A stretch of 64,000 bases of DNA from Halicephalobus mephisto (taxonomy: Eukaryota > Nematoda > Chromadorea > Rhabditida > Panagrolaimidae): assembly GCA_009193035.1 (NCBI GenBank), contig SWDT01000131.1:62001-126000 (forward strand). The letters run 5' to 3'. Positions 1 to 64,000 of the stretch are shown one piece after another. The position numbers and the translations under genes were made by a program. The notes below the pieces were generated by a model, which was not told the DNA's origin, ran no database searches, and saw only the letters and a program-made list of their open reading frames with translations. Within the stretch, counting starts at the first letter, position 1. The number at the start of each line of letters is the position of its first letter.

Positions 1-460
1 CACATAAAGTCTAGTGTTTTCTCAACACGAAAATAAAAATGTCTAAAAATAAATAAATTTTAAAAATTAAAAGAAAATAATTTTTAAAAATTAAAAAAAA
101 ATTATTTTAAAAATAAAAAAGATTATTTTTAAATTGTCTAAAAATAAATAATTTTTAAAAATTAAAAAGATTATTTTTAAATTGTTTAAAAATAAATAAT
201 TTTAAAAATTAAAAAAAAAATAATTTTTAAAAATTAAAAAGATTATTTTTAAATTGTCTAAAAATAAATAATTTTTAAAAATTAAAAAAAAATAATTTTT
301 TAACATTGTTTAAAAATAAAAAGTAAATAAATTTTAAAAATTAAAAAAAAATTACTTTAAAAATTTAAAATAAATTAATAAACAACTTTTTAAAATTGTC
401 TAAAAATAAATAAATTTTTAAAATTTAAAAAAATTCTAAAATTTAATAAAACATTTTTCA
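1..460. repeat. A/T-rich degenerate tandem repeat
   Basis: Units built from TCTAAAAATAAATAATTT and AAAAATTAAAAAGATTA recur about every 60 bases. No coding frame or RNA gene is visible. Small ORFs here are products of low complexity. Confidence 0.7.
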
Positions 461-680
461 CAGAATTTCGAAAATAAAATCCGAAAATTTTGAATCGGTT
501 TCCGGACAATGGGACGTTCGTTGAATCCAGGATAAAAGCGTTTTGGAACCAAAAAGAGATTTGTCCAAGCTTAGAACAGCGCCACAAAGCCTCTTTAAAA
601 AATTTTTCGAAATTTTCCTCGAGCAAAAGTCACATTTGAGTGGATTCTCAAGTGGAAAATTTGGAAACAGATTGTACACG
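461..680. other. Unassigned island of normal complexity
   Basis: This stretch is clearly richer in G and C than its surroundings. It is open on the plus strand from about 477 to 636 and also on the minus strand, so coding direction is ambiguous. There is no obvious splice site pair and I do not recognise the peptide in either direction. It could be an orphan exon or the remnant of a mobile element. Confidence 0.25.
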
Positions 681-699
681 CAAAAATTTATTTATAAAA

Positions 700-1795
700 T
701 TTATAAATATTAAATTCAGAAAAATTAAAAAACATGACGAAAAAATAAAAATCGATTTTTTACGAAATGGTCCTGGAACGAATTTTTTGGAAAATTTTAA
801 AAAACTAAAATTTATTATTTTGGAAAATTTTAAATTTTTACAAAAAAAATTATTTTCTAAGGAAATGTTAAAAAACTGAAATTTATTTTTTTAAAAGAAT
901 TTTAAAAAATTAAAATTTTTGAATTTTTATGGAAATTTATTTTTTTTAAAGAATTTTAAAAAATTAAAATTTATTTTTTTAGAAAATTTCGAAAAATTAA
1001 AATTTTTGAATTTTTATGGAAATTTATTTTTTTTAAGCATTTTAAAAAACTAAAATTTATTTTTTTAAAAAAATTAAAATTTTTACAAAAAAAATTATTT
1101 TCTAAGGAAATTTTAAAAAATTAAAATTTATTTTTTTAGAAAATTTTATAAAGTTAAAATTTTTGAATTTTTATGGAAATTTATTTTTTTTAAAAGAATT
1201 TTATAAAATTAAAATTTATTTTTTTTTTAAATTTTAAATTTCTGTAAAAAATTATTTTTTAAAGAAAATTTTGAAGAATTAAAATTTTTGAATTTTTATA
1301 AATAAAAATTTATTTCTTATAAAATTGTCTTGAGAAGAAATTTAAGAATTTTCAGAAAAGTTTTAAGAACTAATACTAAATTCTAAAAAATTCTAAGATT
1401 TTAGACGGATTCAGAAGCCTGTGGGATTCTAGAAATTCATAAAATTAAAAATTTTTAAATTAAAAAAAAAATATTTTTAAAAAATCTCGAAATTTTTAGA
1501 AAATCTGAAGATTCAAAATCTTGGATTTTAGAAATTAAAAAAAAAGTGAAAAATATTTTTAAAGAATTTCGAAATTTCTAAAATTAAAAAAAAAAGAAAA
1601 ATGTTTTTAAAGAATTTCAAAGATTCAGAATCTTGGATTCTGGAAATTTCAACAAAATTTAAATTAAAAAAATGAAAAATATTTTTAAAAAATCTCGAAA
1701 TTTCTAGAATTAAAAAAAAATGTTTTTAAAGAATTTCAAAGATTCAGAATCTTGGATTCTGGAAATCTCGACAGAATTCTGGAAGAAATTTTGTT
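700..1795. repeat. Degenerate A/T tandem arrays
   Basis: From about 780 to 1330 a unit with TTTTTGAATTTTTATGG and AATTTTAAAAAATTAAAA repeats. From about 1480 to 1790 a second unit containing ATTCAGAATCTTGGATTC recurs three to four times. Nothing coding was seen. The following 1800-2110 is unique sequence without a recognisable gene. Confidence 0.6.
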
Positions 1796-2124
1796 AAATA
1801 AAAATCAATGAGAGTTTGGAGAACGCGTGCTTTCACTTTTCGCCTTGAGCAAAATGGAAAATATGTACATGCATCCTTGTTCGATATTTGTGAATGAAGA
1901 AACGAGGAATTCGTCCGTTTCTAGGCAGAAAGCAAAGTAAAAGATGTTCCTCGTAAATCTGGACTGCACTATCGCCGGGCCTTGGATGTGTTCTTCCTGA
2001 ATTTAATCGACGGAACGGTTTCTAAAATTCGTTTATCCTAGAGTAAACAACCCCATTCACGGGGTAGCAAATAAGGAAAAAATCCCAACGACAAATTTTG
2101 AAGTAAGAAATTCCAGTAGTGTTT

Positions 2125-2960
2125 AGAAATGAATCATGGTCATCAGGGACTTTCGTGGCGAGAGTTAGTTCCTATTTTTTTTTGAAAAACATCTTTTTTT
2201 TGTTCAAAATTTAAAAATAAAAAATTTTATATTTTATCAGAGACTTTCGTGGCGAGAGTTAATTCCTGTTTTTTTTGAACAACATCTTTTTTTTGTTCAA
2301 AATTTAAAAATTAGAAAATTTTATATTTTATCAGAGACTTTCGTGGTGAGAGTTAGTTCCTGTTTTTTTTTGAAAAACATTTTTTTTAAAAGATCTTTTT
2401 TTGTTCAAAATTTAAAAATAAGAAAATTTTATATTCTATCAAAGACTTTCGTGGCGAGAGTTAGTTCCTGTTTTTTTTTTGAAAAACATTTTTTTGTTTA
2501 TAGCCAAATTTCACTCAAAATTAAAAAATAAAAAAATTTTATTCGAAAATTTTAGAAAAATTTAAAAATAAAAAATAAAAAAGTTTAAATTTTATTAGGA
2601 ACTTTCGTGGCGAGATTTTAATTCTTTTTAACTTTTTATAAAAAAAATATATTATTATTAAAAATGGAAAGACTCACTATGGTCATCAGGGACTTCCGGG
2701 GTGGAAGTTCCTGGTTTTTTGGAAAACAGCTTTTTCGTCGAGGATCGAATTTCACCCAAATTTAAAAATGAAAAAAGTGTAGTTTAGTCATCTATAACGT
2801 TCGTGGCGGCAATTTGTTTTTTTTTGCAATTCTACTTGTCCTAAAAACAATCAACTTTATTATTGTCATCTAGAATATTCAAATCAGAAGTTAATTCTCC
2901 GTTACGTAATAAGCATTTTTTTATTTTTTGTCTACGATCAAATCTCATCCGCACTTATAT
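2125..2960 (+). repeat. Tandem repeat with core GACTTTCGTGGCG
   Basis: The core GACTTTCGTGGCGAGAGTT, often preceded by GGTCATCAGG, recurs near 2148, 2242, 2336, 2444, 2600 and 2690. The first spacings are about 94 bases and later ones are more irregular. Diverged copies continue to about 5420. The ORF at 2343-2531 lies inside the array and is an artefact of it. Confidence 0.65.
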
Positions 2961-3297
2961 AGGTTTTCTGAAATCAGACTTAACTGAATGGAATTAAAAT
3001 GTAAGAGCTCTTGATTACAGTTTTCACATTACTTTATTCCGAGCACAATCGATGACAGGATTGGAATCTAACAGAAGATTGACCGTAACTGAGTATAATC
3101 AACTTATTCGGATCACGTTTGTTCCCAGTTAAAAAAATATTAGTACGTTGATTATATTCAGTTACAACCAATCTTTTGTTAAATTCCAATCCTTTCATCG
3201 ATTGTGCTCAGAATCAAACAATACGAAAACTGTAACCAAAAGATCTTACGTGTTCATTCCATTCAGTTAAATATGTTTTCAGAAAACCTGTGTAGGA
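2957..3297. repeat. Large imperfect palindrome (fold-back element)
   Basis: The left arm (about 2960-3103) and right arm (about 3147-3295) are reverse complements over roughly 145 bases, with scattered mismatches. The central spacer is about 43 bases. Both ends carry AGGTTTTCTG / CAGAAAACCT, and the arms share GAGCACAATCGATGA and its complement. The form is that of a non-autonomous fold-back or MITE-type element. No clear target-site duplication was identified. Confidence 0.75.
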
Positions 3298-3299
3298 AC

Positions 3300-4140
3300 T
3301 ACAAAGTTAATTATGCTTTTCCAGCACCTCTATTTCAAGAGCGAAACTGTCGATTTTGAATTAATTCAAGTTCAAAAATTAAAGGATTCGAACTGAATTA
3401 CGAAGTTCGAATTTCGGAAAGTTCGAAAATTAAAAGATTCGAACTTAATTACGAAATTCGAACTTTGGAAGGTTCGAAAATTGACAGCTCTGGTCAAAAG
3501 TTGATTTCTTGTTCTGTGATGAACACTTTTTGTGTTCTTCATTATTAAGATCAAATTTCACCTCCGTTTGGGACGGAATAAACTACCTATGGTCATCAGG
3601 AGGACTTTTCTGAGAACATTAATTAATTTTTTTGGTTTTGAAACTAAATTCTACTTGAATATAAAAAAGTAATTGTTATGATTTTCGTGGTGGAATTTGA
3701 TTTCAATTTGTCTTTTATCTTTTAATTTTAGAGGAAATTTTAATTATTTTTAGAAATGAATCGTGATCTTTTAGGACTTTCATGATGAAGATTAACTTTG
3801 TTTTTTACTTTTTAGTTCTGCAAAGAAATCTGATTTTTGAAAATAAACCGCAATTATAAAATATTTTCGTGGTAGGAGTTAATTTTACAATAAACAAAAT
3901 TTTTGTTTTTAATTTTCACTTGGATTTGAAAAAAAATAAACTTGTTACAAAATTAGGGACTTCCATGACGGAAGTTGATCTTGTGTTTCGTGACAAACAT
4001 CTTTTCTGCTTCTCGTTATCCCCAATCCATTTCCGGTCCAACTTAGGGAAGAATACATGAATCATGATCTTCAAAAAACTTCGCGTTGGAATTTTACGTT
4101 TTTTAAAGGAATTGCGGGATTCGATTAACACTTAAACGAC
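3300..4140. repeat. Diverged repeats, no gene seen
   Basis: Short GGTTCGAA-type units lie at 3365-3480. Further diverged copies of the GACTTTCGTGG core appear near 3605, 3690, 3775, 3870 and 3960. 4140-4560 is more complex sequence in which I see no supported gene. Confidence 0.4.
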
Positions 4141-4574
4141 GATGGGACATGGTGTTCAATCCTTCGAGTCAAAATTTGCATGAAAATTATGCAAAAAAAT
4201 CATTTGGTAACTCAATGTTAGAAATCACTTTTGTTCTTAGAACAATATGACATGGCAACAGTGTCCTCATAAAGGTGTGTAAAAAATTAACTTTTTTAAA
4301 GATGATTTTTCGAACAAGAGGGATTGTCGTTTACGTGTTGATGAGCAGAAGGATAGACCGTGATTAGAGTAATATAATATATTTTATTACTTAGCGACAC
4401 ACGGGACAGACAAATAATTAGGAATAATACTGGTATCTCAGGTAGACTTGCGGTTTCTATATTCTTGCCCAAGGATATGCGAAAGTGAAGTACCGCGGAT
4501 TGAAATACCACAAATTACAAGGACTAATTCTTCTCAATAACGATCATTTTTATTTCCTGATTACTGTAATTAAT

Positions 4575-4690
4575 CCAATTACATATCACCAACTGGAAAG
4601 ATGGGTCAAAGGAACAGACAATTATAATTAATTTTGCACTTGTTGTAAACTTTTGATTTTGTGCAAAATAGGAATAAAATAAATAAATAA
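4575..4690 (+). repeat. Inverted repeat, left member
   Basis: This segment contains GATGGGTCAAAGGA, then TTGATTTTGTGCAAAATAGG and AATAAAA. It is matched in reverse complement at 5565-5685, which contains CCTTTGACCCATC and CCTATTTCGCACAAAATCAA. The two arms lie about 0.9 kb apart and could bound one old element. Confidence 0.6.
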
Positions 4691-4695
4691 AATGT

Positions 4696-4962
4696 AATTA
4701 ATTCGATGACACTGTTGATATTACGGTCATTAAGAACTTTCATGATAGGAGATAATTTTCTATCCTTCGATAAAATTTTTTTCGTCATTACCACGTCCAA
4801 GTTAAAAAGTTTTTTGCTATCGGAAACTTCGCTTTGGAATTTTGTTTCAAGTTTTCTAATTACTGTAATTAATGCAATGACACTGTTGATATTACGGTCA
4901 TTAAGAACTTTCATGATAGAAGATAATTTTCTATCCTTCGATAAAATTTTTTCTTTATTCTA
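4696..4962 (+). repeat. Direct duplication of about 160 bases
   Basis: The segment containing ACACTGTTGATATTACGGTC and TTTTCTATCCTTCGATAAAA occurs twice, starting near 4707 and 4878. Overlapping ORFs on both strands at 4606-5023 are products of this duplication. More diverged copies continue to about 5400. Confidence 0.6.
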
Positions 4963-5564
4963 TTATTACAGTAAATTCAAAAACTTTTTTCCTGTTATGG
5001 CCTTCAAAGAATCTTCTTTTTGAGATTTAATTTTATTCCTTGATACCAGTTTTCCCTTACTGAAGAAAATTTGAAAATGTTGCTGCTATTACGGTCATTA
5101 GGACTTTCATGACGGAAGTAAATTTCGCATTCTGATTTTAAACTTTTCCGTTTCTTATTACTACGTTAACAATTTTCTTCTATTTCGATCTTATACATTT
5201 TGCGTCTCAAGATTTTATATTTTTGATAATTATTTTCAAAATCTTCATCATTACAGTAAGTTTGATGATGTTGTTTGTGCTACAGTAGTTATGAGTTTTT
5301 GTGACAGGAGTTAATTTTATATATCATAATTTTTTGTTTTTTGTCATTTAAATTTAACAATTCTATCGTTGTTATTGGTAATCAGGAACTTCGCTTCAGG
5401 AGTAAATTTCGCTTTCCACGACACGGACGACACCCGGAAATTCCGAAACTAAAAACAACAATTCCAATTTTTCAACGCAGTAGAAAGTGAATGAACTCAA
5501 TACTACACACAAAAAAGTATATTAAAATCACCTTGATATGTCGGATAAATTATATTTTACAAAC

Positions 5565-5685
5565 TTTTTTACTTTTACTTTTTATTCCTATTTCGCACAA
5601 AATCAAAGTTTCCACAAGTAAAAAATAATTAATTGTAGTTGTTTTCTCCTTTGACCCATCTGTTCCCTTGGAAATTTCACATACT
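5565..5685 (-). repeat. Inverted repeat, right member
   Basis: This is the reverse-complement partner of 4575-4690, including the Tc-like pyrimidine-rich segment and the complement of the GATGGGTCAAAGGA motif. Confidence 0.6.
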
Positions 5686-5863
5686 GATAGATTGAATGTA
5701 ATTCACTTGTGCATTGTGCTCAATTTGTGTATCGCTACATTAGAGTTACTTTGGTTGTATATATAGTCATATAAGGACATAGATATAAGGCTATGAAGAC
5801 ATATATGTAGGGATATAAAATCATAAGGATGTAGAAACAAAGTTATAAGATTACCACGAGGTA

Positions 5864-6152
5864 CACACAAAAACAGCGTATGGTATATAATGTATGAGTA
5901 CATTAAAACAATTCTAATGTATCTGATGCATTATATTTATGTACCGATACACATGTAATGTAATGGTATCATACTTAATGTATTGGTACATCGGAGCCGT
6001 TTTAATGTATCGGCACATTGAGTACAATATCAGTATATTATATTCAACTTGTCAGTACATTAAATACAATCCACTGATATTATACTTAATATATTGATGC
6101 ATAAAATATAATGTATCCATACACTATATAGCCTACATTCTTTTTGTGTAGC
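5864..6152. repeat. Palindromic TGTAT-rich element with ACACAAAAA ends
   Basis: The element begins with ACACACAAAAA and ends with TTTTTGTGTAG, forming terminal inverted repeats. Inside are many alternating copies of AATGTAT and ATACATT, such as AATGTATTGGTACAT. The same family forms the much larger array at 49.9-50.9 kb. The ORF at 5703-5903 on the minus strand overlaps it and is not supported as a gene. Confidence 0.6.
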
Positions 6153-6705
6153 GAAAAGAAACTCGCTAAAGTGGTTTTGAAAGGCTAAAGACAGATGTTC
6201 CCCCTGGGACATTTTCTCTTCCTATTTTGCAAGATTTATATAATTTTCTTGTTTTTAGATTAGTATTTTTTATTAGTTCGACTAGCATAGCATATCAAGT
6301 AAGAAAAAGATAAACTTTAAAAAAAAGAAGTTCGAAATCAGCGGGAGTTGAAGGAGAAGAACTGTCAAAGGGGAGGAACGATTGTTGGGAAACAGATGTT
6401 AAAGAAGGAAAAATATCGCTAGAGGACGAATGTCGTTAAAGAGAAACTGTTGTTGAAGGACAAATATAACTAAGGAAGAACTATCACTAAGAAGTAAATG
6501 CCGTCAGGGAGCAAATCTCGTTGAGAAACAACTATTATACACCTTTTGAAATCATTACTACAAAGTCATTATTATTACGGAATTTTTCTGCAATTTTGTA
6601 CTGTTTTCCATGTTCAAATTTTGTACGTAATTAATATCCCTATTCCATTGCTACCGTATCTCTGTTTAAACTCTAAATAAATTTCAATCTTATTAAAAAA
6701 TAAAA

Positions 6706-6711
6706 TTTATT
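6706..6711 (-). terminator. Poly(A) signal AATAAA for the CRAL-TRIO/GOLD gene
   Basis: AATAAA on the minus strand lies about 15 nt after the stop codon at 6727-6729. It is the first perfect polyadenylation hexamer downstream. Confidence 0.5.
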
Positions 6712-6726
6712 ACGGTAATCTGTCAT

Positions 6727-8310
6727 TTATTCGATAGTGATGAAATATCGGATTTTCAAAGTATGAATCCAAGCGTGTTCGTTCGAGAACCAGAACTTGT
6801 AAGTCCCGGAGTACGGTAGAATGACCTCATCACGGAAAGGAACAAAGGTCGGACCAGGAATTTTCTGAAAACAAATACGATTACTGTAGTTATTTTTCTC
6901 TCACATTGAATCGAGGATAAACGCATTCCATCTTTGTGATGTCGACTTCTCCAGGATCTTTACAGTAATAAATTCCATAAGCAAAATGACCATCTGTTTC
7001 GAAAGTCCATTTTAGCTTCTGCTTAGCTTCTCCTATTCTGTCGATGAAACCGATTTTGGAAGCGGAAACGGTAAAGGTCTTAGCTCTCTCGTCCAGCATA
7101 CCCCCCTTGTAGTACCCTTCGATCGGGAAAGGAACTGAACGAAGAACATTTCCGTGAAAAACCTAAATTTAAATTGTAAAAAATAAAAAATAAATATTGC
7201 AGAAAATTTAGATTTAAAAATTATAAAAATTTAAAATCAATATTATTTTAAGATTTTTCACAACTTTCCATTCAAGACCGAAAATTACGAAATTTTGGAT
7301 TTATATGACTTTAAAAAGTCCGAAAATCATATTATTAAAAAATAAAAATATATTTCGTAATAATTAAGAAATTTTAAATTTTTCCAGTCAAGACCAAAAA
7401 GTACAAAATTTTGAATTTTTGTAAAATTTTAAAAAATTAATATTATTTAAATTTAAATTAATTAATATTATTTAAACTTAAAGTAATTAATATTATTTAA
7501 ATTAGAATTAATTAATATTATTTAAACTTAAAGTAATTAATATTATTTAAATTAAAACAGCACCTCCGGTTCTCCAGGGATGTTCCAGTAAGCAGGCAAC
7601 ACGTCGGGATTAGCCAAATCCAAGATCTCATTTCTCCAATTACTTCCGAAAATTTTGACTTTGTTTTTTGTCCTTTCTGGAAGCAGTGGATAAGCAATTT
7701 TCCAAATAGTAGAGATAAACATAGGGGCATTCACGAGGACGAAACTGTGGACCATCTCGACGTAGTGTTCGCTCATGAAGGTCGAAATCGAAGCCAGAAC
7801 TCCAGTTAACAAAGTAATTAACTTTTTATCGAATTGCAGACCATTCAAGTCCATGATGTACAAGATGGAAGTTTGTTCTCCAGTTTTGGATTCTTTATCC
7901 ATGACGGCCCGGAGCATCGTCTCCAAATCGTGGATTCTGGCCTTCAGAATCTCGTTGAGAGGATACGTCTGGAGCATTCCCCAGTAGTCATTGGTACCTG
8001 TTTGTTCTATGTTGACGATGGTGTTCGGGACCTTGCCCGACTCCCCCGTCAAGCCCGGTCTCCAATGACCGTGGATAGGGTGGTCTCTGGCTCTGTCCGC
8101 CAGGTGATCCAGATCCCAATTGGATTTTCTGAAAGTCAAATGATTTCGTAATTTTGGGACAATTTCTTCTATTTTATAATTGTGTCCTTTCAACCATCGA
8201 AGTAAATTAAAATCAGTATCGTAATAAGGACTGATGTCTTCAGAAACAAGTTCCCGAAGTTCCCTGATGGCCTTCTGGTCCTGTGGAGAAATATTCGGTT
8301 TCGTTGTCAT
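6727..8310 (-). CDS. CRAL-TRIO (SEC14-like) and GOLD domain protein
   Basis: Three exons join in frame: 8310-7564, 7162-6905 and 6864-6727, giving 380 residues. Exon 1 encodes the CRAL-TRIO N-terminal helices (LLRWLKGHNYKIEE) and the lipid-binding SEC14 fold (ILYIMDLNGLQFDKK, FVLVNAPMF, PLLPERTKNKVKIFG). Exons 2 and 3 encode a beta-rich GOLD domain (KLKWTFETDG, TYKFWFSNEHAW). The length and domain order match the nematode ctg-1/ctg-2 and vertebrate SEC14L families, which bind hydrophobic ligands and act in phosphoinositide or lipid transfer. The exact orthologue is not determined. A TTTCAG acceptor sits 4 nt before the ATG, so this may be a trans-spliced start. Alternatively it is joined in frame to an upstream exon at 10120-10208. 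Intron 1 (401 bases) is filled with ATTAATATTATTTAAA repeats. Exon edges are inferred from frame and GT/AG. Confidence 0.9.
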
Positions 8311-8439
8311 TGTTCTGAAAATAAATTTAAATATTTCGAAGAAAAATTGGAATAAAAACAGAAAATCAATTTTGTTCCACGTGAAAGGAGATCGACTCGC
8401 GCGGGTCACCGGCCAGTCGGTCGACCGAAAGAAGGACAA

Positions 8440-8880
8440 ACTGTCCCCGGCGACACTTGCTCCCCTCTATTTCGCAAGTTTTTATTTATTTTTATTTTTA
8501 TTCTTTAATAATAAAATTAATTTAATATATTAATTAAGAATAAAAATAAAAAACGAATATCGCTGGGGAACTGTACAACATTTGCTCCCCTCTATTTCGC
8601 AAGATCTTATTTATTTTTATTTTTATTTTTTAATAATAAAATTAATTTAATATCTTAGTTAAGAAGAAATTAATTCAAAAAGGAAGAATTTCGAAATCAG
8701 TAAGAATTAAAAAGAAGAAAAATAGGGAACGAATATCGTTGGGGAACTGTACGACATTTGCTCCGCTCTATTTCGGAAGATTGATCTCACTTATTTTTAT
8801 TTTTATTTTTTAATAATAAAATTAATTTAATATCTTAGTTAAGAATAAAAATAAAAATAAATATCATCGAGGGATGACTA
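8440..8880. repeat. Three-copy repeat upstream of the CRAL-TRIO gene
   Basis: A unit with CTCCCCTCTATTTCGCAAG, followed by a TTTATTTTTATTTTT stretch and TTAATTTAATATCTTAG, recurs near 8460, 8587 and 8760. A diverged copy (TTCCCCCTGGGAC...CTATTTTGCAAG) lies beyond the gene at about 6198-6232. The family therefore flanks the gene on both sides in the same orientation. Confidence 0.6.
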
Positions 8881-8989
8881 TCATGCATCCCCAAAAAAGA
8901 ACAAACTGATCGAGAAAGATTAAAAACAAAATTTTCATGGATATTTGTCAAATTTCTAATGCCAAATTAAAGTTGTTTAAATTACACTA

Positions 8990-10110
8990 TTGTAAAAAAA
9001 AATAAATATTTTTATAAAAGTAATTTTAATTTCCAAACTTTCTCAAAAACTTAAGTTATATTTTTATAAAAATTAAGAATAATTTTTTTGAAAATTTTAG
9101 GATTTTCTATTTTTGAAAAATTTTTAAATTTATTATTTTTAAAAATTTTGAAAATTCTAGAAATTAATAAATTTAGAAATTTTTTCATAACTTTAATATT
9201 TAAAAAAATTTTTAAATTTATTATTTTTAAAAATTCTAAAATTTCTAAAAATTTCGAAGATTCTAGAAATTATTAAAATTACGAGAAAATTTTAGAATTT
9301 CCTAGTTTTGAAAAATTTTTAAATTTTAAACTTTTTTTAAAAATTTATAAATTTTTTTAAATTTTTTTAAATTTCAATAATTTCGAAATTTTCCAAGAAA
9401 ATTTGAAAGTTTTCAGAAATCTCAACTAGATTCGGGAAGATTCCACATATTTCTACAAAATTCTATTTTTTTATAACTTAAATTTTACATTGAAAACAAA
9501 ATTCTTAAATTTTTCAAGATTCGCGATTTTTCGATTTAGGTCATTTTTCAGCAAATCCTTTAAGTGATTGCAAAAATATTTCAAAATTCATCAAATTCAA
9601 CTTTTTCAGAGAATTAAGAAATTAATAAACTTAAATTTTATAAATTTTTTAATTTTCTGAAAAAATTAATTTTTTTTTTAAATTAAAAAATTAATAAACT
9701 TTAATTTTTTTTAAAAATTAAAAAATTAATAAACTTTAATTTTTTCAGAAAATTAAGAAATTTATAAACTTTAATTTTTTTTAAAATTAAGAAATTTATA
9801 ACCTTTAATTTTTTCAGAAAATTAAAAAATTGAGAAACTTTAATTTTTTCAGAAAATTAAAAAATTAATAAACTTTAATTTTTTTTAATTAAGAAATTGA
9901 TAAACTTTATTTTTTTCAGAAAATTAAAAAATTTATAACCTTTAATTTTTTTTAAAAATTAAAAAATTAATAAACTTTAATTTTTTCAGAAAATTAAAAA
10001 ATTGATAACCTTTAATTTTTTTTTAAAATTAAGAAATTTATAAACTTTAATTTTTTCAGAAAATTAAAAAATTGATAAACTTTAATTTTTTTTTTAAATT
10101 AAGAAATTTA
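8990..10110. repeat. A/T-rich arrays
   Basis: 9060-9420 is degenerate AAATTTTTAAATTTATTATTT sequence. 9600-10110 is a regular alternation of TTTAATTTTTTCAGAAAATT and AAGAAATTTATAAAC, about 35-40 bases per unit. TTTTTTCAG inside the unit gives many cryptic splice acceptors. No gene was seen. Confidence 0.6.
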
Positions 10111-10119
10111 TAAACTTAC

Positions 10120-10208
10120 ATTTGGCCGGTTCTGACGTCGAGTCTGAAGGACCTAAAAGGCGATCTTCGAACTTTTGAGTTTATGGTTTGAGTCTTAACT
10201 TTGACCAT
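10120..10208 (-). other. Candidate upstream first exon of the CRAL-TRIO/GOLD gene
   Basis: An ATG at 10208-10206 opens a 29-codon frame rich in basic residues and serine (MVKVKTQT, RRSPFRSFR). It ends at the consensus donor GTAAGT (10119-10114) with two leftover bases. Joining to the acceptor at 8315-8316 adds those bases to AACAATG, reads through the downstream ATG in frame, and would make a 411-residue protein. The basic, nearly acid-free N-terminus resembles a mitochondrial presequence, but this is inference. A one-in-three frame match by chance cannot be excluded. Confidence 0.45.
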
Positions 10209-10680
10209 AATTGAAAAATAAAAAAATTTGGACTAAAATCGGAAAGCTGATTTTGCGGATCAGGCTGGTTTTTTGGAATTTCTAATGTGCTATTTGGGAT
10301 TTCACGCTACGGATAATCCATTATCCAAGATGATTTTCGATTGATTTTCGAAAATAACTGGGGATGTGACAATTGAGTTGAAAATTGTTACTTTTAAAAA
10401 AATTCAAAAATTTTAAAAATTTTATTAAAAAATTATAATTTTTTAAGATCCTGTAGAAATTTTGAAAAATATTTTAAAATTTAAGATTTGAAAAATTCGA
10501 AGTTTTCAAAGTTCGTGTCAAGACGATTTTGTAGAAAAACATCCATTTATAAATTTTTGCAATAGTATAATTTTTTAATTTTAAATTCTTTTGAAAAACG
10601 ATCCAGAACACAAGAAACTCAGTGTTAAATTTTGTTGAATCGGGCACCCAACCTTAATGGGAAGCGTAACCAACCGGGAA

Positions 10681-10880
10681 CGCTTGGTCCCGAACGGATT
10701 GCCTTAGTACCAATAAAGAACGCTTGGTTCCGAACGGATTGCCTTATCTTCAATAAGAAACGTTTGGTCCCGAACGGATTGCCTTAGTAGCAATAAAGAA
10801 CGTTTGGTTCCGAACGGATTGCCTTATCTTCAATAAGAAACGTTTGGTTCCGAACGGATTGCCTTAGTACCGACAAGAAG
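10681..10880. repeat. Exact 40-bp tandem repeat with 80-bp dimer structure
   Basis: Five consecutive 40-base units carry CGTTTGGTTCCGAACGGATT, GCCTTA and a variable part. Units alternate between GTACCAATAAAGAA and TCTTCAATAAGAAA endings, so the real period is 80. There is no spacer diversity and no cas gene, so this is a minisatellite. Confidence 0.85.
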
Positions 10881-11219
10881 ACACAGTTCCTCTTGGCAGG
10901 AAGTTGAGTTGGTTATTTATATCGAGTTCAACATAGTGTTTTTTGTACTGTGCCTAAGGCATTTATTTGATGAACCTTTTCTATACTATTTTCCTTCCTC
11001 ATCTAGACATGGGTCACTCGGCGTGACAGATACAACAAATTTAAAGTTTCTTAATTATCTCGCTTCAGAAGATCGTTTAGCAAAAATGGGATACAGATTC
11101 TGAATCAGCACTTGAAGAGCTGAAAAACGATATATAACTCATTCCAAAAGGCTACTTCGAGTATTTTTTGTAAATTGTTGAAACAGAAATTACACTTGGA
11201 AGAAATAAACTAAAGAGAT

Positions 11220-11818
11220 TAACTAAATATCTGAAATCAGAATACTGTAGGACATGAGTGAGATCCTCGATTATCTAGTGTAGGAGTTATAATAACTATT
11301 TTCTGTCTTATTGTTTAAGTAAAGTTTAGTAATATTCTTCCTGTTTCTATTTTAACAGCTAGTTTTTAATCAAGATAATCTTATATATTATTAGATTACT
11401 GTTGGGACAGAAACTATACTAAAAAGAAATCAATCATAAAGATAGCCTGAATATCAGGGAGTGTAGAGTACTGTAGAACGTGAGTGAGATTCTTGATTAT
11501 TTGGCGTGTAAGATACATGATTATTGTCTATACCTTATTGTTTAAGTAAAGATTAGTAATATTCTTCCTGTTTCTATTTTAGCAGCTATTTTTTAATCAA
11601 TATAATCTTATATATTATTAGATTACTGTTGGGACAGAAACTATACTAAAAAGAAATCAATCACAAAGATAATCTGAATATCAGAAATAATAGAATACTG
11701 TAGAACATGAGTGAGACCCTTGATTATCTTTTGTGTAAGATACATGATTATTGTCTATACCTTATTGTTTAAGTAAAGATTAGTAATATTCTTCCTGTTT
11801 CTATTTTAACAGAAGGTA
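11220..11818 (+). repeat. Three tandem copies of a roughly 230-bp unit
   Basis: Copies share TTGTTTAAGTAAAG, TAGTAATATTCTTCCTG and GTTGGGACAGAAACTATAC. The first copy is more diverged than the second and third. Each copy ends in a pyrimidine tract plus TTTTA(A/G)CAG, which is a good splice acceptor. The last copy is followed by the open frame at 11815-11913. Confidence 0.75.
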
Positions 11819-12604
11819 ACGTTCACTTCGAACAAGTCCGTGGAGAAACAGGTTCCATTCAGTTTAGGGAAAACAGAAAAGAAAGGCTGATCGACCCCAG
11901 AAGACCTTGTTAAGTTCGATCCAACATTTTTTCGTTCCAATTTGAATCAAAAATCAAATTCTAAACGAAAAATCGATTTTTTAAATGTTTTTAAAAACAT
12001 AATTTATAAAGTATGTTTTTTCGATAATTTTATTTTCAAATATTTTTATAAAAAATATTTTTTTTATTTTAATTTAAAAAATATTTTTTTAATTTAAAAA
12101 ATGTAAATAGTTTTAATTTAAAAATTATTTTAAAGTAATTTAGAAATTTAATTTTTTAAATATTTTTATAAAATTTCTAGAATTTTCGAAAATATTAATT
12201 ACGAAATAATTTCGAAATTAGTGATTTTTAATTTTCAATCAAGTTTTGCAAATTCGTATTGAAAAAATCCGATCAAAATGTTCAATTGTTTTATTTACAG
12301 TAAGATGATCATTAATCTGTTTTTTTTTTAATTTTTAAAATTTTTTTAACGAATATCTTATAAAATAAAAATTTTCTATTTTTAAATATCCGATGTAGAC
12401 CTCTTTGAGAACTTCGAACATTTTTTGGAAATTTTTATTTCGAAAAAGTTCTTGATCGATCTTCGAATAATACTGTAATGAAGATACATTCACTTCAAAA
12501 ATCCTATTTTTATTAATATGGTTTAATTTTTGGTGTTTTAAAAGTTCGTTTTTTTAAAATTTTTAATTTATATTAATTTTAACTAATTTTGCTGAATTAC
12601 GAAT

Positions 12605-13100
12605 ATTTTATACATTGAGAAAATTATCTATAAATATCTTATATTTTATATATTGAAAAATTTATTTATAAATATCCTATATTTTATATATTGAAAAAAT
12701 TATCTATAAATATCTTATATTTTATACATTGAGAAAATTATCTATAAATATCTTATATTTTATATATTGAAAAATTTATTTATAAATATCCTATATTTTA
12801 TATATTGAAAAAATTATCTATAAATATCTTATATTTTATATATTGAAAAAATTATTTATAAACATCTTATATTTTATATATTGAAAAATTTATTTATAAA
12901 TATCCTATATTTTATACATTGAAAAAATTATCTATAAATATCTTATATTTTATATATTGAAAAAATTATTTATAAACATCTTACATTTTATATATTGGAA
13001 AAATTATTTATAAATATCTTATATTTTATACATTGAAAAATTTATTTATGAATATCTTATATTTTATATATTGAAAAATTTATTTATAAACATCCTATTT
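12605..13100 (+). repeat. 38-bp A/T tandem array, about 13 copies
   Basis: The unit contains ATAAATATCTTATATTTTAT followed by ACATTGAAAAAATTATCT, with small variations. 11940-12600 before it is A/T-rich and holds nothing recognisable. Confidence 0.75.
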
Positions 13101-13405
13101 CTGATTTGCTAGGTCTTCTCAGAGCTTCATTACCTTCTGGAGATTGCTATCTTAGAACGTCTTCGACCGGTCCCCGATCAATGTCGTCACGGAGGTAAAT
13201 TCGCTTCCAGGGCGCTGTTGCCTAAGGATATTTTTTTTCCGATTTTTATTCAACTTTCATTTCGTCACTTTTTCGAAAAATTGGATTTTTATTTTTTAAC
13301 AAATCCTAAAATTTTATACAATGAAGATTTTTTGTAAACTTTTTAAATCTACAGTAACTGTCACTACTTTCTCCAAAGTTACTACTTTTGAAAATCTTTA
13401 TTGAT

Positions 13406-13416
13406 CCTCGATTACT
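13406..13416. repeat. Target-site duplication, left, of minus-strand SINE
   Basis: CCTCGATTACT is repeated exactly at 13793-13803 on the other side of the element. Confidence 0.75.
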
Positions 13417-13792
13417 TTTAGAACTTTAGCACTTTATCGAACGTTTTCAAAGCAATTACAATATAGGATTTATAACATTATACACTCAAGCTTGGACTCC
13501 TCTATTGTTCGCGCATCTCAACCTTTCTGATCATCTCCAGGGAATTATTCCTCTTACTAAGATCATCTTTAGGGAATTCTTCTCTTACTAGAATCATCTC
13601 CAGGGAATTCTTCCTCTTACTAGGATCATTTTTTTGGTCCTTCTGACCTCGCTTCTTTCTTTGATGAGTGCGTCTTAGTCGTTTGTAGTCAGATTGCAGC
13701 TGGCAAGGCCTGGATCTGCAGTCTTTGGTCGGGAATCGAATCCGAGTCTCGTAACTTTGCAGTCACGTATACTACCATTGTACTACCGAAGC
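13417..13792 (-). mobile_element. tRNA-derived SINE, copy 1
   Basis: Read on the minus strand, the 5' end (13792 downward) is a tRNA-like head of about 72 bases. It has an A box (TAGTACAATGG), a B box (GGATTCGATTCCC, one base off the consensus), and an acceptor stem in which six of seven pairs form. The anticodon stem closes on a 6-nt loop, so it is not a functional tRNA. The body that follows is shared with 53993-54296 at high identity. This copy carries three tandem versions of a roughly 32-base piece (GATGATC-TAGTAAGAG-GAATTCCCT) where the other has one. Perfect 11-base flanking duplications support retroposition. A SINE depends on a LINE reverse transcriptase in trans and on RNA polymerase III transcription from the internal boxes. 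Confidence 0.88.
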
Positions 13793-13803
13793 CCTCGATT
13801 ACT
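13793..13803. repeat. Target-site duplication, right, of minus-strand SINE
   Basis: This is an exact copy of CCTCGATTACT at 13406-13416. Confidence 0.75.
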
Positions 13804-14034
13804 ATTTTCACGAAAGTAATTTAATTTTGTAATGAAAGTTAATTTTTAATATTTTCAATTGAAGCTTTGTTTCGTTGTTGTTAAACAATATTATTATTAA
13901 ATCTTTATTTTTAACAAGTTATTTTTCAAAAGAATATTCTCTACGCTGAACATTGTTTACTTGCAAGTTTTCAATGTCGAACATTATGCATACTGTATTT
14001 TATTAAAGTTAACGGTTAGAATTGGAGGTCAAAA

Positions 14035-14400
14035 TTCAGACTTTTCGCGTTAAGATACGGTTTTAGAAATTCATATTTTTCGCGTTAAGATACGATTTTA
14101 GAGATTCAGACTTTTCGTGTTAAGATACGATTTTAGAGATTCATACTTTTCGCGTTAAAATACAACTTTTAAAATTTAAACTTTCCACGTTAAGATACGG
14201 TTTTAGAGATTCATATTTTTCGCGTTAAGATATGGTTTTAGAAATTCATATTTTTCGTGTTAAGATCCGATTTTAGAGATTCATATTTTTCGCGTTAAGA
14301 TACAATTTCCGAAATTTATACTTTTCAAGTTAAAATACAACTTTTAAAATTTAAACTTTTCGTGTTAAGATACGGTTTCCGAGATTCAGATTTTTCATAC
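14035..14400 (+). repeat. 37-38-bp tandem array
   Basis: Units of TTTTCGCGTTAAGATACG plus TTTTAGAGATTCATA recur about ten times with point changes. 13805-14030 and 14400-15075 are A/T-rich with no supported gene. The ORF at 14849-15073 on the minus strand has no recognisable content. Confidence 0.7.
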
Positions 14401-15079
14401 TGAGATATGACTTAGAGATGATGTTTTAATTCGGAAAATCTAGACATCAAGTTTTGTTAATTTAAGCTATATACTTTTCGGAATAAAAAAATTCTTGAAT
14501 ATTATCTCAGCACGAAAATTTCAAATTTCGACATTGAACTCTGATCGTCAATTTTGATAAAACGGAGCACTGAAGATTACCATCTTAGAAAATTTTTATT
14601 TTCGATGATGTCATTGTAAAAATTCATTTGTTTCAAGAGCACTATTGCCTAAAAACAAAGTCCGATTTTTTAATATTTTTAAGTAAAAATTTAATTTGTC
14701 GAATTTTTAATAAAATAAATTTTTTTTTGAAATTAAATATAAAAATTTTTTCATTTTTGAATTTTCTGTTTTTGGTTTTTTGAGAGTTTCGAACATTTTT
14801 GAAGATTGTTATCTTGAAAAATCTTCAATTATTTTTTAATTAATATTGTCATGGAGGTACATTCATGTCGAAGATACTTGGACACGAATCTTTGTTTTTG
14901 ATTACTTCAACTGATAGTGTATTCGGCCAATTTCTGAATAAGTCTAGCATTAACTGAATTTTATTTTTTATAAAGTTGTTTCTTAAAACCAAATATAATG
15001 AAAAATTTGTACAGGTTTCTTGTTTGTCATTTTCCAAGTTTTCAGTTCTCCGTATTCTAAAGTCGATGATCACAGTTCG

Positions 15080-16080
15080 AGGTCGAAATTTGGATTTTTC
15101 GTTCTAAGAAGATATTTATAATTTTTTTATTTCGAAAAAATTATTTTTTATAAATTAATAATTCGAATTTATTTGAATTTTTCGAATAAATTTTTTTTCT
15201 AAGAAGATATTTATAATTTTTTTATTTCGAAAAAATTATTTTTTATAAATTAATAGCTTGAATTTATTTATACTTTTCAAATAAATATTTCTTTCTAAAA
15301 CGATATTTATAATTTTTTTATTTCGAAAAAATTATTTTTTATAAATTAATAATTCGAATTTTTTTGAATTTTTCGAATAAATATTTTTTTCTAAGACGAT
15401 ATTTATAATTTTACATAAATTAATAATTCGCATTTATTTATACTTTTCAAATAAATATTTCTTTCTAAAACGATATTTATAATTTTTTTATTTCGAAAAA
15501 CTATTTTTTATAAATTAATAATTCGCATTTTTTTGAATTTTTCGAATAAATATTTTTTTCTAAGACGATATTTATAATTTTTTATAAATTAATAGTTTGA
15601 ATTTATTTATACTTTTCAAATAAATATTTCTTTCTAAGACGATATTTATAATTTTTTTATTTCAAAAAACTATTTTTTATAAATTAATAATTCGCATTTT
15701 TTTGAATTTTTCGAATAAATATTTTTTTCTAAGACGATATTTATAATTTTTTATAAATTAATAGTTTGAATTTATTTATACTTTTCAAATAAATATTTTT
15801 TTTCTAAAACGATATTTATGATTTTTTATTTCGAAAAAATTATTTTTTATAAATTAATAATTCGAATTTTTTTGAATTTTTCGAATAAATATTTTTTTCT
15901 AAAACGATATTTATAATTTTTTATAAATTAATAATTCGAATTTATTTATATTTTTCAAATAAATATTTTTTTCTAAAACGATATTTATAATTTTTTATTT
16001 CGAAAAAATTATTTTTTATAAATTAATAATTCGAATTTTTTTGAATTTTTCGAATAAATATTTTTTTCTAAGAAATAACA
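15080..16080 (+). repeat. Roughly 100-bp A/T tandem array, about ten copies
   Basis: Units contain CGATATTTATAATTTTTT, TTATAAATTAATAATTCGAA and TTTTTCGAATAAATA. Two subtypes (TTTGAATTTTTC and TTATACTTTTCA) roughly alternate, suggesting a dimeric higher-order unit. Confidence 0.7.
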
Positions 16081-16849
16081 TGTGGATTATGTTTCGATTG
16101 AAAAATTTCAGATGAATTTCGACTATCAATTTAGATAAAACAAAAAATTTTTAAATGTTGTTTTAGAGCGAAAAATTCAAATTTCGACTTCGAACTTTGA
16201 CCTTCAACTACGGTAAAACATGGCAGAGATGCCTTCTGGAGATCTATATTCCAAAAAATATTCGATTATTAATTTACAGAAATGACTTCACTACAGTACT
16301 ACATATCGTCGAAGATAAAATTAATTTTTACTTTAATTTTTCGACTTACAGTATACTTAGCAATCTACAGGATTATTTTCAGTTAAATTTTTTTAAAATT
16401 TTCAAAAATCAGAAAATTAATAAAACTTTTAAAATAAATTTAATCCAAAAAGTTATATTTTTAATTTTTTTAAAATAAACATTATTGAAAATTTTTTTTC
16501 TTCCACCTTCGCAAAAAATATTTTGATTAATGTACTTTTGTTGACAAATTAGACCTTTGTGAAGGAGTGATGGATCTACCGTAAAATTCATTACCGATCA
16601 TTGATCAATATAAATTTTATTTTTTTTTTGAACTTGTTTCAAATTTAAATATTATTATGAAATATGACGTAATTTAAGTTAATTTTTAGTACACTATCAA
16701 CAGGGGTTCTTAAAAATCGATCTAAAAATAAAAATTCACTGCAATAAAACTAGACAAAAAAAGTTTATACATCAGAAAAAATTTCGACAATTTTTTATTA
16801 TTTTTAATAAAATATAATTTTTGATCCCTGATTTCGTAAAATTGATTTT

Positions 16850-17300
16850 TTCGATTAGTATTTTTGGTTTTTGGAACACCTTAATTTTGATAGTTTATTC
16901 TTTACGGTATTTGATTATTAAATTTCTAAAATGTTACTTTTTTATTTTTAGATCAAAATTTTTAAAATTTGGAATATTTTAATTTTCAAATCAAGTGTCC
17001 AAAAAACTTATTTAAAAAAATTGATTTTTTGATAGTTCATTTTTTATGGTATTTGATTATTAAATTTCTGAAATGTTACGTTTTTATTTTTAGATCAATA
17101 TTTTTGAATTTTGCAATATTTTAATATCCAAGTCAAGTACCCCAAAAAACTTATTTAAAAAAATTGATTTTTTGATAGTTCATTTTTTATGGTATTTGAT
17201 TATTAAATTTCTGAAATGTTACGTTTTTATTTTTAGATCAACATTTTTGAATATCTTAATATCCAAATAAAGTACTCCAAAAAACTGATTTAAAAAAAAA
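16850..17300 (+). repeat. Three copies of a roughly 140-bp unit
   Basis: TTGATAGTTCATTTTTTATG, GGTATTTGATTATTAAATTT and TTTTTATTTTTAGATCAA recur at about 16887, 17030 and 17172. 16190-16850 before it is A/T-rich, with ORFs (16197-16478 plus, 16409-16591 minus) that have no recognisable domain. Confidence 0.6.
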
Positions 17301-17839
17301 AAATTTTGAAACGTATGTCAGTCAAGGAAAATAACTAGTATACAGTCCGTAAGCGATTGTTTTTTAGGTATAGTTCTGAGTTCATATAAAAAAGTAAAGT
17401 TGATATAATTTTCGGAAATTTCCGTGTTAAAAGTTAATTTTTTTCTTTCTTTTTCGATTATTTTTAGATGAAATTCCGTTCATATCTGAAAACGAAAAAA
17501 CTCGTTATTATCTTAAAGAATTTTCGCACCAAAAGCTGATTTAATTTTTTTTAAAATTACAAATTTAAACCAAATTCCGGTCATATTAAGAAAAAACGTT
17601 TTTAATTTTCGAGAAATTTCGTGTTAAACGTCGATTTCCGGTTTCGATTTAATTAATTTCGAAGTACAAATTTTTTGGAGAAAATTAATCCGAAATTTCT
17701 TGAGCTGATTATGGTTTTAAATCCTGTAAAAATCGGTAAACTTGTTCTTTTACTTAATGTCCAGTAAAATCGGATCAACTGCGACAAATGGAAGAAATTT
17801 AACTTGCATATAATTGATCGACTTTGTTCGTGATCAGAA

Positions 17840-18240
17840 CTATCAATTTCGAACTGAACTTAGAACGGAATTAGAACTAATTTTAATTCGAAAATTATAA
17901 AATTCGAACTAGAATCGAACTAATTTTAATTCGAAAATTATAAAATTCGAACTAATTCTAATTCGAAAATTAAAAAATTTGAACTAATCCTAATTTGAAA
18001 ATTATAAAATTCGAACTAATTTTAATTCGAAAATTAAAAAATTCGAACTAGAACCGAACTAATCTTAATTCGAAAATTAAAAAATTCGAACTAATTCTAA
18101 TTCGAAAAATAAAAAATTCGAACTAGAATCGAACTAATTTTAATTTGAAAATTAAAAAATTTGAACTAATCCTAATTTGAAAACTAAAAAATTCGAACTA
18201 ATCTTAATTCGAAAATTGAAGAGTCTGAAAAATCGACAAC
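17840..18240 (+). repeat. Short tandem array of GAACTAATTTTAATTCGAAA units
   Basis: Units of about 35 bases alternate GAACTAA(T/C) with AATTCGAAAATTAAAAAA. The ORF at 18152-18376 on the minus strand runs out of this array and is not supported. Confidence 0.65.
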
Positions 18241-18419
18241 TTTGTTCGTGATCGTCCGACCGTGCGAAAGTCGATCGAAAATGTCTGAAAATGATGTTTT
18301 TGGACTTCGGAGATGACGCATTCCAAAAATGTTTAAAAAAAGTAAATAAAATTTCGAATAAAATAAAAATCTGCAAAAATAATTTTTAAAATAAAAATTT
18401 TATTATTTAATTTATTAAA

Positions 18420-19390
18420 TATTTTTTACTTTCTTCGTGTCAGGATCATTTTTTATTTTTTAAATTTATAATTATTGAAAAAGTTATTTTTATTATTTGA
18501 CTTCTATTGATCGACCAAGGTTTTATTTTTTGAATTCTTTCGTGTCGAAACCATTGTCATTTTTGGCATTTGTAACAGATCGCCAAAAAATAGTAATTTT
18601 AAAATTTAATTTTTTTGCTTTTATTTTTTAACTTTTTTCGTGTCGAAACCATCGTCATTTTTGGCATTTGTAACAGATCGCCAAAAATAATAGTTTTAAA
18701 ATTTAACTTTTATTTTTGATTGAATATTTTTTTTTATTTTTTAACTTTTTTCGTGTCAAAACCATTGTCATTTTTGGCATTTGTAACAGATCGCCAAAAA
18801 TAATAATTTTAAAATTTAATTTTTTTGCTTTTATTTTTTAACTTTTTTCTTGTTAAGACCAATTATTTTTTCGGCATTGGTAACACTTCGCCAAACAGAA
18901 CAAACTTTATTTTTTTATATTTGCTGACTAATCAAATATTTTTAATTTTTAAAATTTTTTTAGTATTGGTAACATTTCGCCAAACAGAATAAAATCTAAC
19001 AATTGACTCTTTTTGATCAATTTAGTATTTTTAAAATTTTTCGTGTCAAGACCAATTATTTTTTTTGGCATTGGTAACATTTCGCCAAACAGCATAAAAT
19101 CTAACAATTGACCTTTTTTGATCAATTTAGTATTTTTTTAATTTTTCGTGTCAAGACCAATTATTTTCTTTGGCACTAGTAACATTTCGCCAAACAGCAT
19201 GAAATCTAACAATTGACCTTTTTTGATCAATTTAGTATTTTTTGAATTTTTCGTGTCAAGACCAATTATTTTCTTTGGCACTAGTAACATTTCGCCAAAC
19301 AGAATAAAATCTTACAATTGATTTTTGTTGACCAATCAAATATTTTTTAAAATTTTTTTGGCATCAACAATATTTCGCCAAACAGCGTCA
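18420..19390 (+). repeat. Tandem array with core TTTGGCATTTGTAACA..CGCCAAA
   Basis: Eight to nine units of about 100-120 bases contain TTCGTGTC(A/G)A(A/G)ACCA, then TTTTTGGCAT and AACATTTCGCCAAACAG. The pair TTTGGC / GCCAAA in each unit can form a short hairpin. Confidence 0.65.
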
Positions 19391-19400
19391 ACTTTGCTCT

Positions 19401-19724
19401 TTGACCTTTGATCTTTTACACCGTAGTTATTTTTGCATCATTTCTGATTTTTTTTCTGCAGACAAACCTAAGCTAGTTTCGATTTTAAATCAGTTAAATC
19501 TCCTCGAACCGCGAGGCAGACCTTCCTTCATCGGAAAATGGAATAAATCACTTTTTTGTTATTTTTTTCATCGACTTTTTAACGTGATTCTGTGCGTCTT
19601 GTCACAAACAGAAGTTGAAGGCGATTTTGATCGACTTCTTTTTCTCCGCTCTACCGCGCATTTAATTTTCGGTATTTTAAATGATCAAAATACTGATCTT
19701 TTTTGGCGAATTACAGCCTCCTGA
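19401..19724 (+). other. Unassigned ORF with an internal acceptor-like site
   Basis: A 107-codon open frame (non-standard start) lies between repeat blocks. A good acceptor (TTTTTTTCTGCAG) at about 19449-19461 would begin an exon reading DKPKLVSILNQLNLLEPRGR. I do not recognise the peptide. Its last part (about 19700-19760) is duplicated at 19830-19915, which argues for repeat origin rather than a conserved gene. Confidence 0.2.
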
Positions 19725-20668
19725 AATGGTCAACAGTCCATCAGTAAAATTATCACTGTAATGTTATTATTTATTTTCAAATTTTTTAATTAGGGAATAT
19801 AAGTGGTTTTGAAATTTTCGGTATTTTAAACGATCAAAATATCGGTCCTTTTTGGCGAATTACAACCTCTCGAAATGGTCAACAGTCCATCAGTAAAATT
19901 ATCACTGTAATTTTATTTACTACTTTGAGATTTTTGAAAATTGTACAAGGGGTTCTGGAATCTAATCGGAAATTATGAAATTTTCAACAATTGTATACAA
20001 ATTTTGGAGTTTTTGAGAACTTGATAGATATTTAAAACTTTTTAGAATTTTGAAGAATTTTTAAAACATAATAGAAAATTTAAAAATCTTCAAAAATTTT
20101 TTTAAAAATTTTGGAACTTTAGAATTCTATAAAATTTTTAAAACATAATAGAAAATTTAAGTTTTTAAAAATTTTTCAAGAATTTTTGAAATATAAAAAT
20201 TTTATAAAATTTTTTAGAATTGAATAAAAATTGAAAATTAATATCTAAAACTTCGAATTTTTAAATTCCCTAAAATTCAGATAATCGTGTCGAGACAATT
20301 TTGTAAATCTCCCGTTGTTAATGTTTATAGTACTGTAAAAACTTTAATTAATATTTATTCGTTAAAAATTCAAATTTTGCAAAATTTTTTTTTTTTGAAT
20401 TAGAAAATTTCAAAATTATAATTTAAAATTTTGGAAATTTTTAACGATTCGTGAAAGAATTAATTTTTGATTTAATAATAAAATATTACTTTTTTCAGAA
20501 TTTAATTTTCTTTTATATGACTGTAATCGGAGCCGCAGAAGTGTCCTCTAGCTGATTGACAGTACTCTAGAGTTGATTGACAGTATTTTGTAAAAGTACT
20601 ACATTATTGTGATCGATTTTTAGTAATTCTTCTTTTTTTTCTTTACGGGTCTCAAATCAGTTGAAACC

Positions 20669-23600
20669 ATGCCGAGTAAAGGTCTCATAACCAAGTGTTT
20701 CCCCAACACGTCATACGATGAAGTAGAAGTAAGTTTCAATTTTAAAAAATTAAAATTAATTTCTGTTTAAAGTTAAAAATAATTTTTTTTCACGATGTGG
20801 TTTACTGTAATCAAATATACCTTTAGTACTGTGGTCAAAACGAAAAATTGAATAATTTTAGTTTTTTCAATTCAGTGCTTATGTAACAATCTGTCGAAAA
20901 AATGATAAATTTAAAAAACTATCAATTTCGAGAAATTAAAAATTTTTATTTTTATTTTACTTTTTTTTTAATTTAATTTAATTTTTATTTTACTTTTTTT
21001 TATTTTTATTTTATTTTTTTTTAAATTTTTATTTTGGATTATATCAAATTTACAAATGATACAATTTCAAATTTAAATTTTCGATTTTAATTATTTTTTT
21101 TGATCCATCTGTTTCGTTGGTGACGTGAGTAGGTGTTAATTAAAAATTCTAAAAACTTTTATTTAGAAAAAAACAACCTTGAATAAGCAAGTTCCAAAAT
21201 TTAGCTTAAATTCGATTTTTCATGATTCATCTTATTTTTTTACTTTCTTAGTTATCAATAAAAAAATCATTTTTGAATTATTTTTCAAAGATAATGTTCA
21301 AAATTATAAAATAATTAAAATTTTTCGAAATTTTAAAATTTATCCGAACTTTAAAAATTACATAAAAGTAAAATTTTATTATTTTTAATCTCGATTGGAA
21401 AGTTCCGAAATTTCGTTTTAAGACCCAATTTCAGAATTCTGAAAAATCATTTTTATTTTACTGATTTTAAAACTTTGTAAAATCAAAAAAATTCTAAATT
21501 TCGTCATATTTAATCCGAATTAAAGAATTTTAAAATTTTTTATTCAAATTTTTTTTTTCAATTATATTCAAATTTTTAAAAATAAAAATTTTCGAAATCG
21601 AAAATTCTAGAAAACTGAAAAATTTTGACAATGTTGATCCAGGTTGTTTCGTAATTTTTTATTTTTATAATTTTTACGATGTTTACAAACAAAATTTGTC
21701 AGGTACCATTTTGGAATTTCTTTTTTATCGCAGAAATTCGGTGATTTACTTTCTTCGAAAATTGACTGATTGAACACCTAGACTTCCAATCACAATCCAT
21801 CAAAATCAAATTACAATTGTTAAAGAAATTTCAAAAAAAGTGTAATTTCGAAATTATTTTGATAAACATTTTCGAAAATTTTAGTTTTTAGAATTATAAA
21901 TTTTAAAAAAAGCGTAATTTCGAAATTATTTTGATAAATATTTTTGAAAATTTAAATTTTTAGAATTACAAATTTCAAAAAAGCGTAATTTCGAAATTAT
22001 TTTGATAAACATTTTTGAAAATTTCAATTTTTAAAATTACAAATTTCGAAAAAAGTGTAATTTCGAAATTATTTCGATAAACATTTTTGAAAATTTAAGT
22101 TTTTAAAATTATAAATTTCGAAATTATTTCGATAAACATTTTCGAAAATTTCAGTTTTTAGAATTATAAATTTCGAAATTATTTCGATAAACATTTTCGA
22201 AAATTTCAGTTTTTAGAATTATAAATTTAAAAAAAGTGTAATTTCGAAATTATTTTGATAAACATTTTCGAAAATTTCAGTTTTTAGAATTATAAATTTA
22301 AAAAAAAGTGTAATTTCGAAATTATTTTGATAAACATTTTCGAAAATTTCAGTTTTTAGAATTATAAATTTAAAAAAAGTGTAATTTCGAAATTATTTCG
22401 ATAAACATTTTCGAAAATTTCAATTTTTAGAATTATAAATTTAAAAATCACATTCAATTTTGAGGGTTTTCCTGATTCTAGAAAATTCAAATATATATTT
22501 CTGGATTCTGAAATCTTCGAAAATTTTAAAAATTTCAATTTACATTTGGAAAATTAAATTTAATATGGAAAAAAATTTTAATTTCAAAAAAATTTCAGAC
22601 AGACATTGAAATGAAAACGAAAAAAATTTACAAACTATATCATGGATATTTGAGCATCCCGTTTGCCGCTGTGGGATTGGCATTTACGGTAATTTTCATA
22701 ATGGGCGTGATTAGGGCGATCAAGCAACACCGGGTCAGTCGCAAGTGTTATGTCTTGATCATCAACAGGTCCTTAGGGGATGTTTTGACTTGCATCTCTG
22801 CCTTCGGCACCACGTCCTATGTTTTAATGTCGGATGTACCAAAGTAAGTTTTTTCAAAAAATCAATTTTAAACAATTATTCTACAGTAAGAACATCGTCC
22901 AAGTTCTGGACACGTTCTTCATAGGCTCGTTCTGGTCGGGAATGGTGTCCTACGTCAGTCTGAGCCTTCTGAAGCTCTACGCCGTCGCGAGACCGTTCAA
23001 TTACAGAAAAATGGTCACCATGAAGAGGTGCATCTACCTCGTCTGTGCCAGCTGGATCGTCTGCATCGTAATTTTGTTTGTGACGTTAGGAGCCAATGCT
23101 GCTACAAAATTGGAGGTCTTCCGGAACGTCACCGGATGCCAACTGGAGACTTGTTTGAGAGCTATGTACAAAGTCAGAAACGCTGCTATGACCATCATCT
23201 ACTTTTTCACTATTTTCTGCTTTTTAATCACCGGTAATCAATTAAAATATTCATTTTAAAAAAAAATTTCTAAAATTAGAAATTGTTCGAAATTTTTATA
23301 ATTTAATTGAAGATAGTAAATCAGACGAAAATTCAGGAATTTTCGAATTTACAGAAATTTCTGAAACCTAGGGACAATTGTTAAACTTTTCGAAATTCAC
23401 AATTTTAAATATTTTTGGAAAATTTGATTCAAAAAAATTTTACATTTTATTATTCAAATATTTTCAGTCATGTTCATCAACAGAGCCCGCAGATTCGTGA
23501 ACAGTTTCCACGCAAAAGATTCCACAAACAAACCCAAGATTCTGAGAAACAGATTTCCGATGTGGAAATTGGCTCTGAATGTCGCTACTTTCGCGGGATT

Positions 23601-24561
23601 CAACATCTTCTACATCATCTGGGCTCTGTTCTTACTGTACAATCCGGACCAATGTCTTTTCATGAGGAACTTTTCTCTCATGATGAAATTAATGGGGATG
23701 ATAAGACTTACTCTTATGGCCAGGATAATCGTCGATCCTGTTTTGAGCTTCATGACAGATTTCCAGGTAAGCGTTCAAGGAATTAAAATTATAAATTTTC
23801 AAAATTTACAAATTCTCAATTATCGGCATTTTGAGAAATTTATTGAAAAACACTGAATTTTATGAACACTTGCTGTGCGAAGATCTATGAAGTGGTCGAT
23901 ATCAAAATTAAAATCAAAATGAATGATGTAACAGTTTAATAAGCTAGTTTTTCTGAATAGTACTGTAGTAAATGGGGATGTGTTATTGGTTGGATGTCGA
24001 TAGTGTGACATCTTGGGAGTTCCTTGATTGGGCAGAAAACTGTTGGTTCCTACTGTTAGTAATTCAAGTATGTTTATCTTAACATAAGCATAGAACAAAG
24101 AAAGAAAAGATCCTTATTTAATCGAAGCCAAACTGGGTCCAGATCAGAGTTGGATTTTCTCAAAGATTAATTTTCTAATATTTTATTCTAATCTCCCAAT
24201 GTCGGCTGGACGGAGCTTCGGGCATTCTCTCTAGGCCGTTTCCGGTTTAATTCCGATCTTTATGCCTACAGTACGAACAAATTTATATTTTTATTTTATA
24301 TTCAAGTCGACCATTTCATAAATGTCGATGATGGTGTTTTAATAACGTTAAATTTTGCAGATAAAACGAGCAATTCTGGTGTTGCTGGGGTTGAAGAACA
24401 GCGTAAGTCCTATGGACTCCAAGAGGACATTCCAGAAGTCCACATCGGAGGAAAACTCCTCAGAATGTGCTCCAAATGGAAACCATACTGTGGAAGAAAG
24501 ACTTTCAACAATCAAAGGCAACTCTACAAAACGGACCTCCATCGAGGCGACCGATCCTTGA
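20669..24561 (+). CDS. Seven-transmembrane G-protein-coupled receptor, orphan
   Basis: Five exons join in frame (20669-20728, 22599-22843, 22887-23233, 23468-23766, 24361-24561) to give 383 residues. Seven hydrophobic segments lie roughly at residues 35-58, 71-97, 106-133, 148-172, 196-220, 250-276 and 285-310. TM2 carries NRSLGD (the conserved class A aspartate position). The end of TM3 reads LKLYAVARP where DRY is usual. TM7 has DPVLSF, a D-P-x-x-x-F form of NPxxY, followed by a basic helix-8-like QIKRAILVLLG. The C-terminal tail is rich in serine, threonine and lysine. This fits a nematode rhodopsin-like orphan receptor at the plasma membrane; ligand and subfamily are unknown. An acceptor-like CAAATCAG ends 8 nt before the ATG. 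The stop lies only about 190 bases from the converging gid-8 stop. Confidence 0.85.
21830..22445 (+). repeat. Intronic tandem array of roughly 70-bp units
   Basis: This lies inside intron 1 (20729-22598) of the receptor gene. Units contain GTGTAATTTCGAAATTATTT, TGATAAACATTTTCGAAAAT and TTCAGTTTTTAGAATTATAA. About nine copies with small indels are present. Each carries a cryptic TTTCAG. Confidence 0.75.
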
Positions 24562-24752
24562 AATTAGCTGCTCCAACCACAAATCCACGATCTCATCTTA
24601 TTCAAAAATTATTTGTGTAACATATTACGAGTCCTCGTGCCAGAGAACCAAAATCTTATTTGTCCAATTTCCCAAAGTTGGGTTTACAGTAAAAAATTCA
24701 TTTATGACTCGAAAACAAATACCATAATTAATATACGCGTTTTGCATTTTGT

Positions 24753-26617
24753 TCAGTAAAAATTAGCAACTCCACGATGAAGTTCGTCTTCAGGACAGAA
24801 CAAAGCTTTGGCAATTTTGGCCGCAGCGTCATTATCAGGTTGAGAAACAGTTTGACCTTTGGATTCAAGTTGTTGTTTGTTCCAAATAATCAATCGAAAA
24901 AGTTGTTCCAACTTAGAAGTCGGATTCCTGTCGTCGATGCCACAAATGAGAGAATTCACTTCAGCAGCCAGGATATTTCTTTGGTTCATGTCCATCAAGT
25001 ACCCAAATGGAGATTCTTCTGGTTTGTCAAAAACTAAAAGACCGTAAGTTTGTTCAAGTTTTTGCAGCAATTCCGGAGGCTGATCAGCAATGTGAACGAG
25101 ATGTTGCTGAGCAAATTGAAGAGCTTCTTCGACTTTTCTAGAATTTTTAACAATTCTATTTAAATTTGTACTTTTTGGCGAAATTTTAAATGTTTTTTTA
25201 TGAAAAAAGGTAATTTTCGGTCTAGTAACAAATGCAGTCATTATTGTGTTACGATGTTCGTCAAAAATGTCAAACATAGTAGAATTTGGATATAAAACAC
25301 CCTCTTGGGACAGGGTAAAACGTGTCTTATAAGAAAGGATACGTTGTAGAGGGGTATCTTATATCCAAGTTCTACTGTATTAAAAATTTCCGAAATTTCG
25401 AAACCATATATCTAAATTCTCTTAATTTTCAAATCCTCATATATCAAAATTCTCCCAATTTTCAAAAGCATATACAGTAGAACTAGGATATAAGACACTA
25501 CCTTGAGACAGAGTAAAACGTATATTACAAAAAAGGATATACTGTAGCAGAGGTCAATTTGAAGACAGACTAACCAAACTCACTCAAACCCTATGCTATA
25601 ATAAGAGATATCTTATAGCCGGGGGTATCTTGTATCCAAGTTCTACTGTATTTATGGAAATCTAAATAATTGTTGCAATTGTTACTGAGTCAAAAATTAC
25701 TTTTTTCCACGTGTACATTTGAATAGATTATCCAGACTACAGTAGTAAAATTGATTCTGAATTTGAAAATTGTTGTCTGAAGAAAAATTGGAAATTTTGA
25801 AAGATGTTATTTAAAAAATTAAGCTAGTTAAACTTCATTTAACTGAAGACTAATTTTTAATTTTAATTCCAAAAATTACTTTTTTTAATGTTTTTGTTTA
25901 ATTCTACGAATATTTAAAATTTGACCATAGGATGTTATATAAAAATACTGTTACCTAAAATAATTTCCGAAAAACTCACTTTTCTCTAATCAATTCCACC
26001 AATTGTTGCCGTAACAGCTGGAAATGAACTTTTGGACGATCTCTCAACAAAGTAGGAACATAATCATTGATTTGCTCGATGGCTTTCTGGATGTCGCCGT
26101 TGACGATAGAAGTTCTGATTTCGTAACGTTTATGAAGTCCAGGTTTTTCTTCTTCTGGGAAAGTTGAGTTAGATTCTTTGCATAACAATTCAGCAGCCTC
26201 TCTGTATCCTTCGCAAATCAGGAAATCCACAACCAAGGCATTGACTTTGGCGCTGTCGGCAGGAGGAATATCCTGACACATGTACTCCGAATACCAATCT
26301 AAAAATAAAATTTCATATATCAAAACTCTGTAAAAATAAAATTCCATATATCAAAACTCTATGAAAACAAAATATATATCAAAACTCTGTGAAAATTAAA
26401 TTTTATATACCGAAATTGTATAAAAATCAAGTTTCATATATTAAAACTCTATAAAAGTTATAAACTTACTTGAATTTGTGTCGATGTTGGGTTCGTAGTA
26501 GTTCGGGAGTTTAGGCAATCTCCTAGCAACACAATCTTCGTTTTGACAAGCACTCTCGCTCATCTGTGGTTTAAATTTTTTTCTCGAAGACCGTGAAGGT
26601 GAAGAATCACTTGACAT
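24753..26617 (-). CDS. gid-8: GID8 / TWA1 homologue, CTLH (GID) E3 ligase subunit
   Basis: Three exons (26617-26470, 26298-25980, 25137-24753) keep frame and give 283 residues. After a serine-rich N-terminus of about 55 residues comes a LisH-type helix pair (NALVVDFLICEGYREAAELL). A CTLH region follows (RYEIRTSIVNGDIQKAIEQI, LLRQQLVELIREKK), then a CRA domain with the family signature FDKPEESPFG (human GID8 has FDSPEESPFG). The human protein is 228 residues, so both ends are longer here. GID8 is a scaffold of the CTLH/GID ubiquitin ligase, which acts in cytoplasm and nucleus. An acceptor CAG directly abuts the ATG, suggesting spliced-leader addition. A 47-codon ORF lies 375 bases upstream on the same strand. 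Intron 2 (25138-25979) contains two MITEs. Confidence 0.93.
25276..25379. mobile_element. TA-flanked MITE, short copy
   Basis: The element is about 104 bases. The left end AGTAGAATTTGGATATAA and the right end TTATATCCAAGTTCTACTGTA are imperfect terminal inverted repeats, with TA at the outer edge as for Tc1/mariner target sites. It lies in gid-8 intron 2. Confidence 0.75.
25473..25650. mobile_element. TA-flanked MITE, longer copy of the same family
   Basis: The element is about 178 bases, from TACAGTAGAACTAGGATATA to TATCCAAGTTCTACTGTA. It shares GACA(C)GGTAAAACGT-type interior sequence with the copy at 25276-25379 but has an extra internal segment (about 25555-25620). The two copies sit in direct orientation 94 bases apart in the same intron. 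Confidence 0.75.
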
Positions 26618-26968
26618 CTGGATAAACTTGTTTTGAAGCAGAAATTAGAAATAATATATGAAATTTAAAAAATTCACGTGAGCGAAAAATTTTTCGAAAA
26701 ATTGATTCAAACTAAAGCCAGACAAATTGTGCGTTCGTGACATTAGGCCAAACAAAACTGTTTTTCATTGTTTTCGATGTTTTCAGTGTTGATAAATTTC
26801 GTCATAAAATTCTGATTTTTGAATTCTTTATTTTTTATTTTTTTCTATTTTAGTACATTATTACCGACTATATCTATCGTTTTTATTCGAATTTATTCAA
26901 ATTTGACGAAAATTGAAACGAAAATTTAATTTTTTATTTTTCGAATATTTTTAATTTTAAAAAACAGG

Positions 26969-26974
26969 TTTATT
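26969..26974 (-). terminator. Poly(A) signal AATAAA after the small ORF
   Basis: AATAAA on the minus strand lies 18 nt downstream of the TAA at 26992-26994. Confidence 0.45.
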
Positions 26975-26991
26975 TAATTTTTTAATTTCCT

Positions 26992-27135
26992 TTATTTTTT
27001 ACTTTCTATATGTGTCATTTCGATTTGTGTTTCGTAAGTATCATTTTTGATGTAGTTATCACTGAAAAAACCGGGCATTGTGTCCGTGACTAATCTTTGT
27101 TGAAAAATCAGTTCTTTGTCCTTTGCCTCTTCCAT
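26992..27135 (-). CDS. Small hypothetical protein, 47 codons, upstream of gid-8
   Basis: An ATG at 27135 opens 47 codons of clearly non-repetitive, codon-like sequence (MEEAKDKELIFQQRL, TMPGFFSDNYIKND) ending in TAA. An in-frame TAA precedes the start. An ATTACAG acceptor ends at 27171, 35 nt before the ATG. AATAAA at 26969-26974 lies 18 nt after the stop. The predicted peptide is soluble and charged, with no signal peptide or membrane segment, and I do not recognise it. It is on the same strand as gid-8 and ends 375 bases before that start, a spacing compatible with a nematode operon. It could instead be a terminal exon of an unseen transcript. Confidence 0.45.
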   Translation of the reverse strand: MEEAKDKELIFQQRLVTDTMPGFFSDNYIKNDTYETQIEMTHIESKK

Positions 27136-27217
27136 TCTGGTTTTCCGACTTTATTTTGTTTTTAATTTTTCTGTAATTATAAAAAATGTAATAAAATTAG
27201 TAGTTTTTTAGTAATGT

Positions 27218-27530
27218 AATTTTTCGGATATTTTAAATTAATTATCAGCGTTAGGGGATGGACATAGGGTTAGGTACCCCAAGTACCCCAATGTAGAAGT
27301 TCCATAATCCCTAAAAACATATTTGAAAAAAACTAATTTCAAAATCATCAAATTATTTTTGTTTCAAAAAATTCCGAAAATTCGTGTCGGGACAATTTCG
27401 AAGAAAATTTTTTTAATTTTTCGAAATATTATTATTTTTAATTTTTTATAATTATAAAAATTCTTAATTTCAGTTTCTGGTCTCAACTAGAAAATTTAGA
27501 AAATTCGCCTCAGGACCGTTTTGTAGGAAA
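27218..27530 (+). repeat. Roughly 310-bp repeat, copy 1 (intergenic)
   Basis: The segment containing ATTATCAGCGTTAGGGGATG, GGTTAGGTACCCCAAGTACC and CCAATGTAGAAGTTCCATAA is nearly identical to 30689-31000. Only a few differences were seen over about 300 bases. Confidence 0.85.
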
Positions 27531-27869
27531 TTTTTAAAAATTTTTAATTTTTTATAATTCCGAAAATGCTTAATTTCAGTTTCTGGTCCCGACTGGAAAA
27601 TTTAGAAAATTCGCCTTGAGACCAATTTTGTAATATAATTTTTGATTTCTGTTCTTTGAAAGTCTGGAATTTTCATAGATAATCTTCTTTTTTAACGATT
27701 TAAACTACGCCGTAGCCATTTCCGATGATTTCAGAGCTTTGTTTTTTATCAAAATTGGAAGTCGGAATTTGGACTTTTCGTTCTAAAACAATATTTATGA
27801 GTTTTTCTATTTCGAGAAAACGTCTTGTTTAAATTTATTGACTTTGATTCTGGATTTTTTGAGTCATAT

Positions 27870-28480
27870 CTAATTATCAAAAGTTCGAATTTCGATGTTG
27901 AACTTTAACTGTCAAAGTTGGTCATTAATTAGATATTAGACTTTGATGATCAACTTTAACAATTAATTTCGATGTTGAACTTTGATGATTAATGTTGACT
28001 TTAAACTTCGGTCATTAATTTCGATGTTAAACTTTGATGATCAACTTTAACAATTAATTTCGATGTTAAACTTTGATGATCAATTTTGACTTTAAACTTC
28101 GATAATTAATTTCGACATTGGACTTTGATGATCAATTTTGATTTCGAACTTTAACAGTTAATTTCAATGTTGGACTTTAATGATCAACTTTGATTTCGAA
28201 CTTCAATAATTAATTTCGATGTCGAATTTTGATCATCAATTTTGACTTTAAACTTCGATAATTAATTTCGATATTATACTTTGATGATCAACTTTAATTT
28301 CGAACTTTAACAGTTTATTTCAATGTTAAACTTTGATTTCAAATTTTAACAATTAATTTCGATGTCGAATTTTGATCATCAACTTTGACTTTAAACTTTT
28401 ATAATCAACTTTGACAATTAATTTTAATATCGGAATTTGATGTCGAACTTTGATTTTGAACTTTAATAGTTAATTTTGAA
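27870..28480 (+). repeat. Degenerate array of GATGTTGAACTTTGATGATC units
   Basis: Units of about 50-65 bases combine AATTAATTTCGATGT(T/C), GAACTTTGATGATCAA and TTTTGACTTTAAACTTCG. The reverse-complement family (CAAAGTTGATCATCAAAGTT) forms the array at 46.8-47.2 kb. 28480-28680 is plain A/T repeat (TTTATTAATTTTT) leading to the ALDH start. Confidence 0.65.
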
Positions 28481-28674
28481 AAAAATTTTTTAAAATTTAT
28501 TAATTTTTAGAAATTTTTAATTTTTTAAAATTTATTAATTTTTTGATTTTTAGAAATTTTTAATTTATTAATTTTTTGATTTTTAGAAATTTTTAAAATT
28601 TATTAATTTTTTAATTTTTAGAAATTTTTAAAATTTATTAATTTTTTGATTTTTAGAAATTTTTAATTTATTAA

Positions 28675-28681
28675 TTTTCAG
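28675..28681 (+). promoter_or_regulatory. Probable trans-splice acceptor before the ALDH start
   Basis: ATTTTCAG ends 14 nt before the ATG at 28696, with no upstream coding exon visible. In nematodes such a site commonly receives a spliced leader. Confidence 0.45.
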
Positions 28682-28695
28682 GAATTTTCACAATT

Positions 28696-32618
<3,923 letters not shown>

Positions 32619-32628
32619 CTGGTTTCTG

Positions 32629-32789
32629 TACACAAAAAAAAGTAACTTTTTGTTCCATAGTAATTGCAAAATTAACAAACATAATAATCGTCACAATTTT
32701 TTATAAATTTTTGACATTTGTGATGAAAATTAAGAAATAATAGTGACGATTTGCAATTGTTTTTGAATTAAAAGTTGCATTTCTGTGTA
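32629..32789. mobile_element. MITE of the TACACAAAAAAGTAAC family, first of a pair
   Basis: The element is 161 bases with ends TACACAAAAAAAAGTAAC and GCATTTCTGTGTA and internal AATCGTCAC / GTGACGATT. It begins 11 bases after the ALDH stop codon, so it must form part of that 3' UTR. Confidence 0.75.
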
Positions 32790-32858
32790 TAAAAACTTTG
32801 GATAGTGTCTTTTTCTGACTCAAACTCGGGGCTTTCTAGTCACTATCCAAAGTTTCTG

Positions 32859-33015
32859 TACACAAAAAAGTAACTTTTGTTCCATAGTAATTGCAAAATT
32901 AACAAACATAATAATCGTCACATTTTTTATAAATTTTTGACATTTGTGATGAAAATTAAAAAGTAATAGTGACGATTTGCAATTGTTTTTGAATTAAAAG
33001 TTACTTTTTTGTGTA
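32859..33015. mobile_element. MITE of the TACACAAAAAAGTAAC family, second of a pair
   Basis: The element is 157 bases with ends TACACAAAAAAGTAAC and GTTACTTTTTTGTGTA, which are perfect inverted repeats. Between the pair (32790-32858) is a palindromic linker ACTTTGGATAGTG...CACTATCCAAAGT. The same pair-plus-linker design recurs at 46.0 and 49.0 kb. Confidence 0.8.
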
Positions 33016-33626
33016 TTTGAAATTTTTGCAAAAATTAAACGCTAATTTCGAACTTTTTTAAAATATTTCTAGTCTTGTTTTGAAGTTTATTTTTGCAAAT
33101 ATCCTATATCTGGTCGGTTACTGTAATGTTAATTAGGATTGTTGAACGTCTATAAAGACAAATCTGTGATCGAGAATTTTCGTGTTGGGACATCTTTGTC
33201 CTGAACATTCGTGTTCCAATTTTTAATTTTAATGTTTATTTTAAATTTTTCGAATTTTTGAATTTTTTTATGTTTATTTTTTAATTTTCGAATTTTTTTA
33301 TGTTTATTTTAAATTTTTCGAATTTTTATATTTTTTATAATATTTATTTTTAAAATTCCGAAGTTTTATATATTTTTGAATTTTTAAATTTCCGAATTTT
33401 TATATTTATTTTTGAATTTTTTAATTTTTATTAACAATCAAGTCATGATTAATTCGATCAAAAAGATCTTTAAAAATTTCGGATAAACTAACTTGAGATG
33501 CCCGAAAAGTGAAAAACACGTAATTTTAGGGATTTACAGTAAGACATGTTTTTTGTGGCAGATTTTTGGCCCGTTTAAAATTATTTTTAAATGTACAAAA
33601 TTGAGCAAAAATTGAATGACTTTGGA

Positions 33627-36600
33627 TCATACTGTATACACAGGGGAGAATGCGGGGGTCCTCGTGGGGGGTTCTGGAGGTTCCCTGGGGGTGTAGGCAG
33701 GCAAGTCTCCGGAGCCACTCGAAGTGAATACAGTAGCATCTGAACAAGGAGAATCCTGACAAGATTCCTCGTAAGTCGGAGCCGCTCCCGGACAGCAAAA
33801 AGCCGGAGGGGAGCTGGGGGTCGGGGGCGGGAGTCTGATGGCGATGTCGTACGGTGGCGGAGGATGACAAGGAGCAGAAGGCCATCCAAGAAGATCACTT
33901 ACAGAAAGTCGTCTTCTGGAAATCGGTCGAGTTCTTTGTCGATTAGCTTCTGATCTTTGAGAATAAAGCCGACAACCAAAAGTTAGAAGAAAAACTGCAA
34001 AAAAGACTCCAATCGTGATTCCTGCCGCTAGGCCCGATGTCACTGAGACATGTTCTGAAAATTGCGAAATTGAATAATTCTAAAAAATTCCAAAATTGAG
34101 TAATTCTAAAAAATTCCGAAATTAAACAATTCTAAAAAATTCCAAAATTAAACAATTCTAAAAAATTCCAAAATTGAATAATTCTAAAAAATTCCGAAAT
34201 TGAATAATTCTAAAAAATTCCGAAATTAAACAATTCTAAAAAATTCCAAAATTAAATATTTCTAAAAAATTTCAAAATTGAATAATACTAAAAAATTCCG
34301 AAATTGAAGAATATTAGAAAATCTTTAAATTCTAAAAATATTCAGTAATTTTAAAAAGTTTCAAAATTTAAAGTTAAAGAAATTTTTGAATTTCAAAATT
34401 TAAGAAATATTTAAATTTCAAAATTTAAATAATTATAAAATCTAAGAAATATTTAAATTTTAGAATTCTAAAAATATTTAAATTTTAAAATTAAAGAAAT
34501 ATTTAAATTTTAGAATTCTAAAAATTATAAAATTTAAGAAATATTTAAATTTTAGAATTATAAAAATTATAAAATTAAAGAAATATTTAAATTTTAGAAT
34601 TCTAAAAATATTTAAATTATAAAATTTAAGAAATATTTAAATTTCAAAATTTAAATAATTATAAAATCTAAGAAATATTTAAATTTTAGAATTCTTTCTA
34701 AAAATATTTAAATTTTTAATTAAAGAAATATTTAAATTTTAGAATTCTAAAAATTATAAAATTTAAGAAATATTTAAATTTTAGAATTATAAAAATTATA
34801 AAATTAAAGAATAAAATTAAAGAAATATTTAAATTTTAGAATTCTAAAAATATTTAAATTATAAAATTTAAGAAATATTTAAATTTTAGAATTCTAAAAA
34901 TTATAAAATTTAAGAAATATTTAAATTTTAGAATTTTAAAAATTCGAAACTTACTGTCTTGGAGATCGTGAGCGTAGTACTTATCCCAGGATATCGGTTT
35001 GTAACTCTGATAAGGCCACATTGTTTTGTTTCCGAGAAATCCAGGAACAAAAGCGAAATTTCCGTCTTCACTGGTGGAAGCGTCAACAAGGATGAATCCG
35101 TTTGGATTAACGGAATCCGGTCCTTGGATAACCGAAAATTGAACAGATGGACGTGGTACAACTACAGATCCGTCGATGTGATTAGATGGAGGCTGATCAT
35201 GCCATTGGAATTCGGATTCTTGTTGTTGAATCAGTCGTCGACGTTCTGCCGCTTGATGAAGAGCCAGAATATGGGGTAGTCCTGGAGCGACCACCGGGGC
35301 AGGGGATTCTGGAACAGGGAAGGAAACTTGGTCTAAAAAATTAAAATTAAAAAACTTTAAAAATATCAAAAATAAATAATTTTAGAAAAATTTAGAAATT
35401 CTAAAAATATCAAAAATAAATAATTTTAGAAAAGTTAAAAAACTTTAAAAATCTCAAAAATAAATAACTTTAAAAATAAATAATTTTAGAAAAATTAAAA
35501 AACTTTACAAATTTCGAAAATAAATAACTTTAAAAATAAATAATTTTAAAAATAAACAACTTTAAAAATGAATCATTTTATAAAAATTAAAAAATTTTAA
35601 AAATTTCAAAAATAAATAACTTTAAAAATAAATAATTTTAAAAAATTGAATACTTTTGAAAAAATCTTAAATTTTAGAAATTAAATAATTTTAAAAAATG
35701 AATAGATTTAAAAATTATAATTTTTAAAAGTAATTGTAAAAATTAAAAATAAATTTTATCGCAGAATCGGTTTTACACAATTTTAATTTTTTAATTTTTA
35801 AGATTTTTAAATAAAATAATAAAATTGGGTCTTGACACGAAAATTATGAAATTATTAGTTTTGAATTGGAGCAAGTTTTAATCTTAGACTTTTTGCATAA
35901 AAGGACCAAGCCTGAGGGATCGGCTGGATCCAAAAAGGAAATCCAGTTTGATTATCGCCGCTTTATGGTTTTCACTTGTACGACCACCATCGTTTTGTAA
36001 AATACTACAATTCAAAAGTTGAGTAAAAACTTAGAAAAATTAAATTCATAAAAAAATTTAAAAATTTAATTTAAAAAAAAATAAATTTATTATAAAAATA
36101 AAAATATTTAAATTTAAAAAGTTTATAAATCTGGTCTTAAGAAGAAAAAAATAAAATTTATAAATGAAATAAAAATATTTTAATTTAAAGCTTATAAATA
36201 TGGTCTTAAGAAAAAAATTTAAAAAAAATAAAATTTATAAAAAAAATAAAAATATTAAAATTTAAAAAGTTTATGAATCTGGTCTTAAGAGAAAAATTTT
36301 AAAAAAAATAAGTTAAAAAAATAAAATTTATAAAAAAAATAAAAATATTAAAACTTAAAAAGTTTATGAATCTGGTCTTAAAAAAAATTTTCTAAAATAA
36401 TTTAAAAAAAATTAAATTTATTAAAAAAATAAAATATTAAAATTTAAAAAGTTTATGAATCTGGTCTTAAAAAAAATTTTCTAAAATAATTCAAAAAAAA
36501 AAATAAAATTTATTAAAAAAATAAAATATTAAAATTTAAAAAGTTTATAAATCTGATAAAGTATTAAAGTGGAATGTCTGGTCTTGGGGAGAAAAATGAA

Positions 36601-39600
36601 AAAGATTAATATTTGAGAAATAACTTCATAGAAATAACAAAGTAAAAAATTAAAGGAATTAAGACAGGATTGAAGAATTGACGACAGTTTTAATCTTATT
36701 TTTACTTTGAGTAATCGTAATCTTAGGAAGTAAAAAAATTTGAAAAATTGCAATTAATTTTTTCTGCTAGATATCCATGGCTTACGGTAGCTTCCAAAAT
36801 GGAGATGGATTAAGACTGCTGTCATCGGATCGTTTATTTTTTAAATTTTTACGTAATTTAACAAAAACAAAAGGATTAATGACTAATTTACATCAAAATA
36901 ATAATAATGTAAAAATTATAAATATTTCGTAAAGTTTAAAAATTCGTCTAAACACGAAAGTTTAGAATTTTCCAGTTGAGACAACAACTGAGACATTTTA
37001 GTTTTAAAATTGTTCTAAAAAATTTGAAAACTATATTGATAAAAAAATTAAAAAATTTTATAAAATTCGTCTCAACACGAAAGTTTAGAATTTTCCAGTT
37101 GAGACAACAACTGAGACATTTTAGTTTTAAAATTGTTCTAAAAAATTTGAAAACTATATTGATAAAAAAATTAAAAAATTTTATAAAATTCGTCTCAACA
37201 CGAAAGCTTAAAATTTTCCAGTTGAGACCTTAACTTGAGACATTTTAGTTTTAAAATTGTTCTAAAAAGTTTCAAAATTATACTGATAAAAAAAATTAAA
37301 ATATTTTATAAAATTCGTCTCAACACGAAAGTTTAGAGTTTTCCAGTTGAGACAACAACTGAGACATTTTAGTGTTAAAATTGTTCTAAAAATTTGAAAA
37401 CTATATTGATAAAAAAAATTTAAATATTTTACAAAATTCGTCTCGACACGAAAGTTTAGAATTTTCCAGTTGAGACCAGAAATTATAAAATTCTGAATTC
37501 ATATTATTTTAAAAATTTAAAAAATATAAATTTAAAAAAAATTAATTTTGAATCAGAAGCAGATGGTTGAATTTCTGAATTGTCTAAGATTCTCAAAAAT
37601 ATTCTATAATTGATGAATTTTGAATGGATGTCCTTGAGTTTCACATTCAGGAGATTGACAAATTGCTGTCGAAATGAGGAACAGTCAACAGAAAAGAAAA
37701 AAAATGAATCAATCATCGGTTTTTTAAACTTCTTCCATCTGATAAAAAAAATAAAAAATAAATTTACTTTTAAAAAAATAATTTTATTTAATTTAAAAAA
37801 AAATATTTTATTTAAAAAAATAAAAAATAAATTTACTTTAAAAAAAATAATTTAATTTAATTTAAAAAAAAATATTTTATTTAAAAAAAATTAAACTTTG
37901 TTTTTAAAAATCATATTTTATTTTAAAAAATTAAAAATTTTAAATTTTATTTTTTAAAAATTAAGAATTTTAAATTTTATTTTTTAAAAAATTAAAAATT
38001 TTAAATTTTATTTTTTAAAAATTAAAAATTAAGAATTTTAAATTTTATTTTTTAAAAAAATAATGAATTTTAAATTTTATTTTTTAAAAATTAAAATTAT
38101 AATTCATAAAAATCTTTAAAATTATCGTTTCAAAAACCAGCCTGTTTTCAACGTTCGTTTAATTTTTGTTTTTCCAAAAGAACACTATGCCAATATTTCA
38201 CTTACGAAATAAGCTAATAAAAAAGGAAAAAATTTCAACTAATTTCAACATTCTCTAAAAATAAAAAATTTCTCACATTTCAAAATTCGTCAAATTTCTT
38301 TCAATTTTTTTAAAAATAAATTTTCAAATTTTAAAATAAATCTGGAAAAATTTTTTTTAAAATTTAAAAATTAAAATTATTTTAAAAAAAATAAAATTAT
38401 TTAAAAAAAAATTAAAATTATTTAAGAAAATTAAAAATTAATTTAATAAAAAATTTTAAAATTATTTAAAAAATTTAAATTTATTTATGAAAAAAAATTA
38501 AAAATTAATTTAATAAAAAAAATTAAAATTATTTAAAAAAAATTAAAATTATTTAAGAAAATTAAAAATTAATTTAATAAAAAATTTTAAAATTATTTAA
38601 AAAAATTTAAATTTATTTATGAAAAAAATCGACTTATGCCCGGAGGCAAAAAAGTCTAAACTTCCATCACAAAGATATCTGTTCGAACTTTCTACAAGGT
38701 TATTTGATTAAAGCGATATTTTTGAGGAAATTGAAGCCGAAATTGTTGAAAAATCACGATGGAAAAACTGGTTCCACTATTTTCAGACGGCGGTTGCGCA
38801 AAAAAGACAAAACTAGCCCGGAACCGAATTTTCACTTTTTAAAAAAAAAGGTAATCACGTAACTTGGAAAAAGGACTCTATTCCATGTAGACTAATATAG
38901 TACTGAAAAAAATATCCCAAAAACAAATCCCTGATAGAGACAGTCAAAGTACTGTAAAAATAAAAAAAATATTTCAACATTTAAAAAAATATTTTAAAAA
39001 TTAAAAAAGAAATATTTTAAAAATTTAAAAATGTATTTTAAAATTTTAAAAAATATTTTAAAAATTAAAAAAAAATTAAAAATATTTAATAAATTAAAAA
39101 GAAGTATTTTAAAAATTAAAAAAAAATTAAAATTTTTAATAAATTAAAAAAAAATATTTTAAAAAATTTAAAAATGTATTTTAAAAATAAAATCAGATCT
39201 CGACGGGAAAATTTCCAAAAATTGGGATGAAGTTGATTACCTTCAGGATATGGTGGATTTAGTTTTGTAAATTTCGAAAATCATGCAAAATTTTTATTTT
39301 TTAGGTACATGTTAATTTTCGTTCAAAGAAAAAGTTAAAAAATGAATCTAATTCCCACCACGAAAATTTCGAAAATCATACAGAACTTTGATTTTTTAGG
39401 TACATATCAATTTTCTTTAAATTAATAATAAAAAAATAAAACTAATTCCCACCACGAAAATTTCGAAAATCATACAGAACTTTGATTTTTTAGGTACAAG
39501 TGAATTTTCGTTCAAAAAATAAAAAAAAAATGAATCTAATTCCCACCACGAAAATCCCTCAATATCATACAGAACTTTGATTTTTTAGGTTCAAATAAAT

Positions 39601-40157
39601 TTTGATTTTTTAAGCATAAATGAATTTTCGTCTAAAAAAAATAAAACTAATTCCCACCACGAAAATTTCGAAAATCATACAAAATTTTAATTTTTTAGGT
39701 ACAAGTGAATTTTCGTTCAAAGAAAAAGTTAAAAAATGAATCTAATTCCCACCACGGAAATTTCGAAAATCATGCAGAACTTTGATTTTTTAGGTACAAG
39801 TGAATTTTCGTTCAAATAATAATAAAAAAAATGAATCTAATTCCCACCACGAAAATCCCTAATAGTTCTATGAATTTCATCATTTTTAAGTACAACTTAG
39901 TCTCGTTCATAAAAGTACTAAACAATTCACCGAGGGATTTCCCAATATCTGCTTTGATCCTTTTTTCTATTTTCATCATGGGACTTGTTCGACGAAGTAA
40001 ATCCGCAAAGAAGAGTTTTTTCGAAATTTAAAAAACGAGCCACGTCACAGACCACAATGAAAATCCAAAAATTACCTGAGGAAATTTTTCTTCTTTTTTT
40101 ATGAAAACGATTTTTTGGACTCGGATTGAAGTAGATCGGATTCATCCAATCTGCCAT
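33627..40157 (-). CDS. Single-pass membrane protein with proline-rich PY-motif tail, unrecognised
   Basis: Exons 35332-34955 and 34054-33627 are well supported; 40157-40076 is a probable first exon whose phase fits. Together they give 295 residues. The N-terminal half is non-hydrophobic with a possible N-glycosylation site (NKT, in GFLGNKTMW). A single membrane segment follows (AAGITIGVFFAVFLLTFGC, about residues 160-180), then a basic stop-transfer (RRRL). The proline-rich cytoplasmic tail carries PPPPYD, PTYEES and LPAYTP, the first being a PPxY-type ligand for WW domains such as those of NEDD4-family ligases. I do not recognise the family. The first exon encodes a basic stretch (HKKRRKISS) with no signal peptide, so a different upstream exon with a signal sequence is possible. 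The proposed first intron is about 4.7 kb of repeats. Confidence 0.65.
34060..34950. repeat. Intronic A/T arrays in the PY-motif gene
   Basis: 34075-34300 is a 30-base unit (AATTCTAAAAAATTCC). 34330-34945 is a longer-period array of TTTAAATTTTAGAATTCTAA and ATAAAATTTAAGAAATAT. No coding sequence was seen. Confidence 0.7.
35340..35760. repeat. A/T array upstream of the 34955-35332 exon
   Basis: AAAAATAAATAATTTTAGAA units recur. 35870-36000 is a non-repetitive island, open on the plus strand (KRTKPEGSAGSKKEI), unrecognised. Confidence 0.6.
36120..36560 (+). repeat. Roughly 90-bp tandem array with AATCTGGTCTTAA core
   Basis: GTTTATGAATCTGGTCTTAA recurs about every 80-90 bases, five to six copies. 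Confidence 0.65.
36777..36932 (+). other. Possible small ORF or first exon, plus strand
   Basis: ATG at 36777 (6 nt after the acceptor-like TTTTCTGCTAG) opens 51 codons starting MAYGSFQNGDGLRLLSSD and ending in TAA at 36930-36932. The first 20 codons look coding; the rest is A/T-rich. A donor-like GTAATT near 36853 would cut the peptide after about 25 residues. It lies inside the proposed long intron of the PY-motif gene, on the opposite strand. I do not recognise it. Confidence 0.3.
36945..37480 (+). repeat. 123-bp tandem repeat with GTCTCAAC/GTTGAGAC hairpin
   Basis: CGTCTCAACACGAAAG starts units at 36945, 37068, 37191, 37316 and 37439. Each contains GTCTCAAC, about 21 bases, then GTTGAGAC, which can pair. 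The ORF at 36976-37233 is a read-through of two units and not a gene. Confidence 0.85.
37500..38625. repeat. A/T arrays around a small island
   Basis: 37545-37735 is non-repetitive; it is open on the minus strand (FRQQFVNLLNVKLKDIHSKF) but has no convincing splice pair. 37740-38100 and 38330-38625 are TTTAAAAAAATTAAAATT arrays. Confidence 0.5.
38640..38900 (+). other. Island with an exon-like segment, unassigned
   Basis: An acceptor (CACTATTTTCAG) is followed by about 63 bases reading RRLRKKDKTSPEPNFHF on the plus strand, then a donor-like AAG/GTAATC. The segment could be a small exon; no partner exon in matching phase was established. Otherwise I see nothing in this stretch. Confidence 0.25.
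39190..39900 (-). repeat. Tandem array with CCCACCACGAAAATTTC core
   Basis: AATTCCCACCACGAAAATTT recurs six to seven times at about 93-108-base spacing, with GAACTTTGATTTTTTAGGTA between. The core is the reverse complement of the GTGG(T/C)GGGAATT-type core seen at 2.1-5.4 kb. Confidence 0.75.
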
Positions 40158-40199
40158 AGAAATCGAAGGAAATCGACGTGGGGCAGCCAGATTTCGGAT

Positions 40200-41200
40200 T
40201 TTCGATTTTTAATAAATTTAAAAATTCCGTCAATCGTGTTAAATCAAGCTAAAACAAAAAATTAATGAAATACAAAAAGTATAAAATTCATAAAATACGG
40301 AAATTAAACGATTTAAAAAATAAACAAAAAGTAAAAAAAAATAAAAAATATTAAAAATAAAAAAATAAAAAATATTAAAAATAAAATATTAAAAATTTAA
40401 AATAAAAAAATATAAAATTTTAAAAATAAAAAAAATAAATTTTCAAACATTAAGAAATCCAGAAGGAAGATTTTAAAAAAACTTTTAGTCTAAATCTATA
40501 AATTTTTAAAATGTTAATAAAGTTTTTAAATTTAAAAAGGATTTTTTTCTAAAAATATTTTTCTTAAATTTCATAAATATTAAATCAGGGATTTTCAGAT
40601 TTCTCATTCCAAAAGAAAAATCCACCGGAAGACCCCTGAAATCCTTTCAAAAAATTCCAACTAAATTAATACTCTTGTTAAAATTCCAAAAATTTCAAAA
40701 AAATTTTATATTCATTTTTTTTAATTTTAAAAAATTTCATATTTTTTAACTTTCAAAAATCTTAAAAATTTTAAATTTTTTTAATTTCAAAAATTTCAAA
40801 AAAATTTTATATTCATTTTTTTTAATTTTAAAGAATTTCATATTTTTTAAATTTCGAAAATCTTAAAAAATTTTAAATTTTTTTAATTTCAAAAATCTTA
40901 AAAAATTTTATATTTATTTTTTTTTAATTTTAAAAAATTTCATTTTATTTAATTTCGAAAATTTCATTTTTTTTAATTTCGAAAATCTTAAAAAATTTTA
41001 TATTTTATATTTATTTTTATTTAATTTCGAAAATCTTGAAAAATTTTAAATTTTATAAAAATTTTATATTTATTTTTTTTAACTTTAAAACTATCAAGTT
41101 CAAAAATCTTCCAAATTTTTAAAATTCGAAAATTACAATTTTAGTTTAAAAATGAAATTTTAAAAAATTTGACGGATTTTTCACAAAGGAATTTCATTCA
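40200..41200. repeat. A/T-rich tandem sequence
   Basis: 40310-40445 is AAAATAAAAAATATT sequence. 40690-41090 alternates TTTTTTTAATTTTAAAAAATTTC and AAAATCTTAAAAAATTTTAT. No gene was seen. 41205-41270 is an island with an acceptor ATTCCAG, open as AKEALKRRRIHNVKDKRN on the plus strand, unassigned. Confidence 0.5.
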
Positions 41201-41599
41201 TAATTCCAGGCCAAAGAAGCTTTGAAAAGACGTAGAATCCACAACGTCAAGGATAAACGAAATCCAGGATTTAAAAAAAATAAAAAAAAAATAAAAAAAA
41301 TAATTTTTTATAAAAATTTTAAAAAATTAAAAAAATCAAAAAAGTTTCAACTTTAACTTGAAAATTTAATTTTTTATTTTTATAAGGATTATCCCACGAA
41401 ATCCGATTGAAAAAATTTAATAACTTCAAAATTAGAAGATTTTTATTCTTTTAATTTTTAATCCAGAGGAAAAGAAGATGGGATATACAGTATCTTTAGG
41501 AAATTAATTAATTTGAAACTATTTTTATTTAATAAATATTTACGTATTTTTTAAATTCTTTTAGTCATACTTGAAGAACTTTATTATTTTGTTTGTAGT

Positions 41600-44010
41600 C
41601 GAAAAGTACCGTAAAATCGAACTTTAATCATGTCAAACATAACAGAGAACACTTTTCTTTTTTAAAAATAACTCAAATAAATTTTAGAAAAAAACTAAAA
41701 AACTAAAATTTGACTATTTAGAATAAGGAAAAATTTTCAAATATTATATTTTCTAAAAATACTGTAAAATCGAACTTTAATCATGTCAAACATAACAGGG
41801 AACACTTTTCTTTTTTAAAAATAACTCAAATAAATTTTAGAAAAAATCTAAAAAACGAAAATTTGACTATTTAAAGTAGGGAAAAATCCTCGAATATTAT
41901 ACTTTTTAAAAAGTACTGTAAAAAGATATTAAACAACTTTAAACATAACAGGGAACATTTTTCTTCTTTAAAAATGACTCAAATGAGCTTTGGAACAAAA
42001 TCCAAAGAATTATAATCTGGCTTTTTAGAATAAGGAAAAATCTTCGAATATTATACTTTTTAAAAAAGATTAAAATATTAAACGTGAAAAAATTTAAAAA
42101 TTATCGGAGAACACTTTTCTTTTTTAAAAATCATCGAAAAAAATTTTAGAATAAAACATTAAAAATTAAAATTGAATTTTCTGTGATGAAAAGAAATTTT
42201 CGAATATTATACTTTTTAAAAAAGATTAAAATATTAAACGTGAAAAAATTTGAAAATTATCAGGGAACACTTTTCTTCTTTAAAAATGACTCAACTGAGC
42301 TTTGGAATAAAATCCAAAAAATTAAAATCTGGCTTTATAGAATAAGTAGATATTCATCAGAGGTTATATTCGAAAAAAGATTATTATTGAATGCTGAATA
42401 AATTAAAACACAACGGGGAACACTTTTCTTTTTTAAAAAAATTCAAAAAAAATACGGAGCAAAATTGCGGAAATTAAAATCTGATTTTCTAAGATAAGGA
42501 TATAGTTGTCAGATGCCAGATGTTAGATTTCGAAAAAATTATTATTAAATATTAATTTCAGAGGGAGTGGGGAACACTTTTCTTTTTTTTGAAACAAGAA
42601 AAATATGTTTTGCAATACAACATCAAAGGTCAAAATTTGATTTTCTGGAATGAAAAAACATATTTGGATATTAAATTCGGAAATAAAAACACTGTAATAT
42701 TAAATATTAACTAATATCAGAGATCGGGGAACACTTTTCCCCTCTCTGAAACAAGAAAAATATATGTTAGAACAGAACGCCAAGAATCAGAGTTTGATTT
42801 TCTGAGATAAAAGAACATTTTCAGATGTTTAATTTAAAAAAATATAATAATATTAAATATTAACTAATATCAGAGATCGGGGAACACTCTTCCCCTCTCT
42901 GAAACTAAGAAAATATATGTTGGAACAGAACGTCAAGAATCAGAGTTTGATTTTCTAATATAAAGAGATATTTGTCAAATGTTTAATTTTTTTAAAATAC
43001 AATAATAATAATAGATATTAACTACTATCAGAGATCGGGGAACACTTTTCCTCTCTCTGAAACTAAGAAAATAAATGTTGGAACAGAACGCTAAAAATCA
43101 GAGTTTGATTTCCTGAGATAAAAGAACATTTTCAGATGTTACATTTCAAAAACAAAATTCCGTAACATTAAACATTAATTATTTCGAAATATGAACATAT
43201 TTTACTTTTTAAAAATGAGGGAAATGAACTTTAGAAAAGTAAAAAGTCGGAGGATAGTTTCCTGACATCATTGGAAATTTCTAAATATTGAAAATTTTTA
43301 AATATTGGAAATTTCTAAATATTGGAAATTTCTAAATATTGGAAATTTCTAAATATTAAGAATTTCTAAATATTAAGAATTTTTAAACATTGGAAATTTT
43401 TAAATATTGGAAATTTTTAAATATTAGAAATCTTTAGATACCAGATTTTGAAAATTGATATAAAACGAAACATCAATTATTGCGAAACATGAGAAGGAAC
43501 ACTTTTCAAACAGGAAGTGAGTTTTAAAATAAAACATTCAAAATTGAAAAAAATAATTTCAGAATTTTAATGATTTTTCAAAATTTAAATAAATTTATTA
43601 CTTATTATTTTTTAGTTTTTAAAAATTAATGATTTTTAAAATATGGCAGGGAACACTTTTCGCGTTATAAAAAATTTAAAATGGAACAGAACGCCAAAGA
43701 TTGAAAAGTAATTTTAACAATTTTTAAAACTCGAATAAATTTATTATTTTTTAGTTTTTAAAAATTAATGATTTTTAAAATATGACAGGGAACACTTTTC
43801 GCGTTATAAAAAATTAAATGGAACAGAACGCCAAAGAATGAAAAACATAATTTTTTTTTAATTTTTCAAAATTTAAATAAATTTATTACTTATTATTTTT
43901 TAGTTTTTAAAAATTAATGATTTTTAAAATATGACAGGGAACACTTTTCGCGTTATAAAAAAATGAAAAATAGAACAGAACGCCAAAGAATGAAAAAAGT
44001 AATTTTTTTT
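41600..44010 (+). repeat. Roughly 155-bp degenerate satellite, about 15 copies
   Basis: The core GGGAACACTTTTC occurs near 41648, 41800, 41950, 42108, 42264, 42417, 42571, 42728, 42880, 43037, 43493, 43648, 43786 and 43935. Most spacings are 150-158 bases. Second landmarks are AGAATAAGGAAAAAT and AACAGAACGCCAAA. A 15-base subarray (ATATTGGAAATTTCTAA) interrupts it at 43280-43440. ORFs inside (such as 42183-42401) are not supported. Confidence 0.85.
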
Positions 44011-44239
44011 TATTTTTATTATATTTTTAATTTTTCTTAGTTTCTTTTAAAACGAAACAAAATCAAAAATTTCGCGAAAATTCTGTAAAAAATTAAAATA
44101 TAGGCTTTAGGTATTGAGCTAGAGCCATTTAGAAATAATTTTTCAGAACATCTTCGAAAAATTCACGCTGAAAATTGGCTACTGAAGCGAAAAAAATTTT
44201 TTATAAGTTACTGGTAATTATTTTACAAATTAAAAATTC

Positions 44240-44540
44240 TGTGTAAATTTTACGAAATCTTGCAGATATTTTTTAATTCTACAGAATCCAATGAAGGCTT
44301 CTAAAATTTTAAAATTTCATAAAAATTTTCAATTTATAATCAATTTTTAAATTTTCCAGAATCTTGTAGATATTTTTAAATCCTACAGAATCCAATGAAG
44401 GCTTCTAAAATTTTAAAATTTCATAAAAATTTTCAATTTATAATCAATTTTTAAATTTTCCAGAATTTTCTAAACATTTTTTAATTTTACAGAATCCAAT
44501 GAAGGTTTCTAAAAATTTTCAGAATCTCATCGAAAATTCC
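44240..44540 (+). repeat. Three copies of a roughly 110-bp unit
   Basis: ACAGAATCCAATGAAGG(C/T)TT recurs at about 44280, 44388 and 44492, with TTTCAATTTATAATCAATTT between. Confidence 0.7.
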
Positions 44541-44696
44541 AAAATTCAATAAAAAATTTTAAAATTTTTCCAAAATTCTGAAAATCTCTGAAATTTAAAA
44601 ATTGTCAAAAAAATTATTTTTTTAAAATTGTACTTTAATTTAAATAAAATCTGTGATTTGAAAATAAAATTACACCTACTCATTGTTTTCACGTCA

Positions 44697-44766
44697 GAAA
44701 TCTGCGTCAATTCAATCCTTCTCGAAATCCGCTGACCAGAAAAACAAACAAATCCTGCAATATCCG
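44697..44766 (+). other. Exon-like segment, unassigned
   Basis: TTTTCACGTCAG precedes 69 bases with two open plus-strand frames (one reads KSASIQSFSKSADQKNKQI), followed by a donor-like CCG/GTGATT. The splice-like edges and normal complexity suggest a small exon. No connected exon was proven. The overlapping minus ORF (44707-44901) has no recognisable domain. Confidence 0.25.
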
Positions 44767-45039
44767 GTGATTAATCCTCAAAGTATAATTTTCAAAAAAA
44801 ATTTTAAAATTTAAATTTTTTTCGTGAAAAAATTGAGATTGATCCAATTTTGCGTAATTGGGCGACAATAAAGAAGAACGAAAAATGGAACAGATACTCA
44901 TTTATAAAAACTTTAATTTTCGAAGATAATTTTGAAAGATATTCTTCAATTTCGAAATTTTCATTTTTAAAAAAGAAAAATTAATTTTTGAGATGAAAGA
45001 TTTCAAAAATCGAGGAAAATTTGGTAGTTTTACTATTAG

Positions 45040-46000
45040 TACAAATATCAAGTCGGAAATAAAGTTGATTTAAGTCACAAAAATCTCAGAAGACTATATC
45101 AAGGTTGTTTATTGCAACTATAAATAAAACTTTATATATCATAAACTTAAAAAGTTAAAACTAAATCTTACTACGAAAGTTCCCATAACTATTGTAAGTT
45201 CATATATTCTTGAATTGAAGTTTACTATAACTTAAAAAGTAGTCTAAGAAGATGGTAAAGATGAATATTATCATGAAAACTTTTGAAGACTATGTCGAGT
45301 TTGTTTGTTACAACCATAAATAGAACTTTATATATCAGAAATTCAGAAAGTTAAAACTAAATCTTACTATCAAGATTTCCATACCTATTGTAAGTTCATA
45401 TATTCTTAAGTAAAAGTTAACTATAACTTAAAAAGTAGTCTAATAAGATGGTAAATATGAATATTATCATGAAAACTTTTGAAAACTATGTCGAGTTTGT
45501 TTGTTACAACCATAAATAGAACTTTATATATCAGAAATTTAAAAACTAACACCAAATACTACTACGAAAGTCCCCAATGCGATTAGTAAGATCACGTACT
45601 TCTAAGTGGAAGTTAAATATAGCCTAAAAAGTAATCCAAGAGGACGATAAAGTCAGATACTGTCACGAAAATCCCCAATGTCCATGACTAGATCACCTGG
45701 TGCTAAATGTAAAGTCAATTTGGCTTAGAAAGCAACCAAAGGGAAACACATACTCAAATACCACCACAAATGTCCCTGAAGACTACATAGCATTTACTCA
45801 TTACAGTTCCGAGTGGGATTTTACGCAACATAACCTCAAGTACTTAATGTCAAACCCCACTACGAATATCCTTAATATCAATAATTAAATCATCTGCTCT
45901 TAAATTTAAGTAAAATTTGGCCTAAAAATAACATGAAAAAATCAAATCCCACTACAAATGTCCCTGAAGACTATACAAAAAGAGTAACTTTTGGCTTCGT
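45040..46000 (-). repeat. Degenerate array with ACTACGAAAGTCCC core
   Basis: Units near 45175, 45370, 45550, 45670, 45770, 45860 and 45950 carry (A/C)CTAC(G/A)AA(A/T)GT(C/T)CC followed by GAAGACTAT or ATCTATT-like sequence. Periods are about 95-180 bases. The core is the reverse complement of the 2.1-5.4 kb family. Confidence 0.6.
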
Positions 46001-46395
46001 AACAATTGCGAAATATAACAAAAATGTGATATAATCGTCACACTTTTCGTGAATATTTGACTTTTGTGACGGAAATTGAAACTTAATAGTGACGATTTGT
46101 ATTTATTAATGAGTCAAAAGTTACTTTTTTGTGTAGAGATTTTGGATAGTGTCTATTTCTGACTCAAGTCAGAGCTTTCCAATCACTATCCAAACTATAT
46201 TGAAACTGTCAAAATCACTATCCAAAAGCAGCTCCAATACACAAAAAAACACAACTTTTGACTTTGTAATAATTGCAAAATGTAACAAAATTGTTTTATT
46301 TTTCATTAATATTCGACTTTTGTGATGAAAATTAAAAAATAATAGTGACGATTTCCATTTGTTACTGTGCCAAAAGTTGCATTTTTGTGTGTATA
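45974..46395. mobile_element. Paired MITE of the TACACAAAAAAGTAAC family
   Basis: Copy one spans about 45974-46135 and copy two about 46238-46395. The linker between them contains TTTTGGATAGTGTC and CACTATCCAAA. Both copies hold the internal AATCGTCAC / GTGACGATT pair, weakened in the second. Confidence 0.75.
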
Positions 46396-46779
46396 TAGTA
46401 TTTACTTATTATAGTCACACGTGGGATTTTGTGCAGCAGAAGTCTAATTGATCAAGGCCAATTCTTGTTATGAAAATTCCCAATGGCCATGACCAGTTTA
46501 TTTAATTTTAAACATAGGTATAATTTAACTCAAAAAAATCCAAAAACGAAGTCAATTATCATAAAGAAAATCTCTAAAGACGATTTTGACCTTTGTCGTT
46601 TAGTAATGCAGAGAAAAATCCAAGTTGAAAGTAACTTAAAAAATTAGTAAAGTCAACTCTCCGAACGAAAGTCCCTGAAGACTATGTTGAGTTTGTTTGT
46701 TGCAACTGTAAATAGGACTATATACTGGAAAACTAAAAAGTTAAAGTCAATTCTCATTACAAAAGTTCTTAATAATGAT

Positions 46780-47230
46780 AGATTTGAACGTTTTCAAGGA
46801 ATTGTTTTACAAAAGTTGATAAAGTTCGAAATTGAAATTGATTATTAAAGTACAAAGTTAAAGCTAACTGCCACAGTTAATCATCAAAGTTCGAAGTCAA
46901 AGTTGGTGATGAATTCAAAGCCAAAGTTAATCATCAAGGTTGATCATCAAAGTTCAAAATCAAAGTTAATAATCAAAGTTCAAAATTAAAGTTAATTATG
47001 AAAGTACAAAGTTAAAGTTAATCAAAGTTGATCATCAAAGTTCGAAATTGAAGTTAATTATTAAAGTTAATAATTAAAGTTAATAATCAAAGTTGATGAT
47101 GAATTCAAAGTTAAAGTTAATCATCAAAGTTCGAAATCAAACTTAACTATCAAATTTCAAACTCAAAATTGATCATCAAAATTTAAAGTTAAAATTCAGA
47201 TTTTTAAGTTAAAACAACATTTATCAATTT
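46780..47230 (-). repeat. Array of GATCATCAAAGTTCGAA units
   Basis: Units combine AAAGTTAATCATCAAAGTT and GTTGATGATGAATTCAAAG. The family is the reverse complement of the array at 27.87-28.48 kb. Confidence 0.6.
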
Positions 47231-47569
47231 TTTTATTTCAAAAATTTTACTTAAATTGACAGTTAAAACTTTTCTGTACTTTTGGAATCAAACATGATTT
47301 TATTTTTTAACACGAAAAATTCAAACCTTAACTTCGAACTTTGATAATACGAAACATAAGTGTAAGTACAATTTTGCCAAAAATAATTTAAAAGGAAAAT
47401 CACGTCCCGCCGCGAAAGTTTTTAATTGCCACATTGACCTTGCTCTTTTCAGATGCGAGTGAAATTTCGCACAAAAGAAACCCAAAAAAATCACAGTGAA
47501 TAATTTTCGTGATAGAAATCTACTGTCATTTCGAATTTACTTTTTTATCAATAGAAAAGAAATTTTTCA

Positions 47570-48210
47570 TAAAAAAAAATTTTTGCAACGAAATTTTTAA
47601 AACTCAAAATAATTCGCTTATTTTTAAATAGAAAGAAATTTTAAAAAAATTCAGAACGAAATTCCTAAAAATCACATTAATTTACTTACTTTTTAACGTA
47701 AGTAATTTTTCGCAAAAAAAATTCAAAAAATAAAAGAACTTTTACAACGAAATTTTTAAAATTCAAAATAATTCGTTTATTTTTAAATAAAAAGAAATTT
47801 AAAAAAAATTCAGAACGAAATTCCTAAAAATCACATTAATTTACTTACTTTTTAACGTAAGTAATTCTTCACAAGAGAAAAATTCAAAAAAAAAGAACTT
47901 TTACAACGAAATTTTTAAAATTCAAAATAATTCGTTTATTTTTAAATAGAAAGAAATTTTAAAAAAATTCAGAACGAAATTCCTAAAAATTGCACTAATT
48001 TACTTACTTTTTAACGTAAGTAATTCTTCACAGGAAAAAATTCAAAAAAAAAGAACTTTTACAACGAAATTTTTAAAACTCACACTAATTCGTTTATTTT
48101 TAAATAAAAAGAAATTTAAAAAAACTCTCGGAACGAAATTCCTAAAAATTGCACTAATTTACTTACTTTTTAACGTAAGTGGAGTTCTTCGCAAAAAAGA
48201 ACTATATTAA
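47570..48210 (+). repeat. Four copies of a roughly 160-bp unit with ACTTACTTTTTAACGTAAGT
   Basis: TTACTTACTTTTTAACGTAA recurs near 47683, 47850, 48000 and 48160, with GAACGAAATTCCTAAAAAT before it. The palindromic ACTTAC/GTAAGT pair is present in each. 48220-48560 holds a minus-strand open frame without recognisable content. 48600-48850 is a roughly 115-base direct duplication around CCGAAATGGTCCTGACACG. Confidence 0.75.
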
Positions 48211-49028
48211 GAAAAAAATTTCCAAAGTTAACGATAATGTATATTTTTTTATTATCGAATATTTCCGTGATATAGTAAATTTATAACTTTTTTATTTTCG
48301 TTGTAAAAAAGTTTTTTTCGAGATAATGTTCATAAAAGACTACTGAAAAGACGTAAATTCACTTTTTCTTCGATTTTAAGTTTACGATAAAAAATAAAAT
48401 TAAAAAAGCCTTGATCGAATCGAGTTTTCACTTTTTTATGGAATTGCGCAAAACAGAAAATCATTGTTCCGTCAGAATTTCTCGTTACGCCATGTAACTC
48501 GGAATTCCTGTTTTTTGAAGGATAATGGACATTGGAACAGAACACGTTATAAAAATAAAAATAACTTTAGTTGCAAAATGATGTTCATACAAGTGTCCAA
48601 AACTTTTTTGTTTAGATTTAAAATTTAAAAATTTAATACAAATTTCACAAAAATTTAATTTCCTTAATTATTCCATAAAATTTTTAAATATTTTTTCCGA
48701 AATGGTCCTGACACGAATTTCCAAAATTTTTTTGCTCAAATTTAAAATTTAATACAAATTTCAAAAAAATTTGATTTCCTAAATTATTCCATAAAATTTT
48801 TAAATATTTTTTCCGAAATGGTCCTGACACGAATTTTTGGAAGTTGTTAGAAAATAAAGTAGCTTATAATTTTAATTTTTCAACAAATTCGCGATTTTAG
48901 ACGATTTCGAAATTAATTTTTCAAACATATTCTTCTTAGGTAAATCTGCGAATTTTTACATTAAAATATATAGGGTGCGGAATTCTTGAGGATCAATAGA
49001 GGGTTAGAGATGATACACAATATTCTCA

Positions 49029-49430
49029 TACACATGAAAAAACAATTTTTGGTTCAATAACAAATTCAAATCGTCACTATTATTTTTTAATTTTTGTCAC
49101 AAATGCCAAATAATTATGAAAAATAAAACGATTGTGGTATATTTCGTAATTGTTAAAGAACTAAAAATTACGTTTTTTTGCGTATTGGAGCTGCTTTTGG
49201 ATAGTGATTTTGACAGTTTCAATAAAGTTTGGATAGTGACTAGAAAGCCCTGATTTGAACTCGGAATAGACATTATCCAAAATCTCTACACAAAAAAGTA
49301 ACTTTTGACTCATCAATAAATACAAATCGTCATTATTTCGTCACAAATGCCAAATATTTATGAAAAATAAAACGATTGTGTTATATTTTGCAATTTTTAC
49401 GAAACCAAAAGTTGCTTTTTTTACGTGAAC
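49029..49430. mobile_element. Paired MITE of the TACACAAAAAAGTAAC family
   Basis: The two copies (about 49029-49185 and 49287-49430) flank the linker TTTGGATAGTGATT...GACATTATCCAAAAT. Left ends read TACACATGAAAAAAC and TACACAAAAAAGTAAC. The second copy has a shortened interior. Confidence 0.7.
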
Positions 49431-49503
49431 ATACTTGTACATAATTGAGATACGATAACTAACACTATACTAACCCTACGATGACAGATAGATTTGTTTG
49501 TAA

Positions 49504-49734
49504 TTACGAAAAATGCAAATTCAAAGTTAGCAAAATACCTAGCTTACAGTAATATTCATGGAATTCACGTGGAGATAATTTCGTAATAGCATTCTTTTCT
49601 GTTTTTATAATAACATGACATATTGAATTAGCTCCGAAGGATTGCCGAGTCTGACCAGCTAGCAACCAAATTCCGGAAAAAGTCGAACAAGAACGAGACA
49701 TCAGTAGAGACAAGACGGAAGATAAACAAAACAT
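49504..49734 (-). other. Unrecognised ORF with ATG, low support
   Basis: Seventy-six codons start with a hydrophobic MFCLSSVLSLLMSRS that resembles a signal peptide. The rest shows no known domain. A donor-like GTAAGC falls in the frame (about 49547). It sits between a MITE pair and a LINE remnant, so mobile-element origin is likely. Confidence 0.2.
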
Positions 49735-49749
49735 ATTACAAATTGACTG

Positions 49750-49930
49750 ACATTCAGAAAATCATGGTCAGCTTTAAGATATAACCGAGAAAAAACCAAA
49801 AATAAGATGGGGAGACGACTTAACAGCAGTGTATAGATCAAGTTGGATGAGACAGATCCAAGAACTCTCCATATGGAGATTCTATTTGAACACTAAGAGT
49901 AAACCTCAATCACATACATACAAAAATGTG
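49750..49930 (+). mobile_element. RTE-type LINE C-terminal remnant
   Basis: A plus-strand frame at about 49781-49930 reads KIRWGDDLTAVYRSSWMRQI and then IWRFYLNT. This is the (R)W-DDL...W-R-A/Q-DR...WR ending of RTE-like reverse-transcriptase proteins. Just upstream, a different frame reads FRKSWSALRYNREKTK, suggesting one frameshift in the decayed copy. Nothing further upstream of the polyprotein is recognisable. Confidence 0.65.
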
Positions 49931-50865
49931 CATTAAATATAGTATATCAGATACATTTAACACAATGCACAAATATAAACTTAATGCATAGATATATTGA
50001 ACATAATATATCTGATACATTGCATTTAATATATCAATATACTAAATGCAATGCACTGATATTAGCTTAATGTACGAATGCATTGATTCTAATGTATCTG
50101 GTATGTCAGAGTCGTCACAACGTACCCATATTATGTACCATACACCCTTTTTGTGTCTTTAAAACAGTTCTGATGTATCGGTGTGTTAAATGCAATATCG
50201 ATATATTGATTCTAATATATCCGATAAGTCAAAACCTTTTTAATATATTAATATACTAAATACAATACATTGATATCAACTTAATGTATAGATATATTGA
50301 ATATAATGTATCTGGTATATTGAATATAATGTATCCAATATATTGAATATAATATATCCGATAAGTCAAAACCTTTTTAATATATTAATATACTAAATAC
50401 AATACATCGATATCAACTTAATGTATAGATATATTGAATATAATGTATCTGGTATGTCAGAGTCGTCACAACGTACCCATATTATGTACCATACACCCTT
50501 TTTGTGTGTTTAAAACAGTTCTGATGTATCGGTGTGTTAAATACAATATCGATATATTGATTCTAATATATCCGATAAGTCAAAACCTTTTTAATATATT
50601 AATATACTAAATACAATACATTGATATCAACTTAATGTATAGATATATTGAATATAATGTATCTGGTATATTGAATATAATGTATCCAATATATTGAATA
50701 TAATATATCCGATAAGTCAAAACCTTTTTAATATATTAATATACTAAATACAATACATCGATATCAACTTAATGTATAGATGTATTGAATATAATGTATC
50801 TGGTATGTCAGAGTCGTTTTAATATATCCATACATTATGTACCATATACCTATTTTTTGTGTATA
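49915..50865. repeat. TGTAT-rich palindromic array with a 351-bp tandem unit
   Basis: This is the same family as 5864-6152, bounded by ACATACAAAAATGTG and a TTTTTTGTGTATA end. Inside, GTATGTCAGAGTCGT begins units at 50101, 50452 and 50803, exactly 351 bases apart. Each unit contains CATACACCCTTTTTGTGT, an internal copy of the element end, so whole elements have been amplified in tandem. Confidence 0.8.
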
Positions 50866-51012
50866 AAGACAGAATTGTTTCTGTTGTCATGTGTGAAGAT
50901 ACCTGTTTTCTGAATTGCTACTCAATAAACGATATATTAACATGTAACTTTTATCGTAAACTTATGTTCGTTGAAAGTAAAAAATATATATATTTTCATT
51001 ATGAGATCAGTT

Positions 51013-54000
51013 TCAAGCTACAGTACTCGGAGTTCTGTCTCGATGAACACTGGCGACAAAGGGATCTTTGCAAGCTTTTCTTCGTGTCGGAAATCTTTTG
51101 AACAAGTAGTCGTTTGCAATAGCTGACATTTGAGCTAAAATCGGATTTTTTTATTTTTTATTTTTTAAATTGTACCTTGTTTTAGTTGATCTTCGACCAA
51201 AGCTTGTTGTTGAGCACTGGCGAATTTCTCAACGATCATTGAAATCGGGAAAGCCAGGATTATGATTCCGCAGATACTAGCGGCTGTTGCGACGCTTTTG
51301 CCGGCGGTTGAAACCGGGAAGGTATCTCCGTAGCCTACTGTAGTTACCGTAGTTCTAAAAATCAATCTTAGAATTGAAGTTTGCAATTTTTAAACTAAAA
51401 TTACTCAATTTTCAAAGTAATTTAACTTTGAAAATTTTATTTAATTTCCTTACATGCACCACCAACACGCTGCAGGGATACTGTAGAAGTCAGTATGAGG
51501 TTCGTCTTTCTCCAAAAAGTACATCACTGTGGAAAAGAAAATAGTGCCCGTCACGAGGAACATTGACAGCATCGACAACTCCGTCATACTTGCCCTCAGG
51601 GTGTTTCCGAAAATCTGCAAAATTTTATTTTATTTATTTTTTATTTTTCGCAACTACCTGTAATCCTTGACTGTATCTGGCCAACTTGAACACCCTGGCC
51701 ATCCTCAGGACCCTTAGTACTCTGATGACCAACATGGCTCCTAAAAAGCGAAAAAATAAACACTACAGTATGCCCTACAGTAAGTCAGAGGACGAAAGTT
51801 GGAGGAAATCCGAACCTATCCAAGATTGAGTTTTTCTGGAAAAAGAAGCTTTGTTGTCTCCTAAATTTACAAAACACTACTATTACTGTAATTTCGTAAC
51901 TAAATAACCAACCTGTAAATTCCTTCAATTTTTCTGCATTGATTCCTCCGAATTCGGACAGAGCAAATTCGACGTAGAACGGCAGAATCGTGAAAAGATC
52001 GATCAAATTCATCGTTTGAATCAGGAATTTTTTCTTTCTCGGAGCAACTAGAAATCTTACAAGATATTCCATCGTGAACCAAGCAATGCAGAAATATTCT
52101 AAAGTAATCAAGTAATGGTGAGGTTGATCTGTAGGTTTATAAACGAAATCTGTTTTGTTAAAACTTATTTCGTCTGTTTCGAATTTTGACAAAGTGTTAT
52201 TTTTCGGACGTCTTTGGTAAATCATATGGTAGTAATGGGCCTGGGAACTGTCCTCCTGGAACTCCGGCATCGACCCCAGAATCAGTCCTAAAAGTGATTT
52301 TTTAATTTTAAAAATTACTTCTGAATTTTAAAATTTTAAAAATTTAATTTTTTAAAATTTATATAATTTTTTAATTTTAATAATTATTTTTGAATTTAAA
52401 AAAGTAGATTTTTAAAATATAAAAAATTAAAAATTATTACCGACTACGGATGCAAAAATGAAACTGATGGAAATAAAACTAAAAATTTTTGAGAAAATTG
52501 AACTTGAAGGATCTTCGGTTAATCTCCAGATTGTTTTTCGGAAATTTTCAAAACGAACCTGAAAAATTACTTTTTATTTTTATTTTTTAATAAAGTAACT
52601 AACTCCGTCGAATTCTTTTTCTGTTTCTTCGATATTTCTTAATTTCGGAAATTCATTCAAAACCGAACAACAAGGAGCAATTTGATCGTTTTTCAACTTC
52701 CAAAATTGAAGTTCTTCTTTGAACCTTTCTACACAGACGTCATTTGGCTTGTGTAGTAGTCCCGTCACGAAATAGTCCAGGATGTGATCTGCTACCCTGG
52801 AATTCCTCTCCATATAGTACTCCCCGGTTTCTGTGATGAATCCATCGACCACTAGGAGTCTTTGTTCGTGAGTGGCTTTGACCAGGTACGTCAACAAAGA
52901 AGGTTCTCGACAAGTCAAGATGACTTCGATTCTGATTTTGTAGGACTTTCCTCCGACGTTTAGCCTAAAAAGCGGATCTCCTTCTTTAATGGGAGACTGA
53001 ATAACGCTTCCATTCGGAATCGGGACGTCTGGCTGGACATCCGCATCCGGCCGATCCGGCTTGGGCTCCGTCTTGAGGATATTTCGGGTCGGGGTCCCGG
53101 GGACGGAATGCAATACGTCAGCTGCAATATTCAATATATCAAATTGAATTTACTCCGTAGACTCTGTTCTATATGTGAAAACGAAGTCCTCCATCTGTAG
53201 CTTCAACAACCTTGATTCTAATGTAAGAATGTAAATTTCTCAGATGAAGAAATACAACGGGTAATAAGATCTTAAGGATTGCAATTTACATCGCGGCATA
53301 TACTGAATCAAGTTCATCTCTATCTATCTATTCCTAAGCCCATCAATAACTACACACAAAAAAGCATTACTTTCGGCTCTGTAACAACTGCGAAATGTAA
53401 CTGTTGTGGACGCACAGTCCTCATGACCGGAGATATTCAGAACACCGAAGACTTAACAGTCCCTTCTCTCCACTGAGGAGTACAAAAGAAAACGCTTCGG
53501 TGTACCGGGTGTAGCTCTAATATTAATAATATTTGTTCCTATTTTGTATTGTTTCTCATTCTAAGTAAAAGACATAACAGTAACGAACGTGATAATCGTC
53601 ACATCTTTCATGAATATTTAGTTTTTGTGACGAAAAATAAAAAATAATAGTGACGATTTGCATTTGTTATTGAGTTAAAAATTACGCTTTTTTGTGTATT
53701 CTCTTAAAAGTTTAAAGAAAATCAATTTCAACCCTATTTCGTAACTACTCTGGTGGAAGTGATATAAGAAGATATAAAATCTTAAAAATTGTAATTCTCA
53801 TCTTATATATTGCATTGATTATCTTCACAAACCCACTTTTGAATCCGATAAATATGTACTCTATCGAAAACTCTCAATATATCGTTATCATAGTCATTCT
53901 TTAAATACTGTAGATGGAAGAACTGAGAATTATGAAATCCTAAAAGTTGCAATTTCTACACATCTCATATATCGAATTCATTTCGTTTAGCTTTCGGTAG

Positions 54001-55287
54001 TACAATGGTAGTATACGTGACAGTAAAGTTACGAGACTCGGGTTCGATTCCCGACCGAAGACTGCAGATCCAGGCCTCGCCAGCCACAATCTGACTACAA
54101 ACGGCTAAGATGCACTCATCAAAGAAAGAAGCGAGGTCAGAAGGACCAAAAAGATGATCTTAGTAAGAGGAATAATTCCCTGGAGATGATCAGAAAGGTT
54201 GAGATGCGCGAACAACAGAGGAGTCTAAGCTTGAGTGTATAATGTTGTAAATCCAATATTGTAATTGCTTTGAAAACGTTCGATAAAGTGCTAAAGTTCG
54301 TTTAGCTATGAACTCCCTCTTAAACCTAGTATGTACTTGATTGACAATTCTTCAAAACGCTGATGTCATATGTATTCCTTAAGTACTTCGAACGAAATAA
54401 GATTAAGATTTTATAAGATTCTAAATATTCCAATTTCCATATATCTCATGCATCAAATTCACTATATCGATCGGAAAATTTATTTCTAAATCTAATATGC
54501 CCTTTATTGACGATTTTCCAAGATACTAACGTCATAATCATTCTCTAGATACTTCAGATGAAGCAATATTAAAAATTACAAGAAATCAAACATTGTATCT
54601 GTCATTTATCTTAAATATAAAGTCGATTTTGTTAAAATAGGAACTTATTCTTAGATTTGATATATATATATATGTGTTTGATTGTGACTTTTCAAGTTAT
54701 CTACAGCATATTCAGTCTTTATATACTTTGTATTTGATAGTACTAACAACTACAAGATGCTAAACATTATATCTGTCATTTATCTTAAATATAAAGTCGA
54801 TTTTGTTAAAATAGGAACTTATTCTTAGATTTGATATATATATGTATTTGATTGTGACTTTTCAAGTTATCTACAGCATATTCAGTCTTTATATACTTTA
54901 TATTTGGTAGTACTAACAACTACAAGATGCTAATTATCCTAACTTGTGAATATAAGTTGTTTGAACGCAAATTCTAGAGATAGTTTTTAAATACTCCAAA
55001 ACATAGTCTCCGATTCAAGAGCAATTCATGTAAAAATAATAGTAGTCAATGTATTTTTAGATTTAAACTTGTCCCAAAGGACTTTCTAGACGATTCTCAA
55101 TCTAGTCTTTTGGTTTTTTTTTTATTTTTTTGTTTTTTATTTTTTAAAACTTACCAAATTCCACAGCTAAACTAGCCGCACTTTCGATCGTGTCGATTCT
55201 GGCCAGACTCGGTCTACGATCGGCATCCAGACTGGTCGTCGGCATGTTCAACAACTGCTGTCTTCTCTTGAACAGAGCTCCAGCCAT
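51013..55287 (-). CDS. Voltage-gated potassium channel alpha subunit (Kv)
   Basis: Eight exons (55287-55155, 53121-52604, 52558-52441, 52287-51913, 51740-51658, 51614-51454, 51354-51176, 51134-51013) keep frame and give 562 residues. Residues 96-200 form a T1 domain (FRLNVGGKSY) with a complete HX5CX20CC zinc site (His168, Cys174, Cys195, Cys196), marking a non-Shaker-type Kv. S1 to S6 follow. S4 reads VIRVLRVLRMARVFKLAR, with six basic residues every third position. The selectivity filter is TTVGYGD near residues 467-473. S6 has AFPISMIV, where most Kv channels have a PxP hinge. The protein should form a plasma-membrane K+ channel tetramer setting excitability. The nearest nematode relatives are the kvs/exp-2/Shaw-like set; I do not assign one. 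The first ATG after the acceptor at 55300 is out of frame, so an upstream coding exon may exist. Confidence 0.92.
53351..53699. mobile_element. TACACAAAAAAG-family MITE interrupted by an LTR
   Basis: The ends TACACACAAAAAAGC and CTTTTTTGTGTA and the AATCGTCAC/GTGACGATT pair identify the family. Removing 53402-53584 (solo LTR plus one target duplication) leaves about 166 bases, the normal size. It lies in Kv intron 1. Confidence 0.75.
53402..53579. mobile_element. Solo LTR, 178 bp, nested in a MITE
   Basis: The element begins TGTTGTGGACGC and ends GACATAACA, giving TGTT...AACA termini. It is bounded by the exact 5-base duplication GTAAC (53397-53401 and 53580-53584). It is clearly richer in G and C than its surroundings. 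No internal retrotransposon genes are present, so it is a recombined solo LTR. The 5-base duplication and TGTTG start would suit BEL/Pao or Gypsy; assignment is tentative. The ORF at 53279-53476 crosses its edge and is spurious. Confidence 0.75.
53982..53992. repeat. Target-site duplication, left, of plus-strand SINE
   Basis: TTCGTTTAGCT is repeated exactly at 54297-54307. The last three bases could also belong to the element start (GCT), so the duplication is 8-11 bases. Confidence 0.7.
53993..54296 (+). mobile_element. tRNA-derived SINE, copy 2
   Basis: The tRNA-like head has A box TAGTACAATGG and B box GGGTTCGATTCCC (perfect), with 3' acceptor half CCGAAGA. The body (CTGCAGATCCAGGCCT, GAAGAAGCGAGGTCAG-like, CGCGAACAACAGAGGAG) matches copy 1 closely. 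The 3' end GATAAAGTGCTAAAG is shared too. It carries a single version of the GATGATC...GAATAATTCCCTGGA piece that copy 1 has three times. It lies in Kv intron 1, antisense to the channel gene. Both copies end in a short AAAG/CTAAA tail rather than a long poly(A). Confidence 0.88.
54297..54307. repeat. Target-site duplication, right, of plus-strand SINE
   Basis: This is an exact copy of TTCGTTTAGCT at 53982-53992. Confidence 0.7.
54577..54920 (+). repeat. Direct tandem duplication of about 172 bp
   Basis: TACAAG starts units at 54577 and 54751 and the next boundary is 54921, giving 174 and 170 bases. The units differ mainly in length of a TATATATA run. It lies in Kv intron 1. Confidence 0.85.
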
Positions 55288-55439
55288 GGCCGCATCGGAA
55301 CTGCAGACGATTTTCAAATTTTTTTCTTTGTTTTTTTTCTAAATAAAAATTAATAAATTATAAAAAAATTACATTCAATTTGTTAAATATAATAAAGTTT
55401 TAAATTTAAAAAACAAAATAAGTCACTAAAGAAAATATT

Positions 55440-56185
55440 TTATTAATTTAAAATTTGAGATATTTTTGGAAATTCTCAAAATCAAACACAAAAATTAAAA
55501 TTCTTGATTCTAAATGAAAAATTACGGAAATTCCAATCGAGACCATTTTTTAGAATTTTGTAATTTCTAAAATAACCTACTTCAAAAATTTTAAAACAAA
55601 ATTAAACACAAAATTTCGTAATTTTGGGTCTTGAGTGGAAAGTCCAAAAAAATCTTGTTAAGACAATTTTAGAATTTTATAATTTTAAAAATTATCTACT
55701 TCAAAAATTTTAAAACAAAATTTCGTAATTTTGGGTCTTGAGTGGAAAGTTCAAGAAAAAAATTCTTGTTAAGACATTTTTATTTTATAATTTTAAAAAA
55801 GTATATTTTCTGAACTTTGAAGTGAAATCAAACACAAAATTTCGTAATTTTGGGTCTTGAGTGGAAAGTCTAAAAAATTCTCGTCGAGACAATTTTAGAA
55901 TTTTGTAATTTCTAAAATAATCTACTTCAAAAATTTTAAAACAAAATTTCGTAATTTTGGGTCTTGAGTGGGAAGTTCAAAAAATTCTCGTCGAGACATT
56001 TTTGTACTTTTAAAAAAGTATATTTTCAGAAATTTGAAGTGAAACTTAAATATAAAACTTCGTAATTTTGGGTCTTGAGTGGGAAGTTCAAAAAATTCTC
56101 GTCGAGACATTTTTATTTTATAATTTTAAAAAAGTATATTTTCAGAACTTTGAAGTGAAACTTAAATATAAAACTTCCATAATTT
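55440..56185 (-). repeat. Tandem array with TTGGGTCTTGAGTGGAAAGT core
   Basis: Six units of about 100-120 bases carry TTCGTAATTTTGGGTCTTGA followed by AAAATTCTCGTCGAGACA. TCTTGAG and TCGAGA-type pairs can form a hairpin. It lies directly upstream of Kv exon 1. The ORF at 55922-56110 is an array artefact. Confidence 0.7.
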
Positions 56186-56399
56186 TGAGTTTTAAATAAA
56201 AAAGTTCTAAAAATTTCCATTGACGCAATTATTTGAAATCTTTTGGAAAACTATTTCTGGTTTTATAATAGTATGTTTTTAAAGTCTGCAGTAGGATGTA
56301 AATGCTAAAGACTATAATTTTCTTCCTCAACCGGAAAGTTCTCAAAATTCACTTCAAGAAAATTTTCCAGAATTTTTGATTTTATAAAACAAATTTTAA

Positions 56400-57550
56400 A
56401 ATTTTTCAAAAACTATAAAAAACAAAAATTCATTATTTTCGGTCTTAAATGGAAAATTTCGAAATTTAATTTTTTAAATTTTATAATTTTTTAAAATTGA
56501 TTAAATATGAAATTTTATTATTTTTGGTCTTAAATGGAAAATTTCGAAATTTAATTTTTTTTAATTTTATTATTTTTTAAAATTGATTAAATATGAAATT
56601 TTAGAATTTTCGGTCTTAAATGGAAAATTTCGAAATTTCATTTTCGAACAATTTTAAAAATTTTTAATCGAAATTTTATTTTTTTAAATTTTAGAATTTT
56701 TTAAAATTGATTAAATATGAAATTTTATTATTTTTGGTCTTAAATGGAGAATTTCGAAATTTCATTTTCGAACAATTTTTAAAATTTTTAATCGAAATTT
56801 ATTTTTTAAATTTTATAATTTTTTAAAATTGATTAAATATGAAATTTTATTATTTTCGGTCTTAAATGGAAAATTGGATAAATTTGTGTTAGAACTATTT
56901 TTTGGAATTTCATTATAAATATTTTAATTTTTATAAAAAATAAAATTATTGATCAAAAACCACTTTTTCAGTCACAAGGGGTCAAGTACCAACATGTTCA
57001 AAATTGTTCAATAAAATTTTAAAAAAAACAAAATTTATGAAAAAATTCAAAAATTTATTTTTTAAAATCTTTTCAAAAAAAAAATAAAAATTATTTAAAA
57101 AAAATTAAAATTACTTAAAAAATTGAAATTATTTTTAAAAAAATTAAAGTTATTTAAAAAAATTAAAATTACTTAAAAAATTGAAATTATTTTAAAAAAA
57201 TTAAAATTATTTAAAAAATTGAAATTATTTTAAAAAATAAAATTATTTTTTAAAAATTTGAAAAAAAATTAATCAGGAAGGTTTGTCTTTTTATATAAAA
57301 TTCAATCGATGACGGAATTAGCCTCCTAGTGGTTTTTAGTGAAGCCGACCTCCAAAGGAAAAAATGATATCAGTAGTGCCCGAGGCAGTCGGTTTTGAAA
57401 ATTGAATGTTGAGTCAAAAGACACAAATACTCAATCTCTCGAAAAACCTGAAATGGATTCGATTCTGGAAAAAATCCAAATTCAACTAAAAACTAAAAAA
57501 AAAATAAAAAAAATAAAATAAAAAAAAAATAAAATAAAAAATAAAAAATA
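56400..57550. repeat. A/T arrays
   Basis: 56440-56890 repeats TTTTCGGTCTTAAATGGAAA with TTAAATATGAAATTTTA, about 80-110 bases per unit. 57030-57260 and 57490-57550 are AAAAAATTAAAATTATTT and AAAATAAAAAATAA. 57290-57480 is unique with no gene seen. Confidence 0.65.
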
Positions 57551-58575
57551 AAAAATAAAATTTATATTTCGGAAAAATTATTTTTAATAATTGGAGTTCT
57601 GTAGGAAAATGAGGAATTTTGAAGAATCTTAAGAAAGTTCTCAGAGGTTGTGGGAATTTTATGGAAGATTTTGGAATTTTCTGAAATTGAGTAAAAGTTT
57701 TTAGAATTCCCTAAAATTGAGTAAAAAGTTTTTAGAATCTTAGAAATCTTCGAAAATTCAGAAAATCAAAAAATTTCGAAACATTCTAAAATAGAAAATT
57801 TCGAAATTCTCAATAATTTGACAGATTTCTGGAATTTTTTAAAATTGAGTGGAAGTTTTCAGAATTAAGTATATATAAAATTTCACAATTTCCGGTCCCG
57901 ATTGGAAAATTCTAAAATTCCGTATTGAAATAAATTTCCACATAATTTTTTTAAAAAGTAATTTTTAAATTTTTAAAAATTAAATAAAAATGAAAAATTT
58001 TACTTCTAGGTCTCGATTGGAAAATTCCAAAATTTCGCATCAAAAATAATTTTTAAAATTTTGAAAAAAATAATCTAAAAATTTTTCAGAATTAAATAAA
58101 CGATTAATTTTAAATTTTTCAATCTCAAATGAAAATTTCCAAATCGTATTAAAATTAATCTTTCAAAATCGTAAAACTAAAATTTCCGATTTCATAAAAG
58201 TGCAATCAGGAATTTTTCGAAAAAAAAATTTCATTTTTAAAAAAATAATTAATTTTTACTTTAAAAAAAATAAATTTTTACTTTAAAAAAAAATAAATTT
58301 TTTTAAAGAATTTTATTTTTATTTTAAAAAAATTTAAATTTTTACTTTTAAAGAATTTTATTTTTATTTTAAAAAATTATTAATTTGTATTGTAAAAATT
58401 TAAATTTTTATTTTTAAAAACTTTTATTTTTATTTTAAAAAAATTATTAATTTGTATTTTAAAAATTATTAATTTTTATTTTTAAAAACTTTTATTTTTA
58501 TTTTAAAAAAATTTAAATTTTTACTTTTAAAACAAATTAATTTTTATTTTTAAAAAATTATTAAATTTCGCTTAC

Positions 58576-58599
58576 CTTCTTTGCTGCCAAGTTCAGCAT
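58576..58599 (-). other. Short ATG exon candidate upstream of the Kv gene
   Basis: ATG CTG AAC TTG GCA GCA AAG AAG is followed directly by consensus donor GTAAGC. It is on the Kv strand, 3.3 kb upstream. Joining to the acceptor at 55300 would shift frame, so it may be a 5' UTR exon with a short upstream frame, an alternative transcript start, or chance. Confidence 0.25.
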
Positions 58600-59034
58600 T
58601 TTTGAATTTTTTTAAATTTAAATCTGAAAAGTAATTTTTTGAAAATTTTGAAAAGAATGTTCTTTAAAAAATTAAATTTGAAAAAAAATTTATTTTTAAA
58701 GAAAATTCAAAATTTAGGACTTTTCGAAAAAAAATTAAATTTATTTTTTGTCCGAAAATTCGTCACGCTCGAAGAAATTTAAGAATTTTAAATGAATCTA
58801 AATTTCTCACGGAATCAGGTCTCAAGCCCTCAGGCAAGATGATTAAAAAGATGTTTTTAAACAATTTTTATGTTTTTTAAAATTAAAAACTTTATTTTAA
58901 AAAATAAGAATTTCTTATTGCGAAATTATTTTCGGAAATTTTTGTTTTTTATATTTGTGAAGAACTTTAAATTGGTCAAAATAAAATTAAAATTGGATTT
59001 TTTAGAAAGAATTAAGCAAACCAATTTGGTCGAA

Positions 59035-59580
59035 AGTTGCAAGCAAACTGCAGATTTTGGAATTGAAATTGATTAAGTTGCATGTTGCGGACAAACTGCG
59101 GATTTTAAAATTTCTACCAACCTGCCTCAATATTGCAAACAAACTGCGGATTTTGAAATGGAAATTGATTAAGTTGCATGTTGCGGACAAACTGCGAGTT
59201 TTTAAATTTCTACCAATCTGCCTTAATATTGCAAACAAACTGCAAGTTTTTTAATTTTAAATTAATCAAATTGAATGTTGCAAACAAACTGCGGATTTTA
59301 AAATTTCTACCAACCTGCCTCAATGTTGCGGGCAAACTGCGGGTTTTGGAATTAAAAGTCATCTAGTTTAATATTGCAAGCAAACTGCGGATTTATTTTT
59401 GGTTTTAATTTTGATGCTAGTCGATTTGCTTTAACGTTATGCGTAATCTACAGGTTTTTTTGAAACCTTCATATATGTGAATATATAAATATTAATTTCC
59501 ATGAATATTGCGCGTAATCTGCAGGTTTGATTTCGATGTCGACTTATCTGTCACGATGTTGCTCGCAAACTGCGAATTTT
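59035..59580 (+). repeat. Tandem repeat of about 48 bp with CAAACTGCGGATTTT core
   Basis: The core recurs near 59045, 59093, 59144, 59192, 59238, 59288, 59334, 59384 and 59565. Two alternating spacers (AAATTTCTACCAACCTGCCT and AAATTGATTAAGTTGCATGT) make a roughly 96-base dimer. Three overlapping ORFs on both strands here are read-throughs of the array. Confidence 0.8.
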
Positions 59581-59629
59581 ATTTCGATGTTAATTTTTAA
59601 ATTTCGATATTAATAATTTTTTAAATTTA

Positions 59630-60240
59630 AAAAAAAAATAAAAATAAATAAAATTATTTTTCGCGTCAGGACCAAAATTAAGCAATTTATTTAATTTCAA
59701 TCTCGAAGCGAAAAATAAACTTCCTGTTTTAAATTTTTGGATAAATTATTTCAATTGTTTTATATTTTGTAGTTTTTCTACAATTTCTCGTATTTAAAAA
59801 AATAAAAACAATTTTAAAGTTTTTTAAAAATAAAAAAAATTATTTTTTATTGAACATTTTCAATAATTTTTAAAAATAAAAAAAAATAAAAATTAATAAA
59901 ATTATTTTTTCGCATCGAAGCCAAAAATAAAATACTTTTTTAAAATTTTGGTCCCGACACGAAAATGAATTTTTTTAAATTAAACATTTTTAGTAATTTT
60001 TTATTTTAAATTTTTTTGTTTTTTTTAAATTCAAAAATAAATAAAAATAAATAAAATTATTTTTTCGCGTCAGGACCAAAAATAAAATACTTTTTTCAAT
60101 TTTTGGTCCTGACACGAAAATGAATTTTTTTAATTAAACATTTTTGGTAATTTTTTATTTTAAATTTTTTCGTTTTTTTTAATTCAAAAATAAATAAAAA
60201 TGAATAAAATTATTTTTTCGCGTCAGGACCAATTTCGAAG
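59630..60240. repeat. Repeat with TTTTTCGCGTCAGGACCAAAA / GGTCCTGACACGAAAA
   Basis: TCGCGTCAGGACCAAAA and, a short distance on, GGTCCTGACACGAAAATG form inverted pairs near 60065-60120 and (as GCATCGAAGCC / GGTCCCGACACGAAA) near 59920-59965. The left half also occurs at 59665 and 60220. Confidence 0.7.
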
Positions 60241-60249
60241 GAAACTAAA

Positions 60250-61450
60250 TTTAATACAAAAATTCTATAATTTTACAAATTTTTAATTATTAAAAAAAAT
60301 CACAGTAAGGTGTAAAAAGTAAAAAAATACGGTATTTGTGAGGTCCTGGAGGAAATCCGAAGACCGTATTCGAGTCGTTTTTATTCAAAAAAAACTTTTT
60401 CAAAGTCGAAAAAATTTTTGATGTGAAAGTAATTTAATTTTCAAAGTAAAAAAGTAAAACAAAAATGAACTTGATAAATCCGTGGGTTTCGATCATCCGA
60501 AAAAAAGTAACTTCGTTAAACAAAACAGCTGACGTTGGATATTTTTGAATGACCACGCGATTCAATTTTTGTTTTTTTTTTACCTAATTGCAATTTGTCG
60601 AAAAAATTTGAAACATTTCTATTTTCGAAAAAAATCATTTTATAAATTTTAAATAGAAAATTAAATAAAAAATTTCAGAAAAATTAAACAATAAACATTA
60701 AATTAAAAAATTTCAAAATTTAATAACTTTTAAATAGAAAATTAAACAACAAAAATTAAATAAAAAATTTCAAAAAAATTAAACAATAAACATTAAATCA
60801 AAAAACTTCTAAATTTTGTAATTTTTAAATAGAAAATTAAATAATAAATATTAAATAAAAAGTTTCAAAAAAATTAAACAATAATCATTAAACATTAAAT
60901 TAAAAAATTTCTAAATTTTGTAATTTTTAAATAGAAAATTAAATAATAAACATTAAATAAAAAGTTTCAAAAAAATTAAACAATAATCATTAAATTAAAA
61001 AATTTCTAAATTTTGTAATTTTTAAATAGAAAATTTCAAAAAAATAAAATAATAAATGTTAAATTAAAAAATTTCTAATTTTTAAACATTTAAAAAATTT
61101 TTTAATTTTTTCAACATGATTGAAAAAGTGATTTTTAAACATTTTTTTATTAATTTTTGAATTTTTTGAACATGATTGAAAAAATAATTTTTTTAATTTT
61201 ATTTTTTAATCACCTTTTTCAACATGAAGACACCTTAGTAAAATTGTGTATTTTTGGATGTCTTTCGTGATTAATAAATTTTTTTTCAAATATGTTTGAT
61301 TAAATTAATTTTTTTAAATAAAACATATTCGAAATTTGGACATAATTTTTGACTTTTTTGTTTGAAAAATTTCGACAAAATTAAAAAAAATTAAAATTAA
61401 AATAAAATAAAAAAGTTAAATTTTACAACTTTTAAAATTTTGAAACTTAA
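60250..61450. other. Intergenic; one island and A/T arrays, no supported gene
   Basis: 60330-60600 is of normal complexity with short open frames on both strands (for instance MNLINPWVSIIRKK at about 60463 on the plus strand), none recognisable. 60650-61080 repeats AAACAATAAACATTAAAT and TTTTTAAATAGAAAATT. Confidence 0.4.
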
Positions 61451-62030
61451 ATTGTCGCAATTTTTGGCGTTCTGTTCCTTGGATGCCAACGGGAATTTTC
61501 AGTGATTTTCGAAGTAGGATTAGAACCTCATTTAATCTTCTTTCATCTTCCAGAATCTGATTGTAAATTTTACATTTTTTTTCAGCATTTTATTCAAATT
61601 TCTAGAACTTTGTAAAATTTCGGAAATTTTCTACAATTTTCAGGCTTTTATGGAATATTTTAGAATTGATATCGAAAATTAAAAATTCTAAAAATTTATA
61701 CAAATTTAAAGTTTTTGAATTTTTCCTCAGATGATTTTAAAAAAATTTTGCTAATTTTTATATGAATATTGCTCTCACGGAGGCTGGCGTTGTGTTCTTG
61801 AATGACAACGACGCTTTCGAAATTTTGTTTTTCTTCAAAGTGAACTTGGCGCCATTTTGTTTTCTTCCTTTTTCGTCTTTTTTCCTTGGATTTTAGTTAT
61901 CCGTCTTGTGAACCTCATTCCGCGTCTATTAACATCATTGTCGAAAATGTCCATCATCAATTTTATAATTTTTCCGCGATTTTTAAAAATAATCAAGATT
62001 TTCGAAAAGTTATTAAATTCTGACTTTAGA

Positions 62031-64000
62031 ATGAACCCGATGCTGGAGCAACTTTACACTGCTTTATCCAACACCTTGAATCCCAACAGTGATATAAGGA
62101 AAAGCGGCGAACAAACGCTCAGTCAACTTTCGCGGGAGTCGAGTAAGTTTTTGGATTCCATATATCGAAGTTCCACTTTTTGCAGATTATGGCTTCGTTC
62201 TCCTGGAAATCACCCTAGCAGACGCTTGTGATATGAGTGGCAAGTTATCCGCGGCCACAGCGCTGAAAAATTACATAAAATATGTTTGGAAAGAAGAAGG
62301 AGAAGTCAACCTTGCCGAAGAAGCGAAAAAGAACCTCCGTGAAAACGTTTTTATAGCGATGATGACAGCTCCACAACAACTAGCCAAGATTCTCTGTGAA
62401 GCAATCTGCATCATCAGCAAGTACGATTTCCCGGAAGGCTGGCCAGAGCTGATAGATCTGATAGTTGCGGGTATCCGGAACAACGTCGAGAATATCGGAC
62501 CTTTGATGTCGGTTCTGATTGCCCTCGATGGAATCTGCCAAAGATATCGCTACGAAATGAAGTCCAACATGCTCTGGATGGAGATCAAGCTGGTTCTGGA
62601 TAAAGTAGCCATTCCGTTGACGGATTTATTCACGAAATACGTAGAATTCGTCCAACGGATTCCAGATAAGCTGAATGACTGTATCGAAATCTTGACTAAA
62701 ATTGTCTCTATCTACCATTCCCTCCTGTCTCAAGACCTGCCAGAAGTTTTCGAAGACAACATGGAAATCTGGATGCCGGGATTCCACGCACTATATCAGC
62801 TGAGCGTCGGTCAATCGTCCGAGTCCGCGGAAACCCCTCTAGATGCCCTCTGGGATGAGATGACCGTCGTTGTGACCCTTTATGCCCAAAGGTTCGAGGA
62901 AGAGATCATGAAGTACATGGAGAAATTCGTGGAGCTTATTTGGCAATCTCTGACAAAAGTGGTCGAAAGTAAAAGAAAAACCCAATTTGCAAAGTCAGGA
63001 ATCAACTTTTTATCCGCTTTAGCAATCCGTCCACAATATGAAGGAGCATTTGAAGCTGAAGGGATAATGGAGACGCTGATTAACACTATTATTTTGAGGA
63101 ATATGTCATATTCGGATGAGGATTTGGAATTATTTGAAGACGAACCAGTTGCTTTTTTCAAACAAGATCTCGATGGATTTGATAAAGAAACAACTCGAGG
63201 AGCTGCAGCCAATTTCTTAAGAAGTTTATGTCAACGTTATGAGAAGAAAGTTGTGGAAATTATTACTCCTGTTATTTCAAGTCAAATGGATAGTTACTTG
63301 TCGTCTCCTCAGAATAACTGGAGACAAATGGACGCTGTTTGTGGGATTATTTTGGCTGTTTGTTCAAAAACAGAAACTCAAAAATACGGAGCTACTTCTG
63401 TTTCGACTTTTGTATGTTTGATTATTGTTTTGATTTGTTTATTTTTTGTTTTAGATTGATATTAATGATTTCTGTCGACGGTTGATCATTCCCGAATTGA
63501 CGAAACCTTCTGTCATTCCTCTTGTAGCTGCAGATTGCTTGAAATTCTTTGTTACTTTCAGAAATCAACTAGATCCAAATTTGATCGTTCAGTTTTTCAA
63601 TGGACAACTTGCAGTTCGATTTTTGAATCCGCAAAGTAATGAAGGAGCTATTCTTCGGCTGTATTCTGCTCATACAGTAGAGAGATTATTGACAATTCCT
63701 TTAATTCGTCAAGAAAGATCAAATATGAATGATCTTTTTGTTCAATTTTCTGAATTACTTATTTCTGATTTATCATTGCCGATGGGAATTGATAATTGTT
63801 ACTTGTTGAAGTGCCTCTACAAATGTGTGTCATATATGAATGTAAGTATTTTTTTATTTTTGTATTGGAATAATTTTCTTTTTAGAATGACACCCTTTCT
63901 AAGAAGTGTCTCGAATACACTTCGATTGTGTCTGGTGTGTTAGATGCAGCTCTTAGGAAGTCTGTATATGTGGACAGTTTGGCTATTCACTATGTTTTTG
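62031..64000 (+). CDS. xpo-2: Exportin-2 (CSE1/CAS), importin-alpha export receptor, 5' part
   Basis: Exons 62031-62142, 62186-63411, 63455-63841 and 63886 to beyond the window keep frame and give about 613 residues of a protein normally near 970. The N-terminal half is importin-beta-type HEAT repeats: LPxR-like IRKSGEQTL, the CSE1 signature LKNYIKYVWKEE, DFPEGWPELIDL, SNMLWMEIKLVLDKVAIPLT and DLPEVFEDNMEIWM. These align along their whole length with human XPO2 (FKNYIKRNW, DFPQKWPDLL, SNELWTEIKLVL, DLPEFFEDNMETWM). The protein binds RanGTP and returns importin-alpha from nucleus to cytoplasm. An acceptor TTTAG ends 1 nt before the ATG, consistent with trans-splicing, and an upstream ATG at 61948 in the same stretch would then be removed. 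The gene is truncated by the window edge, not broken. Confidence 0.96.

Follow-up and report, generated by a model that had tools for sequence, protein, structure and literature searches.

The known SINE/LINE pairs are dominated by LINEs of the RTE and CR1 types, at least in the passages of the relevant survey that were available (PMC3747384). The AviRTE element is a case in point: it has mobilised several SINEs, among them one in birds with a tRNA head, and an insertion of the LINE itself is marked by a 13-bp duplication, according to the sections consulted (PMC4844689). Nematodes figure modestly in this literature. In a study of plant-parasitic species, SINEs make up 0–0.43% of the genome among the table rows seen, with SINE/tRNA-Deu-I annotated in Bursaphelenchus xylophilus (PMC11118728), and in the text available to us RepeatModeler2 called no SINEs in P. 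pacificus and did find them in Pristionchus relatives (PMC9297572). For Halicephalobus mephisto, the genome paper reports that RepeatMasker left 87.3% of interspersed repeats unknown, and the word SINE is absent from the main text (PMC6872716).

Two elements in the 64-kb stretch of H. mephisto DNA analysed here (the window) belong to a real tRNA-class SINE family, ordinary in kind, that very probably owes its spread to a LINE acting by target-primed reverse transcription. The family is new as far as searches of the open-licence literature go; no earlier description was found there, so one may exist elsewhere. It was first noticed as an “autonomous” SINE of a Caenorhabditis-type host, and neither term can be kept. 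The former is the wrong word, since SINEs code for nothing. The latter lacks support, the nearest named relative of one protein encoded in the window being from Panagrolaimus: the exportin-2 frame at 62098–63459 (+) matches a Panagrolaimus superbus protein at 51%, and P0001 on a 5-kb ENA contig at 90%. What the family offers is a copy-by-copy record, from a subterranean nematode, of a SINE of low copy number whose signatures of retroposition are intact.

The two copies and their family

The original prediction gave the positions and strands of both elements correctly, each with its own exact 11-bp target-site duplication (Table 1), and the common tRNA-like head with A and B boxes, common body and common 3' end that it described were confirmed for both. 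The two copies align over 367–370 BLAST columns at 78–79%, and BLAST of the window against itself yields no third copy in these 64 kb.

Table 1. Parts of the two SINE copies, in window coordinates (TSD, target-site duplication).
Feature	Position	Strand	Details
TSD, 3' copy of element 1	13406..13416	-	11 bp, exact; reads CCTCGATTACT on the + strand; locus L029
SINE copy 1	13417..13792	-	376 bases, counting the short 3' tail, which is variable; locus L029
tRNA-like head, copy 1	13722..13792	-	A box 13775-13785, B box 13733-13743; RF00005 match at 13721-13792
Internal array, copy 1	13536..13630	-	three units (32, 31 and 32 bp), from the unit parse of L029
TSD, 5' copy of element 1	13793..13803	-	exact repeat
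TSD, 5' copy of element 2	53982..53992	+	11 bp, exact; TTCGTTTAGCT; locus L001
SINE copy 2	53993..54296	+	304 bases; locus L001
tRNA-like head, copy 2	53993..54062	+	ARAGORN 53992-54062; A box 53998-54008, B box 54041-54051
Internal array, copy 2	54153..54184	+	one 32-bp unit, from the unit parse of L001
TSD, 3' copy of element 2	54297..54307	+	exact repeat

The surrounding sequence has features of its own. The window is about 74% A+T and, compared with itself, shows long satellite-like tandem arrays at 15094–16073, 18374–19385, 41599–43236 and 55436–56950, among others. At 12377–12450 (+), which is 285–358 of locus L029, lies a sub-threshold match to the SmY spliceosomal RNA (23.1 bits, E 0.047; the gathering score is 39).

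The outcome in which only these two copies exist did not occur: the family comprises at least 72 loci (pooled within 550 bp) on many contigs of the 59.9-Mb, 331-contig assembly. With copy 2 as query, at least 55 matches were listed, 40 of 149 candidates being scored and several loci matching more than once, while pattern searches allowing up to three mismatches located the body at 57 places, the tail at 48 and the head at 43, as opposed to none for a reversed control pattern. All of these copy counts are lower bounds. Sequence was read and duplications scored for 50 of the 72 loci, and two further ones, L128 and L129, were read in part. Of the 50, L044 was dropped for its unrecognisable tail, leaving the 49 copies on which the counts below are based.

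Each element consists of a tRNA-like head of about 71 nt (70 in copy 2), a common body, one to eight internal units of 31–32 bp and a 3' end reading ...GATAAAGTGCTAAA, without poly(A). The 33 copies with an intact start are 304–592 bp long. The 3' tail varies, with an extra AGTGCTAAA unit in L035, for example; such units and their variants form short tandem repeats at the 3' ends, a clear second unit being present in few copies. Measured against the majority sequence, head and body diverge by 4.4% at the median (39 copies, each with at least 90 aligned bases). Given this value and the exact duplications in most copies, the fairly recent insertion proposed from the two window copies is a reasonable reading of the sequences, and insertions diverged by some 4% could be used as presence/absence markers between Halicephalobus isolates. 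Two arrangements seen along the way concern particular loci. On contig C289, a SINE pair in opposite orientation (602124–602449, +, and 603710–604028, -) lies about 1.3 kb apart with differing duplications, and the SINE at L023 apparently lies within the 3' portion of an L082-like LINE, since its flanks resemble by eye the L082 LINE end.

The most unusual traits of this SINE are its variable-length internal array and its clustered headless 5' ends. Copies with the common head carry one to seven array units and the headless copies L032 and L056 carry eight, while L018, L022, L030 and L050, which bear a second type of head, have at most one. (In L041, also of the second head type, a 301-bp stretch replaces the single internal unit, possibly as an insertion or an older form of the body.) Growth of the array mainly by recent local slippage was considered and set aside, because units within a copy are scarcely closer to one another than units of different copies (similarity 0.863 versus 0.850; 35 copies parsed, two of them without a unit); private expansion is thus not the apparent main source of the array. 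In a search of open-licence papers on the internal tandem, the phrase was absent from the papers that matched.

The tRNA-like head and its source

The Rfam tRNA model (RF00005) reaches its gathering score of 29 in copy 1 only, at 36.7 bits, as against 57.5–75.8 bits for the tRNA matches of the genome (the best 62 reported, 63 of 3,768 candidates having been scored). ARAGORN labels the head of copy 2 “tRNA-???”, with a four-base anticodon. In the Rfam alignment the anticodon arm of copy 1 has a 5-bp stem and an 8-nt loop, while RNAfold draws a longer stem with a 4-nt loop in copy 1 and a 6-nt loop in copy 2. The SINE heads thus have neither the 7-nt anticodon loop nor the full score of a tRNA gene. 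It had been claimed that the arm closes on a 6-nt loop and that these are not tRNA genes; the second part stands, because none of the Rfam and RNAfold drawings has a 7-nt loop, and the first holds only for copy 2 as drawn by RNAfold, copy 1 having 8 or 4 nt.

Transcription by RNA polymerase III follows internal A and B boxes and ends at a run of T residues. Among the 33 intact-start copies, 25 match an A-box pattern and 27 match the B box either exactly or with one mismatch. An internal TTTT is absent from 28 of the 33, and the first one downstream is met at a median of 56 bp.

Most headed copies share a head beginning GCTTCGGTAGTACAATGG..., and seven (L018, L022, L030, L041, L050, L128 and L129) have a second type like TCTTCGGGTAGTACA..., which is apparently older, being more diverged by eye. 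With up to two mismatches tolerated, a pattern for this second type hits 12 places, of which five lie beyond the 72 loci. For the source of the head, 23 tRNA genes were gathered (20 of the 62 matches plus three Asp genes found by pattern) and 21 of them, covering nine isotypes, were compared, the other two Asp genes being identical to one used. Asp-GTC aligns best to the common head among the 21, with a score of 28 versus 21 or 17 for Gly-TCC and 52 of 73 columns identical; with the other type of head, Asp is ahead on L030, and on L041 it scores the same as Gln. Nevertheless, we do not claim the label “tRNA-Asp-derived”, because 16 identical places in the genome reading AATTCACGAGACCCGGGTTCGATTCC (for example C63:80699, C25:190247 and C55:1135432) are nearer to the common head over 26 bases, agreeing by eye at 23 of them where Asp agrees at 20. 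These places are probably an abundant set of tRNA genes, from which the SINE head may have come.

Insertion marks, 5' ends and rival readings

The duplications at the insertion sites were scored as the longest exact repeat joining both edges of a copy, with 820 random position pairs in long loci, given equal search freedom, as controls. An exact duplication of at least 8 bp flanks 33 of the 49 copies, compared with 30 of the 820 random pairs, and one of at least 10 bp flanks 28 of the 49, compared with three of the 820. The 33 duplications of 8 bp or more, which bear out the expectation that copies have their own, are all distinct, with a median of 11 bp, lengths mostly of 8–14 bp and 72% A+T. 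Ten copies show none of even 6 bp, including L115, for which almost no 5' flank was read. Among 31 sites, no target motif is apparent by eye beyond A/T richness.

The 5' ends coincide, 33 of the 49 copies beginning at consensus positions 1–3. Even among the 16 copies that begin otherwise, 11 have a duplication of at least 8 bp. At least 13 of the 49 copies lack a 5' part, with starts at 12, 33, 49, 73, 75, 75, 170, 231, 231, 231, 232, 233 and 272; three more were judged by eye not to belong here, namely L009, with an internal deletion close to its start, L050, a poor match bearing the second type of head, and L115, whose locus stops two bases upstream. The truncated copies keep their 3' end, a tally in which 3' loss is not fairly sampled, as rows without a recognisable tail (L044) were dropped.

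The rival readings can be weighed against these marks. Were the copies decayed tRNA genes or pseudogenes with coincidental flanks, and no mobile family at all, one could point to the head of copy 1, which Rfam scores as a tRNA above its gathering threshold. More than 200 bp of body and tail outside the tRNA part are, however, conserved together with the head in dozens of copies, and independent duplications and a non-standard anticodon loop contradict a pseudogene, so that this reading is exceedingly improbable. We give next to no credence to a segmental or satellite-type duplication that carried the SINE along, an outcome named beforehand as refuting. What speaks for it comes from a comparison of 82 flanks of about 300 bases (41 loci, low-complexity filter): nine pairs of flanks match over 33–100 bp, and about 150 bp of the 5' flank of L028 is repeated behind the element. 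Yet these are the only ten pairs, none aligns over hundreds of bases between copies, and the duplications differ in all 33 cases. With flanks mostly unrelated and, L028 aside, only short stretches shared among the 41 loci, segmental duplication fails to explain the family; judged by their flanking sequence, the copies are independent insertions. The L028 repeat, which follows directly behind the SINE and is 96% identical over 127 bp, is a curiosity of that locus and reflects either a tandem duplication at which the SINE inserted or a target duplication of unusual length.

Cut-and-paste elements make duplications of fixed length and show no one-sided loss of an end. A non-autonomous DNA transposon (a MITE or a Helitron-like element) with a captured tRNA is accordingly hard to reconcile with duplications and tails that vary in length, and with 5' ends lost where 3' ends are kept, although this one-sidedness is in part a product of selection, tailless copies having been dropped. 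In favour of such an element, many H. mephisto repeats are helitrons and DNA transposons, according to the parts of the published repeat analysis available (PMC6872716). On balance we regard it as very improbable.

The headless copies may tell us something further about the RNA that is copied. Five of the 13 breakpoints fall in one 3-base window, an outcome matched by three of 20,000 sets drawn at random; in 17 of the 20,000, two windows hold at least three breakpoints each. The eight tail-only copies are a selected set, so that the test describes the pattern and is not based on a clean sample. One cluster, at 73–75, lies just beyond the tRNA-like head, and the other, at 231–233, just beyond a GC-rich stretch. 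Four of the five copies in the latter have duplications of 10–14 bp and the fifth one of 6 bp, while in the former L039 has 10 bp and L032 and L056 show nothing as long as 6 bp. The breakpoints at 73–75 (three copies, with L115 perhaps four) are within about three bases of what we take to be the expected tRNase Z cut of the head. One might suppose that the headless copies are non-random: the SINE RNA would be cut in the manner of a tRNA precursor, or else halted at particular folds, and the defined headless RNA would be a good substrate for the LINE. We consider this conjecture unlikely. If it were true, the mobile forms of the family would be two or three RNAs, each with a fixed 5' end, and tRNA processing would act as an inherent brake whose scars are visible in the genome. 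The clustered 5' ends in any case provide a testable handle on what cuts or stops the SINE RNA.

A candidate LINE partner and the closest known systems

In the favoured mechanism, retroposition by a LINE, the tRNA-like head would supply an internal RNA polymerase III promoter. The resulting RNA would end at a chance downstream T-run, as most copies have no internal T-run terminator. A LINE-encoded endonuclease/reverse transcriptase would then recognise the 3' end, in which ...CTTTGAAAACGTTCGATAAAGTGCTAAA is followed by short repeats, and use target-primed reverse transcription to copy the RNA into a staggered nick. We infer this scheme from duplications mostly of 8–14 bp, short variable tails and 5' loss.

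Which LINE this might be was approached through the reverse transcriptases of the genome, an RVT_1 profile search giving 49 matches, of which the best 30 loci were used. Of four frames tested, L064 and L066 encode endonuclease and reverse transcriptase, and L062 and L069 reverse transcriptase only. The L069 protein resembles proteins of many nematodes, including C. elegans T02D1.1, a likeness that would mark L069 as an RTE-type element. Its 3' UTR matches the genome in 27 rows, the majority of them confined to its last part, and a truncated LINE copy of the same kind beside the SINE at L035 has, by eye, a 12-bp duplication. L069 kin end in repeats of the AATAAAG type: the tails of six have forms like CTTTTGAAAACTTGCCCGAATAAAGGAATAAAGGAAA, and L123 ends in TTTTGAAAACTTGCCCGAATAAAGGAATAAAGGAAA.

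The RTE lead was first read by eye from such 3' ends and then scored against random windows and shuffles. The SINE end CTTTGAAAACGTTCGATAAAGTGCTAAA scores 13 both with the L123 tail and with that of the separate L062, a value that 107 of 20,000 random windows of 46 bases attain, as do 14 and 13 of 3,000 shuffles, respectively; as seven LINE tails, all cut by eye, were compared, 107 in 20,000 becomes roughly 0.04, and the match itself is short, at about 30 bases, and gapped. The L069 tail scores 12 (263 of 20,000 windows, 24 of 3,000 shuffles), and the remaining tails score 10.5 (L071; 1,101 of 20,000 windows), 9.5 (L064), 6 (L079) and 5 (L068). BLAST of the SINE against the 30 reverse-transcriptase loci gives nothing better than E 0.082. 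No LINE ending in the last 29 SINE bases is evident at up to three mismatches: 40 of the 48 tail hits cluster with other SINE signals (part of them were read), and of the eight lone hits, all read, seven run into SINE sequence, the other, L113, consisting of the last 44 bases only, for which any source with the same tail is possible. Separately, a motif search allowing four edits hit two places, in L083 and L085, which are presumably chance matches.

On these alignments, which are suggestive only, the leading candidate for the partner is a LINE of the RTE type whose 3' end resembles that of the SINE; it has about an even chance of being the right one. The competing possibility, that the SINE was moved by a non-RTE LINE, such as the LAYADD-motif LINEs of L064 and L071, or by a LINE now lost, shares every element of the favoured mechanism except the partner. 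The L071 tail, at 10.5, lends it some weight, as does the failure to find any LINE tail near-identical to that of the SINE; on the other hand, L123 and L062, both with tails of the RTE type, outscore L071. The possibility falls just short of an even chance in our estimation.

The variable array in the middle of the element recalls SVA, a composite hominid element without a tRNA head; both are non-autonomous retroelements with a central tandem array of variable length, and the likeness is one of layout only. The SINEs of B. xylophilus and Pristionchus are likewise nematode elements of the SINE class, with a small genome share where one is given in the sources as available; they are class-level software annotations, and the comparison is by description only. 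The AviRTE SINEs have a bipartite tail derived from the 5' and 3' UTRs of the LINE, in the account consulted; the comparison here was with 30 reverse-transcriptase loci, most LINE 5' UTRs lying outside them. Bov-tA and ManaSINE1 share a 3' end with their LINE, whereas the corresponding match in H. mephisto extends over about 30 bases with gaps. In the published passages at hand, the SINEs mobilised by RTE elements (Bov-tA by Bov-B, ManaSINE1 by AviRTE) combine a tRNA-type RNA polymerase III head with a 3' end that the RTE element recognises (PMC3747384, PMC4844689), and the H. mephisto family, with its tRNA-like head and a 3' end that an RTE LINE may likewise recognise, would resemble them in this pairing.
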